Origin: Elusimicrobium sp. An273
GTDB lineage: Bacteria > Elusimicrobiota > Elusimicrobia > Elusimicrobiales > Elusimicrobiaceae
Assembly: GCF_002159705.1 (NCBI RefSeq)
Contig: NZ_NFJD01000001.1
Coordinates: forward strand, 310,001 to 374,000
DNA: 64,000 nucleotides
Direction: 5' to 3'
This document shows positions 1 to 64,000 of this stretch, piece after piece (position 1 is the first letter of the stretch; every line of letters begins with the position of its first letter). The notes under the pieces are model-generated. The model saw nothing but the letters and a program-made list of their open reading frames with translations, was not told where the DNA came from and ran no database searches. The translations under genes and the position numbers were made by a program.

Positions 1-191
1 CGCGGGCGATAGTGGAAATGTGCCGCAAACTGCAGGTATTTTTGGCAGCGGAAGGCGTTCAAACCCCGCAGGAAACCGAGCATATTAAAAAACTGGGCTT
101 TCAATTTGCGCAAGGTTCGGGGCTTTTCCCAACAGTTACGGCAGAAAAATTAGCGGAGCAATTTCCCCGCACGCAAGAAAATTCTAAATAA
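1..191 (+). CDS. C-terminal end of an EAL-domain protein (partial)
   Basis: The frame is open from base 3 and stops at 189-191, giving about 62 residues. They contain AAEGVQT and, after a short helix, FAQGSGLFP. These match the last strands of the EAL fold, where EGVET and AQGYLFSRP are usual. EAL domains hydrolyse cyclic di-GMP or bind it as sensors. The start lies outside the window, so the N-terminal domains and the EAL catalytic residues cannot be seen. The ending departs from consensus (SGLFPTV instead of YLFSRP), so it may be a divergent or non-catalytic member. Confidence 0.55.
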   Translation, partial: RAIVEMCRKLQVFLAAEGVQTPQETEHIKKLGFQFAQGSGLFPTVTAEKLAEQFPRTQENSK

Positions 192-285
192 CCCCGTTGC
201 GCCAAATGCTTGGACTGCGGATTTTTACGTCCCGCATGTCCCCGATAGCGCGTCCGCACGAAAGATAGTTTTCAAGCTAAGCTTT

Positions 286-314
286 TTGCAGACTGAGAAG
301 GAAATTGGTATAAT
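286..314 (+). promoter_or_regulatory. Promoter of tRNA-His
   Basis: TTGCAG (286-291) and a perfect TATAAT (309-314) are separated by 17 bp and end 15 bp before the tRNA. This is the spacing of a housekeeping sigma-70 promoter, with a weak -35. Confidence 0.55.
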
Positions 315-329
315 ATAGTATCGATTTAT

Positions 330-407
330 GGTGGATGTAGCTCAGCTGGTTAGAGCGCCGGTCTGTGGAACCGGAGGTCGCGGGTTCAAATCTCGTCATC
401 CACCCCA
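330..407 (+). tRNA. tRNA-His (GTG)
   Basis: The acceptor stem GTGGATG (331-337) pairs with CATCCAC (397-403). The D-arm has AGCTCAGCTGGTTAGAGC, the anticodon loop is TCTGTGGAA with anticodon GTG, and the T-loop is GGTTCAAAT. An extra G at 330 faces C at 404, the G-1:C73 pair that identifies tRNA-His, and CCA is encoded at 405-407. The adjacent serine recombinase ORF on the other strand ends inside this gene, which makes the tRNA 3' end a candidate attachment site. Confidence 0.95.
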
Positions 408-2012
408 ATAATTTCTGCTACAACTTTGAGATGCGCCTTGAGCGCTTTTATCGTCGTAGATTTCCAAACAGCCCTTGTTTAAGAGGGCTGTTTTTTTATC
501 CCTTTCCGCCTCTTTGGCGTCTGTTTGAGCCAGGTGTTTGGCTTCATAAATAGCCTTAAACGGCTCTTTATACTCCACCACAATTTGATTGTCTTGCGTA
601 AGCAAGAACTTGGCCCCTACCGCACGCAATAAGTCCGCCTTGCCGTAATTATCCGCTTCCCGGTAGCACTTTTTAAGCCCGGACAGCATAGCCAGCCCCT
701 GCACAGCCCGCTGGGCCCCTTCGGCACTTCTCGTACAGCGGGAGAGTTCACCCTCAATACGTTCTCGTTCTTCCTGTAATTGGCGGTTTTTGGCCTGATA
801 GGCCGCATCGGTTATTTTACGGTCCAAATACATATCCAGCAAGGCCTCTATACGGCCATTTACGCGCTCCAGTTCCTTTTGCAATATTTGCTTAGTACCT
901 GCATTAATCTGGTTTGCCCGTAAACCTTTCTGTTTAAGCCCCTTACAAAGCACCTCTACCACTTCTTTGGGCAGTTCAATGTCTTGTATGGTATCTGCCA
1001 ATTGTTCAGCCAAGCGGGCTTCCGTCAAATACCCGCTCTTTTTATGGTCTTTATTGTAATGCGCACACCGATAATACAAATACTTATGCTTGGCTTTGGC
1101 CCCCAATATATAATGCCCGCAATGTTCGCAGGTGATTAAGCGGTTAAAGGGATAATTGTGCCGTGTATCATAGCGGTGAGCCTTAGCGGCCAGGGAGTCT
1201 TGGGTTTTATCCCATACGGCTTTGCTAACAAGTGGCGTATGCGTCCCTTGGTAAATCTTTTTGCCCCACTTAAACACACCGTAATAAAAGGGAGAATGAA
1301 GCATTTTGGAGATACTTTTTAACGAGACTCGGTTCCCCCTGCTCTTGGTTCTAAGCCCTTTACCGTAAAAGATTTCTTCCAACTCTTCCAAAGAATACTT
1401 ACCTGTAGAGGCATATTCAAACAGTTCCGTCACCAACGGGGCATTAACCGGGTCCGCTTCGATAATGGACTCTTTCTCTTTCGTAGTTACGTTTATATAC
1501 CCCAGCGGCGCATTGCCCGGATAAATGCCCTGTTCGGCTTTTTCCACCATACCCATACGGGTTTTATAGGCAATGTCGTTAGATAACTTTTTGGAAGCCG
1601 CGACTTCCACATCCATCATAAATTCCTTATTGGAATCCAGCGTTTGGTCATTTAACAACTGGTTGGTTCGGGAAAAATGAATACTTTTGTGGTATTCACG
1701 GATTAAACGGATTACCCGTATTTTGTCGGCATCGTTACGGGTCATACGATCCACCACGTCAAATATCACGTGTTTTACGCTGTCATTACGCTTTACAAAG
1801 TCCAGCATAGCGCTAAACTCCTTGCGTTCTTTCTTGCCCCAGGCAGATTCCTGTACTTTCCACATTTTTACTATCTGCAAGTTGTTACGCTGAGCATACG
1901 AACGGGCCAATTTCTCCTGTGCGTCCAGGGAGTATCCGTCTTCCTGCTTAATGCTGGAAACACGCAAAAAGATGACGGCTTTTTCTTGAAATTGATTTTC
2001 CTTATTTAACAT
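396..2012 (-). CDS. Large serine recombinase (resolvase/integrase family)
   Basis: About 538 residues from the ATG at 2012, chosen because AAGGAAG lies 7 bp upstream; the frame extends further 5' without a ribosome site. The N-terminal resolvase domain has FLRVSS (nucleophile Ser19) followed by the GYSLDAQ pattern. A recombinase domain follows, then a zinc ribbon (CEHCGHY ... YYRCAHY) and a long charged coiled coil typical of large serine integrases and Tn4451-type transposases. It would cut and religate DNA at att sites. The start overlaps the HTH gene by 11 bp, indicating coupling. Oddly, its last codons run across a rho-independent hairpin and into the 3' part of tRNA-His, where the stop codon lies. 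The C-terminus therefore looks acquired at the integration junction. Confidence 0.85.
   Translation of the reverse strand: MLNKENQFQEKAVIFLRVSSIKQEDGYSLDAQEKLARSYAQRNNLQIVKMWKVQESAWGKKERKEFSAMLDFVKRNDSVKHVIFDVVDRMTRNDADKIRVIRLIREYHKSIHFSRTNQLLNDQTLDSNKEFMMDVEVAASKKLSNDIAYKTRMGMVEKAEQGIYPGNAPLGYINVTTKEKESIIEADPVNAPLVTELFEYASTGKYSLEELEEIFYGKGLRTKSRGNRVSLKSISKMLHSPFYYGVFKWGKKIYQGTHTPLVSKAVWDKTQDSLAAKAHRYDTRHNYPFNRLITCEHCGHYILGAKAKHKYLYYRCAHYNKDHKKSGYLTEARLAEQLADTIQDIELPKEVVEVLCKGLKQKGLRANQINAGTKQILQKELERVNGRIEALLDMYLDRKITDAAYQAKNRQLQEERERIEGELSRCTRSAEGAQRAVQGLAMLSGLKKCYREADNYGKADLLRAVGAKFLLTQDNQIVVEYKEPFKAIYEAKHLAQTDAKEAERDKKTALLNKGCLEIYDDKSAQGASQSCSRNYWGG
466..497 (+). terminator. Rho-independent terminator after tRNA-His
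   Basis: AACAGCCCT and AGGGCTGTT form a stem followed by a run of seven T. It lies about 60 bp past the tRNA and inside the last codons of the recombinase ORF on the other strand. Confidence 0.7.
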
Positions 2013-2196
2013 ACTGCACTTCCTTATCTTGTAAAAGTTGTTTAATCTGATATACCTGTAATTTTTGGGGTCTGGCGTGGCCATTTAACCACCTGTTGAC
2101 CGATACAAAGGATACGCCCAATTTACGGGCTAAATCCTGCTGTGTAATACGATGTTTCAATCTGTATTCTTCTAGTTGAATGATTATATTATCCAT
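2002..2196 (-). CDS. Small Xre/Cro-type HTH regulator (copy 1)
   Basis: A 64-residue protein that is nearly all one helix-turn-helix. TQQDLARKLGVS is helices 2-3 start and VSVNRWLNGHARPQ is the recognition region. It closely resembles the HTH protein at 13,299-13,484, sharing YRLK, LGVS, WLNGH, RPQKLQ and YQI. Its 3' end overlaps the recombinase start, so the two are probably cotranscribed. It is a plausible binder of the GTATA-N4-TATAC palindromes found upstream of both HTH modules (inferred from position and palindrome form only). Confidence 0.75.
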   Translation of the reverse strand: MDNIIIQLEEYRLKHRITQQDLARKLGVSFVSVNRWLNGHARPQKLQVYQIKQLLQDKEVQYVK

Positions 2197-2247
2197 ATAT
2201 CTCTATATATCCCTTTATAAAACTTTATAGCAGCTAAGCTTATCATC

Positions 2248-2448
2248 CTATGAGAAAGATGTAAAGCCCTCATTTTGAGGGGCTCCCTGCACCTTTCTGA
2301 CTACTTCTTCCAGCTCCAGGAAAGAATTAATAATACTTTCCACTTCCTCTAAACTTAAAGGACGCTGAAAATATTGCTCCAATACGGACCTGCTTTCTTC
2401 CAAATAGGCCTCGTCAAATGGTCCGAGTGAGATATTATAAGCGTCCAT
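2248..2448 (-). CDS. Small acidic hypothetical protein of the recombinase module
   Basis: 66 residues from the ATG at 2448, preceded by a GGGGTGGGG stretch; an in-frame upstream start would extend it to 2478. It is acidic and helical, rich in Glu and Leu (LSLEEVESIINSFLELEEV). I do not recognise the family. It starts 14 bp inside the end of the decayed Rep gene and sits just before the HTH gene, so it belongs to the same short operon. No counterpart is present in the second HTH module. Confidence 0.45.
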   Translation of the reverse strand: MDAYNISLGPFDEAYLEESRSVLEQYFQRPLSLEEVESIINSFLELEEVVRKVQGAPQNEGFTSFS

Positions 2449-2632
2449 AACTACCCCACCCCGCTGGATATTTTCCACTCTGTACGTCTACAAATTCCGC
2501 CACATCCCAATTATTACCCAATACACAAGATGCCAAGATGGCATTTACACACTTACCCCGCGTGCTATTATAGGCCACTGCCTCATTATTCCTTTCGTTT
2601 TTATCAATACTACCTTTCATTTCCTTCAACAT
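2435..2632 (-). pseudogene. Decayed Rep-like gene (65-residue remnant)
   Basis: 65 residues with a good ribosome site (AAGGTG 8 bp upstream). The N-terminus MLKEMKGSID resembles MIDRIKGGIE of the intact 358-residue Rep-like protein at 13,510-14,586. VAYNSTR with a later CVLGNN matches VSYHSKK with CLFGNN in that protein, but about 20 residues between the two blocks are missing. After GNN the similarity ends. The palindromic operator lies 68 bp upstream of the start in both genes. I read this as an internally deleted and truncated relative of Rep, possibly still translated. Confidence 0.45.
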
Positions 2633-2699
2633 TTATATCACCTTAATTTCATAAGATGCACGGTTCTAAAACCGGGAACCCTTTATCGGGGTTCATATA

Positions 2700-2717
2700 A
2701 TGGGGTAAGTGTAAACC
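2700..2717 (-). promoter_or_regulatory. Operator-like palindrome, left copy
   Basis: ATGGGGTAAGTGTAAACC is a degenerate copy of the GTATA-AGTG-TATAC palindrome found three times at 14,654-14,895. It is preceded by a GGAACCC/GGGGTTC inverted repeat (2676-2694), whose counterpart occurs next to the first right-hand copy. It lies 68 bp upstream of the Rep remnant start, the same spacing as for the intact gene. Confidence 0.5.
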
Positions 2718-3256
2718 ATTTTCAATTTGTATAGCGGATTATAAAGGAAACAATTGTAGCAATTTAGTTTTTGGGGGCTTATTGGAGCGTTTCAGCCTCA
2801 AAATAAACATTTTTAGGAGTTTTTATCCATCGTTTGCAGTTACAGGCATAAAATTACCCTATTCCTTCTGTGGAAATAGGGCGAAGATATAGAGCCGATA
2901 AATGGCTTATTTTAGACCTTCACTGATAGAGCGCCTAAATGAGAGTAGCACCCCCAACTTTTCGTGCATTCTGTCCATTAAGCACACTATATAGAAGGCG
3001 GCAGCAGAGAAGTTTTGAAAATTTTCTAGAAAATTTTTGACCGGACTTTTTACTCTAAAATTCCAAAATTTATTTTTGTGATGTTATCTTCCACTCTTAG
3101 TAGTTTCCGTCCGCCACCCTTCTTTTGGGCAAGCGAAAAATAGCGGACTGGCCTCCATTAGCGGAGTTTTAACTAATAACCAAAACTTGATAACTCCTTC
3201 TAATAAAACCTAGGAATTTACCTCATTTCATATCAAGCAGTACTTTTTATTCTCTT
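2718..3256. other. AT-rich intergenic stretch with a 20-bp perfect palindrome
   Basis: No gene is supported here. It holds a perfect 20-bp palindrome (3018-3037, centred on CTAG with AAAATTTT arms) and a spaced inverted repeat GTCCGC/GCGGAC around 3108-3148. It lies downstream of the restriction operon and may include its transcription end, but no GC stem with a T-run is visible. Confidence 0.4.
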
Positions 3257-5101
3257 CTATTCAAGAGAAACACCAAACTGCTTAATTGTATTTTCTGAGT
3301 TTTTATCTGAAACTGTTTTCCCCATAGCTTTTTCAATGATTATTAATATTTTTTTAGCTCTATCAATAAAGTATGTATTAAAATCATTATTTTTCAAAGC
3401 AGTATAGTTAATCAAATGAGACTCTATACGAGATTTCAACATTTCTTCTGTAAGTCCATTTACTTTTTTTAAAATTCTATCTATATACACACTGGGAGCA
3501 TCCCCACCAATAGAGCGATTGGTAGCTAGCAAAATAGGAGTTTTATTGACAATAGAATTATAACGCATCTTATCAATACCCTGTTTTTTGCAATAATCTT
3601 CAGGGAAAATATGATGAATATCAGGCGCTTCAGATAAGCTATGCACAATATCCATAGTAGTGTTGTTGATAAAATCATGGCATTGCTCTTTATAAATAAG
3701 AGCCATAATCCCTTTATAAGCAGCACTTAAGCGTGTTTGCAAAGTTAATAGACGTGTAGCAGAAAAAAAGGCAGCATTAATTGTTCTAGCGGGGTTTGGC
3801 CTACCATTAACTTCTTCAATGACATCTTCTATATCATTTGCATAGCGCGTTTCATTTGCTCCACCATACATTTCACCTAAAATACCACACCAATACCAAC
3901 GAGTTAAAATATTTACTATATTAGGCTCATTGCATTTGCTCCTACCTAAAAAAGCACAAATAGCAGCCAATGGAATTATCTGTGTGGTATATGGCAGATC
4001 TTTCCTCCTAAACACATATTGGTATTTTAATAAAAACTCTTTTGCTAGCTTAAAACCTTCCACAACTTGGGCTCTATTTTTACAATAAGAGTCAAAATTT
4101 AAAGCTAAGACATCTTTCTTTTTGCAACTTACTGTACCGACCTTACCTTCCTGTTTATCCTTATAACTTGTATATAACGTAACCGCTGTTAAAAAAGAGG
4201 TTTCATCGATATCATCTAAAATATCTGTTCTGAGCGGGGCTCCAATATCTTGGATACTATCACGACATTCTTTCCAATCTTTCCTTAAATCAAAACCTTC
4301 TTTCGTCTCTGGGTTAGTATAAGTAGCAAAAGTTGCTGTAACCAATTCAAATACAGTTAAAGGTACTCCCCCAGTATTTACATTTTCAAATACTTTGCAT
4401 ACTGCTTCTCGAGGTGTGCTTTTATCAAGAGTGATAACGGGCAGTTTATAGCTCTTGATTGTATTAACCACTGCGTTTTGGAACTTTTCAAGCAAGTCAC
4501 ATGCAGCTTTATCATCTTTATAAAAATCACGGTATTTAAAAATCCAATCCATCCATCTACTACTATCAAAAATAATATTAACAGGGAACATTTTATGTTG
4601 ATATTCTAAATCTCTGGTTGATAAATCTAATTTTACATCTCTATCGAAATTTTCTTTGATTTTGCGATCTTTCGGAACAGATATAACAGCATCGAATCTG
4701 TCTATTTCCTCATTTAAACACCCCTCCATAGAGAAATAATAATAACGCTGTATCTCTTTATTTTTATCTGTTTTAGTTTTGACGGGTTCAGTGGAATACA
4801 TGGCCTGAAAAATAGAAGTTAAACGTTGCTGGCCATCCAAAATTAAATATTCTGGTTCTACATTTTGTTCTTTTACACCAGTTATAGTTCTATACTTAAA
4901 CTTAATTTCAGGATTTCCATATTGTAAACGCATAATAGCACCCATTGGATAACCTTGAGAAAGACTAGCAATAATCCCCTTAATTCGGTTATCATCCCAG
5001 GTCCAACTTCGTTGGAATTCCGGCAATTGAATTTTAGCCGTTGCTACTTCGGCTAACAGCTGGCCTAAATCTGTGTCCAATGAATGTGGTGAAATAATCA
5101 T
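3257..5101 (-). CDS. DUF262/GmrSD-type nuclease with C-terminal HNH region
   Basis: 614 residues; the ATG at 5101 has GGGGAG 7 bp upstream. The N-terminal DUF262 (ParB/sulfiredoxin-like) domain shows LPEFQRSW (26-33) and the signature DGQQR (89-93). The C-terminal part carries DIHHIFP (494-500) and a downstream Asn-rich helix, the HNH-type arrangement of the DUF1524 half of GmrSD. GmrSD-family enzymes are type IV restriction factors that use NTP to cut modified DNA. It starts 25 bp after hsdR ends, on the same strand, so it reads as the fourth gene of the type I operon. It could restrict modified phage DNA that escapes HsdR; that pairing is inference. Confidence 0.8.
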   Translation of the reverse strand: MIISPHSLDTDLGQLLAEVATAKIQLPEFQRSWTWDDNRIKGIIASLSQGYPMGAIMRLQYGNPEIKFKYRTITGVKEQNVEPEYLILDGQQRLTSIFQAMYSTEPVKTKTDKNKEIQRYYYFSMEGCLNEEIDRFDAVISVPKDRKIKENFDRDVKLDLSTRDLEYQHKMFPVNIIFDSSRWMDWIFKYRDFYKDDKAACDLLEKFQNAVVNTIKSYKLPVITLDKSTPREAVCKVFENVNTGGVPLTVFELVTATFATYTNPETKEGFDLRKDWKECRDSIQDIGAPLRTDILDDIDETSFLTAVTLYTSYKDKQEGKVGTVSCKKKDVLALNFDSYCKNRAQVVEGFKLAKEFLLKYQYVFRRKDLPYTTQIIPLAAICAFLGRSKCNEPNIVNILTRWYWCGILGEMYGGANETRYANDIEDVIEEVNGRPNPARTINAAFFSATRLLTLQTRLSAAYKGIMALIYKEQCHDFINNTTMDIVHSLSEAPDIHHIFPEDYCKKQGIDKMRYNSIVNKTPILLATNRSIGGDAPSVYIDRILKKVNGLTEEMLKSRIESHLINYTALKNNDFNTYFIDRAKKILIIIEKAMGKTVSDKNSENTIKQFGVSLE

Positions 5102-5125
5102 ATGAAACTCCCCTTATAAAGTCTA

Positions 5126-8100
5126 TTACCCCGCATTTTCTTCAAAATTTTCCACCTGTTGCATCACTTTTTTAAATACTTCGGGACTATATTGTGGAGG
5201 GTAACCATTTTTAATCAAACATATTTTTATTTCTAACTTCAGCTGATCTCTAACCCTTTGATTATTCAGCCAGTCTGCAAAGGAGGATTGTGTATCAATG
5301 ATTTCTTTAACTTTTTTAGCCAACGCTTTGCATTTATCATTAATCACTAATCCATTTACCTTTTTATCTGTACCATATTCAAAGTTATGTTGATCCCGCA
5401 AAGAAAGCAAGATGTCATAAAAGGCTTTCTCCTCAAAAGTTAAGCCTAATTTACGGAAACTTTCTTTATTTTCTTGCATTTTACGCAAAATATCCAACGC
5501 CTGCTCCGTAGCGCTCTTAATAATATTTTCAGACGCCTGCTCTTGTGTTTCCCCGGCTTCTTCCAATGTAAGTGTTTTACGTCGTTCATGATACTCTGCA
5601 ATTGTCTTTTCAAGCATTTCTTGAAAAGTTTTTGCTGCAACTTGGTTCACACGGCTATACTCCTTAATTTGTTTACGGAGCATTTTAACAAGTAATTCCA
5701 ATTTGGTAGCCGGCATTTTTACATCCGATAATTTTTCAAAATACTCTGGGGAAAATAAATCTTCTTCCTCGCCACTCTCAAGGACACTTTCCACTTGATT
5801 GTATTTCAAGGCTTCTTCCACCATTTTGGCTACTATACGGTTCATCGTATCTGTATCCACATCCGATGTTCCACTCATCTTACGCACAAAACCTGCTACA
5901 GCCATAAAACATTGCGCCAAAGCATTTTCTTCTTCTCCCAAATTACCGGAAGGCTGGCACACGTCAAAAGCAGCACGCATTCTTTTAACTGTACTCAAAA
6001 AATAGGTTTTAAAAGATACTTTTTGAGCTTTCTTCTTGCCTTCTTGTTGCAATTCTTGTGTAGAAGTAAACACATATTCGGCTGCTTTTGATAATAAGGA
6101 GTATCGTTTTCCCGGTTCGCAGTCTAAACTTAAAAACGGGGTTAAATCATAGCCAGAAAACATTTTTTTAAGAATTTCCAATTCTTCTCTAAATGCTTTA
6201 GTAGCCTGTGTAACATCATCTGCTGTAGGAGCAACCGAAGAATCTCCACCATAAATTTTCATGGCTTCGCGCATATTGTCGCGGATACCAATATAATCTA
6301 CGATTAAGCCATACTCCTTCCCCGGATATTTTCGGTTTACACGGCTAATTGTTTGAATTAGCAAATGTTTTTTTAAGGGCTTATCGTTATACATATAAGT
6401 CAAAGAGGGGACATCAAAACCCGTAATCCACATATCCACTACAATCACTATGCGAAAATTGGACTTATCTTGTTTGAAAGCAGTGTCTAAATTTTCGGAG
6501 CGTTTATCATTTTTTACACCGCCCAGATAATTATACATTTCCGGTTTATCATTGCTACCCACACTGGCAACCATAGCCATAAAAGGCATAGGCTTTAATT
6601 CTCTCAGTTCTTCGGCCGTGGCAGTAACACCATCCGGCACTTTTTTAGCCACAAACCACTCGGGATATTTTTCTTTAAACTTTAATAGCAAATCATATGC
6701 AATAGCCCGGCTGGAGCATACAATCATAGCTTTTTGCACTCTATCCGGGTCATTGGCACACGCAGCCACATAATGGTCATGAATGTCTACCGCCAGCCTT
6801 TCCAAGCGGGAGGGTTCCCCTAATATCACTTCCATAGAACTCATAGCCCGCTTGCTCGCTGCCACATCTTCTGCTGTTGCGCCATCATCAGCACATTTTT
6901 TATAGTAGGATTCAATTTCCTGAACTTTTTCTTTGTTTAATAATACTTTTGCAATTCTTGGATGATACTTAATAGGCACGGTTAACCCATCGGCAACAGC
7001 CTGGTCCATAGTATAACGGTCAATTTCATCCCCAAATGTTTGGTATGTTTCTGCAATGGGTGTACCGGTAAAACCAACAAAGGTAGCGTGAGGGAAAGCC
7101 TCTTTTAACACTTTGGCATAGGGCTTGGAAATAACGGCTTTCATGTTCTCATCAGCATCTTTGCTGAATTTTATTTCTCTTGAATGTTCCAGCTGGGTTC
7201 TATGTGCTTCGTCCGAAAAGCATATAATGTTTTGGCGGTCATTTATTAAGCCTATTTTATCCTCGGCCCGGTCACAAAATTTTTGAATCGTGCAAATATA
7301 AAAACCGCCGCTTTGCCGTGCTTTCAGTTCTTCCCGCAAGACATGTCTATTTTTAACAATAGAAACAGCCCCCAAGTTTAAGAATTCCGTACTTTTAGTA
7401 AATAGTCTAGCCCCTTGTTTTTGCAGGTCATCTCTATCCACAATTAAAATAATGGTTGGGGAACCAATTTCCGGCACATCTGTGCAACGCAGTGCCAACT
7501 GCCGGGCCAAAAAAGCCATTGTGTACGTTTTACCACAACCAGTAGCCCCAAAGTAGGTTCCGCCCTTTCCGCTTTTAGACACCACGGATTTTACAATGCT
7601 TCGTTTTAATAATCGGGCAGCAAAGAACTGAGGATAACGGCAAACAATTTCTTTTTCGTCTTTGTCATAAATGCTGTCTTGGAAATGGATATAGTCTCTA
7701 AAAATCTCCAAAAAGCGCACCGGGTTATACACCCCTTTAATCATAGTCTGTGTTTCAGCAAAAGGGAGGGAGGATATTTTATCCCCTTCATTAACACGCC
7801 GCCAGGCATAAAAATGCTCGTAGGGGGTGCGGACAGTACCCAAGCGGGTTTTTACCCCATCAGAAATACATGCAAGCGGGCAATAATGCAACAAATGAGG
7901 AATGTCCCGCCAATACCGGATAGTAATTTGTTCCCAGGCGTCATAAACGGTGGCCCGTTCATCAGCCGGGTTTTTAAGTTCTATCACGCACAGCGGAAGG
8001 CCATTTACAAACAAAACAAGATCTGGTCGGCGGCATTCTTTTTGGCCGTTGTTGGTATATTCCACAGCAAATTGGTTTACCACGCGAAAAATATTTTTAT

Positions 8101-8449
8101 CCGGCCTTTCAAAATCAATCAAAGGGACCATCCGTGCCAGGCCGTTTTGTGGCGTAAACTGAACGCCATTTACCATCCAGCCATATACTTTATGCAGGGT
8201 GGCAAAGTCGCTTTCTCCACCGGCAAGGCGCACGCCATCAAAAATTTGTGCAATTTCCTCTTCTGTTAAATCCGTCTGAGTGTCTGCTAAAAATTTTTTA
8301 AAGTCATTTGCTATTAAAACATCTCTTTTGGTGCGTGCCAGTTTATTGCCGGCAGAATAGATCCAGCCTTCTTCTTCCAAGAAAGACACAAAGGCGCTTT
8401 CAAATTCCGACTCAAAATAACGACCATTAAACTCTTTTAGTGCCGCCAT
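5126..8449 (-). CDS. hsdR: Type I restriction enzyme, R subunit
   Basis: 1107 residues, a normal length. The N-terminal PD-(D/E)xK nuclease is visible as PDLVLF (Asp143) and CVIELKN (Glu157, Lys159). The SF2 translocase follows with Walker A GATGCGKT (301-308), DEAH (413-416), VGFTGTP (motif III) and a C-terminal motor half ending in QTISRVNRKYPGK. In the HsdRMS complex it translocates DNA and cuts far from unmodified sites. It begins 2 bp after hsdS stops, so expression is coupled. All key residues are present and it looks functional. Confidence 0.95.
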   Translation of the reverse strand: MAALKEFNGRYFESEFESAFVSFLEEEGWIYSAGNKLARTKRDVLIANDFKKFLADTQTDLTEEEIAQIFDGVRLAGGESDFATLHKVYGWMVNGVQFTPQNGLARMVPLIDFERPDKNIFRVVNQFAVEYTNNGQKECRRPDLVLFVNGLPLCVIELKNPADERATVYDAWEQITIRYWRDIPHLLHYCPLACISDGVKTRLGTVRTPYEHFYAWRRVNEGDKISSLPFAETQTMIKGVYNPVRFLEIFRDYIHFQDSIYDKDEKEIVCRYPQFFAARLLKRSIVKSVVSKSGKGGTYFGATGCGKTYTMAFLARQLALRCTDVPEIGSPTIILIVDRDDLQKQGARLFTKSTEFLNLGAVSIVKNRHVLREELKARQSGGFYICTIQKFCDRAEDKIGLINDRQNIICFSDEAHRTQLEHSREIKFSKDADENMKAVISKPYAKVLKEAFPHATFVGFTGTPIAETYQTFGDEIDRYTMDQAVADGLTVPIKYHPRIAKVLLNKEKVQEIESYYKKCADDGATAEDVAASKRAMSSMEVILGEPSRLERLAVDIHDHYVAACANDPDRVQKAMIVCSSRAIAYDLLLKFKEKYPEWFVAKKVPDGVTATAEELRELKPMPFMAMVASVGSNDKPEMYNYLGGVKNDKRSENLDTAFKQDKSNFRIVIVVDMWITGFDVPSLTYMYNDKPLKKHLLIQTISRVNRKYPGKEYGLIVDYIGIRDNMREAMKIYGGDSSVAPTADDVTQATKAFREELEILKKMFSGYDLTPFLSLDCEPGKRYSLLSKAAEYVFTSTQELQQEGKKKAQKVSFKTYFLSTVKRMRAAFDVCQPSGNLGEEENALAQCFMAVAGFVRKMSGTSDVDTDTMNRIVAKMVEEALKYNQVESVLESGEEEDLFSPEYFEKLSDVKMPATKLELLVKMLRKQIKEYSRVNQVAAKTFQEMLEKTIAEYHERRKTLTLEEAGETQEQASENIIKSATEQALDILRKMQENKESFRKLGLTFEEKAFYDILLSLRDQHNFEYGTDKKVNGLVINDKCKALAKKVKEIIDTQSSFADWLNNQRVRDQLKLEIKICLIKNGYPPQYSPEVFKKVMQQVENFEENAG

Positions 8450-8451
8450 TG

Positions 8452-9552
8452 TTATGCCTCCTTTTGGCCTTCTTCCATAGCGCCTTTAATTAGGATGGGA
8501 CAGATATTTTTAATTAGCTCTTTCAGTTTTTCATTAATCGCACTTCTTTTTTGATATGAAGAAAATATATCAATGATATTTTGTTGAACAGTAATATGAG
8601 GTAATGGAATAGAAATTTCTTGCATATCTTGAAAAGTAAAAATATCCCTAGTAGTACCAAAAGCCATAAAACCTGCATATCGCTGGGTTTCTGAACGATT
8701 CATCCATATTAATAAATACTTTGGTAATAATTTGTTGGAATTCGTTATCTTAAAAACTTGATATGAATTAGAAACAACACAATCAGGACCCTCACGAAGA
8801 GCAATAGGTAATTTTGTATTGTGCGCTTTCATTACTTTATTAAAGGCAAATTGCCCTGTCCTAACAATACTTCCATTTTCAGAATCTTCGGCAATTCTTT
8901 TGGGATCTGTAAAGATATGATCGACTGTAACACCTTGGAACAAGTTAATTAAATTGTTGTCATTTTTTTCATGACATTCTTCAATATATGGGCCTATTTT
9001 TTCACAAGGCATTTTGCGGCGCAAGTCTTCAATATAGGCATCACAAACGAGTTTTAAATCGTCCAAGCCTTGCTCGTAACTTTTTTGGTTAGCCACCATT
9101 GCTTTATAAATATCCACATACTTCTGCTGAATTTCTATGGATGGGAGATCAATCTCAAATTCCCCCAAATTTGCAACCCTAAAATAATTACGAGCAGATC
9201 CAACAGCTTCAAACCAACATTTTCTAGCAAATTCATTACGCTTGACGAACATATTGAGATATTCTGGTAATATGATATCTGGCCGTTTTATAAAAAAAAT
9301 TTCATACAAAGATGAGCAGATGGCTTTGTCAAAAAATATATTTAACGCTATGGAGTTGCGTTCCATTCTAGCAGGATTAAATACAAAATCATTTTTGTAG
9401 AAAACATTATAAACAGAAGTATCAGCACTATCTTGTTTGGGAGAAATAAATCCATCACAAGAAACCCCCCACGCTTGGATATTGGCTTCTCCATCATATT
9501 TTTCGCGGCGTTGTTCAATTAAATTCCCCAATTTATATTTAGTCAAGGCCAT
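8452..9552 (-). CDS. hsdS: Type I restriction-modification specificity subunit
   Basis: 366 residues from the ATG at 9552, which overlaps the end of hsdM by 14 bp; an earlier in-frame start would give 373. Two target-recognition domains are each followed by a helical connector (about residues 150-185 and 340-366). The second domain ends in ISIPLPHITVQQ, the conserved motif at the base of the helix. It sets the bipartite DNA target for both methylation and cleavage. No inverted or partial second hsdS copy is present, so there is no sign of shuffling. Confidence 0.9.
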   Translation of the reverse strand: MALTKYKLGNLIEQRREKYDGEANIQAWGVSCDGFISPKQDSADTSVYNVFYKNDFVFNPARMERNSIALNIFFDKAICSSLYEIFFIKRPDIILPEYLNMFVKRNEFARKCWFEAVGSARNYFRVANLGEFEIDLPSIEIQQKYVDIYKAMVANQKSYEQGLDDLKLVCDAYIEDLRRKMPCEKIGPYIEECHEKNDNNLINLFQGVTVDHIFTDPKRIAEDSENGSIVRTGQFAFNKVMKAHNTKLPIALREGPDCVVSNSYQVFKITNSNKLLPKYLLIWMNRSETQRYAGFMAFGTTRDIFTFQDMQEISIPLPHITVQQNIIDIFSSYQKRSAINEKLKELIKNICPILIKGAMEEGQKEA

Positions 9553-11143
9553 AACCAATACCCTTAAATGCACTTTCTAACAATTGTTGAGACTGTTTTT
9601 CTTGTTTCAAAAGTTCTTTCATTTCGGTCTGGATGCGAGACATTTCCTTGTTATAATCTATATCCAAGTCGTGGTCAATAAACTCTATATATTTGCTGGG
9701 GGTTAGCGCCCAGCCTTTTTGCTCAATTTCCGCAATGGAAACACTTCTGTAAAGTTCAGGCACTGCATAGTGGGCACCATCGGTGCCAGTGCTTTGCCAT
9801 TTGTGGTATATTTCGGAGGCTTTTTCTATTTGTTGTGTAGATAAGCGCACCTTTTTTTTGTTTTCGTTCTTAACGGTGTTTTCCGTCCATTGGCGCAAAT
9901 CCATAAACAAAATTTCGTGTTCACGGTTTCTTAACGTACGCCCGTGATATTCGCCACCCTTTTTATTTTGGTTCAAAATCCAGAGGGTTACGCTAATATC
10001 TGTTGTGATAAAAAGTTCCCGCGGAAGGACCACAATAGCTTCCACTTTGTCATTTTGTATTAATTTCTTGCGTATGGCTAACGTATCACTATCATTCAAG
10101 GCCCCGTTAGCCAGCAAAAAGCCGGCCACGCCGTCCGCAGGCTTTAAATGGGAAAGGATATGCAAGATCCACGCATAGTTTGCGTTACTTTCTGGCGGGA
10201 GGCCATAGTCGGCCCAGCGAGCATCATTTTTTAAATTCTCATTGTACCAACCTTTCAGGTTAAACGGCGGATTAGCCATGATATAGTTAAAATATAAGCC
10301 TTTATGCAAATCGTGCGTAAAGGAAGAGTCGTTCGTTTCCCCCAGGTTATGGCTTAGGCCGCGCAGAGCCAAGTTCATCTTGGCAAGGCGATAGGTGGCG
10401 GCATCTTTTTCTTGCCCGTAGATGTTGATATGGCTAATATCCCCTTGCCGGGCTTTGACTAATTCCGCACTTTGTATAAACATACCGCCGGAGCCACAAG
10501 CCGGGTCATACAAGGTTCCTTCATAAGGCTCTATCATAGAGGCTATTAGCTGCACCACATCGTGCGGGGTGTAAAATTCTCCCTCCTCTTTGGTAGCATT
10601 AACAGCAAATTCTTTAAGGAAATACTCGTAAACCCGCCCAATAAGGTCTTTTTCTTCCCCAAAGGCTTTATGGCTGATTTTATTTACCTCATCAACCAGT
10701 TTTTTAATATCGTTGGGGGCTAGGCCTCTAGTAGTAAAAGTTCCTTCTATAAAACACCCTTTTAGCTGGGCAGAAGTAGTGGCTATACTGTGCAGAGCGG
10801 TATCTAACGCCACATTTAAGGCTGGGGCACTGGTATTAATGATGGTGGACCAGCGGGCCTCTTTAGGCAGATTATAGGTTCCGTCCGTAAATGTGGCATC
10901 ATCAAAAAAGGCGGCTCTAATATTCTCATCATCGGGGTTTAGGCCTTGCTCTATTAATGTTTTGCGCAGTTTTTCAATGCCATCTTCGTATTTTTCGCCA
11001 ATAAAGCGCAAAAACACTAAGGTAAGCATCATGTCCCTTTTTTCAAAAAAAGAACCTGAATTGCGAGCCCCGCGCAAAATATTACGGCAATTAAAGAGAA
11101 TATTATCTAAATTGATTGGTTTTTCCACCTTTTTCTTGGCCAT
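9539..11143 (-). CDS. hsdM: Type I restriction-modification DNA methyltransferase (M subunit)
   Basis: 534 residues from the ATG at 11,143, chosen for GGGAG 8 bp upstream. An N-terminal helical HsdM domain is followed by the N6-adenine methylase fold with motif I DPACGSGG (213-220) and the catalytic NPPF (291-294). EFYTPHDVV (189-197) is the usual lead-in. It methylates adenine in the HsdS target and protects host DNA. It is first in the M-S-R-DUF262 gene run and overlaps hsdS. Confidence 0.95.
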   Translation of the reverse strand: MAKKKVEKPINLDNILFNCRNILRGARNSGSFFEKRDMMLTLVFLRFIGEKYEDGIEKLRKTLIEQGLNPDDENIRAAFFDDATFTDGTYNLPKEARWSTIINTSAPALNVALDTALHSIATTSAQLKGCFIEGTFTTRGLAPNDIKKLVDEVNKISHKAFGEEKDLIGRVYEYFLKEFAVNATKEEGEFYTPHDVVQLIASMIEPYEGTLYDPACGSGGMFIQSAELVKARQGDISHINIYGQEKDAATYRLAKMNLALRGLSHNLGETNDSSFTHDLHKGLYFNYIMANPPFNLKGWYNENLKNDARWADYGLPPESNANYAWILHILSHLKPADGVAGFLLANGALNDSDTLAIRKKLIQNDKVEAIVVLPRELFITTDISVTLWILNQNKKGGEYHGRTLRNREHEILFMDLRQWTENTVKNENKKKVRLSTQQIEKASEIYHKWQSTGTDGAHYAVPELYRSVSIAEIEQKGWALTPSKYIEFIDHDLDIDYNKEMSRIQTEMKELLKQEKQSQQLLESAFKGIGYGLD

Positions 11144-11391
11144 TCTATTATCTCCCAACAGATAAGTACGATTTCTATAGGTATATTCTAACAATTTAAA
11201 GCATTTTTTAAGTAAAAATATCGGCATTTCCCTATTGTGAATTGCTATCTAGAGCCAGCATACCGAGTATTTCCAGGAAAATACTTATTATTAATTAGAA
11301 TTTTTCTTTATTTCAATTTACAGATTCTTTCTTATCCAAAAGAGGGAGGATGCCCCTACTCCCTGGGGCAAGAAAAAGGAAAAAAGCTATG

Positions 11392-13017
11392 TTATTTATT
11401 TTTAGAGGAAGAGTCTTTGCCAAGAGAAAAGTCTAATCCTTCAGGTACAAAATACGGAAGTCCGTGTATAGGAAGCCTTAAATGTTTATCTTTTTCTGTT
11501 TCTTTCCGAGATTCTTCATTAATAGCGAAAATTAAATACATGATGGCATTCCGGCACTTTTTTAATAAATATAAAGTTTTATCTATTAAATCTTGAAGCG
11601 TAATGATTCTTTCTTTTAGATTACTCTCTCCCGTTTCAATTACTTCCAACCCATTATGCTCCAAATTATGGCGCATAGCAGTAATATCTCTCATCTCTTC
11701 ATCAAGAGAATCTTTCCACTCCTCTGTTTTGGAAGAAAAATCATTAGCAATACTAAAAAGAGCCCGTAAGGCAAGATTGTGCCGATTAAAATTTTGCGTC
11801 TTTGGTTCTGAAGAAAAGAAAGGTTTTAAAGGTTGCTTAAAATTCTCATTCTGATACCAAAAGCTCCTAAAATATACTTTGTTTGTATGTTCTATGGCAT
11901 ACATATCAGTTAAGATTACAGCAATTTTATCAAACAAAGAATATGCGGATCTGAAAGCCCATTTGATTTTTTCTAGATTAAAGGAATATATTCTTCCTGG
12001 TAACAGGGGATGAGCTTCCAGGAAAGTTAAATGGTCACTATAATGCTCTCTTGGGGCTGAGAAGCCTTCAAAACACAATGTTCTTGCTGCAATGAATTCT
12101 TGCTTGAGCTGATTAATCCACAATGGCAAGTATTTTCTTTTGCTACTGTCATCAAAAATAAATGAAGGGGCCATTAAGCAATCTTCCACCACACATAATT
12201 TGATGGGTTCAGAGCAAAGATCATTTAAGGGATTCAGAAACAATCTATTTTCTGCCGCCCATTTTCTATATTTCAATTCTTCTGGTTCAATAGAAAATTT
12301 TTCTTCAATATTTTTGAATTGCACTGGCTGTGGCACCTGCAAAAAGCGAGAATATCTTTCCTTTGCTTGTTTGATAGGGACCGTTTCTTCGCGGAGATCT
12401 TTTTCTCCAATCCGAAAGGCTTCTTGCAACCAAAAAGCAGCCTCACGCATAAAAATTTGTGCTGTATCTTCGTTACAGACATAGTTCCCATAGGATATCA
12501 AAGAAATCCCTTTATTTAAGAGAGCTACACCTTTATCTTCCTGGAAATATAATGCCCTATCGTATAATTCTCCAGCCTCTATAAATAGTCCGGCGAAATC
12601 AGTAGCATTCGCTAAATTGGTATATCTTCTTGCCAGTTCTGCTTTTGGGATTTTATGACTTACTATTAGCGAATAACGAATAGAATTACGCATCGCCAAT
12701 AAAATTTGTCCTTCAATAGCGGTGCGCCAGTTCCAACTGTTCTTTTCTTTAAGCCCACGCAATCCGTTACTCTTAAAGTAATATAAAGTGGATAATTCTA
12801 ACGGATCTGTACTTAAATTGATAGCCTCTTGACATTCATCAATAGCCTGATGTAGGACTTCTAAATTTTTTGTATATTCAGCTGCATCAATCTTTTTTGC
12901 TAAATGATAATATTTAGCGTTTATAGTTAAATAATCTGCATATCGTTCTTTGTCTTTAGGAGATAAATATCTTTTCATACAATGGCTTATAAAAAGGCGT
13001 TGATCTATTAATATCAT
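11392..13017 (-). CDS. LA2681-family HEPN-domain protein (putative RNase)
   Basis: 541 residues; the start is uncertain because neither ATG (13,017 or 12,978) has a clear ribosome site. The N-terminal half is a TPR-like array of helical pairs (about 30-220). FLNPLNDL (260-267) is the hallmark of the LA2681 HEPN family. The HEPN motif R-x4-H is present as RHNLEH (449-454). HEPN proteins of this kind are ribonucleases found in defence and toxin loci. It lies directly upstream of hsdM on the same strand, separated by 248 bp. It may be a back-up abortive factor for the restriction system; this link is positional only. Confidence 0.75.
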   Translation of the reverse strand: MILIDQRLFISHCMKRYLSPKDKERYADYLTINAKYYHLAKKIDAAEYTKNLEVLHQAIDECQEAINLSTDPLELSTLYYFKSNGLRGLKEKNSWNWRTAIEGQILLAMRNSIRYSLIVSHKIPKAELARRYTNLANATDFAGLFIEAGELYDRALYFQEDKGVALLNKGISLISYGNYVCNEDTAQIFMREAAFWLQEAFRIGEKDLREETVPIKQAKERYSRFLQVPQPVQFKNIEEKFSIEPEELKYRKWAAENRLFLNPLNDLCSEPIKLCVVEDCLMAPSFIFDDSSKRKYLPLWINQLKQEFIAARTLCFEGFSAPREHYSDHLTFLEAHPLLPGRIYSFNLEKIKWAFRSAYSLFDKIAVILTDMYAIEHTNKVYFRSFWYQNENFKQPLKPFFSSEPKTQNFNRHNLALRALFSIANDFSSKTEEWKDSLDEEMRDITAMRHNLEHNGLEVIETGESNLKERIITLQDLIDKTLYLLKKCRNAIMYLIFAINEESRKETEKDKHLRLPIHGLPYFVPEGLDFSLGKDSSSKNK

Positions 13018-13164
13018 AATATCACATATAGGTCTTTTTAAATAGTGACGTATGTTTTCCTTATTTACTATTACTTTGAACCCTGGAAGGATATACTAAT
13101 CATAAGATTAATTCCTTCCCTACATCTCTAAATTGTCTTCTTATATCTTTCTAAACCCTGTTTA

Positions 13165-13209
13165 AAGATTACCCTGTAATCTTGCCAAGTCTACTTTGTA
13201 CCCTTGGCA
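13165..13209. promoter_or_regulatory. Paired inverted repeats between HEPN and HTH genes
   Basis: AAGATTAC-cct-GTAATCTT (13,165-13,183) is followed by TGCCAAG ... CTTGGCA (arms about 13,183-13,209). They lie upstream of the HEPN gene and downstream of the HTH gene, and could be operators or a transcript-end hairpin. No T-run accompanies them, which favours protein binding. Confidence 0.35.
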
Positions 13210-13298
13210 TTATACTCCTATATCTTCTTTACTTATGTCTATTATTTATCTATATCTATTAACCTTACTTATTCTTACATAATATACACCCCTCTTTA

Positions 13299-13484
13299 TC
13301 ATCCCTGTCCCCCTGTGCTTATTAATTGCTCAATCTGATAAATTTGTAACTTTTGGGGGCGCGTATGCCCGTTAAGCCATTTGTTGATTGATACATAAGA
13401 AACCCCCAATAATTTGGCCAGTTCTGCCTGTGTAAGTCTGTTTTTAAGTCTATAGTCTTCCAACTGTTTAATTAAGTTATCCAT
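13299..13484 (-). CDS. Small Xre/Cro-type HTH regulator (copy 2)
   Basis: 61 residues from the ATG at 13,484, which has AAAGGAG 7 bp upstream; the frame extends to 13,520 but without a ribosome site. The HTH is TQAELAKLLGVS-x-VSINKWLNGHTRPQ. It is a close paralogue of the protein at 2002-2196 and occupies the same place after a Rep-like gene. Here no recombinase follows. It probably controls its own module through the palindromes upstream of Rep (inference). Confidence 0.75.
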   Translation of the reverse strand: MDNLIKQLEDYRLKNRLTQAELAKLLGVSYVSINKWLNGHTRPQKLQIYQIEQLISTGGQG

Positions 13485-13509
13485 TTTATTACTCCTTTGT
13501 ATTCCCCAG

Positions 13510-14586
13510 TTAGTAATCAATTATTTCTTTGGTCCTCATATCCACCCGAATAGGCTTAAAATCATTGATCGTCCGTTTGATTTTTCTAATTGTCTGGTCC
13601 CGCCTAGGCTTAAAATATGCGGCTAATTTCTCTTGTTTATTCTTTGCGGCGCTGTACTGCATATATTGCTTTTTCCCTCCAGCGTATCTCTCTTCAATAG
13701 GGTTAAACAGTTCCTTAACGGTATTGGCTCCCAACTTTTTTTCTAGATTTTCCAATCCTTTGTATATGAGAACATTGCTAATGGAGACTCCGGCTCTTCT
13801 GGCTTCTTTTATCTGCCTTAGTTCTGTTTCTTTGGAACACCCAGCAGGGGGTAAATTGTTTAGCACCTCATTAGAGAAGCTTACCAGCAACTCCCTGGCT
13901 AATTTACTATCCCACACATTCCGTAATGTAAACGTTCCACTACATTGCTTAAACTTGGATAAATTTGCCTTTACGGAAGGGCTATTATAAAAAGTGACTT
14001 CATATCTAAGCACTTGCTTCCCTTGAGCTAGCAACTTGCAATAGATTTCTTTGTTTTCCTTGTTGTATAGACTCTTTCCCACTATTTCCTTGGTTGTTTT
14101 GTCATAAAAAGCGATGTCTCTGTTGTCCAGGCTTATACCCACTTTATACCCGTCTCTTCTATCTTTTCTATAGTGATGAAATTCAAGCGCATTATATCCT
14201 TTAGTTAAACCCTTCCCAAACCGCTTGAACAAGGCGGTCATAGAAGTAGTTATAGGCAAAATAATGTTTTTCCCATACTCCAAATAATAAATCTGTGCGT
14301 TATATATTGCTTCTTTGGGCACATCTACGCCGTTTCTAGTACATTCGCATTGAATAGCTGTCACTAACTCATCCAAGTCCGAATCCGTGGCTTCCGCCAG
14401 GTTATTGCCAAATAAACATCTTGGTGCGGCTACATCAAATACAACCTGTTGTTTTTTGCTGTGATAAGACACCACAGGTTTATTATGGGGATTCTTAATT
14501 CTCTGGGCTTTCAAGGCCTCTATCGCCCCAGGCCACAATTCTTTTACATTTTTTGGTTCAATACCACCTTTTATTCGATCTATCAT
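13510..14586 (-). CDS. Replication-initiator-like protein (phage/plasmid Rep)
   Basis: 358 residues. The central region (FHHYRKDRRDGYKVGI ... IAFYDKTTKEI ... LRYEVTFYN) recalls phage and plasmid rolling-circle initiators of the phage CRI type, in which the HYR-like and LR-E-V strands build the core. The C-terminus is Lys/Arg-rich. I cannot point to certain catalytic Tyr/His residues, so the family call is tentative. It is preceded by three palindromic repeats (14,654-14,895) and followed at once by an HTH gene. That is the layout of a self-regulated replication module. GAGGAG is present but about 12 bp from the ATG. Confidence 0.45.
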   Translation of the reverse strand: MIDRIKGGIEPKNVKELWPGAIEALKAQRIKNPHNKPVVSYHSKKQQVVFDVAAPRCLFGNNLAEATDSDLDELVTAIQCECTRNGVDVPKEAIYNAQIYYLEYGKNIILPITTSMTALFKRFGKGLTKGYNALEFHHYRKDRRDGYKVGISLDNRDIAFYDKTTKEIVGKSLYNKENKEIYCKLLAQGKQVLRYEVTFYNSPSVKANLSKFKQCSGTFTLRNVWDSKLARELLVSFSNEVLNNLPPAGCSKETELRQIKEARRAGVSISNVLIYKGLENLEKKLGANTVKELFNPIEERYAGGKKQYMQYSAAKNKQEKLAAYFKPRRDQTIRKIKRTINDFKPIRVDMRTKEIIDY

Positions 14587-14653
14587 ACTTTGTCGAATCT
14601 CCTCAGTCCAAATCCAAGATTTTTCAATCTGGGAACTCTTTCGGGTTCAACAA

Positions 14654-14895
14654 ATGTATAAGTGTATACCTTTTTTAATCCCTCTTAATAAAAGTTATGG
14701 GCTTTTTGTGTAGCCTTATAAACTGCCATTAGAACCTATAAATCCCGTTATAATTTCTTATCCTCCCTTGCTACTTAATGTATAAGTGTATACCATTTAC
14801 AATTCCTATTTACAGCAGAGTGCTTCCCGCCTGTATATTCGGGGCCTTTTAGGCAAAAATCTTCCTCCCTTCTATATAATGGGTAAGTGTATACC
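14654..14895 (-). promoter_or_regulatory. Three operator/iteron-like palindromes upstream of Rep
   Basis: ATGTATAAGTGTATACC occurs at 14,654-14,670 and 14,778-14,794, and ATGGGTAAGTGTATACC at 14,879-14,895. The core GTATA-AGTG-TATAC is a perfect inverted repeat in the first two. Intervals are 124 and 101 bp. A fourth, weaker copy is at 2700-2717. They fit operators for the small HTH proteins, or iterons of a replication origin. Confidence 0.55.
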
Positions 14896-15303
14896 ATGCT
14901 CAATTGCTGTTTAGAAATATAAAACCTGGTAAATTACTGAAGAGTGCACGCTATGTTTTACGAGAAACTATTTGCTGGCTTTTATATTCAGCATCTTATT
15001 ATGAGAAATATAATTTAGAGATGATAGGGACAAAAGACCTATTTGGCGGGGAGTAATGGAATTCTCTTGGGAAAACTAAGAAGTGACTCTCAGCTTGCAG
15101 TATCAATATAGTGGGTACCTGAGATTAGAAACCTCAAGCCCCCTAAATATCCATAAACCCTAAACAGAATAAAAGTACCATTTTAAAGTCAAAACTCTAG
15201 AGTTTCAATTTCTCGGCTATTTGAAGGGTTTATATTTTCGTCAGGAAAGTGAGCTTGTCCCTTCTATTAAAGTCCAAGTACTAGACTTGATGGTTCCGAG
15301 CGA
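14896..15303. other. AT-rich intergenic region without a supported gene
   Basis: No ORF of credible quality. It holds a perfect 14-bp palindrome AAACTCTAGAGTTT (15,192-15,205). It also holds a short segment (15,224-15,249) resembling one at 22,009-22,032 on the far side of the chaperone operon. Confidence 0.4.
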
Positions 15304-15609
15304 TTAGATAAATCCATCTGCGAAGTTTGTTCTTCTGTTAATGAGCGGAAATCCACATTTGCGAATTAAATTTCTGATTTCCTTTACTTTGGCAATTTGG
15401 TCTTCTCGGTCTTGAACATATTCCTACACAGCATGATTTCGCTCAATGACATTGCATATGCAGTCCACTTACCATTTTGGGTTCAAGCCCCTTTTAGTAA
15501 AGCGGTCGGAGTTTAGCTTACTTTCAATTTTCTGGTCATCGTATTTATATCTACTTTTTACATATTTTGACACAATAAAAAAATAGTTCGCAAATTGCGC
15601 CTTACATAA
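15304..15609 (-). pseudogene. Nonsense-interrupted ORF downstream of the chaperone operon
   Basis: One reading frame on this strand runs from about 15,609 to a stop at 15,304, broken only by TAA (15,469-15,471) and TAG (15,424-15,426). The pieces look protein-like: SKYVKSRYKYDDQKIESKL, then CNVIERNHAV, then EYVQDREDQIAKVKEIRNL and a basic end. A GTG at 15,573 could have been the start. I do not recognise the family. An AT-rich region may open such a frame by chance, so confidence is limited. Confidence 0.35.
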
Positions 15610-15615
15610 TTACAA

Positions 15616-17364
15616 TTAACAACATCCACTCATCCAGACAAGAAGGAAAATTACACCTACAATAGTAAATATCCAAGTAAAAATATATCCCAAACTATCT
15701 AAATTCTTTTCCGGCCCGAAATCAAACTGAGGACTTTGCTTCGCTCTTTCCTTTGTCATACCAAATGCTCGACTAAGTTTGGCTGCCCCCTTTTTAAAAG
15801 CCTCATGAATCATATTATCGATGATATGAGTATTGTCATCTTCTTGATATGAGAATGATACTTGCCAGGCTTTGTCATTTTTATTAGCAATCACGAAGAA
15901 ACCATTTTGCGAAAATATTACCACTTCATTCCAAGAGAAAAATTGTTTTTCTGTTGGAGTATAAAAATGGGTTTTTGCTAATAAGACTTTATCATCATAA
16001 ATCACACCATACAGATTACCTCCCAAAGCCAGTTTAGATATCATCGCCAGAAAAATTCTCCACCCAACAGCCCGATATAAACAATTTACAAATTTGTTCC
16101 AGTTCCCATTCTTATAATCCAACCATGTAATGGTTTCAAATCCATTCTTTTCTGTTCCAAAATGGACAAGCGTATCCGTCCCTGTATAAATTCCATTCGT
16201 ATATTTTTTCGTCACACCATAACGGATACTACTAATCTCTTCTAATTTATAATGCCGTGATTTACTAACCGTAATTCCAGTGGGAGAAATATCTAATTTA
16301 TGTCCCCACCCCCATTGAGAAACAGAACAAGAGATTCCCTTTTCCCATTCTTTTTGGTCTTCTTGTATTTCTTTTAAATCTTGCAAATCGGCAGAAACTC
16401 TCTCCTCTACAGAGGGGATCTCTATAAATAGTTCTTGAACCTTCTTCATTAATTTTTCGGAAAGTTCTTCTTTTTTTGCTTTATTTAACAAATCTATTGC
16501 AAGACCACGAGCCACATAAGCAATATCTTTACTTCCTTGGTGTTCCAAGCCACGCTGTTTCATACTTAATTGTATAGGGCGTGCCATCTCATCAAAAACG
16601 GATAATTCTCTGATAAACTCTTCTACGGCTTCGTCTACAGATGAAGATGTTAGATTACCAGATAACTTCTTGTTAATTGCGCTAGCAATTTTCTGTATTT
16701 TATCACTCTGATCTAGAACATAAGGCTGCACCTTGATGGCATAACTCTTATCAATCAAAGCATCAACCAATGTAAGTCTCTTCTCTTGTTTGAGGCATCT
16801 TTCCATAAGTAATAGCATGCTACTCGTTAAATCTTTTATAGATAATTTATCGAGCAGATATTGTATTTGCTCTATACAATAATTTTTATGGACTTCAAGG
16901 GCATGTCCGACAATTGAAGACGATGAAATGGCAGGTATTTTGGCGACATCTCTTTCTTCATTCAAAATAGTCGTCAAATTATCCACATTTATATCTTCAT
17001 ATTTAGTCGAAACAGCAATCATCAACTCAACAACTAGTTTGGGTTGTAAGTTATCCCAATAATTCACCATAGAAACCAGAACATTTAGGGCTGGTAGCGG
17101 CGGCAATGTCCCAATAAAGTTCAAATCAGTATTTTTATTTGCCAAGAATTGCATAACTTCTTGACATTTATTTTTACTAAGCCCAGGGAGCCACGCAATT
17201 TCTGCATTAATGCGTTTACTAGGTGTGGTCAACATTAATTTAGCATCCGAAACAAACCCTGAATCTAGCGACAAAATCTTCTCTTTGGCAATCTCCAAGA
17301 TCTGTTTGCGGTTATCTCGTGTGCTTACCCCAAACACATTAAAAGGGTTTTCAAATAAGTTCAT
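15616..17364 (-). CDS. Membrane-anchored J-domain-like protein of the Hsp70/AAA operon
   Basis: 582 residues. The N-terminus NPFNVFGVSTRD followed by paired helices (residues 6-60, ending KRINAEIAWLPG) resembles a J-domain start, but the HPD tripeptide that stimulates Hsp70 is absent. A long helical middle (90-345) leads to two beta-rich segments (about 345-415 and 445-510) that look like PH-type modules. A single transmembrane helix (about 557-578) ends the protein. The start overlaps the AAA stop codon (ATGA), so translation is coupled. It is the last gene of the operon. I infer it tethers the chaperone pair to the membrane or a substrate; the fold assignments are by pattern only. Confidence 0.6.
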   Translation of the reverse strand: MNLFENPFNVFGVSTRDNRKQILEIAKEKILSLDSGFVSDAKLMLTTPSKRINAEIAWLPGLSKNKCQEVMQFLANKNTDLNFIGTLPPLPALNVLVSMVNYWDNLQPKLVVELMIAVSTKYEDINVDNLTTILNEERDVAKIPAISSSSIVGHALEVHKNYCIEQIQYLLDKLSIKDLTSSMLLLMERCLKQEKRLTLVDALIDKSYAIKVQPYVLDQSDKIQKIASAINKKLSGNLTSSSVDEAVEEFIRELSVFDEMARPIQLSMKQRGLEHQGSKDIAYVARGLAIDLLNKAKKEELSEKLMKKVQELFIEIPSVEERVSADLQDLKEIQEDQKEWEKGISCSVSQWGWGHKLDISPTGITVSKSRHYKLEEISSIRYGVTKKYTNGIYTGTDTLVHFGTEKNGFETITWLDYKNGNWNKFVNCLYRAVGWRIFLAMISKLALGGNLYGVIYDDKVLLAKTHFYTPTEKQFFSWNEVVIFSQNGFFVIANKNDKAWQVSFSYQEDDNTHIIDNMIHEAFKKGAAKLSRAFGMTKERAKQSPQFDFGPEKNLDSLGYIFTWIFTIVGVIFLLVWMSGCC

Positions 17365-18737
17365 GGCCTAAATCCTATTGTCCGTTTATTGTTCTCATAT
17401 AAAAAGTGGCCGCTGTGGAGAGCTTCATTAAGTTCTTGTTGTGTAATCTGCTTTTTCCCTTTAAAAGCTGTTAAACGGGCAGCTTCTTTAATAACAAAGG
17501 CCACATCTGAACGAGATTTACCAATCAAGGCAGATATGATCTCTCCCGCTTGGATGTTTTGATCAACAGGCAATTTCTCGAATGCAGATCGAAACATATT
17601 TTCGATATCTTTTGCATCAGGCATTTTAACCTCAATCTTATGGTCAAAACGACCTGTTCGCAAAATAGCTGGATCTATTTTTTCTAATAAATTAGTGATT
17701 CCAATCACTAAGACTTTATGATTAGAAGCTTCGGGAATAAGCCGCAGAAATTCTCCTATTTCCTCAATTTTATATTCCTGGGCTCCATCGCGGTTTGATA
17801 AATATGCCTCCATTTCATCAATAACAAGTATTGAGGGGGCAGCTGAACAAGCTTTCTCGAAAACTTCTGATATCTTTTTGCTCGTTTGATGAATATAGGG
17901 GCTTCCCACACTGCTTGAATCAACAGAAAAAACCGGCCAATCCAAAAAAGTAGCTAATTGCTCTACTGCAAAAGTTTTACCTGTCCCTGGGGCTCCATAC
18001 AGAACTATAGGAGAAGGGAAAGATATTCCCAGCGGTTCATATTTCTCCGGATGGAATGCAATATCAATCACATTTTCATAAAAAAATTGTTCTAAATAGG
18101 TAGCACCTGGCAAACTAAAACAATCCAAAAGGTGATTTTTATGACTTTCCGTATCTGTAGGATCTCTTTGCAAGGTTTTAGCAATACCCACCCCTGCAAC
18201 TTGAGCAATTTCATGCAAATCTTCTCTTGATAAATACGGAGTCAAGTTTTGCAAACGGCGAATCGCTTTTATAGATACTGGAACTCCTCCTGTTAGGCAA
18301 GTCCCTAACAAAAGGCCATCATCTGAATTATCTATGGTTTCAGCAAGAGGAAGCAAACGTGCATATTGTTCGACATATATTGAATTATCAAGAGGAATAT
18401 CAGGAACAAGTTTGCGAGTTTCTCGCAAAGAATTTGCAAAGGCCAATGCCTCCGTTTTATCTGCAATGGCAACATCATGATTGGTTGGTCTCAATACATA
18501 TTTATCTGAAGACACAATAAACTGATAGTTTTTGCCGCCAAAGGAAACACTCCGCCATACTGATATACCCAATAATCCTAAGTTTGCCCATTTTTGGGCT
18601 AAATCAGTAACCACTACAAGCAAATTGCGTCCATCACCTAATTTGTATATTTGCCAGTTAGGGCCCGCAAAAACAAGACGGGATATTGAAATATCAGAAT
18701 TAAGCAAATATCTTTTGGGAAACCAAGGAACAAACAT
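17361..18737 (-). CDS. AAA ATPase (classical AAA) paired with Hsp70
   Basis: 458 residues: a non-recognised N-terminal domain (1-200) and one AAA module. The AAA module has Walker A GAPGTGKT (248-255), Walker B ILVIDE (303-308), a sensor-1 ITN (347-349) and RTGRFD (360-365), the arginine-finger motif seen in FtsH, Cdc48 and proteasomal ATPases. A C-terminal helical lid follows. It should form a hexamer that remodels or unfolds proteins. There is no protease domain. It starts 5 bp after the Hsp70 gene and overlaps the J-like gene by 4 bp. Its substrate is unknown. Confidence 0.85.
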   Translation of the reverse strand: MFVPWFPKRYLLNSDISISRLVFAGPNWQIYKLGDGRNLLVVVTDLAQKWANLGLLGISVWRSVSFGGKNYQFIVSSDKYVLRPTNHDVAIADKTEALAFANSLRETRKLVPDIPLDNSIYVEQYARLLPLAETIDNSDDGLLLGTCLTGGVPVSIKAIRRLQNLTPYLSREDLHEIAQVAGVGIAKTLQRDPTDTESHKNHLLDCFSLPGATYLEQFFYENVIDIAFHPEKYEPLGISFPSPIVLYGAPGTGKTFAVEQLATFLDWPVFSVDSSSVGSPYIHQTSKKISEVFEKACSAAPSILVIDEMEAYLSNRDGAQEYKIEEIGEFLRLIPEASNHKVLVIGITNLLEKIDPAILRTGRFDHKIEVKMPDAKDIENMFRSAFEKLPVDQNIQAGEIISALIGKSRSDVAFVIKEAARLTAFKGKKQITQQELNEALHSGHFLYENNKRTIGFRP

Positions 18738-18742
18738 AAATA

Positions 18743-21238
18743 TTATCCTCGTACTATATTCGTTATATCCGACTCTTCCATGATACTACTTCCACCTTGC
18801 CGGATATCCTCCAACTCAAAGACAATTTGGCGCAGTTGTTGTATCTGATCCATCTCTATAGCTTCCTGTCCTTTATGGGCTAATTCTTGGAATTTAACCT
18901 TATCTATAAATAAAAAAGGAGTCGAAATTAGACTTTTAAATCTAGTTACAACAAACCAGTCTCTCTTCCATAACATAGAAAATATCTTAGTTCTAATTTC
19001 AAACATATAGTCCTCAAACTCTTGTGTATCCCTTTGGAGCATACGTTGGGCACTTGCCACAAGATTATCGAAAGAGGATTTTTCTAGAGGGGATACATCC
19101 TTTTGGAAGCAGGTGTTAAAAAGATCAATCGCCTTATCCAATTCTATTTTTCTTATTTCATACAGATGTTTCTTACGAATAGAAGCAAGTTCTCTTTTTG
19201 CCCGTAAAACTTTCTCTTCAGCTTCTTTCGCTTTTTCTGGATCTACTAATCCCGCAGGCAAATTAGACGTTTCTTCCAAGGTATTTCTGATACCATCTAG
19301 TTCGGGGTCTTCAATATGGGCAGCCATTTCATCTGCTCTTTCTTTAGTACTTTTTGCATCAAAAATAATGGTTTGAGGAAGTTCTGAATAATCTTTTTGT
19401 CCTTCCTGACGAGAATAAAAATTTTTAGCAGAATTAAAAGAGCTTCTAATGCTAGGAATAGAAATCTCCAACCGGATATTTCCATCATCCGACATTTGAT
19501 AGTTTACATCGATATCCGCTCCTGCATAAATGACGCCTTCATCAAAATCAGTACCGGAAATTTTCATCACGCCTACTAGACGGTTGTCGGTAATTGGCAT
19601 AGAAATATCTCCCTCCCAAATTTTGAAATTTAATGCCGAAGGATCTCCGGCTTTTAGCGTAGAAGCTGCTTTAAAATGTTTTATTCCTTTTTTAGGAAGC
19701 ATATCCCCCGAGTGGACTAAATAATCTAAAACAGAGGAGCCCCCCACTTTATCCAACACCTCAATTCCAACAGAATAAGAAGCGGGGATTGAGTCAACAG
19801 TAGCCGCTGTTCGGGTTATTGTAATTTTATCTATTTCACACGGAATATTTTGTCCATGTTCATTAAACAAAAATATCTTGAAATTATTTTCTCCCTGTTT
19901 GGACAATAACAGTTCGACCATATTACCTTCTTTGACTTTTACTCTTCCAGAGGACCAACCACTTTCAACAGAATCAATCTGTAACTCATAATTTTCATTT
20001 AAAGAAGCCGAATGCATAATAAGTTTAGTTTTGATGTCGGGCGTACGAGCGATGTAATCAAATTGAAGGTTTACATCTTCCTGCACTTCTAGGGTTTCTT
20101 TGACATTTTTACGAGCATGTTCTTGAGAAGTCCAGTCTATCGATTCAGCGAAAAGAGCGGCTCCTTCAGCAACAGCTGTCATGGGATTCACATCTGTATT
20201 GGCTGGAATACCTAAAGCAGACGATATTTTTTCTCTCATAGGTCTGTAACAGGTTGGCCCGCCTACAAAAACGATTCGGGCGACATCATCCGGCTGCAAT
20301 CCTGCTTTTTCTAGAGTTTCATACACTGCTTTAACACTTTCTTCTACCTGTGCTGCAACCAACTCATCATAGCGTTCTCTAGTAAGGATAATATTAAGAT
20401 AGATATCCTTACCCTCTTGGTCTTGCATCCGCATTTCTTCTTCCATTACATTAATGATAGCCTGGTCATCGCTAGACAATTTGATTTTAGCAGACTCAGC
20501 AGCATAAGCAGACATTCTTACTAAACGCCCGTATGCTGTATCATTCCAAAAAGTATCAGGCAATTTAAAGTTCTGTAACAACCATGGATATACGACATAT
20601 TCCAAAATAGCACGGTCAAAATCTCTACCACCACACATAGCTATTCCACCATGACTCAACAAACTAACATGTCCATTTATGCTTTCTGCTACGGCTATAT
20701 CTAAAGTCCCTCCACCAAGATCATACACAATAAAGATACCATCTTCGGTACGAGCTTTCATGACACTCATAATGGCAGCAACAGGCTCCTGCATGAGGGC
20801 GACTTTTCCTATTCCCGCCATATTAGCAGCTTGCAGTGTAGCTTCTTTTTGCATTTGATTAAATGCGGCTGGAACAGTAATCACAGTACCTCCGTCTAGA
20901 GAATCTCTCAGTTCTTCAGGAAGATAATTAAACAATACTTTTAATATTTCCGCCGAACACTCTTCCGGAGACATAGGATGTCCTAAATTAGGAATATTAA
21001 TTGGAGTATTTGTTCCCATGAATCTTTTAAATCTGACGGCCACATTTTCAGGGTCATTTAAAAGCATTTTATATGCCTCTTGCCCTAAATATTTCACTCC
21101 GCGTTTATTGATATAAATAGCTGATGGAGTTACTTCCGATAATTCTCGAGGACTTTGATAAATATGAGTTTTTTCTCCATCATATGAACAAATAGCACTA
21201 TTTGTAGTCCCTAAATCAATCCCTATAAAATGTTTCAT
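18743..21238 (-). CDS. Divergent Hsp70-family chaperone
   Basis: 831 residues, longer than DnaK (about 640). The nucleotide-binding domain is intact: GIDLGTTNS (6-14), VPAAFNQMQKEAT (122-134), VYDLGGGTLDIA (171-182) and IVFVGGPT (322-329). After residue 370 the sequence diverges from DnaK. It has a beta-rich stretch to about 620 and a long helical, Glu/Lys-rich end. The usual DnaK linker DVTPLS is not seen. It lies between a GrpE-like gene (2 bp upstream) and the AAA gene (5 bp downstream), a dedicated operon rather than the housekeeping dnaK locus. The client may be specific to the system. Confidence 0.85.
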   Translation of the reverse strand: MKHFIGIDLGTTNSAICSYDGEKTHIYQSPRELSEVTPSAIYINKRGVKYLGQEAYKMLLNDPENVAVRFKRFMGTNTPINIPNLGHPMSPEECSAEILKVLFNYLPEELRDSLDGGTVITVPAAFNQMQKEATLQAANMAGIGKVALMQEPVAAIMSVMKARTEDGIFIVYDLGGGTLDIAVAESINGHVSLLSHGGIAMCGGRDFDRAILEYVVYPWLLQNFKLPDTFWNDTAYGRLVRMSAYAAESAKIKLSSDDQAIINVMEEEMRMQDQEGKDIYLNIILTRERYDELVAAQVEESVKAVYETLEKAGLQPDDVARIVFVGGPTCYRPMREKISSALGIPANTDVNPMTAVAEGAALFAESIDWTSQEHARKNVKETLEVQEDVNLQFDYIARTPDIKTKLIMHSASLNENYELQIDSVESGWSSGRVKVKEGNMVELLLSKQGENNFKIFLFNEHGQNIPCEIDKITITRTAATVDSIPASYSVGIEVLDKVGGSSVLDYLVHSGDMLPKKGIKHFKAASTLKAGDPSALNFKIWEGDISMPITDNRLVGVMKISGTDFDEGVIYAGADIDVNYQMSDDGNIRLEISIPSIRSSFNSAKNFYSRQEGQKDYSELPQTIIFDAKSTKERADEMAAHIEDPELDGIRNTLEETSNLPAGLVDPEKAKEAEEKVLRAKRELASIRKKHLYEIRKIELDKAIDLFNTCFQKDVSPLEKSSFDNLVASAQRMLQRDTQEFEDYMFEIRTKIFSMLWKRDWFVVTRFKSLISTPFLFIDKVKFQELAHKGQEAIEMDQIQQLRQIVFELEDIRQGGSSIMEESDITNIVRG

Positions 21239-21240
21239 AG

Positions 21241-21627
21241 TTATTTCTTCCCTAATATAGCGGCTCCTCTCCTCACAACTTTTCCCTCACACAAAATAAC
21301 AGGCTCTAATAATTGTTCAATATATAAATCATCTTCAGCATTGAAACTACTAATATTAATAGGATTCAATGGCATTCCTGCGTCAAAAGGCATGCCGGCT
21401 TGAAAATTTGCGAAAGATATTCCTTTCCTTTGGAAGAAATCAGAGGCTTTCTTATTGAACCAATCAAGTTGTCCAACATACTTGCGTTGTTCATCCAAAT
21501 CAATTTTAGAGAGCATTTTGTTTGTTAATTTAGCCAAACGCCATACTTCTACAGCAAATTGAATGTCTCCTTCATCTGCTATTGTAGAAAGTGAAAGTCG
21601 CAAGTTTTCGTGGCCATTTGGAGTCAT
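21241..21627 (-). CDS. Short GrpE-like nucleotide-exchange factor
   Basis: 128 residues. The C-terminal half fits the GrpE beta-wing: FFQRKGISF, then MPFDAGMP, and an end EPVILCEGKVVRRGAAILG resembling the GrpE pattern of a strand, Gly, and RPA-x-V. The N-terminal coiled coil of GrpE is much shortened to one helical stretch (residues 8-60). Such a protein would release ADP from the neighbouring Hsp70. It is first in the operon, ends 2 bp before the Hsp70 gene, and has no ribosome site; a TATAAT lies 6 bp before the ATG. The family call is by pattern and would need a profile search. Confidence 0.55.
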   Translation of the reverse strand: MTPNGHENLRLSLSTIADEGDIQFAVEVWRLAKLTNKMLSKIDLDEQRKYVGQLDWFNKKASDFFQRKGISFANFQAGMPFDAGMPLNPINISSFNAEDDLYIEQLLEPVILCEGKVVRRGAAILGKK

Positions 21628-22153
21628 AAAATGATTATAGTAAAAATTAACTATATCTACATATGTTTACTCTGCCATTATTGACAAAGCGGCATCAGGA
21701 GTATGACAAACTAAATGGCCGCTTATCTTTGATGAGGTTTGCGCTAAACTCTTAGACTTCACCAACGTGCAATGGTGACTTATCTGCAAAGATATACAAT
21801 TTGTTGTTTTTATTAACAACTTGTAAAGTTGTTGAAAATAAAAATTTCTCTACATATTCTTGTACAATTATATATTCACACTCTCTCCTGAATCACCATA
21901 AACCACAAAAGTTGTAGCAGACGGGTCCAAAATGCCATTTTTAAGCCAAATTTAAGGACTCAAGACACCTTGCAAAAAGTTATAAGAAGGGCCTTTTTGA
22001 CCGTTTTTAAGGGTTCGTTCTCGTCGGGAAAGCAAAATATGCCAATAAATGACATTGGTGGAGAAAAAGTTGTAAAAATATTCTAAAAGCGAACCCCATA
22101 TTTACTCCCATCGAACTTTGGATGGGATTTTTTAATGTCTTTTTAGCTTGTTT
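21628..22153. other. Divergent control region of the chaperone operon
   Basis: No gene is supported. TATAAT (minus strand, 21,634-21,639) lies 6 bp before the GrpE-like ATG, without a good -35. AACAACTT-GTA-AAGTTGTT (21,815-21,833) is a perfect 8-bp inverted repeat that could bind a regulator. The region is AT-rich. Confidence 0.4.
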
Positions 22154-22180
22154 ATCCCCGGCTATCGTCGGGGATTTTTT
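22154..22180 (+). terminator. Rho-independent terminator
   Basis: ATCCCCG (22,154-22,160) pairs with CGGGGAT (22,169-22,175) and is followed by six T. No plus-strand gene precedes it within the visible stretch, so it may belong to a lost gene or a small transcript. Confidence 0.6.
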
Positions 22181-22242
22181 GTTTTGGGCCTCTCTGGGGA
22201 AAACGGATACTTTTGCCTACGGCGCATTTGGGCCCCAAAAGT

Positions 22243-22277
22243 AAGGGCAAAAGGTATCTTTGTATCCTTTTGCCCTT
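22243..22277. repeat. Long inverted repeat ahead of the GIY-YIG gene
   Basis: AAGGGCAAAAGG (22,243-22,254) and CCTTTTGCCCTT (22,266-22,277) pair perfectly over 12 bp with a short loop. A related string, GGATACTTTTGCC, stands at 22,205-22,217. It could be a terminator or a mobile-element end. Confidence 0.5.
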
Positions 22278-22363
22278 CATTTAACTGCCCGAAATTTAAT
22301 TTTGTGTAAAACTAAAAATTAATATAATCAAAACGAAGAGTTTATCAATATGGAAATCTGATT

Positions 22364-22948
22364 ATGAAAAATAAAGATTATTCCTTTTATATTTATGCCT
22401 TAAAAGATGGAAGAAAAAATCCCGCACAAATTTTCTATATAGGAAAAGGGACAGGGATGAGAAAAGAAGAACACTTACTAAATATAGACAATACAAACAA
22501 AGGGCAGTTTATCCAAGAAATTATTCAAGATGGCGGAAAAGTTCTTGTAAGTACTCTTATTGACAATTTAACTGAACAACAAGCTTTAACACTGGAAGCA
22601 GAACTTATTGCCTCTTTTGGAACAGAAAAAAATGGCGGAATCTTAAAGAATTCAGTCACGCCCAACCCTTCTATCACTTCTTCGAAACGGGAATTAAATT
22701 TGCCTGTTGGAGTTTATGAACTGGCAACTATAGGACTAGACTTTATGAAAAAAGCTATATTAGAGTTTTTAGAAGCTAATCCCGATGGTATAAAAAATGC
22801 TGAATTCGCAAGATATCTTAATTTACATTCAGATAATGCCGGCAAACAAAAAGATTATCTAACCTATTCTATCCTAGGAATATTAATGAGAGAAAATAAA
22901 ATCAGAAAAGAACCTCATGGGAAATATAAAATAAATCAAAGCAACTAG
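22364..22948 (+). CDS. GIY-YIG nuclease with C-terminal winged helix
   Basis: 194 residues. The N-terminal GIY-YIG domain is of the LEM-3-like/COG3680 type, with FYIYALKD (8-15) and IFYIGKGTG (23-31) supplying the two tyrosines, and a later helix with LEAELIASFG. The C-terminal part (about 125-190: ILEFLEANPDGIKNAEFARY ... YSILGILMRE) is a winged-helix DNA-binding domain like those on restriction-type nucleases. It is the only complete plus-strand gene in the island. A frameshifted ORF follows 28 bp later, perhaps a former partner. A role in DNA restriction is plausible but unproven. Confidence 0.75.
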   Translation: MKNKDYSFYIYALKDGRKNPAQIFYIGKGTGMRKEEHLLNIDNTNKGQFIQEIIQDGGKVLVSTLIDNLTEQQALTLEAELIASFGTEKNGGILKNSVTPNPSITSSKRELNLPVGVYELATIGLDFMKKAILEFLEANPDGIKNAEFARYLNLHSDNAGKQKDYLTYSILGILMRENKIRKEPHGKYKINQSN

Positions 22949-22976
22949 CGTCTATTATATTTAAGGGACATATTAT

Positions 22977-23509
22977 ATGATTCTTGATTCTCGTCCTTGG
23001 AAAAAAGAATTATCCAAACTAAGCCAAATTATATATCGGGCAAGATTCAAAACGAAGTTATCTGAATCCCGGGAGATTGCTTACGAAAAAGCAATCTTCA
23101 TTTCGGCATATATTGTTAGGAAATTGTTCGAAGCATCTAAATTGTCTTATAAACTAAAAGAAATTTCTTGCCCTATAAAAAAATACCCCAATATTAAACA
23201 CGTTAATTTATTTAACTGGCATAATATTGATCAAATTTTTGATCTGAATAATCCGGTGAGACACTCTCTGAATATTAAAAATTATGCAACTATTTAATTC
23301 ATAGTTTTATATTTATACTTTCTTATAATGAGAGGAATTCTTTAAATGGATTCTTTTTTACTTCAGACAAAGAAAAGAATGACTCCCTTTATTTTATTCA
23401 AATAAAGGATTTTATAAATATATTACAAAAGATAGTTAAAGACGAAAAAATTCACAGCAGATATATAAAAGATAAAAATGGGAATTTAAAAGAAATAGCC
23501 CCGAGTTAA
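22977..23509 (+). pseudogene. Frameshifted hypothetical gene after the GIY-YIG nuclease
   Basis: The first frame (22,977-23,297) gives 106 residues ending VRHSLNIKNYATI. Reading continues in another frame as NYLIHSFIFILSYNERNSL, GFFFTSDKERNDSL and a Lys/Ile-rich tail stopping at 23,507-23,509. The junction lies near 23,285-23,298, and both halves share composition and style. I infer an about 175-residue protein broken by an indel. The family is unknown. No slippery heptamer is visible, so programmed frameshifting is unlikely. Confidence 0.5.
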
Positions 23510-23518
23510 AAAATAAGT

Positions 23519-23911
23519 TTATTTATTAATTTTTTCCCTTTTTTCACTCAGCAGCTGGCTCACGCGGGCGGGGCTCATGCCAAGGGCCGCGGCACATTCC
23601 CGCTGGGAAAGGCTATTTACCCTCATATATTCCCGTATCTGCAAGGCAAGCGCCTTATAATATGTCTTTTTGTCTATTTTGGGTGTTTGGGGGTTGGTGT
23701 TTACCCGTTTGGTGCGCCGCACATAATTGGGTTTTACCGCCGCGTGGAATGCAAAACTTACCCCGTTCGGGAGCAAAACCTCTATATTTTCCCCTTGGTA
23801 TGCGTAAGTAATCCGCCGCACCACTTGGGCCAGCGTTTTAGTTTGTTGCTCTAATTTCTGCTGTTCCAGTTCCGCTCTATTGATTAACCCGCATTCTGCC
23901 TGCTGCTTCAA
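23519..23911 (-). CDS. HTH-ended small protein, probably the tail of a serine recombinase
   Basis: 130 residues from a TTG start; the frame stays open to about 23,930 with no ATG. A beta-hairpin (VRRITYAYQGENIEVLLPNG) leads through a basic linker to a C-terminal HTH (LSQRECAAALGMSPARVSQL). This order is seen at the end of some large serine recombinases. No catalytic domain is present. The open 5' end and the abutting truncated NagZ gene on the same strand suggest a deletion that joined both. It could instead be a free-standing regulator. Confidence 0.45.
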   Translation of the reverse strand: MKQQAECGLINRAELEQQKLEQQTKTLAQVVRRITYAYQGENIEVLLPNGVSFAFHAAVKPNYVRRTKRVNTNPQTPKIDKKTYYKALALQIREYMRVNSLSQRECAAALGMSPARVSQLLSEKREKINK

Positions 23912-23944
23912 AACCGTCTCATTAAACTTCGGCTAAAACACTGT

Positions 23945-24664
23945 TCAGACAAGAAGTAACTTGCTTTGAATTTCAAGCGCAGGAAGTTCCACGGTTTGCT
24001 TTTCATACTGCGCCGAGCCGCCGGGTGCATGCTTATAACAAGGAATTACGCCCCCGTCGGCCAACCCGCGGGCGTAAGCGTCGGCTAGAGCTTGCACAAG
24101 GGCCGGCTGATCTGAAAAATAACGGCTTTTGTGCGGGGCGTTTGGCCCGGTGGGCCGTTGTTCCGCCAAAGGCGCGAAAACGACATCTATCGTCAAATTT
24201 TTAAGAAATTTCCCTGTCCTTACGCCATATTGATAAGCGGCTTCAATCGCTTGCGGCAAATTTGTTTCCGCTTGTTTTCCAAACACTTCCGGCGCGGGCG
24301 CCTGAAAAGACGGATCGTACTGTTTAATACGGTTAACCGTGCCCCCTTCTTGGTCTATAAAAAACACAAAATCCGCCCGATGCAGCACTTCCGCTAATTC
24401 CTGCCGCAGGCGGCGCGGATCCAAATGCGGATGTGCCGGAATCCCCAAAAGAAACCCGTACGGATTGGCCTGCTGTAAAAACGACTTGTCTGCCGGCGTC
24501 AGCGGGTAACGGTTAATCAGCAAAATAACCGGGCGTACCGGTGCCGGTGCTTCCAGCCGCCAGAGCATCACTCCCCATGCCGCCAATCCCAATAAGACAA
24601 GCCCTATCACAAAAAGAAACGACCGCGGTTTGTTTAAATACGTTTCTAAAAAATCTCTTGCCAT
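23945..24664 (-). CDS. 3'-truncated NagZ-like glycoside hydrolase family 3 protein
   Basis: 239 residues from the ATG at 24,664 (GGAG 7 bp upstream). A transmembrane helix (about 15-35) is followed by a GH3 barrel with FFIDQEGGTVNRIK, the NagZ substrate-loop motif, and KHAPGG, the counterpart of KHFPGHG. NagZ removes N-acetylglucosamine from peptidoglycan fragments. The family normally runs on for about 80 or more residues after this motif. Here it stops after VELPALEIQSK. The break coincides with the island edge, so the gene is probably inactivated. Confidence 0.65.
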   Translation of the reverse strand: MARDFLETYLNKPRSFLFVIGLVLLGLAAWGVMLWRLEAPAPVRPVILLINRYPLTPADKSFLQQANPYGFLLGIPAHPHLDPRRLRQELAEVLHRADFVFFIDQEGGTVNRIKQYDPSFQAPAPEVFGKQAETNLPQAIEAAYQYGVRTGKFLKNLTIDVVFAPLAEQRPTGPNAPHKSRYFSDQPALVQALADAYARGLADGGVIPCYKHAPGGSAQYEKQTVELPALEIQSKLLLV

Positions 24665-24786
24665 TACAGGCTCCGTTATAAAACTATACACAATTTAAAG
24701 GGTTTCAAAAAGAAAAGGCTCTCTAATATAATTTTATCTTTATGAAAGTGACTTTTTCTTTTTATAATGTCCTAAGGAGGATTCTT

Positions 24787-25878
24787 ATGAAAAAAATCTT
24801 TTCTTGCCTGCTGGCGGCCGGACTGCTGGCGGGGCAAATGCCGGCAGACGCCTGCACCGGCATTGCGTTTAAAACGACCGACGGTGCCCAACTGCAGGCG
24901 CGCACCATTGAATGGGGCGGGTTTTCGCTGGAAAGCCAACTGGTCATTATGGGGCGCGGACAGCAAAATACGTCTCTTACGCCGCAGGGCCAAAACGGCC
25001 TTTCCTGGAAGAACAAATACGGCGCGGTGGGAATTAGCGTAGTCAAAGCTCCCTTTATCGGCGAAGGCGTGAACGAAAAAGGGTTGGCCGCCGGTATTTT
25101 TTATTTTTCCGGCTATGGCAGTTTGGCGCCGTTTAACCCGAAACGGGCCAAAAAATCCGTGGCGGATGTGGAGCTGGTGCGCTGGATGCTGACCAATTTC
25201 GCCACCGTAGACGAAGTGATTAAAGGCCTGAAAAAAATTGACATCGTGACCATTTACCCCCCGCAGGAAGGGCAAAAAACAGCCTCCACCGGGCATTGGC
25301 GCATTGCAGACGCTACGGGGCGCAGCATCGTGCTGGAAATTGAAAACAACGGCGAGCGGCACATTTACGAAAACACCGTGGGCGTGCTGACCAATTCTCC
25401 TTCTTTCCCGTGGCAGGTAACGCATTTAAAGAACTACGTGCACCTGCAAGCGGGCGACGTAAAACCCGTTTCCTATGGCGATACCACCTTAGCGGCTTTT
25501 GGGGCCGGCGCCGGCATGTGGGGCCTGCCGGGGGACATTACGCCCCCTTCCCGCTTTGTACGGGCGTTTTTCTATCTGCACACCGCTCCTCAAGCGCCTA
25601 CGGCGCAGGCCGGCGTATTGCAGGCGTTTCATATCCTAAACAACTTTGATATTCCGATTGGGGTGGAATTTGCGGCGGGTGAAAAAATCCCGGATTTGCC
25701 CAGCGCCACCCAATGGACGAGCGTAACCAATATGACGCGCCCCGCTTTCTACTACCGCACGATGAACAACAGCCAAATCCGGCAGATTGATTTAACCAAG
25801 ATAGACTTTGCTTCCGTTTCTTCGCAGGTCTTGCCGCTGGACAAAACGCCGGAGCAGATAGAAGCCCTTTCTTTCTAA
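24787..25878 (+). CDS. Choloylglycine hydrolase family protein (Ntn amidase)
   Basis: 363 residues from the ATG at 24,787, which has a perfect AAGGAGG. A signal peptide (MKKIFSCLLAAGLLAGQ...) ends right before CTGIAF, so cleavage would expose the catalytic N-terminal Cys. Further family residues are seen in ARTIEW, LTNSPSF and PPSRFVRAFF. The family includes bile-salt hydrolases, penicillin V acylases and N-acyl-homoserine lactone acylases. The signal peptide, common in Gram-negative members, points to the periplasm. The substrate cannot be decided from sequence. A strong terminator follows. Confidence 0.85.
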   Translation: MKKIFSCLLAAGLLAGQMPADACTGIAFKTTDGAQLQARTIEWGGFSLESQLVIMGRGQQNTSLTPQGQNGLSWKNKYGAVGISVVKAPFIGEGVNEKGLAAGIFYFSGYGSLAPFNPKRAKKSVADVELVRWMLTNFATVDEVIKGLKKIDIVTIYPPQEGQKTASTGHWRIADATGRSIVLEIENNGERHIYENTVGVLTNSPSFPWQVTHLKNYVHLQAGDVKPVSYGDTTLAAFGAGAGMWGLPGDITPPSRFVRAFFYLHTAPQAPTAQAGVLQAFHILNNFDIPIGVEFAAGEKIPDLPSATQWTSVTNMTRPAFYYRTMNNSQIRQIDLTKIDFASVSSQVLPLDKTPEQIEALSF

Positions 25879-25892
25879 CGAAAGAACGATTA

Positions 25893-25920
25893 CCCCCCGG
25901 GCATATGCCCGGGGTTTTTT
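25893..25920 (+). terminator. Terminator of the choloylglycine hydrolase gene
   Basis: CCCCGGGCATATGCCCGGGG is fully self-complementary and is followed by six T. Confidence 0.85.
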
Positions 25921-25971
25921 ATGAAAGGTTTTACGTCTGCTAAAAAGTTCCTGCACCAAATTTCCTTATAA

Positions 25972-26014
25972 AAAAGCGCCCCTTTCATTAGAAGGGGCGC
26001 TTTTAATCGTCGGC
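25972..26014 (-). terminator. Terminator of the PTS gene (possibly bidirectional)
   Basis: AAAAGCGCCCCTT and AAGGGGCGCTTTT form a long stem with A- and T-runs at both sides. It lies 6 bp past the PTS stop codon. Confidence 0.8.
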
Positions 26015-26019
26015 TAAAC

Positions 26020-27714
26020 TTATTTTCCGGCGGCGCGTTTTTTATCCATATACTCTTGGAGTTTCGGTTTAATGACGCTTACCACTGGGCCATATACCAC
26101 CTGGATGGCGTTGCCGTTAATCACTACGCCCAAGGCGCCTGCTTTTTTAAGAAGAGCCTTGTCAATCTTGCTGCTGTCCTTCACGTTTAAGCGCAGGCGC
26201 GTAGCGCAGCATTCCGGGTTTTCCATATTGTCCAGCCCGCCTAAACCGGCAATAATGTTTTCCATTTGTTCGTCGCGCTCAAAACCGACGGATTGCTCAG
26301 TCGGCGCCGCGGCGGCAGGCGTTTGCGCCGCTTGTTCGGCGGCTTCTTTCTTTTCTTGCTTGGCCTGGTAATCGGCTTTGGTGTAGAGCTTAGTTTCCTG
26401 GTCGTCTGCTTCGCGGCCGGGCGTAGGCAAATTCCACTTCAAAATCACCCAGCGGAACAGGTAATAATACACCACAAAGTAGATGACGAAAATCGGCAGC
26501 AGGCGCACCCAGTTGGTTTTGTCGTTGCCCTGCATCACGCCGTAGAGCACGTAATCAATCAACCCGCAGGAGAACGTCGTGCCGATGGTAATTTGAAACA
26601 CGTGCATCAGCACAAACGACAGCCCCGCAAACACGCAGTGCACCACATACAAAAGCGGCGCCACAAACAGGAAGGTAAATTCAATCGGTTCGGTGATACC
26701 GGTTAAGAACGAGGTCAGCGCGGCCGAGAACAATAACCCGCCCACCAGTTTGCGTTTGTTGGTTTTGGCGGTGTTGTACATGGCCAGCGCGGCGCCCATT
26801 AATCCGCCCATCATAATGGCGTATTTGCCCGTCATAAAGCGGGCGGCTTCAATAGCAAAGTGCTGGGTATTGTGCGAAGCCAGCTGGGCAAAGAAAATGT
26901 TCTGCGCCCCGTAATACATCGTGCCGTCAATGTTCATCGCGCCGCCCAGGCCCGACTGCCAAAACGGCATATAGAACACATGGTGCAGGCCGAACGGAAT
27001 CAGCGCGCGTTCCATAAAACCAAAGATAAACGTTCCGTAGTAGCCGGTCTTTACCACCAAGGCGCCGCTGGCCAAAATCAGGCGTTGGATTGGCGGCCAC
27101 ACATAGAAGCAGATGACCCCCAGCACAATGGCGGCCAAGGTGCAGATAATCGGCACAAAGCGTACCCCGCCGAAGAACGAGAAGACCACCGGCAGTTCAA
27201 TGCGGTAAAAACGGTTGTGAAGGCAGGCCACCGCCAGCCCCACCAAGATACCGCCGAAAATACCCATTTCCAAGGTTTGAATGCCCAGCGTCGTGCCGAT
27301 GGTGCCGGCGATGACGTCCGAAGCCAGTTTGCCGTCGGGCAGTACCTGCCCGGAGAAAACCAGCAGTTCGTGAATGGTTACGTGCATGATGATAAAAGAC
27401 AGCGCCGCCGACAGCACGGCCACGGCTTTTTCTTCCTTGGCCATGCCCATCGCCACCGCCAAGGCAAACAGCAGCGGCAGGTTGGCAAACACCGCGTTGC
27501 CCACGGAGCTCATCAGCATAAACACATGGTTGAGCACGGTACCGGCCCCCATGATGGATTCCAACCCGTACTGCTGCACCGTAGAAAGGTTGGAAAAAGA
27601 AGCGCCGATACCCAATAAAAGCCCCGCTACGGGGAGAATGGATATCGGCAGGAAGAACGAACGGCCTATCGTTTGTATGACGGTAAGAATCTTATGGTTT
27701 TTGGACGAAGCCAT
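26020..27714 (-). CDS. PTS transporter subunit EIIBC, glucose/N-acetylglucosamine family
   Basis: 564 residues. The N-terminal EIIC part (about 1-420) has ten or so membrane segments and the family signature GITEPIEFTFLFVAP. An Ala/Gln/Pro-rich linker leads to a C-terminal EIIB domain. There CCATRLRL carries the phosphorylated Cys (the one directly before ATR). It imports and phosphorylates a hexose with HPr-derived phosphate. No EIIA domain is fused, so a separate EIIA is needed. GGAG lies before the ATG. It is a single-gene unit. Glucose is the likeliest substrate (PtsG/MalX/NagE are close relatives), not proven. Confidence 0.85.
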   Translation of the reverse strand: MASSKNHKILTVIQTIGRSFFLPISILPVAGLLLGIGASFSNLSTVQQYGLESIMGAGTVLNHVFMLMSSVGNAVFANLPLLFALAVAMGMAKEEKAVAVLSAALSFIIMHVTIHELLVFSGQVLPDGKLASDVIAGTIGTTLGIQTLEMGIFGGILVGLAVACLHNRFYRIELPVVFSFFGGVRFVPIICTLAAIVLGVICFYVWPPIQRLILASGALVVKTGYYGTFIFGFMERALIPFGLHHVFYMPFWQSGLGGAMNIDGTMYYGAQNIFFAQLASHNTQHFAIEAARFMTGKYAIMMGGLMGAALAMYNTAKTNKRKLVGGLLFSAALTSFLTGITEPIEFTFLFVAPLLYVVHCVFAGLSFVLMHVFQITIGTTFSCGLIDYVLYGVMQGNDKTNWVRLLPIFVIYFVVYYYLFRWVILKWNLPTPGREADDQETKLYTKADYQAKQEKKEAAEQAAQTPAAAAPTEQSVGFERDEQMENIIAGLGGLDNMENPECCATRLRLNVKDSSKIDKALLKKAGALGVVINGNAIQVVYGPVVSVIKPKLQEYMDKKRAAGK

Positions 27715-27848
27715 ACGACACTCCTCTATGTAATTAAGATGTTTGCGTAAATAAGATGTCTTGCTGCAGGGGGAATGCCCCTACTTGGATATTATCTTTT
27801 TTGGCGGGGTTCTTCAATAACCAAACGCCGCGGGCGGGCCGCGGCGGA

Positions 27849-30074
27849 TTATTGGGCGGAAGTCGTTTTGGAAAGGAGCGTTTCAAACTGGGCCGCCGGC
27901 AGCGGGCGAGAGAAGAAATACCCCTGCGCCAAATCGCACCCGGTATGGCGCAGGAAATCGGCCTGTTCGCTGGTTTCCACGCCTTCGGCCACTACTTGGA
28001 TGCCCAGCGATTTAATCATCGCCACCGCTCCTTCAATGACCTGGTGGGCATGGGGATTATTTTCAAATCCGCTCAAAAATTCCTTATCCAGCTTGATGCT
28101 GTCAAACTGCAGGCTTTTCAGTACGTTAAGCGAAGAATAGCCGGAGCCGAAATCATCCATCGCCACCGAAAAGCCCAGCCGGTGCAGCCGGTTTATCACG
28201 TTCTGCGCCCGTTCCAAGTTGTTAAAAATCACGCTTTCGGTCAGCTCCACTTCAATCATTTCGTGCGGCACGTCGTATTTGTCCACCACGCGCAACATCT
28301 GCGGAATGTAGCGCGTATCGTTTAAATGCAGGCGCGAAAAATTGACCGCCACCGGCACCCGGTTCAGGCCTTTTACCTTCCACGCCGCCAACAGCCGGGC
28401 CACTTCTTCCAAGATAAACATGTCCAGCCGCAGAATAAATCCGTTCTTCTCAAAAATGGGAATAAAATCATCCGGCTTTACGAGCCCCTGCTCGGCCTGG
28501 TTCCAGCGCACCAGCGCTTCCGCCCCGCGCATTTGGCCGGTGGCAAAATCGCACTTGGGCTGCAGAAATACGGAGAAATCGCCGTGATCCAAGGCGGCTT
28601 CCATCGTGTTTTCAATTTGTTTTTCCGCCACGATCCGTTTGCGGTCAGCCTCGTCGTAGAACTGGCATTTGTCAAACGACATCTTTTTGGCGTTTTCCAG
28701 CGCCAGGTGGGCGCGGTCTAACATAATATAGAAAGGAATATCTTCCGTTACTTCATACACGCCAAAGGCCACGTCAATCATCAGGCAGGAATCTTCCACC
28801 GTGCAGTCCCGCCGCAGCTGGGTGGCCAGCGCATGAATACGCGAGCGGAAAGATTTGCGGTCGGTATATTTTAACAGCAGAATAAAGTTATCCGCCGTGG
28901 AGCGGCAGAAACATTCTTCCGGGCTGATATTTTCGCGCAGCACGCGCGCCACCCGCTGGAGCACTTGGTTGCCCCGTTCGTATCCGTGCAAATCGTTGAT
29001 GACCTTAAATTTATTGATGTCAAAAATCACAAGGGCCGCTTTGCCGTTTAAGCCGGCCAGTTTTTCCGGGAATTGTTCGCACATGCGGTTAAAGTTATCC
29101 GCCCCCGTCAGCTGGTCTACAAAGGCCGTGGCAAACAGCTGGCGGTTGCTGTAGGCCCGCATATGCAGGGTGTAAAAAATAAGCGCGCAGAAAATGACGA
29201 AAATGGAAAGAAATAAAATTAAAGACAAGTACGTCAGCTGCCGCGCCTGCTGTTCCACATACGTGGTGGGCAGGGCGGAAACCATATACCAATCATTTAC
29301 CTGAAGCGGAATAAAATGCAAAAACCGGTGTCCGTTGGGCCCGCGGAACCCCACCATAAAGTGTTTTCCTTCCCGCACGGCTTGGCGCAAGGCGGCGGGG
29401 GTCATTTCCCCGTCAAACTCCACGCCGGAGAGTTCCTCAAACGCATTGGAAAACCGAGGCGATCTGTATCCCAGCACCGGCTCTCCGTTTCGCTCAATTA
29501 CCAGAGAATAGCCTTTGTTGCCCATGGCCGAAAGCGCCAGCAGCGGCCGGTATCGACCCGGCTCCTGCAGGGCAAACAACGCCCCCACCGGGCGGCCTTG
29601 TTTTTTAAGCAATACGGCCTGCACCAGCACATCTTTCCCGTCGGCCGGATCGGCTTGGCGCACGGAAAGGTAATTCCCTTCCTCCAACGTGCGGGCCAAT
29701 ACGTCTGTAATAAAAACGGGGCTGAAAGATCGTTCGGAAGACAAAAAGACGTCTCCCCCCTCCGTAATCACGCCCAGCAACTTAAAATAATTATGCTGCG
29801 TCTGCCGGCGCAGAAATTCGGTTAAATTAACGGTATCCGCCCACGGATACGTATCTTCCACCGTAATGGCAATGGATTCCAGCACTTGCTGGTCGTTTTG
29901 AATGAGGCGGTTAAAGTCGGAAGCGGCTTCTTCGCTGGCGGCCGCCACGTGGGATTTGACGTCCCGCTCCAAAATTCCGCTTACCTGCTGCCAATATAGC
30001 AGCACCCCGGCGACAATCACCGCCGCCGCGGCCATAAACAAAAAGATAAATAAGCGAAATGAAATGCGCTGCAC
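27849..30074 (-). CDS. Membrane GGDEF-EAL protein, cyclic-di-GMP phosphodiesterase
   Basis: 741 residues from a GTG at 30,074, chosen for GGGAGG 8 bp upstream; the longer in-frame extension only mirrors other sequence. One membrane helix near the N-terminus, an extracytoplasmic Cache-like sensor (about 30-280) and a second helix (LSLILFLSIFVIFCALIFY) precede the enzymatic parts. The GGDEF site is degenerate (STADNF), so cyclase activity is unlikely. The EAL domain is complete: EALVRW, NFSR, ELTES, DDFGSGYSSL, KLDKEF, AEGVET. It probably degrades cyclic di-GMP in response to a periplasmic ligand. Confidence 0.85.
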   Translation of the reverse strand: MQRISFRLFIFLFMAAAAVIVAGVLLYWQQVSGILERDVKSHVAAASEEAASDFNRLIQNDQQVLESIAITVEDTYPWADTVNLTEFLRRQTQHNYFKLLGVITEGGDVFLSSERSFSPVFITDVLARTLEEGNYLSVRQADPADGKDVLVQAVLLKKQGRPVGALFALQEPGRYRPLLALSAMGNKGYSLVIERNGEPVLGYRSPRFSNAFEELSGVEFDGEMTPAALRQAVREGKHFMVGFRGPNGHRFLHFIPLQVNDWYMVSALPTTYVEQQARQLTYLSLILFLSIFVIFCALIFYTLHMRAYSNRQLFATAFVDQLTGADNFNRMCEQFPEKLAGLNGKAALVIFDINKFKVINDLHGYERGNQVLQRVARVLRENISPEECFCRSTADNFILLLKYTDRKSFRSRIHALATQLRRDCTVEDSCLMIDVAFGVYEVTEDIPFYIMLDRAHLALENAKKMSFDKCQFYDEADRKRIVAEKQIENTMEAALDHGDFSVFLQPKCDFATGQMRGAEALVRWNQAEQGLVKPDDFIPIFEKNGFILRLDMFILEEVARLLAAWKVKGLNRVPVAVNFSRLHLNDTRYIPQMLRVVDKYDVPHEMIEVELTESVIFNNLERAQNVINRLHRLGFSVAMDDFGSGYSSLNVLKSLQFDSIKLDKEFLSGFENNPHAHQVIEGAVAMIKSLGIQVVAEGVETSEQADFLRHTGCDLAQGYFFSRPLPAAQFETLLSKTTSAQ

Positions 30075-30292
30075 CCGTCTGTCCTCCCGCGCGCCCCAAC
30101 GGCAGGCCCGCCGCGTAATTATTATAGCATTTATCCGCCTGATTTCCCTGCCGGAAAACAGCCGTTTTCCCGTTCGTTTAAAAGGGCTTTTTCGTCCCGT
30201 TTGCAGGATGCTTTGCAGCGATTTGACACGCCGGGCAATCCCCGCAAATGCCCTTTCCGCGCGCAAAGTGCAACGATTTTCCCAGAAAATAC

Positions 30293-30298
30293 TATAAT
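30293..30298 (+). promoter_or_regulatory. -10 box of the glycosyltransferase gene
   Basis: A perfect TATAAT 20 bp before the ATG; AAGGA serves as the ribosome site. No convincing -35 is seen. Confidence 0.5.
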
Positions 30299-30318
30299 GA
30301 AACAAAAAGGAACCCTTT

Positions 30319-31251
30319 ATGAAAACAGCGTTGCTCGTCCCCGTATACAACGAACAGGAAGTACTGCCCCTTTTCCGGCAAAAAGTGCAGGAAGTGGCCG
30401 CACAGCTGCCGCAGGAGAAGTTTGAATATATTTTTGTAAATGACGGCAGCCTGGACGGGACGGCCGAATTGCTTAAAGAGTGGGCCCGGCAAGACCCGGC
30501 CGTAAAAGTGATTTCATTCTCACGCAATTTTGGCAAAGAAGCCGCGCTGACGGCCGGCCTTTCGCAGGCCGCAGAGGCGGACGCCGTGATTATTTTGGAC
30601 GCCGATTTGCAAGACCCGCCGGAATTAATTATCCCGTTTTTACAGAAATACAAAGAAGGGTTTGACGTCGTATACGGCCAACGCTGCGACAGAAGCCAAG
30701 ACTCGTTTTTAAAACGCTTTACCGCCGGGTGCTTTTATAAATGCTACAACGCCATTTCCACGCGGCCGCTGCCCGCCAACGCCGGGGACTGCCGCTTATT
30801 AAGCCGCCGCGCCGTCCGGGCGGTGCTTGCGTTGCCGGAGCGGGAGCGGTTTATGAAAGGCCTTTTTAATTGGGTCGGCTTTCCTACGGCGGCCGTTCCG
30901 TTTAAGCGCCAAGCGCGCCCGGCCGGACAAACCAAGTGGAATTACTGGCGGCTGTGGAATTTTGCGTTGGAAGGCTTGACCGCTTCCAGCACGGTGCCGC
31001 TTCGGCTGTGGACGTATTTCGGCTTTGCCGTTTCCGGATTTGCCTTTTTGTATGCGCTGTGGGTAGCGTTTCAAAAAATCGTATACGGAAACCCCGTCAG
31101 CGGGTATGCTTCGCTGATGGTGGCCATTTTGTTCTTCAGCGGCGTACAGCTTATTTCGCTGGGCGTCATCGGCGAGTATTTGGGCCGCATTTTTATAGAA
31201 GTAAAACAGCGCCCGCTTTATATAATAGACGAAAAAATAAACTGCGATTAA
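30319..31251 (+). CDS. Polyprenol-phosphate glycosyltransferase (GT2, GtrB/ArnC-like)
   Basis: 310 residues. The GT2 fold shows VPVYNEQE (N-terminus), VNDGSLDGT, DADLQDPPE (the DXD metal site) and a RERF-MKGL stretch typical of the DPM1/GtrB group. Two C-terminal membrane helices (about 232-255 and 268-290) anchor it. It transfers a sugar from a nucleotide donor to undecaprenyl phosphate for surface glycan decoration or lipid A change. It stands alone between a divergent EAL gene and a terminator. Confidence 0.85.
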   Translation: MKTALLVPVYNEQEVLPLFRQKVQEVAAQLPQEKFEYIFVNDGSLDGTAELLKEWARQDPAVKVISFSRNFGKEAALTAGLSQAAEADAVIILDADLQDPPELIIPFLQKYKEGFDVVYGQRCDRSQDSFLKRFTAGCFYKCYNAISTRPLPANAGDCRLLSRRAVRAVLALPERERFMKGLFNWVGFPTAAVPFKRQARPAGQTKWNYWRLWNFALEGLTASSTVPLRLWTYFGFAVSGFAFLYALWVAFQKIVYGNPVSGYASLMVAILFFSGVQLISLGVIGEYLGRIFIEVKQRPLYIIDEKINCD

Positions 31252-31255
31252 CCGC

Positions 31256-31286
31256 AAAAAAGCCGCCCCGAAAGGCGGCTTTTTTA
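31256..31286 (+). terminator. Terminator of the glycosyltransferase gene
   Basis: AAAAAGCCGCC and GGCGGCTTTTTT flank a short loop just past the stop codon. Confidence 0.8.
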
Positions 31287-31303
31287 CGTCCAAGTAATTT
31301 CAA

Positions 31304-31831
31304 TTAAGAATGCCCCGGTTTAGAAGAGGCCTGCGTTTCCTGCTCGCGGAACAGCCCCAGCGTTTGCTGGGAATAGGCAAAAAACGGATAAAAATTATTT
31401 TCCGGATTGCGCAAATTTACTTCGGGCAATTCCGTATAGAATAATTTTTCTTTAGACACGGCAAACAGCCGCACCATCTGCGGCGAAGAAGGCGGCGGCA
31501 ATTCGCCCCCTGCGGCCACAGCCGTCATTTCCCCGGTCAGTTTGCTGGCGTGCGCCAACATCCGCGCGGCCGTTTCCTGCAGGGCTTCGTGCCCGTGCCC
31601 GCCGATGATGCCGCCCAACCCGCTTTTGCTGTTGTTTTCAAAATACAGGCTGCTGTCCCCCAACGAATTGGTGGCCAAAAACAAATGCTTTACTTCATTT
31701 CCGTCCTGCATCGCCATTTCAATGCCGGCCACGGAAATTTTATCCGGCCCGATTTCAATAACGCCCTTGCGGTTTTCCAGATTTTTGACGTCCAGCCAAA
31801 AATTTCGCATATTTACGTACGCTTGTTTCAT
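31304..31831 (-). CDS. Hypothetical protein
   Basis: 175 residues with a GGGGGAG ribosome site. No signal peptide or membrane helix. The first half alternates strands (GVIEIGPDKISVAGIEMAM), then a Gly-rich GLGGIIGGHGHEAL, a helix with Ala, and a Pro-rich turn before a second beta part. The strand pattern hints at a PH-like or small beta domain, but I do not recognise the family. It lies convergent to the glycosyltransferase and divergent from deoB. Confidence 0.65.
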   Translation of the reverse strand: MKQAYVNMRNFWLDVKNLENRKGVIEIGPDKISVAGIEMAMQDGNEVKHLFLATNSLGDSSLYFENNSKSGLGGIIGGHGHEALQETAARMLAHASKLTGEMTAVAAGGELPPPSSPQMVRLFAVSKEKLFYTELPEVNLRNPENNFYPFFAYSQQTLGLFREQETQASSKPGHS

Positions 31832-31893
31832 AACTCCCCCCTCTGGTTAATACTATAGCATTTTGCTCTTCCTTTGGTGCAGGGAAGGCCGAT

Positions 31894-31922
31894 TAGACGG
31901 CGGGATTTTTTTGGGGTATAAT
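31894..31922 (+). promoter_or_regulatory. Promoter of deoB
   Basis: TAGACG (31,894-31,899) and TATAAT (31,917-31,922) are 17 bp apart. AGGAGG and the deoB ATG follow. Confidence 0.5.
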
Positions 31923-31944
31923 AAAAGAAAAGCAGGAGGCACCT

Positions 31945-33153
31945 ATGACCCGTAAAGGAAGAGCTGTAATTTTGATGATGGATTCGTTTGGAATCGGAGG
32001 CGCCGAAGACGCCGCCAAATTTGGCGACGCCGGGGCCGACACACTGGGACACATCGCCGCCGCGCGCGGCGGGCTGAACGTGCCGAATTTGGCGGCACTG
32101 GGCCTGTTTAAAGCGGCCGAAGCTTCCACAGGCAAAGCTCCCGCGGCGGGTGCGCAAACCAAAGCGTCCGTTTCGCTCCCTTCCAAATACGGTTTTATGC
32201 GCGAAATCAGCCACGGCAAAGACACTTCTTCCGGCCATTGGGAAATGGCGGGCTCTCCGGTGCAGTTTGAGTGGGGCTATTTTAAGCCGGACTATCCGTC
32301 CTTCCCGCCGGAACTGATTGAAAAAATCTGCGCCGAAGCCGGCCTGCCCGGCATCCTGGGCGACAAAGCTGCCTCCGGCACCGCCATTATTGAAGAACTG
32401 GGCGAGGAACATATTAAAACCGGCAAACCCATTTGCTACACATCGGCGGACAGCGTCTTCCAAATTGCCGCGCACGAAAAGCATTTCGGCTTGGAGCGGC
32501 TGTATAAGGTGTGCGAGATCGCCTTTAAACACGTGGCGCCCTATAACATCGCCCGCGTGATTGCCCGCCCGTTTGAAGGCGAAAAGAAAGGCGAATTTAA
32601 ACGCACCAAAAACCGCCACGACTATTCCGTCAAACCGCCGATGATTACCGTATTGGACGAAATTAAAAACGCGGGCGGAGAAGTGATTTCCGTCGGGAAA
32701 ATATCCGATATTTTCGCCAAGCAGGGCATTACCCAAGCGGTAAAAGCCTCCGGCCTGGAAGAACTGTGGGACGTTACCCTCGCGCAAGCCAAAGCGGCGC
32801 CGGATTTCAGCCTCGTGTTTACGAACTTTGTGGATTTTGATATGACGTGGGGCCACCGCCGCGACGTGGAAGGCTACGCCAAAGGCTTGGAATACTTTGA
32901 CACCCGCCTGCCCGAATTGGCCGCACAAATGCAGCCGGGGGATGTGGCGTTTATCACGGCCGACCACGGCTGCGACCCTACCTACAAAGGCACCGACCAC
33001 ACCCGCGAGCACGTGCCGGTCATTTTGTTCGGGCCGGGCATTAAGCCGCAGTTTATCGGCGGGCGCGACACCTATGCCGACTTGGGGCAAACCCTGGCGG
33101 ATTATTTCAAACTGCCGCCGCTTCGGTTTGGCAAAAGTTTTTTAAACGACTAA
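31945..33153 (+). CDS. deoB: Phosphopentomutase
   Basis: 402 residues, the usual length. It belongs to the alkaline-phosphatase superfamily. MMDSFGIGG supplies the first metal Asp, [13 protein letters not shown] carries the phosphorylated Thr/Ser loop, and TADHGCDPT with DHTREHVPV holds the second metal site. It interconverts ribose-1-phosphate and ribose-5-phosphate (also the deoxy forms), linking nucleoside salvage to the pentose pathway. It is a single-gene unit with its own promoter and terminator. Confidence 0.95.
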
Positions 33154-33158
33154 TTACA

Positions 33159-33184
33159 AAACCCCGGGTTTCCCCGGGGTTTTT
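33159..33184 (+). terminator. Terminator after deoB
   Basis: AAACCCCGG and CCGGGGTTTTT form the stem. It may also end the FAD reductase transcript from the other side. Confidence 0.75.
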
Positions 33185-33197
33185 GATGTATGCTTTA

Positions 33198-34259
33198 TTA
33201 CGAGCGAAGAACTGAGATACTTTGCAGCCCGCTTTTCATCACCCATTTGCGCAACAACGGCCGGTACATAAACGGGCATTTAAACAGCTTACTCCACAAT
33301 TTTAGCCGCAGGCGCAACGTGTTGCGCGCGTAGCGGCGGTGTTCCGTCCGGCCGGGCGTTTGCTCAAAAGAATCCGCCAGCCGGCGGGCGCTTTCAAACG
33401 CGCTTGAAATGCCTTCCAAACTGCTGGGGCTGATAAAGCCGGCGGCCTCGCCGATTAAAAATACGCCGTTTCCACCCAGGCAAAATTCTTTCCACCCCGC
33501 CGGACGCAATACGCGGCACGCTTCCGTTTTAAGCGGGTTTCCAAATTGAAGGCCCAGCCGCTCCAATTTCTTTTTTTGCCGCTCAAAGCGCGCCCGGCTG
33601 TTCTGCACGGGATAGGCGCCGCCAAAAATAAAATATCCGTCCTTGGAAACCGACCACGCATAGCAGTCCGTTTCCGCCGGGTCAAAAATACAGGAATAAA
33701 AAGGACTTTTGTGCGTATCCGCAAACCATTGCTGTACGGCCGTGTAACTGCGGATAGCGTGGCGGGGAAAAAACGTCCGCCGGACAAACGAGTCGGCCCC
33801 GTCCGCCCCCACCAGGCGCCGCCCGCGGGCCGTGTGCAGGCTGCCGTTTTGCCGAAACGTTACCGAAAAAGAGCCGTCTGTTTCCCGCACGGCGCGCACC
33901 ACTTGCGCGCCCGCTTGCACGGATACGCTGTTTGGAATTAACGAAATCAGCCACCGGTCAAAGCGGTGGCGGTTCATATTGATGTAGAAACGCGGATAGT
34001 GGCGGCAGAGCCCGCTGGCCAAGTCAATCGTGCGCACGGAAAAGAGCTGCGGGTCTACCAAAACGGATTTGGGAAGCGTCAAATCAAACCGCGCCAACGC
34101 TTTTTGCGCATCCGGCGCCAGCAGGCCGCCGCAGGGTTTTGAAAAACTGTCCGAAGCGTCTGTTTTTTTATCCAAACAAAGCACTTTTTGCTTGCCGGAA
34201 AGGAGCCGGGCCAACGTACTGCCCGCCGGGCCCAGCCCGATAATAATAACGTCAAACAT
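33198..34259 (-). CDS. FAD-dependent oxidoreductase, geranylgeranyl-reductase-like
   Basis: 353 residues from the ATG at 34,259 (GGGAG 6 bp upstream); an earlier in-frame start lacks a ribosome site. The dinucleotide fold begins with IIGLGPAGS (FAD binding). PCGGLLAP marks the substrate-side loop, VGADGADS the middle motif and GEAAGFISPSSLEGI the second FAD contact. The family reduces isoprenoid double bonds or acts as a flavin hydroxylase. It starts 31 bp after nadE on the same strand. The substrate is not clear from sequence. Confidence 0.75.
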   Translation of the reverse strand: MFDVIIIGLGPAGSTLARLLSGKQKVLCLDKKTDASDSFSKPCGGLLAPDAQKALARFDLTLPKSVLVDPQLFSVRTIDLASGLCRHYPRFYINMNRHRFDRWLISLIPNSVSVQAGAQVVRAVRETDGSFSVTFRQNGSLHTARGRRLVGADGADSFVRRTFFPRHAIRSYTAVQQWFADTHKSPFYSCIFDPAETDCYAWSVSKDGYFIFGGAYPVQNSRARFERQKKKLERLGLQFGNPLKTEACRVLRPAGWKEFCLGGNGVFLIGEAAGFISPSSLEGISSAFESARRLADSFEQTPGRTEHRRYARNTLRLRLKLWSKLFKCPFMYRPLLRKWVMKSGLQSISVLRS

Positions 34260-34290
34260 AGCTTCTCCCGCTTGCGTGTCCCGCGCCATT

Positions 34291-36222
34291 TCAATGCAGG
34301 TTTTCGGCCTCCGCCAGCCAGGCCTGTACGCTGGCGTCGCTGGGCATGCGCCAGTCGCCCCGCGGCGAAAGCGCCACCGACCCTACCTTCGGCCCGTCCG
34401 GCAGGCAGGAGCGTTTAAATTGTTGGGCAAAGAAGCGCTTTAAAAATACTTGCAGCCATTTTTTGATAACGGCCGGCGTGAACTTTTTATCAAACGCGTG
34501 CTTGGCCAAGAAATAAATTTTTGCCGGGCCAAAGCCGTACCGCAGGAAATAATACAAAAAGAAATCATGCAGTTCATACGGGCCGACCAAATCTTCCGTC
34601 TTTTGGGCGATATGGCCTTTGGCGGTGGCAGGCAACAGCTCGGGGCTGATGGGCGTAGCCACAATATCGTTTAATACAGCCTGCGTTTTTTTGCCCGTTT
34701 CGTGCTGCGCCGCCCACAACACCAGCAACCGCACCAGCGTTTTGGGCACGCCCGCGTTTACCCCATACATGGACATATGATCCCCGTTATACGTGGCCCA
34801 GCCCAGCGCCAGTTCGGACAAATCTCCCGTCCCCACCACGATTCCGCCCGTTTGGTTGGCGATATCCATCAGCACCTGGGTGCGTTCGCGCGCTTGGGTG
34901 TTTTCGTAGGTAACGTCTTTGATTTTGGGGTTGTGGCCGATATCCGAAAAATGTTGTTCGCATGCTTTTTGAATGTTTACTTCCCGAATGGTAACGCCCA
35001 GATTTTTCATCAAGGCCAAGGCGTTTTGGTAGGTGCGGTCGGTCGTGCCGAAACCGGGCATGGTAACGCCGATAATTTTTTTGCGCGGCCAGTCCAGCTT
35101 GGCAAACGTTTGGGCGCATACCAGCAGGGCCAGTGTGGAGTCCAGCCCGCCCGAAATGCCCACTACCGCCGTTTGGGCGTGCGCCGCGGCAAGGCGCGTG
35201 GCCAGCCCCGTTACCTGAATGTTAAAAATTTCCTGGCAGTTCTCGTTCAACGCGGTTCCTTTGGGCACAAACGGCAACGCGGAAACCGGGCGCGAAAGAG
35301 CCAATACCGGCGCCGGCGCCATTCCCGTTTCCACCCGTTCATACGGCTCGGCCGCTTCGTAGGCGGCATCGGCGCGGAACGTGGTGTTTACCGCGCGCTC
35401 GGCGCGCAGGCGCTCCACGTCTATTTCCGCACTTACCAGCTGCGCTTGGGTGGAAAATCGTTCCGAAAAAGCCAGCGGCGTGCCGTTTTCGTAAATCAGC
35501 GCATTGCCCCCGAATACGACGTCGGTCGTTGATTCGCCAAACCCGCACGAAGCATACACGTACCCGCACAGGCACCGGGCCGACTGCTGGGCCACCAACT
35601 GGCGCACATAGGCGTATTTGCCCGTCAGGGCGTTGCTCGCAGACAAGTTAAAAATAACGTCCGCCCCCTGCAGCGCAAGACGCGAAGAAGGCGGCACCAC
35701 CGCCCACAAATCTTCGCAAATTTCTACGCCGAAATTCATTCCGCCCGCTTCAAACAGCAAATCCGGCCCCGCGGGCACAACCTGCCCGCACAGCTCCACT
35801 TCGCCGCCGCCCCATTCCTGGGCGGAAGCAAACCAGCGCCGTTCATAAAATTCGTTGTAATTGGGCAAGTGCGTTTTGGGCACCACGCCCAAAATTTCGC
35901 CGCGGTAGCAGACCGCCGCCGCGTTTAACAGCACCGTTCCCGCGCGCACGGGAAGCCCCGCCATAAAAACAATGTCCAGGCTTTCCGTCCGCCGCAAGAG
36001 CGCCCCCAGCACGCGTTCGGCGGCGTCCAGCAGCAAAGGTTTTAAAAACAGATCGCCGCAGGTATACCCCGTAACCCCCAATTCCGGAAACACCACCGCC
36101 CGCACGCCTTCGCGCACGGCTTGGCGCAGGCAAGTTTCCATTTGCGCGGCGTTATAGGCGGGATCCGCCACTTTTACGGACGGCACCGCCGCCGCCACTT
36201 TTACAAAACCGAAATGGTTCAT
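34291..36222 (-). CDS. nadE: Glutamine-dependent NAD(+) synthetase
   Basis: 643 residues from the ATG at 36,222 (AAAGGAG 6 bp upstream). The N-terminal nitrilase-type glutaminase has the Glu in FPELGVTGY, the Lys in PKTHLPNY and the Cys in VEICEDLWA. The C-terminal ATP-pyrophosphatase domain has GISGGLDSTLA. It makes NAD from deamido-NAD with glutamine nitrogen and ATP. Length and both active sites agree with the bacterial fused form. A terminator of copA lies just upstream, so it has its own promoter. Confidence 0.95.
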   Translation of the reverse strand: MNHFGFVKVAAAVPSVKVADPAYNAAQMETCLRQAVREGVRAVVFPELGVTGYTCGDLFLKPLLLDAAERVLGALLRRTESLDIVFMAGLPVRAGTVLLNAAAVCYRGEILGVVPKTHLPNYNEFYERRWFASAQEWGGGEVELCGQVVPAGPDLLFEAGGMNFGVEICEDLWAVVPPSSRLALQGADVIFNLSASNALTGKYAYVRQLVAQQSARCLCGYVYASCGFGESTTDVVFGGNALIYENGTPLAFSERFSTQAQLVSAEIDVERLRAERAVNTTFRADAAYEAAEPYERVETGMAPAPVLALSRPVSALPFVPKGTALNENCQEIFNIQVTGLATRLAAAHAQTAVVGISGGLDSTLALLVCAQTFAKLDWPRKKIIGVTMPGFGTTDRTYQNALALMKNLGVTIREVNIQKACEQHFSDIGHNPKIKDVTYENTQARERTQVLMDIANQTGGIVVGTGDLSELALGWATYNGDHMSMYGVNAGVPKTLVRLLVLWAAQHETGKKTQAVLNDIVATPISPELLPATAKGHIAQKTEDLVGPYELHDFFLYYFLRYGFGPAKIYFLAKHAFDKKFTPAVIKKWLQVFLKRFFAQQFKRSCLPDGPKVGSVALSPRGDWRMPSDASVQAWLAEAENLH

Positions 36223-36275
36223 ACTAAACTCCTTTTGCCGGGAAGTGCTTTCTTTTATTGTATCAATTATCCCGC

Positions 36276-36304
36276 AAAAAAAGCCGGGCGCAAGCACCCG
36301 GCTT
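36276..36304 (-). terminator. Terminator of the copper ATPase gene
   Basis: AAGCCGGG (36,281-36,288) pairs with CCCGGCTT (36,297-36,304). On the minus strand it is followed by a T-run. Confidence 0.75.
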
Positions 36305-36320
36305 TTATCGTTCAGAACGG

Positions 36321-38816
36321 CTAATTGATGGCAACCACTTCGTACCCCGCTTTTTGCACGGCTTGCTTGAGGGCTTCGTCCGTGATTTGCGCATGAGATT
36401 CCACCACGGCGCATTTTTGGCTTAAATCCACTTTGGCCTGTACGCCGGGGATAGAATTAAGCGCCCTTTCCACGCGGCCTGCGCAGTGGGCACATACCAT
36501 TCCTTCTATAATTAATGTTTTTCGCATAATTTTCCCCTTGTGTTGGTGTTTGCGGGCAATCCGCGCCGGCTTAAAAAAGCGCAGCCGCAAAGCGTTGGTA
36601 ACGACGCACACGGAGCTTAAACTCATCGCCGCGGCCGCAAACATCGGGCTCAATTTCCACCCAAACGGCAAATACAGCACGCCCGCCGCCAGCGGAATGC
36701 CCAACACGTTGTAAATAAACGCCCAAAACAAATTTTCTTTGATGTTGCGCAGCACCGCCCGGCTTAACTGCAAGGCGGTGGCTACGCCGGTTAAATCGTC
36801 TTTCATCAGCACAATGTCCGCCGATTCTACCGCCACGTCCGTCCCCGCGCCCAGCGCCATCCCTACATCCGCCCGCACCAGCGCCGGAGCGTCGTTCACG
36901 CCGTCGCCCGCCATGGCCACCACTTCGCCTTCATCCTGCAAACGGCGGATGACGGCTTCTTTTTCCTGCGGCAGTACACCCGCAATCACGCGGTCTATGC
37001 CCACCGCCCGCGCCACGCTTTGGGCGGTTTGCGGGTTGTCCCCGGTCAGCAAAATTACCTGCAGGTGCATGCGTTTTAACAATCCTACGGCATCCGCCGA
37101 GGCGGGTTTTATGGTGTCGGAAAAAGAAATCATTCCCAAATACTTTTTCCCGCGCACAAAGAAAAGCGGCGTGCGGCCCAAGGCGGCTTCTTGGGCAAGC
37201 AGTTTTTCGCCGTCTGCAACCGCTACGCCCAATTCCTGCATATAAGTTAAATTGCCGCCGCTAAGCTGTTCTTCCCCTTCTTGGGCGCATACGCCGCGGC
37301 CGGGGATGCCCTCAAACCGGGAAACCGGCACCAGCGGGATATTCTTTTCTTCCGCATAGCCCGACAGCGCCTGCGCAAACGGATGTTGGGAAAAATGCTC
37401 CAGCGACGCCGCCTGCGTAAGCAATTCTTCCGAAGACGATTGCGCCCCGGGCACAATCCCCGCCACCTGCATCCGCCCGCTGGTTACCGTGCCGGTTTTA
37501 TCCAACACGACCGTGGTAACCTTATGCGCGCGTTCCAGCGCCGCGGCTGATTTGACCAAAATGCCCTGCCGCGCCGCGCTGCCCGTGCCCACCATAATGG
37601 CCGTAGGCGTGGCCAGCCCCAGCGCACACGGGCAAGAAATAACCAATACCGCAATGGCCGAAGACAGGGCAAACGAAAAACTGGTTCCCTGCGCCAGCCA
37701 CACCACCAGGGTAAGAAGCGCAATGGCGATAACCGTCGGCACGAACACGGCGCTCACGCGGTCTGCCAGGCGCGCAATCGGCGCTTTGCTGCCGGCGGCT
37801 TCTTCCACCAGCGTAATAATTTGCGCCAGCACGGTGTCTTTGCCCGTGCGCGCCACTTTCAGCTCCACATAGCCGCTAGCAAGCAGCGTTCCCGCCGCCA
37901 ATTCCGCCCCGATCGGCTTATCCTGCGGGACGCTTTCCCCCGTCAGGGCCGATTCATCGGCGGCGCCACCACCGTCTACCACCACACCGTCTGCCGCAAT
38001 TCGCTCGCCGGCGCGTACGACCACAATATCCCCCGGCACCAGCCCCTGCACGGGGACGGAAACTTCTTTCCCGTCCCGCAGCACAGACGCCTCCTGCGGC
38101 ACCAGCCGAACCAAGGCCGAAATTGCATCCGAGGTTTTTACTTTGGCCCGCGCTTCCAGCCATTTGCCCAACGTAACCAACGTTAAAATCATCGCGGCCG
38201 ATTCAAAGTATAATCCGTGAAAAGCCTGCTCCAGCGCGGCCGTCCAATCTGGGTGTTCCATCAACACCAAAATACGAAACAATCCCCACAAGCCGGACAA
38301 TACCGCCGCCCCCGAGCCGAGGGCGATGAGACTGTCCATATTCGGCCCGCCCTGCACCAGCCGTTTAAAACCGTTGGTAAAGAAACGGCGGTTGACGGAT
38401 AAAACGGGCAACACCAATAAAAACTGCGTGAGCGCAAAAAGGCCGGGGTTTTCCGTCAGCTCCTTCGGAAGCGGCAGCGCCAGCATCTGCCCCATGGCCA
38501 CGTATAACAGCGGCAGCAAAAAAATAAGCGACGCAATAAAACGATATTTGATGCGGCGCGCCTCGTCTTTGGCGGCCCGCTGGGGCGACAAGACCCCCGT
38601 TTCTTCGCCGGGGGCAAAAGCGTCGTACCCCGCCCCGCGCACCGCGGCAATAATGTCCTGCGTGCTCAGGCGTTCTTCATCATAATCCGCCGTCAGCGTG
38701 TTTTGCAGCAGGTTCACCGCGGCCGAGCGCATGCCGGGCAGCCGGGCCACCGCCCGTTCTACGTGCGCTTGGCAGGCGGAGCAAGTCATACCGGTAACAT
38801 TAAATTTTTTCTTCAT
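36321..38816 (-). CDS. copA: Copper-translocating P1B-type ATPase with HMA domains at both ends
   Basis: 831 residues from the ATG at 38,816. An N-terminal HMA domain (GMTCSAC, 9-15) is followed by membrane helices, the actuator domain with TGES, the CPC motif in ISCPCALGLATP, the phosphorylated Asp in DKTGT and the hinge GDGVNDAP. These define a Cu(I) exporter. Unusually, a second HMA domain (GMVCAHCAGRV) is fused at the C-terminus after a His/Lys-rich linker. The internal Met before it looks like a former CopZ start, so this may be a copA-copZ fusion. Confidence 0.9.
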   Translation of the reverse strand: MKKKFNVTGMTCSACQAHVERAVARLPGMRSAAVNLLQNTLTADYDEERLSTQDIIAAVRGAGYDAFAPGEETGVLSPQRAAKDEARRIKYRFIASLIFLLPLLYVAMGQMLALPLPKELTENPGLFALTQFLLVLPVLSVNRRFFTNGFKRLVQGGPNMDSLIALGSGAAVLSGLWGLFRILVLMEHPDWTAALEQAFHGLYFESAAMILTLVTLGKWLEARAKVKTSDAISALVRLVPQEASVLRDGKEVSVPVQGLVPGDIVVVRAGERIAADGVVVDGGGAADESALTGESVPQDKPIGAELAAGTLLASGYVELKVARTGKDTVLAQIITLVEEAAGSKAPIARLADRVSAVFVPTVIAIALLTLVVWLAQGTSFSFALSSAIAVLVISCPCALGLATPTAIMVGTGSAARQGILVKSAAALERAHKVTTVVLDKTGTVTSGRMQVAGIVPGAQSSSEELLTQAASLEHFSQHPFAQALSGYAEEKNIPLVPVSRFEGIPGRGVCAQEGEEQLSGGNLTYMQELGVAVADGEKLLAQEAALGRTPLFFVRGKKYLGMISFSDTIKPASADAVGLLKRMHLQVILLTGDNPQTAQSVARAVGIDRVIAGVLPQEKEAVIRRLQDEGEVVAMAGDGVNDAPALVRADVGMALGAGTDVAVESADIVLMKDDLTGVATALQLSRAVLRNIKENLFWAFIYNVLGIPLAAGVLYLPFGWKLSPMFAAAAMSLSSVCVVTNALRLRFFKPARIARKHQHKGKIMRKTLIIEGMVCAHCAGRVERALNSIPGVQAKVDLSQKCAVVESHAQITDEALKQAVQKAGYEVVAIN

Positions 38817-38950
38817 ACACAAAAAATCCTCTTCTTTTAAAGGATATGCTTATCGTCGGCGCTTGTCAAGCAAAAACCCAAGTCCGCGGACGGTATTACA
38901 CGACGGGCTCCCCCTTTTGCTAATACTTCTTTTTTGCTACACTATATCCC

Positions 38951-40249
38951 ATGACTATACTCATCATCCTTCTGATGCTTGTTTTAAACGCCCTGCTGGC
39001 CGCCTACGAAATGGCGCTGGCTTCCATTTCCCGCACCAAGCTTTCCATTTTGGCCCAGGAAAAACGCCTGGGCGCCGAACAGGCGCTTTTTATGAAAGAC
39101 CATATGGAAGGCAGTTTGGCGGTAGTGCAAATCGGCATTACGCTGGTGGGCGCCATTGCCGCCGCGGCCGGAGGCGCGGGCGCGGACGAAATGTTTTCTC
39201 CCATTTTACAGGAATGGCTTTCTCTGCCCAAACGCCTGGCGGATGTCGTATCCGTGGCGGTGGTGGTGGTGCCGCTGAGTTTTATTACCATTGTGTTTGC
39301 CGAGCTGACCCCCAAAACCTTCGCCATTAAAAACAAAGAATTTGTAACGCTTAAATTTTCGCCGGTCATGCGCGTGTTGTATTCCATTTTGTCGCCCATT
39401 GTGCACATTATGGAAGCCTTGGTGCGCTTTTTTACCCAAAAACCGCTTTCCAGCAAAAAGCCCGACCCCAAAGAAGCCCAGCAGGCCGCCATGACCGACC
39501 TGCGCACCGCGGCGGCTATTGCGTCTTCTTCCCGCTTGTTTGGCAAAACGGAAGAAAAAATCGTACTCTCCAGCGCGATGTTCTGTATCCGCAAAATCCG
39601 CGAAATTCAGGTGCCGCTGGATCAGGTATATATGCTGGACGCCGGGGACTCCATCGCCGATACATTCGTCAAAGCGCATTTGGATATGCACACCCGCTTT
39701 CCGGTGCGGGAAAACCCGCAGGATCCGCAAAGCATTATCGGCTACTTAAATTTTAAAGATATTTTCCTCTCTACCAAAATGGCTTCCGGCTCGCCCACTT
39801 CGGCCCGCTCCATTATGCGCCCGATCCTGCGCTTGGAAGCGGATACGTTAATCTCCGCCGCGTTAGAAAAGTTAATGAAAAACAAACAACACATTTGTTT
39901 GGTAACGGAAGGGGAAAAAATTACCGGCATTCTTACACTGGAAGATATTTTTGAGGAAATGGTGGGTGAAATTGAAGACGAGTATGATTTCTTCCCGGCG
40001 TATATCCGCCCGATAGGCTCTTCGCTGGTGGCCAGTGCCAGTGCCAAAATGACGGATGTCTTTGCCCAGCTCCAAGTTTCCGCACCGGAAGGTTTAGCGG
40101 CCACTACCACCGTTCTTCAATGGACGGAACAAAAATTGGGCCGTGCACTGGATAAAAACGATAAGTTAAAAGCGGACGGCATATTGGTAGACCCCCGCAA
40201 GTTCCGGCGGCATAAATTAATGGAAGTTTTAATCAGCAAAGCAGACTAA
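38951..40249 (+). CDS. CNNM/CBS/CorC-type membrane protein (HlyC/CorC family)
   Basis: 432 residues. An N-terminal CNNM membrane domain (about 1-180, with AELTPKTFA) is followed by a tandem CBS pair (about 215-340, containing TRFPVRE and GILTLEDIFEEMVGEI). A CorC/HlyC C-terminal domain (ADGILVDP) ends the protein. The family exports Mg2+ or Co2+ or regulates such transport. TACACT lies 7 bp before the ATG with no ribosome site, suggesting a leaderless transcript. A terminator follows directly. Confidence 0.85.
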   Translation: MTILIILLMLVLNALLAAYEMALASISRTKLSILAQEKRLGAEQALFMKDHMEGSLAVVQIGITLVGAIAAAAGGAGADEMFSPILQEWLSLPKRLADVVSVAVVVVPLSFITIVFAELTPKTFAIKNKEFVTLKFSPVMRVLYSILSPIVHIMEALVRFFTQKPLSSKKPDPKEAQQAAMTDLRTAAAIASSSRLFGKTEEKIVLSSAMFCIRKIREIQVPLDQVYMLDAGDSIADTFVKAHLDMHTRFPVRENPQDPQSIIGYLNFKDIFLSTKMASGSPTSARSIMRPILRLEADTLISAALEKLMKNKQHICLVTEGEKITGILTLEDIFEEMVGEIEDEYDFFPAYIRPIGSSLVASASAKMTDVFAQLQVSAPEGLAATTTVLQWTEQKLGRALDKNDKLKADGILVDPRKFRRHKLMEVLISKAD

Positions 40250-40277
40250 AAAACCCCCGCTTAACAGCGGGGGTTTT
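40250..40277. terminator. Bidirectional terminator
   Basis: AAAACCCCCGC and GCGGGGGTTTT flank a short loop between the convergent CorC-type and pilin genes. Confidence 0.85.
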
Positions 40278-40288
40278 AAAAAATCTTT

Positions 40289-40792
40289 TTATTTATAACA
40301 ACCGCGCAAACCACCGGTGGGACTTTGGATATACTCCCTATATCCAGCTTTTTCACACAATTCTTGCACTTGATTGGTATCCGCCACGGCATTGCCGCAA
40401 CACACCCAATCATTACTTGCCACCGGAAGAACCAAGCCAAAGGTCGTCCCGTTTTGCGTTAAACCCGTCCATACCGCCAAAGGAGCCGATTCCGCCCCCC
40501 AAGCAGCTATGGGGCTATGAATCCAATACCCTTCATTTTCCGGGATTTGGATAGTTAGATCCTCCAAAGAAGTGGGCCAGGTTCCTGTTTCCAAGTGATA
40601 TAGTTTTATAGCCTCCTTCAAGGATACCAACGCCGGTTTGGCGGTGGCCATGCGGGAACGTAAGACTGAGCGATCATACTGAGGCAATGCCACTGCGGCT
40701 AAAATACCGATGATTAAAACGACGACCAAGAGTTCTATCAGCGTAAAGCCGGAAGTTGAAACATGTTGTTTGAAACAAAAAGAGTTACACAT
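40289..40792 (-). CDS. Type IV pilin-like protein (pseudopilin)
   Basis: 167 residues with AAGGAG 7 bp upstream. A short leader ends in G, then FTLIELLVVVLIIGILAAVA, the class III signal with Glu5 and the hydrophobic stalk. The globular part is short and holds five Cys (two as WVCC). It would be cut by a prepilin peptidase. No pilus assembly gene is nearby, so it is an orphan. Members of the Elusimicrobiota carry many such scattered genes (known for the group); the function of these is unclear. Confidence 0.8.
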   Translation of the reverse strand: MCNSFCFKQHVSTSGFTLIELLVVVLIIGILAAVALPQYDRSVLRSRMATAKPALVSLKEAIKLYHLETGTWPTSLEDLTIQIPENEGYWIHSPIAAWGAESAPLAVWTGLTQNGTTFGLVLPVASNDWVCCGNAVADTNQVQELCEKAGYREYIQSPTGGLRGCYK

Positions 40793-40836
40793 AAAGATCT
40801 CCTTCTAAATCTTTTTACTAAATTTACACATATATT

Positions 40837-41436
40837 CTATAAAATTCCACGTTTTAAAAGTTCCATGCGCAAAGCATCGGGGCTTTGGAAGGGGATGGCG
40901 TCAAATCCCAGCATAGCGGCCGCCGAAACGTTGGCGGCGTTATCGTCAATATACACGCAGTTGGGCGAATGGAGGCCGAAGCGTTTTAACAGGCGGGCGT
41001 AAATTTCCGGGTCGGGTTTGACCAAATGCTCTTCCCCCGACACGACGATGCCGTCCATCTGCTGCAGAAAATCATATTTGGCCTTGGCAATCGGAAACGT
41101 CTCGGCCGACCAGTTCGTCAGCGCGTAGATGCGGTAGCCTTTGTCTTTCAGCTCACGCCAAATGGCCACCGTGCCCTTGATGGACCCGCCCAGCATTTCT
41201 TCCCAGCGTTTGTAATAATCTTCAATCTGCGGCGCATATTTGGGATATTTCTCTTTGGCTAAGGCAATCCCTTGCGCAAACGGCCGCCCGGCGTCTTGCT
41301 GCGTGTTCCACTGCGGCGTGCACACGTTGGACAAGAACCATTCCATTTCTTCTTCGGAAGCAAAAATTTTTTTGTATAGATAGCGCGGATTCCAATCTAT
41401 CAGCACTCCGCCTAAATCAAAAACGATATCTTTCAT
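40837..41436 (-). CDS. HAD-family hydrolase (subfamily IA, YihX-like)
   Basis: 199 residues. Motif I is FDLGGVLIDW, with the nucleophile Asp and Gly in place of the second Asp, as in YihX-type phosphatases. Motif II is LTNWS, the conserved Lys is in HLVKPDPEIY, and motif IV is VYIDDNAAN. An alpha-helical C1 cap spans about 15-85. It is probably a sugar-phosphate phosphatase. GGGGGA precedes the ATG. It stands alone between a pilin gene and the purA terminator. Confidence 0.8.
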   Translation of the reverse strand: MKDIVFDLGGVLIDWNPRYLYKKIFASEEEMEWFLSNVCTPQWNTQQDAGRPFAQGIALAKEKYPKYAPQIEDYYKRWEEMLGGSIKGTVAIWRELKDKGYRIYALTNWSAETFPIAKAKYDFLQQMDGIVVSGEEHLVKPDPEIYARLLKRFGLHSPNCVYIDDNAANVSAAAMLGFDAIPFQSPDALRMELLKRGIL

Positions 41437-41492
41437 AAAATCCCCCTTTTTTTATTATACTCTCCCGAAGTAAAAAAACGCAACTCTCCCAC

Positions 41493-41523
41493 AAAAAACC
41501 CGCGCTTAAAAGCGCGGGTTTTT
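41493..41523 (-). terminator. Terminator of the purB-purA operon
   Basis: AACCCGCGCTT and AAGCGCGGGTT with a 2-nt loop, flanked by A- and T-runs, right after the purA stop. Confidence 0.85.
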
Positions 41524-41524
41524 G

Positions 41525-42541
41525 TTAAAGCACCAATGTATCTTCCATATCCGGCCCGGTGGAAATCAGTGCGATTTCCGGGTGCGGATACGTCCGCGCG
41601 CACAACGCTTTTAAATTGTCCAAAAACGTTTTGGCTTCCGAGCTGAAGTCTTCATACTTCTTCACGCGGTCATTGCCCGGGAACATATCAATGTGTGTAA
41701 TGGCGATTTTGGTGCAGTTGTTAATCATAATCGCCCGCGCGGCCGAGCGCGATTCAAACGCGCCGATGCGGCGCAGCCGCTTGCTGACGCTGCCCACTTC
41801 GTGCCCTTTGGTATGATACACTTCCAGCTGTTTTTCATCCGTCAGCTCTCTTTCCAGCGGGCCGGGGCCTACGCGCGTGATATAGGGTTTAAACACAACA
41901 TACACGTCCCGCACGGACTTGGGGCCCAAACCGGCCTCGCCCAAGAAGGTGCTTGCCGTCGTGTCGCGCGACGTAACAAACGGATATTCCCCGTGCAGCA
42001 AAGAAAGTTTAATTCCCTGCGTGCCTTCCAGCAGGATTTCTCCGCCTTTGTCCAGGCACCCGTTTAAAAGTTCCGGCACGTCTTGAATAAAATCTTTTAA
42101 CAGCGGTTCGTCTTTGGCAAATTTAATGTCGCGCCGTTCAATCCGGTCGCGCACGGCCTGCCCCAGCCCGGTACCCACGCTGCCGATGTGCTGCATAAAA
42201 TGGGACGCATTCTTTTCGGCCGCCGTCTGCTCGTCGGAAATTAGCACGGCGTACGGGTCTATAATCAGCCGATCGCGCGTGCCCGTCAGTTTGACTTCTT
42301 CCAACAACCATTCGGTTTTGGTATACGCGCCCGCGCCCAACACCAATTTGGTTTTGGGGTTTAAAAATCCCGAAGGGATGTTTTTAAGCGTGTAGGATTT
42401 GCCGTCTTTTACCACGGTGTGCCCGGCATTGGGGCCGCCCACCCGCACGCAGTAGTCGTAATTTCCTTTATAAGACAAATACGCAGAAATTTTGCCTTTT
42501 CCTTCGTCGCCGGCTTGTCCGCCGCAGACAATATCAATCAT
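41525..42541 (-). CDS. purA: Adenylosuccinate synthetase, short (archaeal-type) form
   Basis: 338 residues from the ATG at 42,541. The N-terminus GGQAGDEGKGK is the PurA P-loop, VGGPNAGHTV the IMP site and LEGTQGIKLSL the switch region. Canonical bacterial PurA has about 430 residues; this length and wording match the compact archaeal form. It joins IMP and aspartate with GTP to give adenylosuccinate. The start overlaps the end of purB by 8 bp, so the two steps to AMP are translationally coupled. Confidence 0.9.
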   Translation of the reverse strand: MIDIVCGGQAGDEGKGKISAYLSYKGNYDYCVRVGGPNAGHTVVKDGKSYTLKNIPSGFLNPKTKLVLGAGAYTKTEWLLEEVKLTGTRDRLIIDPYAVLISDEQTAAEKNASHFMQHIGSVGTGLGQAVRDRIERRDIKFAKDEPLLKDFIQDVPELLNGCLDKGGEILLEGTQGIKLSLLHGEYPFVTSRDTTASTFLGEAGLGPKSVRDVYVVFKPYITRVGPGPLERELTDEKQLEVYHTKGHEVGSVSKRLRRIGAFESRSAARAIMINNCTKIAITHIDMFPGNDRVKKYEDFSSEAKTFLDNLKALCARTYPHPEIALISTGPDMEDTLVL

Positions 42542-43922
42542 ACTTTTCCTCCGCAAGTTCGCGTGCGCGGCCCAGATAGTTTTCCGGGCACAGCGCCTGT
42601 AGTTTGGAACGGGTTGCCGCATCCACCGGCAGCCCGGCTATAAATTGCTGCAACAAGGAGGCCGTAACGGCCCGCCCGCGCGTGAAATCGCGCAGGGTTT
42701 CATACGCGTGCGGATACCCCGCCGCGCGCAAAAGGGTTTGAACGGCTTCCGCCAATACTTCCGGGTGGGCGCAGAGCTCCTGCCGGGCTGCGGCCCGGTC
42801 AAACGAAATTTTGCCCAGCCCTTTTAGAACGGACTGGTACGCCACCAGCGCATAGCCAAACGCCACCGCCATGTTGCGAAGCACCGTGGAGTCCGACAAA
42901 TCCCGCTGCAACCGCGAAACCGGTAATTTGCACGAAAACAGCCCGAACAACGCATCCGCCAGCTGCAAATTGCCTTCCGCATTTTCAAAATCAATCGGGT
43001 TTACTTTCTGCGGCATGGTGGAAGACCCCACTTCCCCCGCCGCCGTTTTCTGATGAACTAACCCGGCGGAAATATATTGCCACATATCCCGGCACAAATC
43101 CAACAGTGCCACATCCGCCCGGCGCAAATTGTCAAACAGTTCGGCGTAGCTGTCGCGCGGGTCTACCTGGGTGGAAACGGGCGTGAGCGAAATTTTCATT
43201 TTGTGCCCGCGGTTTAACACAGCCGCCATTTTAGCGGCCGCCCGCGGCCAGCGCACCTGCGGGAAAGCCGCATAATGTGCGTTAAAATTGCCGACGGCGC
43301 CGCCAAATTTAAACGTAATTTCCTGCCGTTTAAGCTGTGCAATCTGCCGCGCCAGCCGATTGGCAAACACCCGCATTTCTTTTCCAAACGTGGTGGGCAC
43401 CGCCGGCTGGCCGTGCGTGCGGGCCAGCAATACGGAACGGGCCTCTTTGCGGGCAAGTTTGGAAAGTTCTTTCTGCAGGTTTTCCAAGGCCGGCAGGAGG
43501 GCTTTTTCCACGCCCTGCGTCAGCAGAAGGGCATAGGCGGCGCTGTTTACGTCTTCGCTTGTCAGGGCGAAATGCAGCCATTGCAGGCGGTCTTTAAGCG
43601 AGGTTTTGCCCAAGCGCAAACGCAAAAAATACTCCACGGCTTTCACATCGTGCCTGGTAGGCGGAATGTGAAGGTAGCCGTCAAACTCCAGCGCACGGAT
43701 GTGATCCAAATCGGCCGCACTCAGTTCGCACGCCTGCGCCAGCAGGCCGCGTTCTTCTTTCGTAAGCGGTTTAAAAAGTTTTAATTCGGAAAGGATTTCA
43801 AACCACGCGCACTCCACGCGCACGCGGTATGCAGTAAAGGCGGCTTCGCTCATTACACTTCTGAGCGCGCCCAGTCTGCCGCTGTAGCGGCCGTCCAACG
43901 GGCACAGCGCCGGTATGTTCAT
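42534..43922 (-). CDS. purB: Adenylosuccinate lyase
   Basis: 462 residues, close to the E. coli-type enzyme. SSTMPQKVNPIDFEN is the fumarase-superfamily signature with the catalytic Ser; TSEDVN and RTHGQPAVPTTFG hold the other active-site His/Thr residues. It cleaves adenylosuccinate to AMP and SAICAR to AICAR with release of fumarate. It is first in a two-gene operon with purA. Confidence 0.95.
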   Translation of the reverse strand: MNIPALCPLDGRYSGRLGALRSVMSEAAFTAYRVRVECAWFEILSELKLFKPLTKEERGLLAQACELSAADLDHIRALEFDGYLHIPPTRHDVKAVEYFLRLRLGKTSLKDRLQWLHFALTSEDVNSAAYALLLTQGVEKALLPALENLQKELSKLARKEARSVLLARTHGQPAVPTTFGKEMRVFANRLARQIAQLKRQEITFKFGGAVGNFNAHYAAFPQVRWPRAAAKMAAVLNRGHKMKISLTPVSTQVDPRDSYAELFDNLRRADVALLDLCRDMWQYISAGLVHQKTAAGEVGSSTMPQKVNPIDFENAEGNLQLADALFGLFSCKLPVSRLQRDLSDSTVLRNMAVAFGYALVAYQSVLKGLGKISFDRAAARQELCAHPEVLAEAVQTLLRAAGYPHAYETLRDFTRGRAVTASLLQQFIAGLPVDAATRSKLQALCPENYLGRARELAEEKYD

Positions 43923-44002
43923 ATATATATTTTACTAAATTTCCGGCTTTGCGCCCAGCCCGCCGCGCCCCAAAAGCGGCGGGGCCCCGCGCGGAGAAAG
44001 AC

Positions 44003-44033
44003 AAAAAAATCCCCGCGTTTACAAACGCGGGGA
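44003..44033 (-). terminator. Terminator of the RND efflux operon
   Basis: ATCCCCGCGTTT and AAACGCGGGGAT form a 12-bp stem; on the minus strand seven T follow. Confidence 0.85.
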
Positions 44034-44052
44034 TGCAGAAAACGGCAAAAAA

Positions 44053-45504
44053 CTAAGGCTGCGCCGTTGCTTGCGGATCCAAGGCGGCTTGTTGTTTTTT
44101 GACTAAATTTTCATACGGGCCGAAACCGTCCTGCACGTTCCAGCCGCCGCCCAATGCTTTAGACAAGTTGACGATGGCCGCCAATTCGTCGTTGCGCGCC
44201 GTGGCCAAATTCATTTCCGCCGAAAGCAGGTTCTCTTCCACGTCCAGCAAGTCCGTTACGCCGATGAGGCCGGCGTCTTCCTGTTTTTTGGTCAGCTCGT
44301 AACTGCGCTGCATGGCTTCGGTTTGCTGTTTGTACGAATCAAAAATTTCGCGGTTAATTTGGTTGGCGGAAATTGCGTCCAACGCCTCTTTAAACGCGCC
44401 CTGCACCGTTTTTTCGTAGGAAGCCAGCGTTTCGCGGTATTGCGCTTCGGCTTTTTTGTTTGCGGCGCGGATTTTGCCGCCTTCAAAAATAGGCGCCAGC
44501 AACTGGCCCCCCGCCGCCCACACGCCGGAAGAACCGGTAAACAAATTATTAAGCGCCCCGCTGGCGTATCCGGCGGAAGCCGTCAGCGGAATGCTGGGGA
44601 AATACGCCGCACGCGCCGCGCCGATATTGGCATTGGCGGCCATCAGCTGCCCCTCCACGGAGCGCACGTCCGGCCGGCGGGCCAGCAAGTCCGAGGGCAG
44701 GCCTTCAGGCACATTGGGAATCAGCGTAATTTCGGACAGGCTTTTCCCGCGCGGCGTATTGTTTTCTACAATTTCCCGCGGGGACTTGCCCACCAGCACC
44801 GAAAGGGCCGTTTCCGTCTGAGCAATTTTCAAACGCAGCTGTTGTTCCTGCGCCTGCACGCTGGCCATATTGGCTTCCACGCGTTTTAAATCCACTTCCG
44901 TGCAATAACCGTTTTGATAGCGGCTGGTGTAAATGCGCACGTTTTCCTGGCGGGCCTGCAAAGTGCGCTGGGCAATTTCCAGTTGGGCGTCCAACATCCG
45001 CAGGGAAAAATAGTTTTTGGCAACGTCCGCCGTCAGCGTCAGGCGTACGGTATCGCGGGCGGCTTCGCTGGCCAGCAGCTGGGCTTGGGCGGCTTCACTC
45101 AAACGGCGGTATTTGCCCCACAAATCCAACTCATACGACACCGACACATTGGCCGTGCTTTTGCTCTGCCCCGAACCGGCCTGATCCCCGGCGCGGCCCG
45201 ATTCCGCCGCCGCAGACAGGCTGGGCAGCTGGTCGGCCGTGGCAATGCCCACTTCCGCCCGGGCTTGATCCACGCGGGCGATGGCGGCTTGCAAGTCTTT
45301 ATTATGTTCCAACGCGTCGGCTTCCAGTTGGTTTAATACCGGGTCTTGGAATACTTCCCACCATTTGCTGTTGGTAAATACGCTGAAATTCTCCGCCGTT
45401 TGGCCGGCCGGCAAATCCAAATCCGGCTGTTTGTAGTTGGGGCCCAGCATACATCCCCCCAGCCACACCGCGGCCAGTACGGTTCCCAGTTGTTTCCAGT
45501 TCAT
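44053..45504 (-). CDS. RND outer-membrane efflux lipoprotein (TolC/OprM-like, NodT family)
   Basis: 483 residues. The signal peptide ends at a lipobox (WLGGC), then MLGPNYKQP, the common start of OprM-type proteins. Two repeats of long helices with short strands follow, with the family pattern DLLARRPDVR in the middle. It forms the outer-membrane duct of a tripartite drug pump. Its ATG overlaps the RND stop codon by 4 bp (ATGA). It is the last gene of the MFP-RND-OMF operon. Confidence 0.9.
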   Translation of the reverse strand: MNWKQLGTVLAAVWLGGCMLGPNYKQPDLDLPAGQTAENFSVFTNSKWWEVFQDPVLNQLEADALEHNKDLQAAIARVDQARAEVGIATADQLPSLSAAAESGRAGDQAGSGQSKSTANVSVSYELDLWGKYRRLSEAAQAQLLASEAARDTVRLTLTADVAKNYFSLRMLDAQLEIAQRTLQARQENVRIYTSRYQNGYCTEVDLKRVEANMASVQAQEQQLRLKIAQTETALSVLVGKSPREIVENNTPRGKSLSEITLIPNVPEGLPSDLLARRPDVRSVEGQLMAANANIGAARAAYFPSIPLTASAGYASGALNNLFTGSSGVWAAGGQLLAPIFEGGKIRAANKKAEAQYRETLASYEKTVQGAFKEALDAISANQINREIFDSYKQQTEAMQRSYELTKKQEDAGLIGVTDLLDVEENLLSAEMNLATARNDELAAIVNLSKALGGGWNVQDGFGPYENLVKKQQAALDPQATAQP

Positions 45505-48500
45505 ACATTCTCCTTTTTGGTTTCAGATGTTTCAACGGCTTGCGCCAGCTGTTTGGTGCGCCCGCCGCTAAGCAAGGTAAAGAACATCGGCACAAACAGC
45601 GGGGCAATCAGCGTGGCGGCCAACATGCCAAACACCACCGCCGTACCGATTGCGTGGCGGCTGGCGGCGCCGGCCCCCGTGCTGACGGCCAGCGGCACAC
45701 AGCCCAAAATAAACGCCAGTGAGGTCATTACAATCGGGCGGAAACGCAGTTTGGCGGCTTCCACCGCGGCGCGGGTCGTGTCGTAGCCTTGGGCTTTGAG
45801 CATGACGGCAAACTCTACAATCAAAATAGCGTTTTTGGCCGCCAACCCCACCAAAGCCACCAAGGCAATTTGGAAATAAATATCGTTGGAGAGGCCTCTG
45901 GCCCACGTGCCCGCCAACGCCCCGAAAATGGCAAACGGAACCGCCAGCAATACGGCAATGGGCAGGCTCCATTTTTCATACTGCGCGGCCAAAATTAAGA
46001 ACACCACCAGCATGCCCAACAAAAGCGCCACGGCCGAGGCGTTGCCGGAGATTTTTTCCTGATACGTGGTGCCCGTCCAGGCCAGCGTAAAGCCGGAATC
46101 CAAGACTTCTTTGGCGGTTTCTTCCACGGCGCGGATAGCGTCGCCGGAGCTGTAGCCCGCGGCGGGAGTAGCCATAATTTTGGCGGCCGGGAAGACGTTA
46201 AACCGCTCCACAACGTCCGGGCCCAAGGTGGGCGTGAGCGTAACCAAAGTGGAAAGCGGCACCATCGCCCCGGAATTGGAGCGGACGTAAATGCCCGAGA
46301 TTTGCTCCGGGCGGGCGCGGTATTGGCCGTCAGCCTGCATCATGACTTTAAAGCTGCGGCCCGAGTAGGTAAAGTCGTTGATGTAGTACGTGCCGAACGT
46401 GCCCTGCAGCGTGGCGTATAATTCCGAAAGAGGCACGCCCATGGCCTGGGCTTTAATTTCGTCCACATCCAGCTTATACTGCGGAATCGCCGCCGAGAAC
46501 GTTGTGCTGACGCTGGAGAGCTCCGGCCGTTTTTTGGCGGCTTCAATAAATTTTTGCGTTTGCGCTTCCAGCGCGTCACTTCCGCCGGAACTGCGGTTTT
46601 GGATATAGCCTTCCAGCCCGCCGGTGGTGCTCATGCCCATAATGGGCGGCGGGTTAAACGGCATGACGACGGCGTTGGGAATCTTGGTCTGCGCCTGGGC
46701 GTACAAACTGCCCACCAGCGCCGCGGAAGAAAGCGATTTTTCTTTGCGTTCTTTCCAGGGTTTGAGCATCACAAACGCCGCCACCGTGTTGCTTTTTTGC
46801 GTACTGCTTAAAATATCATAGCCGGAAAAAGTCAGCACTTCCGACACCGCCGGCTGGGCCATAATCAGGTTTTCCAGCTGTACGGCGACCTCGTCGCTGT
46901 TGGACAAAGAGGCCGACGGATCCAACTGCGCCGCCACCATAATAACCCCTTGGTCTTCATCGGGCAGCAAGCTGCCGGGCACGATTTTAAATAAGCCAAA
47001 CGCACCCAAAAACAGCACCGCAATTAAAACGACCGACACCGTAAGCTTGCGGATAAAGAACGCCACCCACGTGCCGTATTTGGCCGTCAGTTTTTCAAAG
47101 AAACGGTCAAACTGATAGAAAAACCCGCGGGTGGGGTGCGGTTGCTTCCTAAGCAACAGCGCGCAGAGGGCCGGGGTCAGCGTAAGCGCCACCAAGCCGG
47201 AAATGACCACCGATACGGCAATGGTAATGGCAAACTGCTGGTACATAATCCCTGTCAAGCCGCCCATAAACGCCACCGGCACAAACACCGAACACAACAC
47301 CAGCACAATGGCGACCACCGGGCCGGACACTTCGCCCATGGCCTTAATGGTGGCTTCCTTGACGGGCAGGTTTTCTTCGTGCATGATGCGTTCCACGTTT
47401 TCAATGACCACGATGGCGTCGTCCACCACGATACCGATGGCCAACACCAACCCGAACAGCGTCAGCGTGTTAATGGAAAAACCCAACAGCAACATACCTG
47501 CAAACGCGCCGATAATAGACACCGGCACCGCCAAACACGGGATCAGCGTGGCGCGCCAGTCTTTTAAGAACAGGTACACCACCAAAAACACCAAGATCAT
47601 CGCTTCAATCAGCGTGTGGATGACTTCTTCAATAGAGGCGGTTACAAACAGCGTGGTGTCATACGCCACTTTGTAATCAATATCCAAATCGGGCGGAAAG
47701 TTTTGGGCGATTTCCTTCATGTGCTCGTCCACCGCTTTGGCGGTGGCCACGGCATTGGCCCCCGGCGAGAGATACACCCCCACTGGCACCGCCGGCTTGC
47801 CGTTAAAGCGCCCGTTAAATTCATACGTCTGGCTGCCCAGTTCCACCCGGGCCACGTCTTTTAAGCGAAGGGAGGTACCGTCCGGATTGGCGCGCAGAAT
47901 AATTTCTTCAAATTCTTTCGGATCCGTCAGGCGGCCGGGCGCCACGATGGAATACATCCGGTCTACTTCCACCGGCAGCGGCGGCTGGCCGATTTTGCCG
48001 GCCGAACGCTGGGTGTTTTGCGCCTGCACGGCGGCGACAATGTCGCTTACGGAAAGGCCGCGCTGGGAAAGGACATCCGGCTTAATCCAAATGCGGATGG
48101 AATAGTCGTTGGCGGACATAACCTGCGCATCGCCCACACCTTCAATACGTTTTAAATCGTCTACAATGTTTAACAGCGCGTAGTTGCCGATGGTCGTGGT
48201 GTCGGAATGGCCGTTGGGGGAATACAGGGCAATCAGCTGCAAAATGGCGGAAGATTTTTTATTGACTTCCACCCCGTAGCGGCGGACGTCTTCCGGCAGG
48301 GTGGCCGTGGCCCCTTGCACGCGGTTGTTGACGTTAATCATCGCCTGGTCGGGGTCGGTGCCTACCTTAAACGACACCACCAAAGACATATCCCCGTTGG
48401 AAGACGAAGTGGAGTTCATATACAGCATGTCTTCCACTCCGTTTACCTGCTGTTCAATGGGGGCGGCCACGGTGTTGGCAATCACTTCGGGGCTGGCGCC

Positions 48501-48653
48501 CGGATACGAGGCCGAAACTTCAATGGTGGGCGGCGTTAAATCCGGGTACTGTTCAATCGGCAGCATCGTGATAGACACGATCCCCGCCAGCGAAATCAAC
48601 AGCGAAATGACTGTAGAAAAAATCGGACGGTTGATAAAGAATTTAGAAAACAT
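45501..48653 (-). CDS. RND efflux transporter (HAE1/AcrB-type)
   Basis: 1050 residues, the normal length. The start MFSKFFINRPIFS is typical, twelve membrane helices are arranged around two large periplasmic loops, and GIVVDDAIVVIENVER carries the proton-relay Asp pair in helix 4. It exports hydrophobic drugs or bile salts with proton motive force. It lies 8 bp after the adaptor gene. A bile-rich gut habitat would fit such a pump (inference). Confidence 0.95.
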   Translation of the reverse strand: MFSKFFINRPIFSTVISLLISLAGIVSITMLPIEQYPDLTPPTIEVSASYPGASPEVIANTVAAPIEQQVNGVEDMLYMNSTSSSNGDMSLVVSFKVGTDPDQAMINVNNRVQGATATLPEDVRRYGVEVNKKSSAILQLIALYSPNGHSDTTTIGNYALLNIVDDLKRIEGVGDAQVMSANDYSIRIWIKPDVLSQRGLSVSDIVAAVQAQNTQRSAGKIGQPPLPVEVDRMYSIVAPGRLTDPKEFEEIILRANPDGTSLRLKDVARVELGSQTYEFNGRFNGKPAVPVGVYLSPGANAVATAKAVDEHMKEIAQNFPPDLDIDYKVAYDTTLFVTASIEEVIHTLIEAMILVFLVVYLFLKDWRATLIPCLAVPVSIIGAFAGMLLLGFSINTLTLFGLVLAIGIVVDDAIVVIENVERIMHEENLPVKEATIKAMGEVSGPVVAIVLVLCSVFVPVAFMGGLTGIMYQQFAITIAVSVVISGLVALTLTPALCALLLRKQPHPTRGFFYQFDRFFEKLTAKYGTWVAFFIRKLTVSVVLIAVLFLGAFGLFKIVPGSLLPDEDQGVIMVAAQLDPSASLSNSDEVAVQLENLIMAQPAVSEVLTFSGYDILSSTQKSNTVAAFVMLKPWKERKEKSLSSAALVGSLYAQAQTKIPNAVVMPFNPPPIMGMSTTGGLEGYIQNRSSGGSDALEAQTQKFIEAAKKRPELSSVSTTFSAAIPQYKLDVDEIKAQAMGVPLSELYATLQGTFGTYYINDFTYSGRSFKVMMQADGQYRARPEQISGIYVRSNSGAMVPLSTLVTLTPTLGPDVVERFNVFPAAKIMATPAAGYSSGDAIRAVEETAKEVLDSGFTLAWTGTTYQEKISGNASAVALLLGMLVVFLILAAQYEKWSLPIAVLLAVPFAIFGALAGTWARGLSNDIYFQIALVALVGLAAKNAILIVEFAVMLKAQGYDTTRAAVEAAKLRFRPIVMTSLAFILGCVPLAVSTGAGAASRHAIGTAVVFGMLAATLIAPLFVPMFFTLLSGGRTKQLAQAVETSETKKENV

Positions 48654-48661
48654 TTTTCCCC

Positions 48662-50173
48662 CTATTTCCCGTCAGAAGATTCTGCCGGCTGGGGCGCCGT
48701 TTGGCTGGCGGCCTCGGAAGAAGCCGCCGGTTGGGGAACGGTGTCATTCGCCGCAGGCTGGGCGGTTTCCGCTGCGGCAGGAGCCGGTTGTTCGGCCGTT
48801 TGGGCCGCGGGCTGAGCAACCTTCGGCTGGGCGGCATTTTCGGCGGCCGGGGCAGGTTGTTCCTGCGGCAGGGCCTGCGTATCGGAAGCTTCGGAGGCTT
48901 CTATTTCTTCTTCCAATACGGCCGTGCTGCGCCCGTCTTGCGCCAGCGCGGCTTCCTGCTCGGCCGGGGCCTGGGTGTCAAAATTCTGCATTTGCACCTG
49001 CACCTGCTGGCCGGGGCGCACTTTCACAAGCCCGCCGTTCATAATGCGTTCGCCGGCTTTTAACCCGTCGGTTACGATATACATATCTTCCTGCAGCTGG
49101 GCCTGAATGGGGCGCGCGACAACCGTGTTGTTGGCGTCTATCACGTACGTCATCATCCCTTGCGCCGTATTCAGCACCGCCGAGGACGGAATGAGAATGG
49201 CGTTCTTATACGTCGCCCCTACCAGTTTCACGCGTACAAACTGCCCGGGCATCAACGCGCGGGAATTGTTGGGGTTGGCCACTTCCGCCTTCATGGCCAA
49301 ACTGGACGTTTGGGTATTTTCAGTACTGTCAAAGAAAACAATTTTGCCTTTTTCCGGGTATACTTTCCCGTTATTTAAAAGAACTTCCACGTAAATCGGG
49401 GCGTCGGCCGCGGCAGTCTTGCGGTATTGGGCGGCGTTCAGCTTATCCTGCTGGTCTTCCGTGCCGATGGCAATCTGCCCGGAAATAAAACCGGCCGATA
49501 ATTTTTCAAACTGGCGGCTGGGCATGGAAAAATTGACATACAGCGGATTAATCTGCACCATATTCGTCAGCAAACCCGATTCACCCGTAGGAGAAATTAA
49601 ACTTCCCACCGACTGGGCTTCCTTGCCCGCAATGCCGGAAATGGGTGCGGTTACTTTGGTATATCCCAAATTAATTTCCGCTTCGCCCACCCCCGCCTGC
49701 GCTACTTTTACGTTGGCCTGAGCCGTTTCATAGGCCGAAAGGGCGTTGTCGTAATCCTGCTGGCTGACGGCATTGTCCGCGCGGAGGCGTTTCATGCGCG
49801 CATAGGTGCGCTGGGTGCGGCGTTCTTCGGCTTTGGCCTGGGCCAAGGTGCCCTGCGCTTTTTCCAACGCTACTTTATATTCTTTGTCATCAATCTGGAA
49901 CAGCTGCGTTCCGGCGGTTACATATTCGCCTTCGTTGTACAGACGCGCCTGCAAAATACCGCCCACCTGCGCGCGGATTTGAATTTCCAGCGAGCCCGCC
50001 ACCTGGGCCGGGTATTCAATGTCCCACGGCAGATCTTTCTGCACGACGGTAATTGCATTTACGACAGGTGCCGGCATAGAAGCCGTATTTTCCGCTTTTT
50101 TGCATCCGCAAAAAAACGCCACCGAAACAAACACAGCGGCTAAAACAGCCGGTGTAAACAGTTTTTTATTCAT
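48662..50173 (-). CDS. RND periplasmic adaptor (membrane fusion protein) with a long low-complexity tail
   Basis: 503 residues. A lipobox (FCGC) ends the signal peptide. The lipoyl, alpha-hairpin (KAQGTLAQAKAEERRTQRTY) and beta-barrel domains follow the AcrA/MexA order. The last 110 or so residues after VQVQMQNFD are Ala/Pro/Gln/Glu-rich and not part of the usual fold; AcrA ends near residue 400. It links the RND pump to the outer-membrane duct. It is the first gene of the operon. Confidence 0.9.
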   Translation of the reverse strand: MNKKLFTPAVLAAVFVSVAFFCGCKKAENTASMPAPVVNAITVVQKDLPWDIEYPAQVAGSLEIQIRAQVGGILQARLYNEGEYVTAGTQLFQIDDKEYKVALEKAQGTLAQAKAEERRTQRTYARMKRLRADNAVSQQDYDNALSAYETAQANVKVAQAGVGEAEINLGYTKVTAPISGIAGKEAQSVGSLISPTGESGLLTNMVQINPLYVNFSMPSRQFEKLSAGFISGQIAIGTEDQQDKLNAAQYRKTAAADAPIYVEVLLNNGKVYPEKGKIVFFDSTENTQTSSLAMKAEVANPNNSRALMPGQFVRVKLVGATYKNAILIPSSAVLNTAQGMMTYVIDANNTVVARPIQAQLQEDMYIVTDGLKAGERIMNGGLVKVRPGQQVQVQMQNFDTQAPAEQEAALAQDGRSTAVLEEEIEASEASDTQALPQEQPAPAAENAAQPKVAQPAAQTAEQPAPAAAETAQPAANDTVPQPAASSEAASQTAPQPAESSDGK

Positions 50174-50272
50174 TGGCAGTTGTCCCCTTTCAAATGGTAA
50201 CGCGCTAAAAAGCGTGTGGTTGTATTGTATAAAATTTTCCCTTCTCTATAATACAGCCCGCCAACCAAACGG

Positions 50273-50301
50273 CTGACAAACTTTTCACAAACACTTATAA
50301 T
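50273..50301 (+). promoter_or_regulatory. Promoter of the cysteine synthase gene
   Basis: CTGACA (50,273-50,278) and TATAAT (50,296-50,301) are separated by 17 bp, close to consensus. GAGG and the cysK start follow. Confidence 0.7.
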
Positions 50302-50326
50302 AATAAGAAAGATTTGAGGCATGCGC

Positions 50327-51238
50327 ATGAAAATAAATTCATTAGAACAGGCCATCGGCCGCACGCCGCTGGCCGCCGTTACCCGCTTAAACCCGGGCCC
50401 GGGGCACGTATGGGCCAAGCTGGAAATGTTTAACCCTTTCAGCGTCAAAGACCGCGCCGCGCTTTTTATGTTAAACGCCGCCGAACAAGAAGGCCGCCTG
50501 CTCCCGGGCGCAATGATTGTGGAGCCCACCAGCGGCAACACCGGCATTGCGTTGGCTTTTTTGGCCGCCGCGCGCGGGTACAAAATTGTATTAACCATGC
50601 CCGAAAATATGAGCGCGGAACGGATGAAACTGCTAAAAGCGCTGGGCGCGCGCCTGGTGCTGACGCCCAAAGCCAAAGGCATGAAAGGCGCCATAGACGA
50701 AGCGGAAAAAATACTGCGCCAAACGCCCGGCTCGTTTATGCCCAGCCAATTTGAAAATACCCACAACGCCCAAGCCCACGAGCAAACCACCGGCCCCGAA
50801 ATTTGGGAAGATTTGGAAGGGAATGTGGACGTATTTGTAGCGGGCGTAGGAACCGGCGGAACGCTGACGGGCACCGGCCGTTTTTTAAAACGCAAAAACC
50901 CGCAGCTTCGGCTGGTGGCCGTGGAACCGGCGGACTCACCCCTGTTAAGCCAAGGGCGCTCCGGCCCGCACGGCTTGCAGGGAATCGGGGCCAATTTCGT
51001 TCCTCCGGTGCTGGATCGCTCGTTAATAGACGAAATCATCCCCGTCCAAACGCAAGACGCCGTGCAAACCGCCCGGAGCCTGGCCGCCACGCAAGGCATC
51101 CTGCCCGGCATTTCCGGCGGGGCCGCGTTATGGGCCGCCCTGCAGGTGGCGGCGCGGACGCAAAGCGCGGGGAAAAACATTGTAGTACTGCTTCCCGACA
51201 GCGGAGAGCGGTATTTGAGCACGGAACTGTTTGAATAA
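50327..51238 (+). CDS. cysK: Cysteine synthase (O-acetylserine sulfhydrylase)
   Basis: 303 residues from the second ATG (50,327), which is 7 bp from GAGG; the first ATG is too close to it. NPFSVKDRAA holds the PLP Lys, TSGNTG the substrate loop and GVGTGGTLTG the phosphate-binding Gly loop. It makes cysteine from O-acetylserine and sulfide. It is alone under its own promoter. CysM-like substrate use cannot be excluded. Confidence 0.9.
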   Translation: MKINSLEQAIGRTPLAAVTRLNPGPGHVWAKLEMFNPFSVKDRAALFMLNAAEQEGRLLPGAMIVEPTSGNTGIALAFLAAARGYKIVLTMPENMSAERMKLLKALGARLVLTPKAKGMKGAIDEAEKILRQTPGSFMPSQFENTHNAQAHEQTTGPEIWEDLEGNVDVFVAGVGTGGTLTGTGRFLKRKNPQLRLVAVEPADSPLLSQGRSGPHGLQGIGANFVPPVLDRSLIDEIIPVQTQDAVQTARSLAATQGILPGISGGAALWAALQVAARTQSAGKNIVVLLPDSGERYLSTELFE

Positions 51239-51259
51239 ATCAAAAAGCTATATTACAAT
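51231..51259 (+). promoter_or_regulatory. Promoter within the end of cysK, leaderless start
   Basis: TTGAAT (51,231-51,236) and TACAAT (51,254-51,259) are 17 bp apart. The ATG at 51,266 is 6 bp past the -10, where transcription would begin. Confidence 0.5.
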
Positions 51260-51265
51260 ATCCTT

Positions 51266-52126
51266 ATGCAGATAAAATGGCTGGCGGTTTTATGTTTGCT
51301 GTTTTCGGGAGCGGGCTGGCTGCAGGCGCAGGCCGAGGCGCCCGAAATTGTGATTGAAATGCACGGGGAGCCTTCCCCGGTGCGGGAGTCCGTTTCCATT
51401 TGGGATAAAAACGCCCGCCAGCTGACCAAGCTCTTCCGCGGGAAAAACCGCACCTATGTGCTGTACCACGTGGAAAACGTCTCCTCCAAAGACACCACTC
51501 TCTCCGCCCAAGACGGCACGGAATATGCGTTTGTGCAATACGGGAGCAACGATACGGATTACCGCAAATTTCTGTTTAAAGCCGAAGACCCGCAAACGTT
51601 CGTCGCCTGTGCGGCCGATATTAAAGACGTACTGGCCGTAAACAAAAAATACAAGGTGAACCTGGGCGTCAGCCTGCGGGATTTCCTGCGCCAATACGAA
51701 GAAAAAGCCACCTTAATGAACCTGGCGGATAATGCCGCTGGGAAAGTCTATCAGGTGTACCAACTGAATTACTCCGACATCAACCACAAAACGCCTTCCC
51801 CGCATTATTTTGTATTTGAGGAAGACGCTTTACTGCAGACTTACGATTCGGATGACGCCTACTACCAATTTGTAGGGCAGATTTCCAATAACAATAAACA
51901 GCTCACCGCCCAACAGCAGGCCCAGCAACAGGCCCGCCAAGAAAAATTACAGCAAGCGCGCCAAGAAGCCCTGCGCCGCCAAAACCAACCGGTGCGCAAG
52001 GCCTTGGTATCCGGCGGCACCGCCTACGACCAAGCCTATATGCCGCGCGCCGTCAATGCCACCCCCCTGCCGGCCCTTACCCCCAGCAAACTGCCGGCCG
52101 GCACGCCGCTGCCTACCCCGCAGTAA
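51266..52126 (+). CDS. Secreted hypothetical protein with Gln-rich coil and Pro-rich tail
   Basis: 286 residues. A signal peptide (KWLAVLCLLFSGAGWLQAQ) directs export. The folded part (about 28-210) is mixed alpha/beta; I do not recognise it. A Gln/Ala/Arg-rich helix (about 212-240, AQQQAQQQARQEKLQQARQ) and a Pro-rich end follow. No lipobox or membrane helix is seen, so it is probably periplasmic. It has no ribosome site and appears to be transcribed from a promoter ending 6 bp before its ATG. Confidence 0.65.
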   Translation: MQIKWLAVLCLLFSGAGWLQAQAEAPEIVIEMHGEPSPVRESVSIWDKNARQLTKLFRGKNRTYVLYHVENVSSKDTTLSAQDGTEYAFVQYGSNDTDYRKFLFKAEDPQTFVACAADIKDVLAVNKKYKVNLGVSLRDFLRQYEEKATLMNLADNAAGKVYQVYQLNYSDINHKTPSPHYFVFEEDALLQTYDSDDAYYQFVGQISNNNKQLTAQQQAQQQARQEKLQQARQEALRRQNQPVRKALVSGGTAYDQAYMPRAVNATPLPALTPSKLPAGTPLPTPQ

Positions 52127-52176
52127 GCCGCCCGCCGCACACGAAACATTTTTCGCACACTAATCTATATTTTTAC

Positions 52177-52204
52177 TTTTCAAAAGACGCATATTTTTTA
52201 TAAT
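52177..52204 (+). promoter_or_regulatory. Promoter of cardiolipin synthase, leaderless start
   Basis: TTTTCA (52,177-52,182) and TATAAT (52,199-52,204) are 16 bp apart. The ATG is 6 bp past the -10 and has no ribosome site. Confidence 0.5.
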
Positions 52205-52210
52205 ACAAGT

Positions 52211-53650
52211 ATGCACATAGATCCGATATCCGCCTCCTCTTTTGGAATTGCCGGTTTCTTATTTTTGGTGTTGCAAATCCTGGTAACCGGACATATCATC
52301 TGCCGCAAAGACGACGTAAAAAGTTCTTTCGGCTGGATTGGCCTGGTGTGGCTGGCGCCGCTGGTGGGCTGCATTGTCTATATCGTGTTCGGCATCAACC
52401 GCATCCGCCGCAAAGCGCTTTCGCTTCGCAACAAAGGGCCGGATATTTTTACCGTTACGGGCAAAACGGAAGAAGAAATAGAAAAAGAAATTCCAAAACC
52501 CTTTTTGCAGCTGCTGCGCCTGGGCTACAAAGTGCACCCCCAGCGCTTTGCCTTGGGAAACCGCGCCCAAGCCTTTGTAAACGGAGACAGCGCCTACCCC
52601 GAAATGTGCCGCCTGATTGCCTCGGCCCAAAAAGAAGTGCTGATGCAAAGCTATATCTTTGACAACGACCGCGCCGGAAAAATGTTTGTGGACGCTTTTA
52701 AACAAGCCGTTCAAAACGGGGCCAAAGTAAAAGTGCTGGTGGACGGGGTGGGCCTCAATTATTCCAAACCGACAATCGCCTCCGTCCTGCGCCATATGCG
52801 GGGAGTGGAGTTTTCCGTTTTTCTTCCTTCCAAAAGCCCCGTCAATCTGCCGTTTGTCAACCTGCGCAACCACCGCAAAATTTTAATTGTGGACGGCCGG
52901 GCCGCCTTCTTTGGCGGAATGAATGTGGCGGAAGGGAACCTAGTCAACACCCACCCCAAAGAACCCATTGTGGATATTACTTTTCGGGTAGAAGGGCCGG
53001 TGGTAGACCAAATGTCGCGCGTGTTTGAGGAAGATTGGATTTTTTCCGGCAAGAAACATTTTATCCCGGCTTCTTTCCAAGTGTCGGCACCGCTTCCGGG
53101 CACGATGCCCGCCCGCGTGATACCCGACGGGCCAGACGGCGATTACGGAAAAATTGAACTTATGGTGCTGGGGGCGCTGGCCTGCGCGCAAAAAAGCGTC
53201 AAGGTGGTTACCCCGTACTTCCTGCCGGAGAGCAACATCTTAACGGCGCTGGAAGTAGTGGCCATGCGCGGGGTGGACGTAGAAATTATTTTACCCTCCA
53301 AAAGCAACATCTTCGGGATGGACGGCGCCATGCGTTCCAATTTTGCGCGCCTGCTTAAAAAAGGCGTTAAAATTTTCCGCACGCAGCCGCCTTTTGACCA
53401 CAGCAAAATTATGCTGGTGGACGATGCGTGGCTGTTTATCGGATCGGCCAATTGGGACGTACGCAGTTTTAAATTAAATTTTGAATGCAATATGGAGTGT
53501 ATGGACAAGCAACTGGCGCGCGAGGTAAATCAAATTATTGCGCATAAAAAAGCCACTGCCGTCAGCGAAAAATGGGACAAAAATGCCAAGCCTTCGCTCT
53601 GGCGCACGCTGGCGGACAATACCCTGCGCCTGCTGACGCCCTACTATTAA
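52211..53650 (+). CDS. cls: Cardiolipin synthase (phospholipase D family)
   Basis: 479 residues. Two N-terminal membrane helices (about 8-30 and 40-62) precede two PLD domains. Each has an HKD motif: HRKILIVD with GGMNV, and HSKIMLVD with GSANWDVRS. It joins two phosphatidylglycerol molecules to cardiolipin at the inner membrane. The next gene starts 1 bp after the stop, so they are cotranscribed. Confidence 0.9.
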   Translation: MHIDPISASSFGIAGFLFLVLQILVTGHIICRKDDVKSSFGWIGLVWLAPLVGCIVYIVFGINRIRRKALSLRNKGPDIFTVTGKTEEEIEKEIPKPFLQLLRLGYKVHPQRFALGNRAQAFVNGDSAYPEMCRLIASAQKEVLMQSYIFDNDRAGKMFVDAFKQAVQNGAKVKVLVDGVGLNYSKPTIASVLRHMRGVEFSVFLPSKSPVNLPFVNLRNHRKILIVDGRAAFFGGMNVAEGNLVNTHPKEPIVDITFRVEGPVVDQMSRVFEEDWIFSGKKHFIPASFQVSAPLPGTMPARVIPDGPDGDYGKIELMVLGALACAQKSVKVVTPYFLPESNILTALEVVAMRGVDVEIILPSKSNIFGMDGAMRSNFARLLKKGVKIFRTQPPFDHSKIMLVDDAWLFIGSANWDVRSFKLNFECNMECMDKQLAREVNQIIAHKKATAVSEKWDKNAKPSLWRTLADNTLRLLTPYY

Positions 53651-53651
53651 T

Positions 53652-54398
53652 ATGCTGTATTCCAAACCCCGTTCCTGCGATGTTTTGGTGGAACACGGCC
53701 GCGCCACTCAGTCCGCGCTGCCCAGGCGTTTTACCGTGTGCGTATGGAACTGGCAAAAAAGCAAACAAAAAGAATGGGCCTCCGAATTTAGCCGGCTGGC
53801 CCAAGCGGCCGATTTGTTTTTGGCCCAAGAGGTGCGCCGGTCTCCAGCGGTCAAAGAAGTTATGGAAAAAACCGCTTACCATTGGAACGGCGCGGTCAGT
53901 TTCTTTTCCCTAAAAGGCAAAAATCCCATTGGCGTAGCCACCGGATGCATTGCCAACCCGCTGCAAGTGTCGTTTGCCGCCACATCGCGCGAGCCCGTGT
54001 TCCGCATTCCCAAAATGACGCTTGCCACCTTAATTCCCATTCAAAATGCAAAACGCCCCCTCTTGGTGGTCAACTTGCACGCCATCAATTTTACCGGCAT
54101 CCGGGCGTTTGAAAAAAACCTGCGCGGCGCCGCCGAAATTTTATTGGACTATAACGGCCCTATCCTATTGGGGGGTGATTTTAACTCCTGGAACCACAAA
54201 CGCCTGCGCCTGCTGCACTGCATTATCCGCTCGGCGGGTCTGCAGGAAGTTCCTTTTGAGCCGGATCTGCGCTCGCGCTGGATGGGAAAACCGCTGGATT
54301 ATTTGTTTGTGCGGGGATTGAAGGTATTGGCCAGCGGCGTGCGCGTTACCCGCGGCTCCGACCATAACCCCCTGCTGGCCCGGCTGGAAATCCGCTAG
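53652..54398 (+). CDS. Endonuclease/exonuclease/phosphatase (EEP) family protein
   Basis: 248 residues. The EEP motifs are all visible: VWNWQK (Asn), LAQEVR (Glu), NLHAINF (His), GGDFNSWNH (Asp, Asn), LDYLFVRG (Asp) and SDHNPL (final Asp-His). No signal peptide. The family covers DNases, phosphodiesterases and lipid phosphatases. Its 1-bp distance to cls suggests a lipid-linked role, similar to the cls-ybhP pair in Escherichia coli; that is inference. Confidence 0.8.
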   Translation: MLYSKPRSCDVLVEHGRATQSALPRRFTVCVWNWQKSKQKEWASEFSRLAQAADLFLAQEVRRSPAVKEVMEKTAYHWNGAVSFFSLKGKNPIGVATGCIANPLQVSFAATSREPVFRIPKMTLATLIPIQNAKRPLLVVNLHAINFTGIRAFEKNLRGAAEILLDYNGPILLGGDFNSWNHKRLRLLHCIIRSAGLQEVPFEPDLRSRWMGKPLDYLFVRGLKVLASGVRVTRGSDHNPLLARLEIR

Positions 54399-54407
54399 TT
54401 TTGCCCC

Positions 54408-54435
54408 TTGGAGCCTTGGCCAAATATGGTAAAAT
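54408..54435 (+). promoter_or_regulatory. Extended -10 promoter of the hydrogenase gene
   Basis: TTGGAG (54,408-54,413), 16 bp, then TGGTAAAAT with an extended -10 (54,427-54,435). The ATG is 10 bp past it and lacks a ribosome site. Confidence 0.45.
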
Positions 54436-54445
54436 ATAGGTAATT

Positions 54446-55912
54446 ATGAATACATCTGACAATAAAGCCGTGTATTTTAAACGCGAAGCCCTCAAAAAAG
54501 TGGTAGAAGCTTTTGACAAGGGCACGCTGGAAAAAAACGCGTACCGAATCCCTTTTGAAGTTATTCCTCCGGATTCCAAATCCGCGGTGCGCTGCTGTAT
54601 TTACAAAGAACGGGCCGTTTTCCGCGCCCGCACGCTGGCCGCCATGGGCTGCAGCGTGGAAAAAGACGACGAGGCTACCTCGCTAAACGACTATGCCAAG
54701 CAAGCCCTCTTGCGCAAAGCCGTGCCCGAAGTGCCACTGACGGTTATGGATATCGCCTGCAAAGGCTGCGTAAAAGCGCGCCATATCGTTACGGACGCCT
54801 GCCAAGGCTGTTTGGCGCGCCCGTGCCAGCAGGCGTGCAAATTCGGCGCCATTTCGTTTTCGGACGGCCGCTCCCACATTGACCCCGATAAATGCAAAAA
54901 CTGCGGCCAGTGCAAGGCCGTCTGCCCGTACAACGCCATTACGTATGTGCCCGTTCCGTGCGAGCAGTCCTGCCCGGTAAACGCCATTCACAAAGGCGAA
55001 AACGGGTTTGCTCAAATTGATTTTGACAAATGTATTTCCTGCGGCCACTGCATGGATGCCTGCCCGTTTGGCGCCATTATGGAACGCAGCCAGCTGATTG
55101 ATATTTTAGGCCAAATCCAAAGCCACAACAAAGTGTGCGCGATGATTGCCCCGTCTATCGTGGGCCAGTTTGACTGCACCCTGCCGCAGCTGATGACGGC
55201 AATCAAAAAGGCAGGATTTGACAAAGTAACCGAAGTCGCCGAAGGGGCTGACATTACCACCGCCAACGAAGCGCGCGAACTGGTGGAACGCTTGGAGAAA
55301 GGCGCCCGGTTTATGACCACTTCCTGCTGTGCGGCGTGGATTCAGGCTGTTAAAAAGCATTTGCCCGCGCTAAAAGAATTCGTGTCCGAAACGAAAACCC
55401 CGGCGGGATACACGGCCGAGATTGAAAAGAAAAACGGTTTTGTTACCGTGTTTGTCGGCCCGTGCGTTTCCAAACGCGTGGAAGGCATGGAAGACCCCAA
55501 TATAGACTTTGTAATGACCTACGAAGAACTGGGCGCCATGCTGGACGCCAAAGGCATTGACCCCTCCAAATGCGAAGAAACCCCGTTGGATCCCAAAATC
55601 TCCGGCGAGGCCCGCTACTACGGCGTAACCGGCGGCGTGGCCCAAGCAGTGGAAAACGCGATTGCGGGCAAACGTCCGTTTAAGAAAATGGCCATCAACG
55701 GGTTGGATAAAAAGACCATGATGCTGCTAAACGCCTACGCCAAAGGCGCGGGCGACTTTCAGCTTTTGGAAGTGATGAGCTGCAAAGGCGGCTGCATCGG
55801 CGGGCCGTGCACCCTTCGTAAACAAGCCGCGGTGATTAAGCCGATTAAAGACTTGGTGGCCCAAAGCCCCAAAGTGCCGTGCGCTTTGGACGAAAAGAAA
55901 GAAACCAAATAA
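54446..55912 (+). CDS. Monomeric [FeFe]-hydrogenase, group B type
   Basis: 488 residues. An N-terminal Cys-containing region is followed by a ferredoxin part with two CxxCxxCxxxC sites (Cys150-160 and Cys196-206). The H-cluster motifs are L1 TSCCAAW (292-298), L2 GPCVSKR (338-344) and L3 EVMSCKGGCIGGPC (about 446). All four H-cluster Cys are kept, while the wording departs from the group A forms TSCSPGW and MPCxxKxxE and fits group B. It makes or senses H2 using ferredoxin. No maturation genes (hydEFG) lie nearby. A single-gene unit with a terminator. Confidence 0.85.
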   Translation: MNTSDNKAVYFKREALKKVVEAFDKGTLEKNAYRIPFEVIPPDSKSAVRCCIYKERAVFRARTLAAMGCSVEKDDEATSLNDYAKQALLRKAVPEVPLTVMDIACKGCVKARHIVTDACQGCLARPCQQACKFGAISFSDGRSHIDPDKCKNCGQCKAVCPYNAITYVPVPCEQSCPVNAIHKGENGFAQIDFDKCISCGHCMDACPFGAIMERSQLIDILGQIQSHNKVCAMIAPSIVGQFDCTLPQLMTAIKKAGFDKVTEVAEGADITTANEARELVERLEKGARFMTTSCCAAWIQAVKKHLPALKEFVSETKTPAGYTAEIEKKNGFVTVFVGPCVSKRVEGMEDPNIDFVMTYEELGAMLDAKGIDPSKCEETPLDPKISGEARYYGVTGGVAQAVENAIAGKRPFKKMAINGLDKKTMMLLNAYAKGAGDFQLLEVMSCKGGCIGGPCTLRKQAAVIKPIKDLVAQSPKVPCALDEKKETK

Positions 55913-55928
55913 AAAATATCTTCCCAAA

Positions 55929-55959
55929 GAAAAACCCCGCTCCAAAGAGCGGGGTTTTT
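55929..55959 (+). terminator. Terminator of the hydrogenase gene
   Basis: AAAACCCCGCTC and GAGCGGGGTTTTT with a short loop. An almost identical copy stands at 57,014-57,047. Confidence 0.85.
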
Positions 55960-55979
55960 AGATAGGAAACAGTACCCGG

Positions 55980-56489
55980 CTAAATGCCGCCATAATCAAA
56001 GCCCGTTGTTTTGCATACTTCTTCGCACTTAGGATCTTGTACGTTGTAATTTCCATATACACATTCTATTTTCCCTGGCTTATTGGAGTGGTCTAACCAA
56101 ACTTTCCAACCACAGGTAGCATAAGGCGTATTCATGGGCATGGTGCACCACACCCAGCCAAAAGGAGAATGAAACAAAGCGCATTGGTTTTTATCCCACC
56201 CTATATAAGACGGGTTTGCCGTAGAAATAGTTCCGAAAGGAGTAATGTCCAGATCATTGAAATTCTCGGTATATTTTCCGTTTGCCAAGTAATACAGTTC
56301 TTCCGCATTTTTGATGTCTTTGGTAACGGGCAGCAATTTCATCATCCGGCTCTTAAGTACAGCCCTCTCATATTGCGGCACCGCCACGGCCGCCAAAATA
56401 CCGATAATAAGGACTACCACTAAGAGCTCTATAAGCGTAAATCCGGCGTTTTTAGCGCCGGGGAAGGATTTTTGATAAATTTTTGCCAT
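55980..56489 (-). CDS. Type IV pilin-like protein (pseudopilin)
   Basis: 169 residues from the ATG at 56,489. The leader ends in AG, then FTLIELLVVVLIIGILAAVA, identical over this stretch to the pilin at 40,289-40,792. The rest differs: it is Cys-rich (QCALF, VWCTM, TCGW, ECVYG, CEEVC). The ATG has no clear ribosome site. Orphan gene without assembly neighbours. Confidence 0.8.
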   Translation of the reverse strand: MAKIYQKSFPGAKNAGFTLIELLVVVLIIGILAAVAVPQYERAVLKSRMMKLLPVTKDIKNAEELYYLANGKYTENFNDLDITPFGTISTANPSYIGWDKNQCALFHSPFGWVWCTMPMNTPYATCGWKVWLDHSNKPGKIECVYGNYNVQDPKCEEVCKTTGFDYGGI

Positions 56490-57013
56490 ACGCAAAATTT
56501 ATCAAAAAAAAAAAACGAGTCAAGAGGAGAGACGCCCCCTCCCCACTCTAGGCCCGTTAGCACGATTCGTTTAAGCCACATTGCTAAGCGATACCGCGCT
56601 CTTGCAATAAGATAACCCCGCCCCTTTCATAAAGCATTTCTTTTTTATGCCGTTGCCGTTCATTCATGTTATCACGTTGTAACAAGGTTTTTCCCTTTTG
56701 TGTCATTTCCGTTTATCCGCCCCTTTGTCCTGTTTCTAAAAAGCCTTTCAAACGACAAAGCCCTTTTATTGTTTGAGCGAAGCGAGTTGTAAAAGGGCCC
56801 GTTTGAAAGTGATTTTTTAGAGGACGCCGGGGCGGCGGTCTTTTTGGTACTTTTTCTGCCGCCAGAAAAAGTTCCCCCCTTGCCGGGGCCAGAGGCTGCC
56901 CGCCCCATTCCAGGCCCAATTTTATGACTAGCTTTAAACACGCCGTTTCGGCGCAGACGCCCTCTGTAAAAGCCAAGCAATGGCTCCCCCACAAAAGCCC
57001 TTATTCTCCCTTA
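56490..57013. repeat. Non-coding structured repeat-like region
   Basis: About 520 bp without a credible gene. CTTTCAAACG ... GCCCTTTTA (56,745-56,768) pairs with AAAAGGGC-c-CGTTTGAAAG (56,791-56,809), forming a long stem-loop whose loop holds GAGCGAAGCGAG. Then ACTTTTTCTG-ccgc-CAGAAAAAGT (56,849-56,872) is a perfect 10-bp hairpin. Such strings usually occur in several copies per genome, as dispersed intergenic repeats. Short ORFs across it look spurious. Confidence 0.55.
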
Positions 57014-57047
57014 TCCAAAGAAAAACCCCGCTCCAAAGAGCGGGGTT
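57014..57047 (-). terminator. Terminator of rplM-rpsI
   Basis: The same AACCCCGCTC ... GAGCGGGGTT stem as at 55,929-55,959, including the 5' CCAAAGAAA flank. On the minus strand it lies 36 bp past the rpsI stop and is followed by T-rich sequence. Confidence 0.75.
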
Positions 57048-57082
57048 TTGTAAAACATCTCCTGCAAGTTTCCAGCCAACGA

Positions 57083-57478
57083 TTAACGTTTGGAGAACTG
57101 GAAGCGTTTGCGGGCGCCGGGCTGACCGGGTTTCTTTCTTTCCACCATACGGGGATCGCGGGTAAGATAACCGGCCTTCTTGACGGCTTTTTTAAGATCT
57201 TCGCTAATCGCGGCCAAAGAACGCGCAATCGCGTGGCGCAGAGCGCCGGCTTGGGAGGATACGCCGCCGCCGATTACTTTAGCGTTTACGTCGTATTCTT
57301 TTTCCAAGTTGGTTACCACGAGCGGCGCCTTAACGGCGGCTTTGCAGCGGGCGTGGTTTCCGAAATATTCATCCAGGGATTTGGCGTTGACGGTAATGAC
57401 GCCTTTGCCTTTCAAAAGTTCCACCTGGGCGACGGAGGTTTTTCTTCTTCCGGTTTTCAATTCTTTCGTATTGTTCAT
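57083..57478 (-). CDS. rpsI: 30S ribosomal protein S9
   Basis: 131 residues. TGRRKTSVAQV and the basic end GARKRFQFSKR, the tail that contacts the P-site tRNA, are characteristic. It lies 15 bp after rplM, the conserved pair in bacteria. Confidence 0.97.
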   Translation of the reverse strand: MNNTKELKTGRRKTSVAQVELLKGKGVITVNAKSLDEYFGNHARCKAAVKAPLVVTNLEKEYDVNAKVIGGGVSSQAGALRHAIARSLAAISEDLKKAVKKAGYLTRDPRMVERKKPGQPGARKRFQFSKR

Positions 57479-57493
57479 AAATTTCTATCCCTC

Positions 57494-57919
57494 TTATTTA
57501 CCAAAGCGTTCGGTGAAGGCGTGTTCTTCGCCGGCGAACAGTCTCAAGCGTTTCATTCTGGGCGCGCGGAGTTTGTTTTCATCCAACATTCTCTTTACGG
57601 CCAATTCCAAAACTCTGGTGGGGTTTTTTTCCAACACTCTTTTTACCGGCGTTTCTTTGGCGCCTTTGGCGTAGCCGGAGTGGGAGAAGTAAACCTTGTC
57701 TTCCATTTTGTTGCCGGTCAGTTTGATTTTGCCGGCGTTGGTTACGACGACGAAGTCGCCGCAGTCCATATGAGGCGTATAGGTTCTTTTGTGTTTACCC
57801 ATCAGCAAGACGGCGATTTGAGAAGCCAGTCTGCCCAAGGTTTGGCCCGTGGCGTCAATATGATGCCATTTGCGGGTGGTTTCAACTTCCTTGACGGAAG
57901 GCAAAAAAGTTTTTGTCAT
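57494..57919 (-). CDS. rplM: 50S ribosomal protein L13
   Basis: 141 residues. WHHIDATGQTLGRLASQIA and LMGKHKRTYTPHMDCGD are the L13 signatures. First gene of the rplM-rpsI operon. Confidence 0.97.
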   Translation of the reverse strand: MTKTFLPSVKEVETTRKWHHIDATGQTLGRLASQIAVLLMGKHKRTYTPHMDCGDFVVVTNAGKIKLTGNKMEDKVYFSHSGYAKGAKETPVKRVLEKNPTRVLELAVKRMLDENKLRAPRMKRLRLFAGEEHAFTERFGK

Positions 57920-58032
57920 AAGTTTTGTTTCTACCTTTTGTAATTAATGCGCAGCGGAGTGGTGGCCGCTGTCTTAATGACTCGTGGTTTCTTATATATT
58001 ATATCAAAAAATTCTGTCTTTTACGGGATTTT

Positions 58033-59007
58033 TTACAGCCGTTGCAGCGTGCGGGTAAACAGTTTTTCAATATCGGCCAACGCGTCCAGCCGCACAAACA
58101 GGCCCCTCACTTCGGCCGCGTTGGGGAAATCTTTAATCCAATACCCCGCCGTTTTGCGGCTGCGGTTTACGCCGATGCGTTCGCCGTAATAGGCCACGTT
58201 CTCGCGGATTAAGTCCAAGTATACCGCCAGGCGGCTCTTGGGGGTATGAGAAGAAGGCTCTTTGCCGGCAAACGCGTCTTGAATATCTTGGAAGATAAAC
58301 GGGTTTCCCACCGCGCCGCGCCCAATCATCACGCCCGCGCAGCCGGCCTGCAAGAACTGCCGCGCCGTGTCCGCCGTCAAGATGCCGCCGTTCCCAATAA
58401 CCGGAATCGTTACGGCGCTGCAGGCCTCGGCTACGGCTTCTATATTGGGCGGGCCGGAATGCACGTCCACCGCCGCCCGCGCATGCAGGGTAACTGCGCT
58501 GGCCCCGGCGTTTTGCGCCAGTTTGGCAAGGCGCGCACCCAGCAGTGCTTTATGCGTAAGCGCGATGCGGGTTTTAAGCGTTACGGGAATTTTAACGCTT
58601 TTTACCGCCGCTTCTATCAGGCGGCCCAATTTGGCCTCGTCTTTCATCAGCACGCAGCCGGCGCCGGCTTTATTGATTTTTTTAACGGGGCAGCCGGCAT
58701 TTAAATCTACGATATCCGCCCCTTGTGCCTCGGCGTTGCGGGCGGCTTCGGCAATGGTGGCTTCGTCCGAGCCGAAAATTTGCATGGAAACGGGGTGTTC
58801 TTTGGGGTTTACCTGCAGCATCCGTCCGCTTTTGGCGTTTCCGTAATGCAAGGCATGGGCCGACACCATTTCCGCGCACACGATTCCCGCGCCGCCTTTT
58901 AGGCACAGCACGCGGAAAGGCGAGTCGGTAATTCCCGCCATGGGGGCCAACAACAAATTATTGGCGGCGGTAAACGAGCCTATCTGAAGCGGATGAATGT
59001 AGTTCAT
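58033..59007 (-). CDS. dusB: tRNA-dihydrouridine synthase
   Basis: 324 residues from the ATG at 59,007, whose ATGA overlaps the stop of the upstream gene. The TIM barrel starts LLAPMAGITDSPFR. LNAGCPVKKI holds the catalytic Cys, LHAR and IGNGG contact FMN and tRNA, and GVMIGRGAVGNPF is the phosphate site. It reduces uridine to dihydrouridine in tRNA. It is the last gene of a run with the nucleotidase paralogues. Confidence 0.92.
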   Translation of the reverse strand: MNYIHPLQIGSFTAANNLLLAPMAGITDSPFRVLCLKGGAGIVCAEMVSAHALHYGNAKSGRMLQVNPKEHPVSMQIFGSDEATIAEAARNAEAQGADIVDLNAGCPVKKINKAGAGCVLMKDEAKLGRLIEAAVKSVKIPVTLKTRIALTHKALLGARLAKLAQNAGASAVTLHARAAVDVHSGPPNIEAVAEACSAVTIPVIGNGGILTADTARQFLQAGCAGVMIGRGAVGNPFIFQDIQDAFAGKEPSSHTPKSRLAVYLDLIRENVAYYGERIGVNRSRKTAGYWIKDFPNAAEVRGLFVRLDALADIEKLFTRTLQRL

Positions 59008-60494
59008 GAGACTTTTTTCCAACGGCCGCGGGCGGGCGCCTGTACCGTTTTTTGACGATACAAACAGGAACGCATAATTTGGCGTGCTTCCACAAAAGTA
59101 TTTTTAAATTCCAGCGAATCAATAAACCCGTCGTGTCCGAAGCCGCCCGCCAGTACGTGGTCGGTTACGGCAAAACGGTACGTTTCCTGCGGGCGGACGA
59201 TGCGGCCGTTATCCAATACAATTTGGCGGATTTTCCGCCCCGCCGGCGTTTGGGCATACGAAACCGAAAACCCGGCAATCTGCGGAAAATTATCTTTGGC
59301 GTTTAACGAAAGTTCCATTGCTTTTAAAAACGCTTCGCCTTTAATCGTGATGAAAGTGATGTTGTCTCCATACGGGTATGTTTTGTACAAATCGTATTCC
59401 GTCAGCGTGCCGGCGGGCAGGGGGCTGCGGATAGAATCGGAATTAATCACGGCGCCGTCCAGCCGGGCCCATTTATGCAAACATTGCGCCAACAAATCGC
59501 CCAATGCAGATTCCTGCGCCAAGGCGTTTGGAATTTCCACAGGCACCTCGGCCACCCGCGCATTCATTTTTTTGCGCGTAGCCGCGCGCAAGGCGGAGGC
59601 CTGCTTGGCTACGGCGGCGTCTTCCCCAAAGGTTTCTTTTAAAAGGGGTACGTCCTCAAAGGTAATTTCCCGCAGCTGTTTATTCTTATCAAACAGCAGT
59701 TTAATATGCCCCACGCTGTCCAGCTTGGAGCCGGGGTAGACGATAAAGGTTTTATTGATTTGGTCGGTTTCGGCGTTTTCCCGGTCTTTGTTGGAACTCA
59801 AAATAAGGTCAATGCCGGTGGTTTCCTCGGCCAGGGCCGTATCGCTCAGGCCGTCTTTTTGGGTGGCGCCGATGGAGCTTAGCAAAATAATATAGTCCAC
59901 CCCTTTTTCTTTGAGCAAAGAAGCCATTTGCTGGGCGGTTTCCACCGCGTCCAGCGCGCGCAGGCCCAAAAGGCGGGATTTGTTTTTATTGATGGCCTGT
60001 GGGTCAATCAGGCCAAAAATGCCGATTTTGATTCCGTTTACGGTACGAATTTGATAATCGTGCAGCGGCCAGGGCAGTTGGTTTTCCAGCCGCAGGTTGG
60101 AAACGACAAACGGATACGGCAGTTCCCGCACGATGCCGCGCAGCGAAGGCCAGCCGTAGACCAAATCTTTATCGCTGATGGTTCCCGCCGTATAAGGCAG
60201 TGTGCGGGCCAGCTCCGCCACATAGGCGCCTTTGGTCATGGTGCCCTCCGGCGCGGAGCCGAACCAGCTGCCGCCGTCAAACAAGAGGTATTCCCCTTCG
60301 CGGCTTTGCAAAAAATTTTTTAAAACGGCATAGCCGCCCGCTTCGCGGTTATCCCAGCGGGGCTCCGGGCGAGACCAATAAAACCCCTGTACGTCCGCCG
60401 TGTAATACACGTCAATAGGCGTTAAATCTTCCCGTCCGCATCCGCCCGCCAGCAATACGACGGCTAAGAGCAAAAAAAGCTTCTTCCCCCGCAT
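59004..60494 (-). CDS. 5'-nucleotidase-family lipoprotein lacking its metal ligands
   Basis: 496 residues. The signal peptide ends at a lipobox (LAGGC). The overall fold matches the two paralogues upstream, with an N-terminal metallophosphatase and a C-terminal nucleotidase domain. The metal motifs are broken, though: DVQG (Asp34, Gln36) for DVHG, GGSW for SGDF, SDKD for GNHE, SSIG for VHDS and SSNKD for GGHAH. It cannot bind the usual dinuclear site. It may have become a binding protein. It starts 1 bp after the stop of the intact paralogue and overlaps dusB by 4 bp. Confidence 0.85.
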   Translation of the reverse strand: MRGKKLFLLLAVVLLAGGCGREDLTPIDVYYTADVQGFYWSRPEPRWDNREAGGYAVLKNFLQSREGEYLLFDGGSWFGSAPEGTMTKGAYVAELARTLPYTAGTISDKDLVYGWPSLRGIVRELPYPFVVSNLRLENQLPWPLHDYQIRTVNGIKIGIFGLIDPQAINKNKSRLLGLRALDAVETAQQMASLLKEKGVDYIILLSSIGATQKDGLSDTALAEETTGIDLILSSNKDRENAETDQINKTFIVYPGSKLDSVGHIKLLFDKNKQLREITFEDVPLLKETFGEDAAVAKQASALRAATRKKMNARVAEVPVEIPNALAQESALGDLLAQCLHKWARLDGAVINSDSIRSPLPAGTLTEYDLYKTYPYGDNITFITIKGEAFLKAMELSLNAKDNFPQIAGFSVSYAQTPAGRKIRQIVLDNGRIVRPQETYRFAVTDHVLAGGFGHDGFIDSLEFKNTFVEARQIMRSCLYRQKTVQAPARGRWKKVS

Positions 60495-60495
60495 A

Positions 60496-61959
60496 TTACC
60501 GCCGGTAAATTCTCCCCGTTTCCGGCACTTTGACGGGCCCGTTTCTAAGGGCGTCTTCCATCAAATCACGGATGGTTTTGTCGCCGGCCAATTTTTTGTA
60601 TTCCGCCGGAATCTTTTTAAACATCCAGCCTTCGCTGCCGCCGCCTGCGATGTAGGAGTTGGTCGCCAGCGTGTATTTTTTGCGGTTTTGCACCGGTTGG
60701 CCGTTTACAAAAATTTCCAAATCTTTTATTTTGCCTTTTTTGTTTTGCTTGTAGGAAATCGTCAGTCCGGCATACGAATACAAGCTGTTGGGCGCAAAAC
60801 TCTTTTTGATAAATTTCTTTAAGAAACGCCCGTCCACGTTTACCAGGGTAATCGTGTTGTCAAACGGGTGAATATCAATCAAATCGCGCTTGGTAACCGG
60901 GCCTTTTTGCATATCCACCCGAGTACCGCCGTTGTTGTGAACGGCAATCTGGGCGCCGGAATAATCCAAAATGATATCGGCGATCCAATCGTTGAGCGCG
61001 GCGTCTTGCTGGTCGTCGCGCTGCGGCAGGCGGCTAAACAAAGCGGGGGACTCTCCCACCACTTCATCCACTCCGGGCTCGCGCAGCGAGTCGGCGTACG
61101 CCTTCATGTCCGGGTCTTCGCCCGTTTGAGCAATGACCAGCGGAATTAACTCGGATTTGGCCGACACGAACTTGCCGGTTTTGTCATCCGTTTCCACGCT
61201 GACGCGGCTGACGTTTTGCAAATTGCAGCCGCTTTCCACAAACAGCGTTCCGCCGATGTATTTGTTCTGCAAAATGTTATGGGCATGCCCGCCCAGCACC
61301 ACATGCACCCGCCCGCCGAACTTGCGGCCGATTTCCCCCACATACGACTGGGTGCCGTGTTTTTCATCCTGCAAAGAATCGTGCACCAAAACTACCACGA
61401 TGTTCGGCTCTTTTTCTTCCACTTCCTTCAGGGCTTTCTCCAGCGCGGCAAGCGGTTTGCCGTAGGAATATAATTTGGAAGGATTGGTAGGCTCGCGGTT
61501 GGCCAAGCCGATGACCGCTATTTTGATGCCGTTTTCATCAAAAATTTTGTACGGCAGCACAGACGGCGGATATTTGCCGGTGGCCGTTTCAAAGAAATTC
61601 GCCGCCAAAACGGCAAACTGGGCGTTGGCCAAAAGCGGGGCCAGGCCTTCGCCCTTAAAATCAAACTCGTGGTTGCCGATGGTGGCCGCGTCGTAGCTCA
61701 TGCGGTTCATCATCTGCACGCCTTTGAGGCCCTTGGAGTTGCGGGTTTCCACGGTGCCGTTGGAAAAATCGCCGCTGTCTAAAAGCAGGTAGCCTTGCGG
61801 CCCCTCTTTTAACACGGCCGCCAAAGCCGCAAAACCGCCCTGCCCGTTTTTCGGATAGAAAAAACCGTGCACATCGCTGGTGTGATAAATAGTAGTTGTT
61901 TTGGCCGCCAGCAATAACGGCACAAACAAGAATACGGTGAGCAACCAAGTTTTTCTCAT
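60496..61959 (-). CDS. Periplasmic 5'-nucleotidase/2',3'-cyclic phosphodiesterase family protein
   Basis: 487 residues with a signal peptide. The metallophosphatase part is complete: SDVHG (Asp29, His31), DSGDF (Asp64), GNHEFD (Asn96, His97), VHDSL and GGHAHN. The C-terminal domain has HNNGGTR, HPFDNTI and NSYIAGGGSEGW. It should dephosphorylate nucleotides in the periplasm and feed nucleoside salvage. It is the middle of three tandem paralogues, separated by 1 bp from the degenerate one. Confidence 0.9.
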   Translation of the reverse strand: MRKTWLLTVFLFVPLLLAAKTTTIYHTSDVHGFFYPKNGQGGFAALAAVLKEGPQGYLLLDSGDFSNGTVETRNSKGLKGVQMMNRMSYDAATIGNHEFDFKGEGLAPLLANAQFAVLAANFFETATGKYPPSVLPYKIFDENGIKIAVIGLANREPTNPSKLYSYGKPLAALEKALKEVEEKEPNIVVVLVHDSLQDEKHGTQSYVGEIGRKFGGRVHVVLGGHAHNILQNKYIGGTLFVESGCNLQNVSRVSVETDDKTGKFVSAKSELIPLVIAQTGEDPDMKAYADSLREPGVDEVVGESPALFSRLPQRDDQQDAALNDWIADIILDYSGAQIAVHNNGGTRVDMQKGPVTKRDLIDIHPFDNTITLVNVDGRFLKKFIKKSFAPNSLYSYAGLTISYKQNKKGKIKDLEIFVNGQPVQNRKKYTLATNSYIAGGGSEGWMFKKIPAEYKKLAGDKTIRDLMEDALRNGPVKVPETGRIYRR

Positions 61960-62032
61960 AAGAGGCCTCTCTTTGCTATGGGGATAATTTTATGGTAACA
62001 AAAACATCTCTCCCGTTCAAGGCATATAGTCA

Positions 62033-63496
62033 TTATTTTTGCACGACGCGTCCCGTTGCGGGCGGGGTAAGCGGGCCGTTTTTAAAATCCGCTTCCAAAA
62101 TTTGGCGCATCGTCAGCTGCCCGGCGGGGCGGATGCTGCCTTGCGGCAGGGTTTTAAATAATTTGCCTTCGCTGCCGCCGCCCGCCACATACGAATTGAC
62201 GGCCAACGTGTATTGTTTATCGTCCTGCAGCCGTTCGCCGCGCACCCAGATTTTTAATTTTTTGATTTTCCCTTTTTTCGTTTTTTTGTACGAAAACGTA
62301 AGCCCGCTGTAGGCCAGACGGTTCCACGGCACTACGCCCCCGGCTACCAATTTTTTTAAAAACGCCCCGCTTACCGTGGCCGTAACCACCGTATTGTCAA
62401 ACGGGTACAAATCAATAATATCCCGCCGGGTAATATCCCCTTTCGGCAGGCCCACGCGCGCACCGCCCGTATTGTGAATACACACGTCGGCCGGCGTATA
62501 GCGGCAGGTGGCGTCGGCTACCCAGTTGTCCACGGGGTCGTCTTGGTGTGTGGGAATAAACGATTTTTTGGAAAAAGCCGCCGCCGTCTGTCCGATTACT
62601 TCATCCACGCCCGGCTCGCGCAGGGATTGGGCGTAGGCTTTCATTTTCTTGTCCTCGCCCGTTTGGGCGGTATTCAGCGCAATCAGCTCCGAGCGGATAT
62701 CCGTAATTTTACCGGTTTTGTCGTCCGTTTCCAACGTGATTTTGGTTACGTTTTGAAAATGACATCCGCTTTCGGCAAACAAAATGCCGCCGCGCCATTC
62801 GTTTTGAAAAATTTTATGAGCATGCCCGCCCAGCACCACCTGCACCCGTCCGCCAAATTGCCGGCCGATATCGCCGATATAGTTGGGAGAGCCGGGGCGG
62901 TCATCCGCCAAGGAATCGTGCACCAGCACCACTACCGCATCCGGCTGTTGCTTTTCTGCTTCTTGCAGGGCTTTCTCCAGCGCGGCAAGCGGCTTAATAA
63001 ACTTATATTTTTGGCTTTTTTTCGTCGGGTTGCGGTTGGCCAGCCCGATTACCGCCACCTTCATTCCGTTTACGTTGTAGAGCTGATACGGCTTTACCCG
63101 TTTAGGCAGTTTCTCCCCCGCCGCGGGCACTAAATTGGCCGCCAGCACGTCAAACCGGGCCGCTTCCAACAGCGCGTCAAATCCGTCATCCCGAAAGGCA
63201 AATTCGTGATTGCCCACCGTTGCCGCGTCGTAACCCAAGCGGTTCATCAACGAAACGGCCTTCAGACCGTTTGAGCGCTGGGTTTCCACCGTTCCTTCCG
63301 CAAAATCGCCGCCGTCCAGCAACAAGTAGTTTTTGGGGCCGGCCGCAAGCACCGCCGCCAGCGCGGCCGCGCCGCCCTGGCCGTTCTTCGGATAAAAAAA
63401 TCCGTGCGTGTCGCTGGTGTGGTAAATTGTGGCGGTTTTCGCCGCCAGCGGAAGCGCCGCAAAAAAAGAAAGCAACAGGATAAAAATTTTTTTCAT
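62033..63496 (-). CDS. Periplasmic 5'-nucleotidase family protein (second intact paralogue)
   Basis: 487 residues from the ATG at 63,496 (GGAG upstream). A signal peptide (KKIFILLLSFFAALPLAA) precedes SDTHGFFYPKNGQGG, DGGDF, GNHEFAF, VHDSL and GGHAHK. It is highly similar to its neighbour along the whole length, so it arose by tandem duplication. Presumed periplasmic nucleotidase; the differing loops may change the substrate. Confidence 0.9.
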   Translation of the reverse strand: MKKIFILLLSFFAALPLAAKTATIYHTSDTHGFFYPKNGQGGAAALAAVLAAGPKNYLLLDGGDFAEGTVETQRSNGLKAVSLMNRLGYDAATVGNHEFAFRDDGFDALLEAARFDVLAANLVPAAGEKLPKRVKPYQLYNVNGMKVAVIGLANRNPTKKSQKYKFIKPLAALEKALQEAEKQQPDAVVVLVHDSLADDRPGSPNYIGDIGRQFGGRVQVVLGGHAHKIFQNEWRGGILFAESGCHFQNVTKITLETDDKTGKITDIRSELIALNTAQTGEDKKMKAYAQSLREPGVDEVIGQTAAAFSKKSFIPTHQDDPVDNWVADATCRYTPADVCIHNTGGARVGLPKGDITRRDIIDLYPFDNTVVTATVSGAFLKKLVAGGVVPWNRLAYSGLTFSYKKTKKGKIKKLKIWVRGERLQDDKQYTLAVNSYVAGGGSEGKLFKTLPQGSIRPAGQLTMRQILEADFKNGPLTPPATGRVVQK

Positions 63497-63504
63497 TTTT
63501 TCTC

Positions 63505-63538
63505 CAAATAAAACCGTGCCTTTTTTCAAGGCGCGGTT
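63505..63538 (-). terminator. Terminator of the cysteine desulfurase gene
   Basis: AACCGTGCCTT (63,512-63,522) and AAGGCGCGGTT (63,528-63,538) form the stem with one mismatch; a T-rich tail follows on the minus strand. Confidence 0.65.
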
Positions 63539-63545
63539 ATTAAAT

Positions 63546-64000
63546 TTACGCGGCTAAACGCGAAAACGGCGAAATTTTACGCAGCCGTTCAATGATGGGA
63601 GGCAGCTCTTTGAGCACCAGTTCAATGTCTTCCCGCGTGGTTTGATCCGACAGCGAGAAGCGAATGGATCCGTGCGCAAACTGGAAAGGCACCCCCATGG
63701 CGCGCAAGACGTGCGACGGCTCCAACGAGCCGGACGTGCAGGCCGAGCCGGACGAGGCACACACCCCCAAATCGTTGAGGTACATCAAAATGGATTCCCC
63801 TTCAATATAGCCAAAACTGATGTTGGTGGTGTTGGGCACGCGGTGTTCGGGATCGCCGTTTACTTTTACGTCCGCAATCGTGGCTACAATGCCTTGCTCC
63901 AGTTCGTCGCGCAAGGCGGCAATGCGGGCGCTGGTTCCGTCCGTCAGGCGTTTTTGTGCCAGCTCCGCCGCTTTGCCAAGCCCCACAATATAAGGAACAT
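63546..64000 (-). CDS. Cysteine desulfurase (NifS/IscS family), partial
   Basis: The last 151 residues are inside the window; the frame continues past base 64,000 (VPYIVGLGKAAELA reads straight through). The mobile catalytic loop is SSGSACTSGSLEPSHVL with the persulfide Cys, the long-loop (NifS/IscS) form. It takes sulfur from cysteine for Fe-S clusters and thiolated tRNA. An Fe-S supply fits the nearby hydrogenase. The N-terminal PLP site is not visible. Confidence 0.85.
   Translation of the reverse strand, partial: VPYIVGLGKAAELAQKRLTDGTSARIAALRDELEQGIVATIADVKVNGDPEHRVPNTTNISFGYIEGESILMYLNDLGVCASSGSACTSGSLEPSHVLRAMGVPFQFAHGSIRFSLSDQTTREDIELVLKELPPIIERLRKISPFSRLAA

Follow-up and report, generated by a model that had tools for sequence, protein, structure and literature searches.

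Several described systems share components with the locus analyzed here. The canonical DnaK-DnaJ-GrpE set with the ClpB bichaperone combines an Hsp70, a GrpE exchange factor, and an AAA ring that has no protease. GAP1-N2 GTPase-centered predicted conflict systems, found mostly in actinobacteria and firmicutes, include HSP70, GrpE, and a DnaJ-FNIII protein (Kaur et al. 2020, PMC7159879). In type III CoCoNuT systems, the Hsp70-like protein CnuD, which has degenerate ATPase motifs, is fused to or encoded beside McrBC parts (PMC11090510). The Zorya proteins ZorA and ZorB form an anti-phage complex that is anchored in the inner membrane and peptidoglycan and has cytosolic parts (PMC11890865), and bNACHT25 senses phage through the host DnaJ (PMC12169576).

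The window (the whole 64,000-nucleotide stretch of Elusimicrobium sp. An273 DNA analyzed) contains a four-gene operon that encodes a GrpE-like protein, an Hsp70, an AAA ATPase, and a J-like protein. It differs from the DnaK-ClpB system in that its AAA ATPase is a classical single-ring protein and not ClpB, and its Hsp70 carries an insertion of ~120 residues. The J-like protein, unlike canonical DnaJ, lacks the HPD motif and has helical, PH-like, and transmembrane (TM) parts, and the module is a single mobile operon beside an intact canonical set. The operon has in common with the GAP1-N2 systems a dedicated HSP70, GrpE, and J set and a predicted role in biological conflict, but Pfam searches detected no GTPase in the window operon, which has an AAA ATPase and a membrane/peptidoglycan tether. 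It resembles CoCoNuT in having an Hsp70-like protein in a predicted defense context, whereas McrB-like GTPase and CnuC/McrC are absent from it. In contrast to Zorya, it has neither an ion-driven motor nor a nuclease, its cytosolic part being a chaperone machine. As in bNACHT25 sensing, a J-protein chaperone would be linked to phage; there, however, the host's own DnaJ is used, whereas here the chaperones are a mobile module. Finally, among the PADLOC models, the AAA protein came closest to IetA of the IetAS system (5e-30), but the operon has no subtilisin-like IetS and encodes no protease. The first-pass annotation had assigned this set to no named defense system. Among the PADLOC 2.0 system models, there was no match for the GrpE-like protein or the Hsp70, and the J-like protein had one chance-level match (E, 0.042). 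No description of the module was found in the literature searched (subscription papers and bioRxiv lay outside the search), and the main text of papers on Tn7 cargo and E. coli defense islands makes no reference to DnaK or chaperones.

Operon organization and predicted protein structures

All four ORFs are on the minus strand, with gaps of +2 and +5 bp followed by a 4-bp overlap of the last two genes, so that the tight spacing and coordinates described in the first-pass annotation were borne out. A promoter scan gave chance-level results only. The features are as follows.

21241-21627, minus strand: GrpE-like nucleotide-exchange factor, 128 aa (predicted fold, hhalign)
18743-21238, minus strand: specialized Hsp70, 831 aa (Pfam HSP70)
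19775-20131, minus strand: Hsp70 inserted domain, residues 370-488 (~120 residues), between the ATPase and substrate-binding domains (hhalign)
19460-19774, minus strand: Hsp70 substrate-binding beta-domain, residues ~489-593 (hhalign)
17361-18737, minus strand: classical single-ring AAA ATPase, 458 aa, no protease domain (Pfam AAA)
15616-17364, minus strand: J-like tether, 582 aa (AF2 model, hydropathy)
17185-17364, minus strand: degenerate J-like domain, residues 1-60, no HPD (AF2 helices, hhalign)
15622-15690, minus strand: predicted TM helix of the J-like protein, residues 559-581 (AF2 model, hydropathy)
396-2084, minus strand: large serine recombinase with Resolvase, Recombinase, and Zn ribbon domains, outside the chaperone machine
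331-407: tRNA-His, within which the 3' end of the serine recombinase gene lies

The Hsp70 matched Pfam HSP70 over residues 5 to 367 (2.9e-58), and the seven tested nucleotide-site residues of its actin-like ATPase domain were invariant in all 83 relatives; K71 and T178 of the window protein belong to the ATPase site. The C-terminal half had been described as unrelated to Hsp70. A profile of this half alone had no convincing PDB relative by sequence, but hhalign resolved it into an insertion and a substrate-binding beta-domain, which ruled out that description. Residues ~489 to 593 aligned with the DnaK substrate-binding domain (93%; E, 3.3e-7), and the inserted domain, absent from DnaK, gave 0.2% against the DnaK substrate-binding region. 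Residues 640 to 831, at the C terminus, were checked for a helical lid over the substrate-binding domain and aligned at only 0.7%.

The proteins encoded by the two end genes had no Pfam match. The predicted GrpE-like protein has two short helices followed by a C-terminal beta domain (AF2 pLDDT, 89.8), i.e., the helix and beta-wing fold of GrpE. The best 12 Foldseek matches to this model were all GrpE, six GrpE entries in the VIA search had Z scores of 8.8 to 10.4 (next row, 5.9), and hhalign against 22 canonical GrpE sequences gave 90% (E, 1.4e-6). A profile of the protein found no convincing PDB relative by sequence, and its assignment as a short GrpE-like factor is upheld through the predicted fold.

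The AAA protein matched the classical Pfam AAA domain (1.2e-30) and has no protease domain, as initially proposed. The K/T of Walker A, the D/E of Walker B (E308 in the window protein), the sensor N, and both Arg-finger residues were conserved in 72/72, as was Y/F-I-H at the pore-loop position. The 458 residues hold one AAA module and not the two-ring ClpB/Hsp104 layout with the ClpB middle domain, and no ClpB model was among the NCBIfam matches. The NCBIfam IetA-type score was 101 against a cutoff of 510. Four loci (L078, L085, L086, and L089) have no AAA gene, and therefore the AAA ATPase is not needed everywhere.

The J-like protein is predicted to consist of a degenerate J-like domain, a long helical domain, a PH-like fold, a second beta domain, and a C-terminal TM helix (AF2 pLDDT, 93.5). 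The N-terminal helices (residues 7-11, 19-29, 35-46, and 48-56) follow the order of a J domain, and hhalign against 25 J domains gave 50% (E, 1.6e-4), with an alignment that kept its register from one end to the other end of the domain. Residues 346 to 436 resembled PH/FERM-F3 folds (Z, up to 8.9). With the whole model, the Foldseek and VIA lists were taken up by matches to other regions of the protein, namely, generic helical bundles and PH/FERM folds; no J domain was among the matches listed, an absence that does not exclude one. The HPD motif was found in none of the 71 members, so J stimulation of the Hsp70 ATPase cannot be taken for granted. The hydropathy value was 2.42 at residue 558, and a TM segment was predicted in the J-like protein or a neighbor at 64 of 77 loci. 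Relatives of the operon usually have an added membrane/peptidoglycan-binding protein beside them; these partners carry PG_binding_1, and the TM partners share a conserved KGFAGLSSLVSDVD segment. Serratia grimesii and E. coli HeN100 are examples of carriers with an intact operon and a TM partner. Of the membrane-anchored J-like protein put forward earlier, the predicted anchor stands and the HPD motif of a J protein is missing; the supposedly complete chaperone cycle has its Hsp70, GrpE-like, and AAA components, with a J-like protein that lacks HPD in every member.

Conservation and distribution of the module

Conservation of the gene order elsewhere had been set beforehand as a test of a specialized accessory system. 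The order GrpE-like, Hsp70, AAA, J-like was found at 59 of the 69 loci with enough flanking sequence, with median gaps of -4 bp between the GrpE-like and Hsp70 genes and +3 bp between the Hsp70 and AAA genes, and the four proteins are coinherited (Mantel r, 0.78 to 0.92; P = 0.001). A chance cluster is ruled out by this order and these correlations. The GrpE-like gene lies beside the Hsp70 gene at nearly all loci, and relatives of the operon occur in at least 14 phyla. The four genes thus form a conserved module that spreads horizontally between distantly related bacteria. Its distribution is sporadic: none of 60 relatives has the operon, a sample of 198 genomes from the phylum contained one other carrier, and it was present in 1 of 5,426 E. 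coli genomes.

The host genome has a separate canonical dnaK-grpE-dnaJ set, which rules out that the operon is its only chaperone set. Other carriers likewise keep the canonical genes (dnaK, 38/38; grpE, 21/22; dnaJ, 17/17). Since a separate dnaK is present in every genome checked and grpE and dnaJ are present in nearly all, the module is accessory, in line with the view that it is a specialized chaperone system on mobile elements.

Genetic context

The operon lies in an AT-rich island (about 34 to 42% GC over roughly 2 to 23.5 kb, compared to mostly 50 to 58% beyond) that also contains genes for type I restriction, for proteins with GmrSD_N and HEPN_LA2681 domains, and for the serine recombinase; the GC drop and Pfam domains agree with the earlier description of an AT-rich island with restriction and HEPN genes. 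The serine recombinase is probably the integrase of the island, and recombinase-related sequences adjoin the same tRNA-His in two congeners. No direct repeats of at least 12 bp common to both island ends were found. The carriers are serine-recombinase islands, Tn7-like transposons, and conjugative plasmids, including two plasmid loci inside Tn7-like transposons near mercury or cadmium resistance genes. A search of a viral collection with the Hsp70 C-terminal half returned three loci, one with the same gene layout as a Serratia locus, and it thus provided no evidence for a phage-borne origin. In phage records, the matches were confined to partial, DnaK-like ones, and a viral scan with the AAA protein alone gave none.

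When neighbors were counted against known defense genes, as the first-pass annotation had proposed, an enrichment was seen: about 17 of 223 matched PADLOC models at E ≤ 1e-70 compared to 1 of 222 in control regions (P = 6e-5), counted per distinct model name and not per locus, with control regions drawn without matching for mobile islands. With a panel of 25 defense proteins and five Tns proteins, which was too narrow, BLASTP gave a defense match at 3 of 77 loci and none in the controls. In a second test, 3 of 38 other carriers had an N6_Mtase no farther than about 13 kb from the operon. In Polaromonas, Zorya physically adjoins the operon, with BREX also in the context; BREX is present at another locus, and Gabija together with a type IIG system is present at a further one. 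The E. coli copy is located in a tRNA-Phe island with RADAR, whose context includes a dptF remnant, and in the window, the operon shares its island with the GmrSD, type I restriction, and HEPN genes. A recognizable defense neighbor is not found at every locus. Judged from the sequence, a defense role of the operon is likely.

Proposed function and alternative explanations

We consider it slightly on the probable side that the operon encodes a dedicated Hsp70-AAA protein-remodeling machine that resides at the inner membrane, is carried in mobile defense islands, and acts on invader or infection-altered proteins. The J-like protein would be anchored by its own TM helix in the window, or by a TM/peptidoglycan-binding partner elsewhere, and could position the Hsp70 at the envelope and select clients via its helical and PH-like domains. 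To bind the client, the Hsp70 would use both its substrate-binding domain and the additional inserted domain, and the GrpE-like factor would reset its nucleotide. After a putative handover between the Hsp70 and the AAA ATPase, the AAA ring, with its conserved aromatic pore loop and no protease, would thread and unfold the client. The likeliest clients may be phage or other invader proteins that appear at the membrane or pass through it, or else host complexes that infection has changed.

A role in general stress tolerance, as an extra envelope-linked disaggregase against heat, oxidants, metals, or envelope damage like that of enterobacterial mobile heat-resistance islands, is less favored than a role against phage or foreign proteins, and we rate it as rather unlikely. 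In its favor, the four proteins make up the kind of set found in a disaggregase, and mercury or cadmium genes are located close to the two Tn7-like copies. In the genome that contains the window, neither a full ClpB match nor an HSP20 was found, so that its host could benefit from an extra disaggregase. On the other side, ClpB was above the cutoff in 19 of 23 genomes checked. Mobile heat-resistance islands (LHR/tLST) are closely linked to small heat shock proteins, whereas no HSP20 gene was within 20 kb of the operon in 39 genomes, the nearest being at 21 kb on one Cupriavidus plasmid. No CIRCE element was found in the window, while one is present at the canonical hrcA-grpE-dnaK locus, and the enrichment of defense genes among the neighbors also argues against this reading.

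DnaK/DnaJ/GrpE and ClpX act as remodelers for plasmid P1 RepA and phage Mu. The operon could similarly serve the maintenance of its element, by remodeling a replication initiator, recombinase, or transposase or by protecting the element during transfer. The operon does travel with mobile elements of several kinds (serine-recombinase islands, Tn7-like transposons, conjugative plasmids), and in the window it adjoins a gene for a 358-aa protein (13510-14586), but the carriers are unrelated elements with differing replication and integration proteins, so that no common client is visible, and the operon is also found in one chromosomal island whose element genes are fragmentary. We consider this improbable. 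Less probable still, and very unlikely, is a nonchaperone Hsp70 that acts as a nucleotide or RNA sensor, as proposed for CoCoNuT CnuD, with the AAA ring as the effector. Predicted restriction systems with Hsp70-like proteins are already known, but the ATPase motifs of CnuD are degenerate (PMC11090510), whereas the nucleotide site of the operon Hsp70 is invariant and a dedicated exchange factor is encoded beside it; the window operon also has no McrB-like GTPase.

Mobility across distant bacteria and the excess of antivirus neighbors suggest that the remodeling machine may be a new defense that attacks proteins. More tentatively, it could represent an undescribed class of immune systems, spread horizontally over at least 14 phyla, in which invader proteins are forcibly unfolded or extracted at the envelope by a dedicated GrpE-Hsp70-AAA machine that a degenerate J protein holds at the membrane and cell wall; we regard this as possible rather than probable. 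Since the module is compact and occurs in culturable Proteobacteria, one E. coli chromosome among them, it can be tested directly. With HPD lost in all members and the Hsp70 ATPase site fully intact, it becomes a testable question how an Hsp70 can be driven when a normal J protein is missing. Most known bacterial defenses target nucleic acids, nucleotides, or membranes. If our reading is true, chaperone parts alone would here make up a mobile immune system that acts on protein conformation. The operon would at the same time represent a naturally occurring Hsp70-disaggregase set that has an exchange factor, a tether, and a client range to itself, apart from housekeeping proteostasis.

Operon and genomic island

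The first-pass annotation had described a four-gene chaperone operon, and all four ORFs were found where it had placed them on the minus strand, with 2 bp and 5 bp separating the first three and a 4-bp overlap between the last two:

21241-21627, minus, GrpE-like protein (128 aa)
18743-21238, minus, Hsp70 (831 aa)
17361-18737, minus, AAA ATPase (458 aa)
15616-17364, minus, J-like protein (582 aa)

Pfam recognized HSP70 (residues 5 to 367) and the classical AAA module and gave no family match for the first or last gene of the operon. The proposed AT-rich island was also recovered: the operon lies within a stretch of ~34 to 42% GC that starts at a tRNA-His/serine recombinase site and ends near 23.5 kb, where the GC content rises to ~50% and above. 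The island has a GmrSD_N protein, HsdR/S/M, HEPN_LA2681, and the serine recombinase, in agreement with the reported restriction and HEPN genes. A tandem pair of terminator-like stem-loops in plus-strand orientation (22106-22175) is located upstream of the operon, and directly downstream (13510-14586, minus) is a gene for a 358-aa protein that has no Pfam family and looked like a replication initiator.

Recombinase-related sequences are present beside the same tRNA-His in two congeners (40% and 24% identical), where the left-flank genes are up to ~92 to 94% identical. Within this genus, the tRNA-His is thus a hotspot for integration.

331-2084, window, tRNA-His/recombinase site
9735-11326, congener locus L192, tRNA-His/recombinase site
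8463-10108, congener locus L193, tRNA-His/recombinase site
23519-24691, window, minus, NagZ-like ORF and HTH fragment

The NagZ-like ORF (248 aa) matches the first half of NagZ, has a stop at 23945, and is followed by an in-frame HTH fragment of 130 aa. This region may mark an old island border, because the relative of the HTH fragment in L193 adjoins recombinase remnants and the tRNA-His.

Operon proteins

Seven nucleotide-site residues of the 831-aa protein are invariant among 83 relatives, and by sequence it is a true Hsp70. Its C-terminal half had been regarded as unrelated, but residues ~489 to 593 match the DnaK substrate-binding beta-domain (hhalign, 93%, E 3.3e-7); ahead of this domain, residues 370 to 488 form an insertion with no DnaK counterpart. 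For the C-terminal tail (residues 640 to 831), where a helical lid would be expected, hhalign gave just 0.7%. In the AAA protein, the Walker, sensor, and arginine-finger residues are kept in 72/72 sequences and the pore-loop position is Y/F-I-H in 72/72, identifying it at the sequence level as a single-module AAA ATPase; the operon encodes no protease, as had been noted.

The short first protein had been called GrpE-like, and its AlphaFold2 model (pLDDT 89.8, 67 sequences) agrees. The best twelve Foldseek matches were all GrpE, with a drop in the list thereafter, six GrpE entries had VIA Z scores of 8.8 to 10.4 (next row, 5.9), and hhalign against 22 canonical GrpE proteins gave 90% (E 1.4e-6) across the beta-wing. 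On its predicted fold, the protein is GrpE-like.

The J-like protein had been proposed to be membrane anchored. Its model (pLDDT 93.5) has helices at residues 7-11, 19-29, 35-46, and 48-56, in J-domain order, and hhalign against 25 J domains gave 50% (E 1.6e-4) with both ends in register. After these come a long helical domain, a PH/FERM-F3-like fold (residues 346-436; Z up to 8.9), another beta domain, and, at the C terminus, a predicted TM helix. The HPD motif of J-domain proteins is missing from all 71 members (D34 is retained in 65). Therefore, ATPase stimulation could occur in another way or with help from host DnaJ, or the J-like protein could act as a tether only.

The J-like protein of the window includes the TM helix as a fused part; overall, 64/77 loci have a predicted TM segment either in this protein or in a gene situated in between or immediately after. 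The TM partners, membrane proteins usually added to the module elsewhere, have a common N-terminal segment like KGFAGLSSLVSDVD and then a TM helix; those scanned contain PG_binding_1 domains. The short segment could be a docking site for Hsp70 or the J-like protein. It reads KGFxGLSSLVSDVD and precedes the TM helix in the partners from loci L005 (18938-20383), L008 (18487-19338), L016 (15315-16775), and ~30 more. On this predicted topology, the simplest reading is a machine in the cytosol that is tethered to both the membrane and the wall.

Conservation and spread

When the Hsp70 C-terminal half was searched for across 84,980 species genomes, 91 relatives were found, of which 80 were kept. The gene order is conserved elsewhere, all four genes occurring in the same order in 59 of 69 nonredundant loci with enough flank; plasmid relatives share this order at ~50% Hsp70 identity. 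The AAA gene is missing in four loci (L078, L085, L086, and L089). Other arrangements occur in four distant plasmid loci, three of which have the J-like gene upstream of those for the GrpE-like protein and Hsp70 and no AAA gene:

L009, 7828-12514
L010, 7091-12529 (J-like, TM, and peptidoglycan-binding parts fused as one protein)
L012, 5501-10481

Haliscomenobacter L011 (5345-12870) has a related Hsp70, an AAA domain fused to a kinase-like domain, and TerB, adjoining BREX genes.

Across 55 loci, the pairwise distances of the four proteins are correlated at 0.78 to 0.92 (permutation test versus Hsp70, p 0.001 in each case). The Hsp70 tree intermixes 14 phyla, with Acidobacteriota, Verrucomicrobiota, and Alphaproteobacteria copies at near-zero distance; some of these are MAG contigs that could be misbinned, so that the case for transfer is built on the overall pattern together with the copies on plasmids and transposons. 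The module was not found in 60 relatives and was present in 1 other of 198 genomes sampled from the phylum and, complete, in 1/5,426 E. coli genomes. The copy in E. coli NH-21 (L191, 12008-15679) is decaying: between IS1 copies, all that remains is the AAA gene in shortened form plus the genes for the TM partner and the J-like protein. Prevotella phage Lak megaphages encode an Hsp70-like protein with an ATPase-domain match in two pieces (e.g., MK250024.1, 393252-395904).

Accessory status and defense neighborhood

The module is accessory rather than housekeeping. Its host carries dnaK, grpE, and dnaJ of its own, as the proposal of a specialized system implied, and separate copies are present in 38/38 (dnaK), 21/22 (grpE), and 17/17 (dnaJ) carriers. 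ClpB was above the cutoff in 19/23 genomes; the 1.5-Mb genome of the window had no ClpB above the cutoff and no HSP20 match. No HSP20 gene lies within 20 kb of any operon (nearest, 21 kb, on a Cupriavidus plasmid). A CIRCE-like site is located directly upstream of hrcA in the host hrcA-grpE-dnaK locus; none was found in the window.

The surroundings of several operons include defense genes:

Polaromonas, operon between Zorya and BREX-2 genes
Sinorhizobium, GajA/GajB and type IIG near the operon
E. coli HeN100, tRNA-Phe island carrying RADAR rdrB plus a dptF remnant
Vibrio, DrmC-like and MkoA-like proteins near the operon

Defense genes are enriched among neighbors: among 223 neighbors, annotated plasmid loci included, there were matches to 17 PADLOC components (9 and 8 from two sets; E<=1e-70) tallied by name, some of which could be one protein, versus 1/222 control proteins (Drt2, from one of two control sets) in 19 regions taken from elsewhere in these genomes and not selected as mobile islands (Fisher p 6e-5; 2e-4 with two discounted). 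The presence of N6_Mtase within ~13 kb in 3/38 other carriers (G062, G086, and G097) agrees with this excess.

Proposed function

The nearest described set is that of the GAP1-N2 GTPase systems, which include an HSP70-GrpE-DnaJ theme (PMC7159879); in contrast, the operon here is without a GTPase. CoCoNuT CnuD has degenerate ATPase motifs (PMC11090510), unlike the Hsp70 here. Neither PADLOC 2.0 nor NCBIfam has a model dedicated to the Hsp70, the GrpE-like protein, or the J-like protein, and no description of the four-gene set was found in open-access full text, the literature searched.

In the favored reading, the tethered J-like protein would capture a client, which Hsp70 would hold in an ATP-driven manner until reset by the GrpE-like factor, and the AAA ring would thread it; the target would be a protein at the envelope that comes from an invader or has been altered by infection. 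The parts, active sites, and co-inheritance are evident from sequence or fold; the contacts, direction of transfer, client, and immune outcome are what we infer. The module is real, conserved, accessory, and apparently undescribed. Its proteins very probably work together as a chaperone/unfoldase machine, and the chances that this machine serves immunity are about even, or slightly better.
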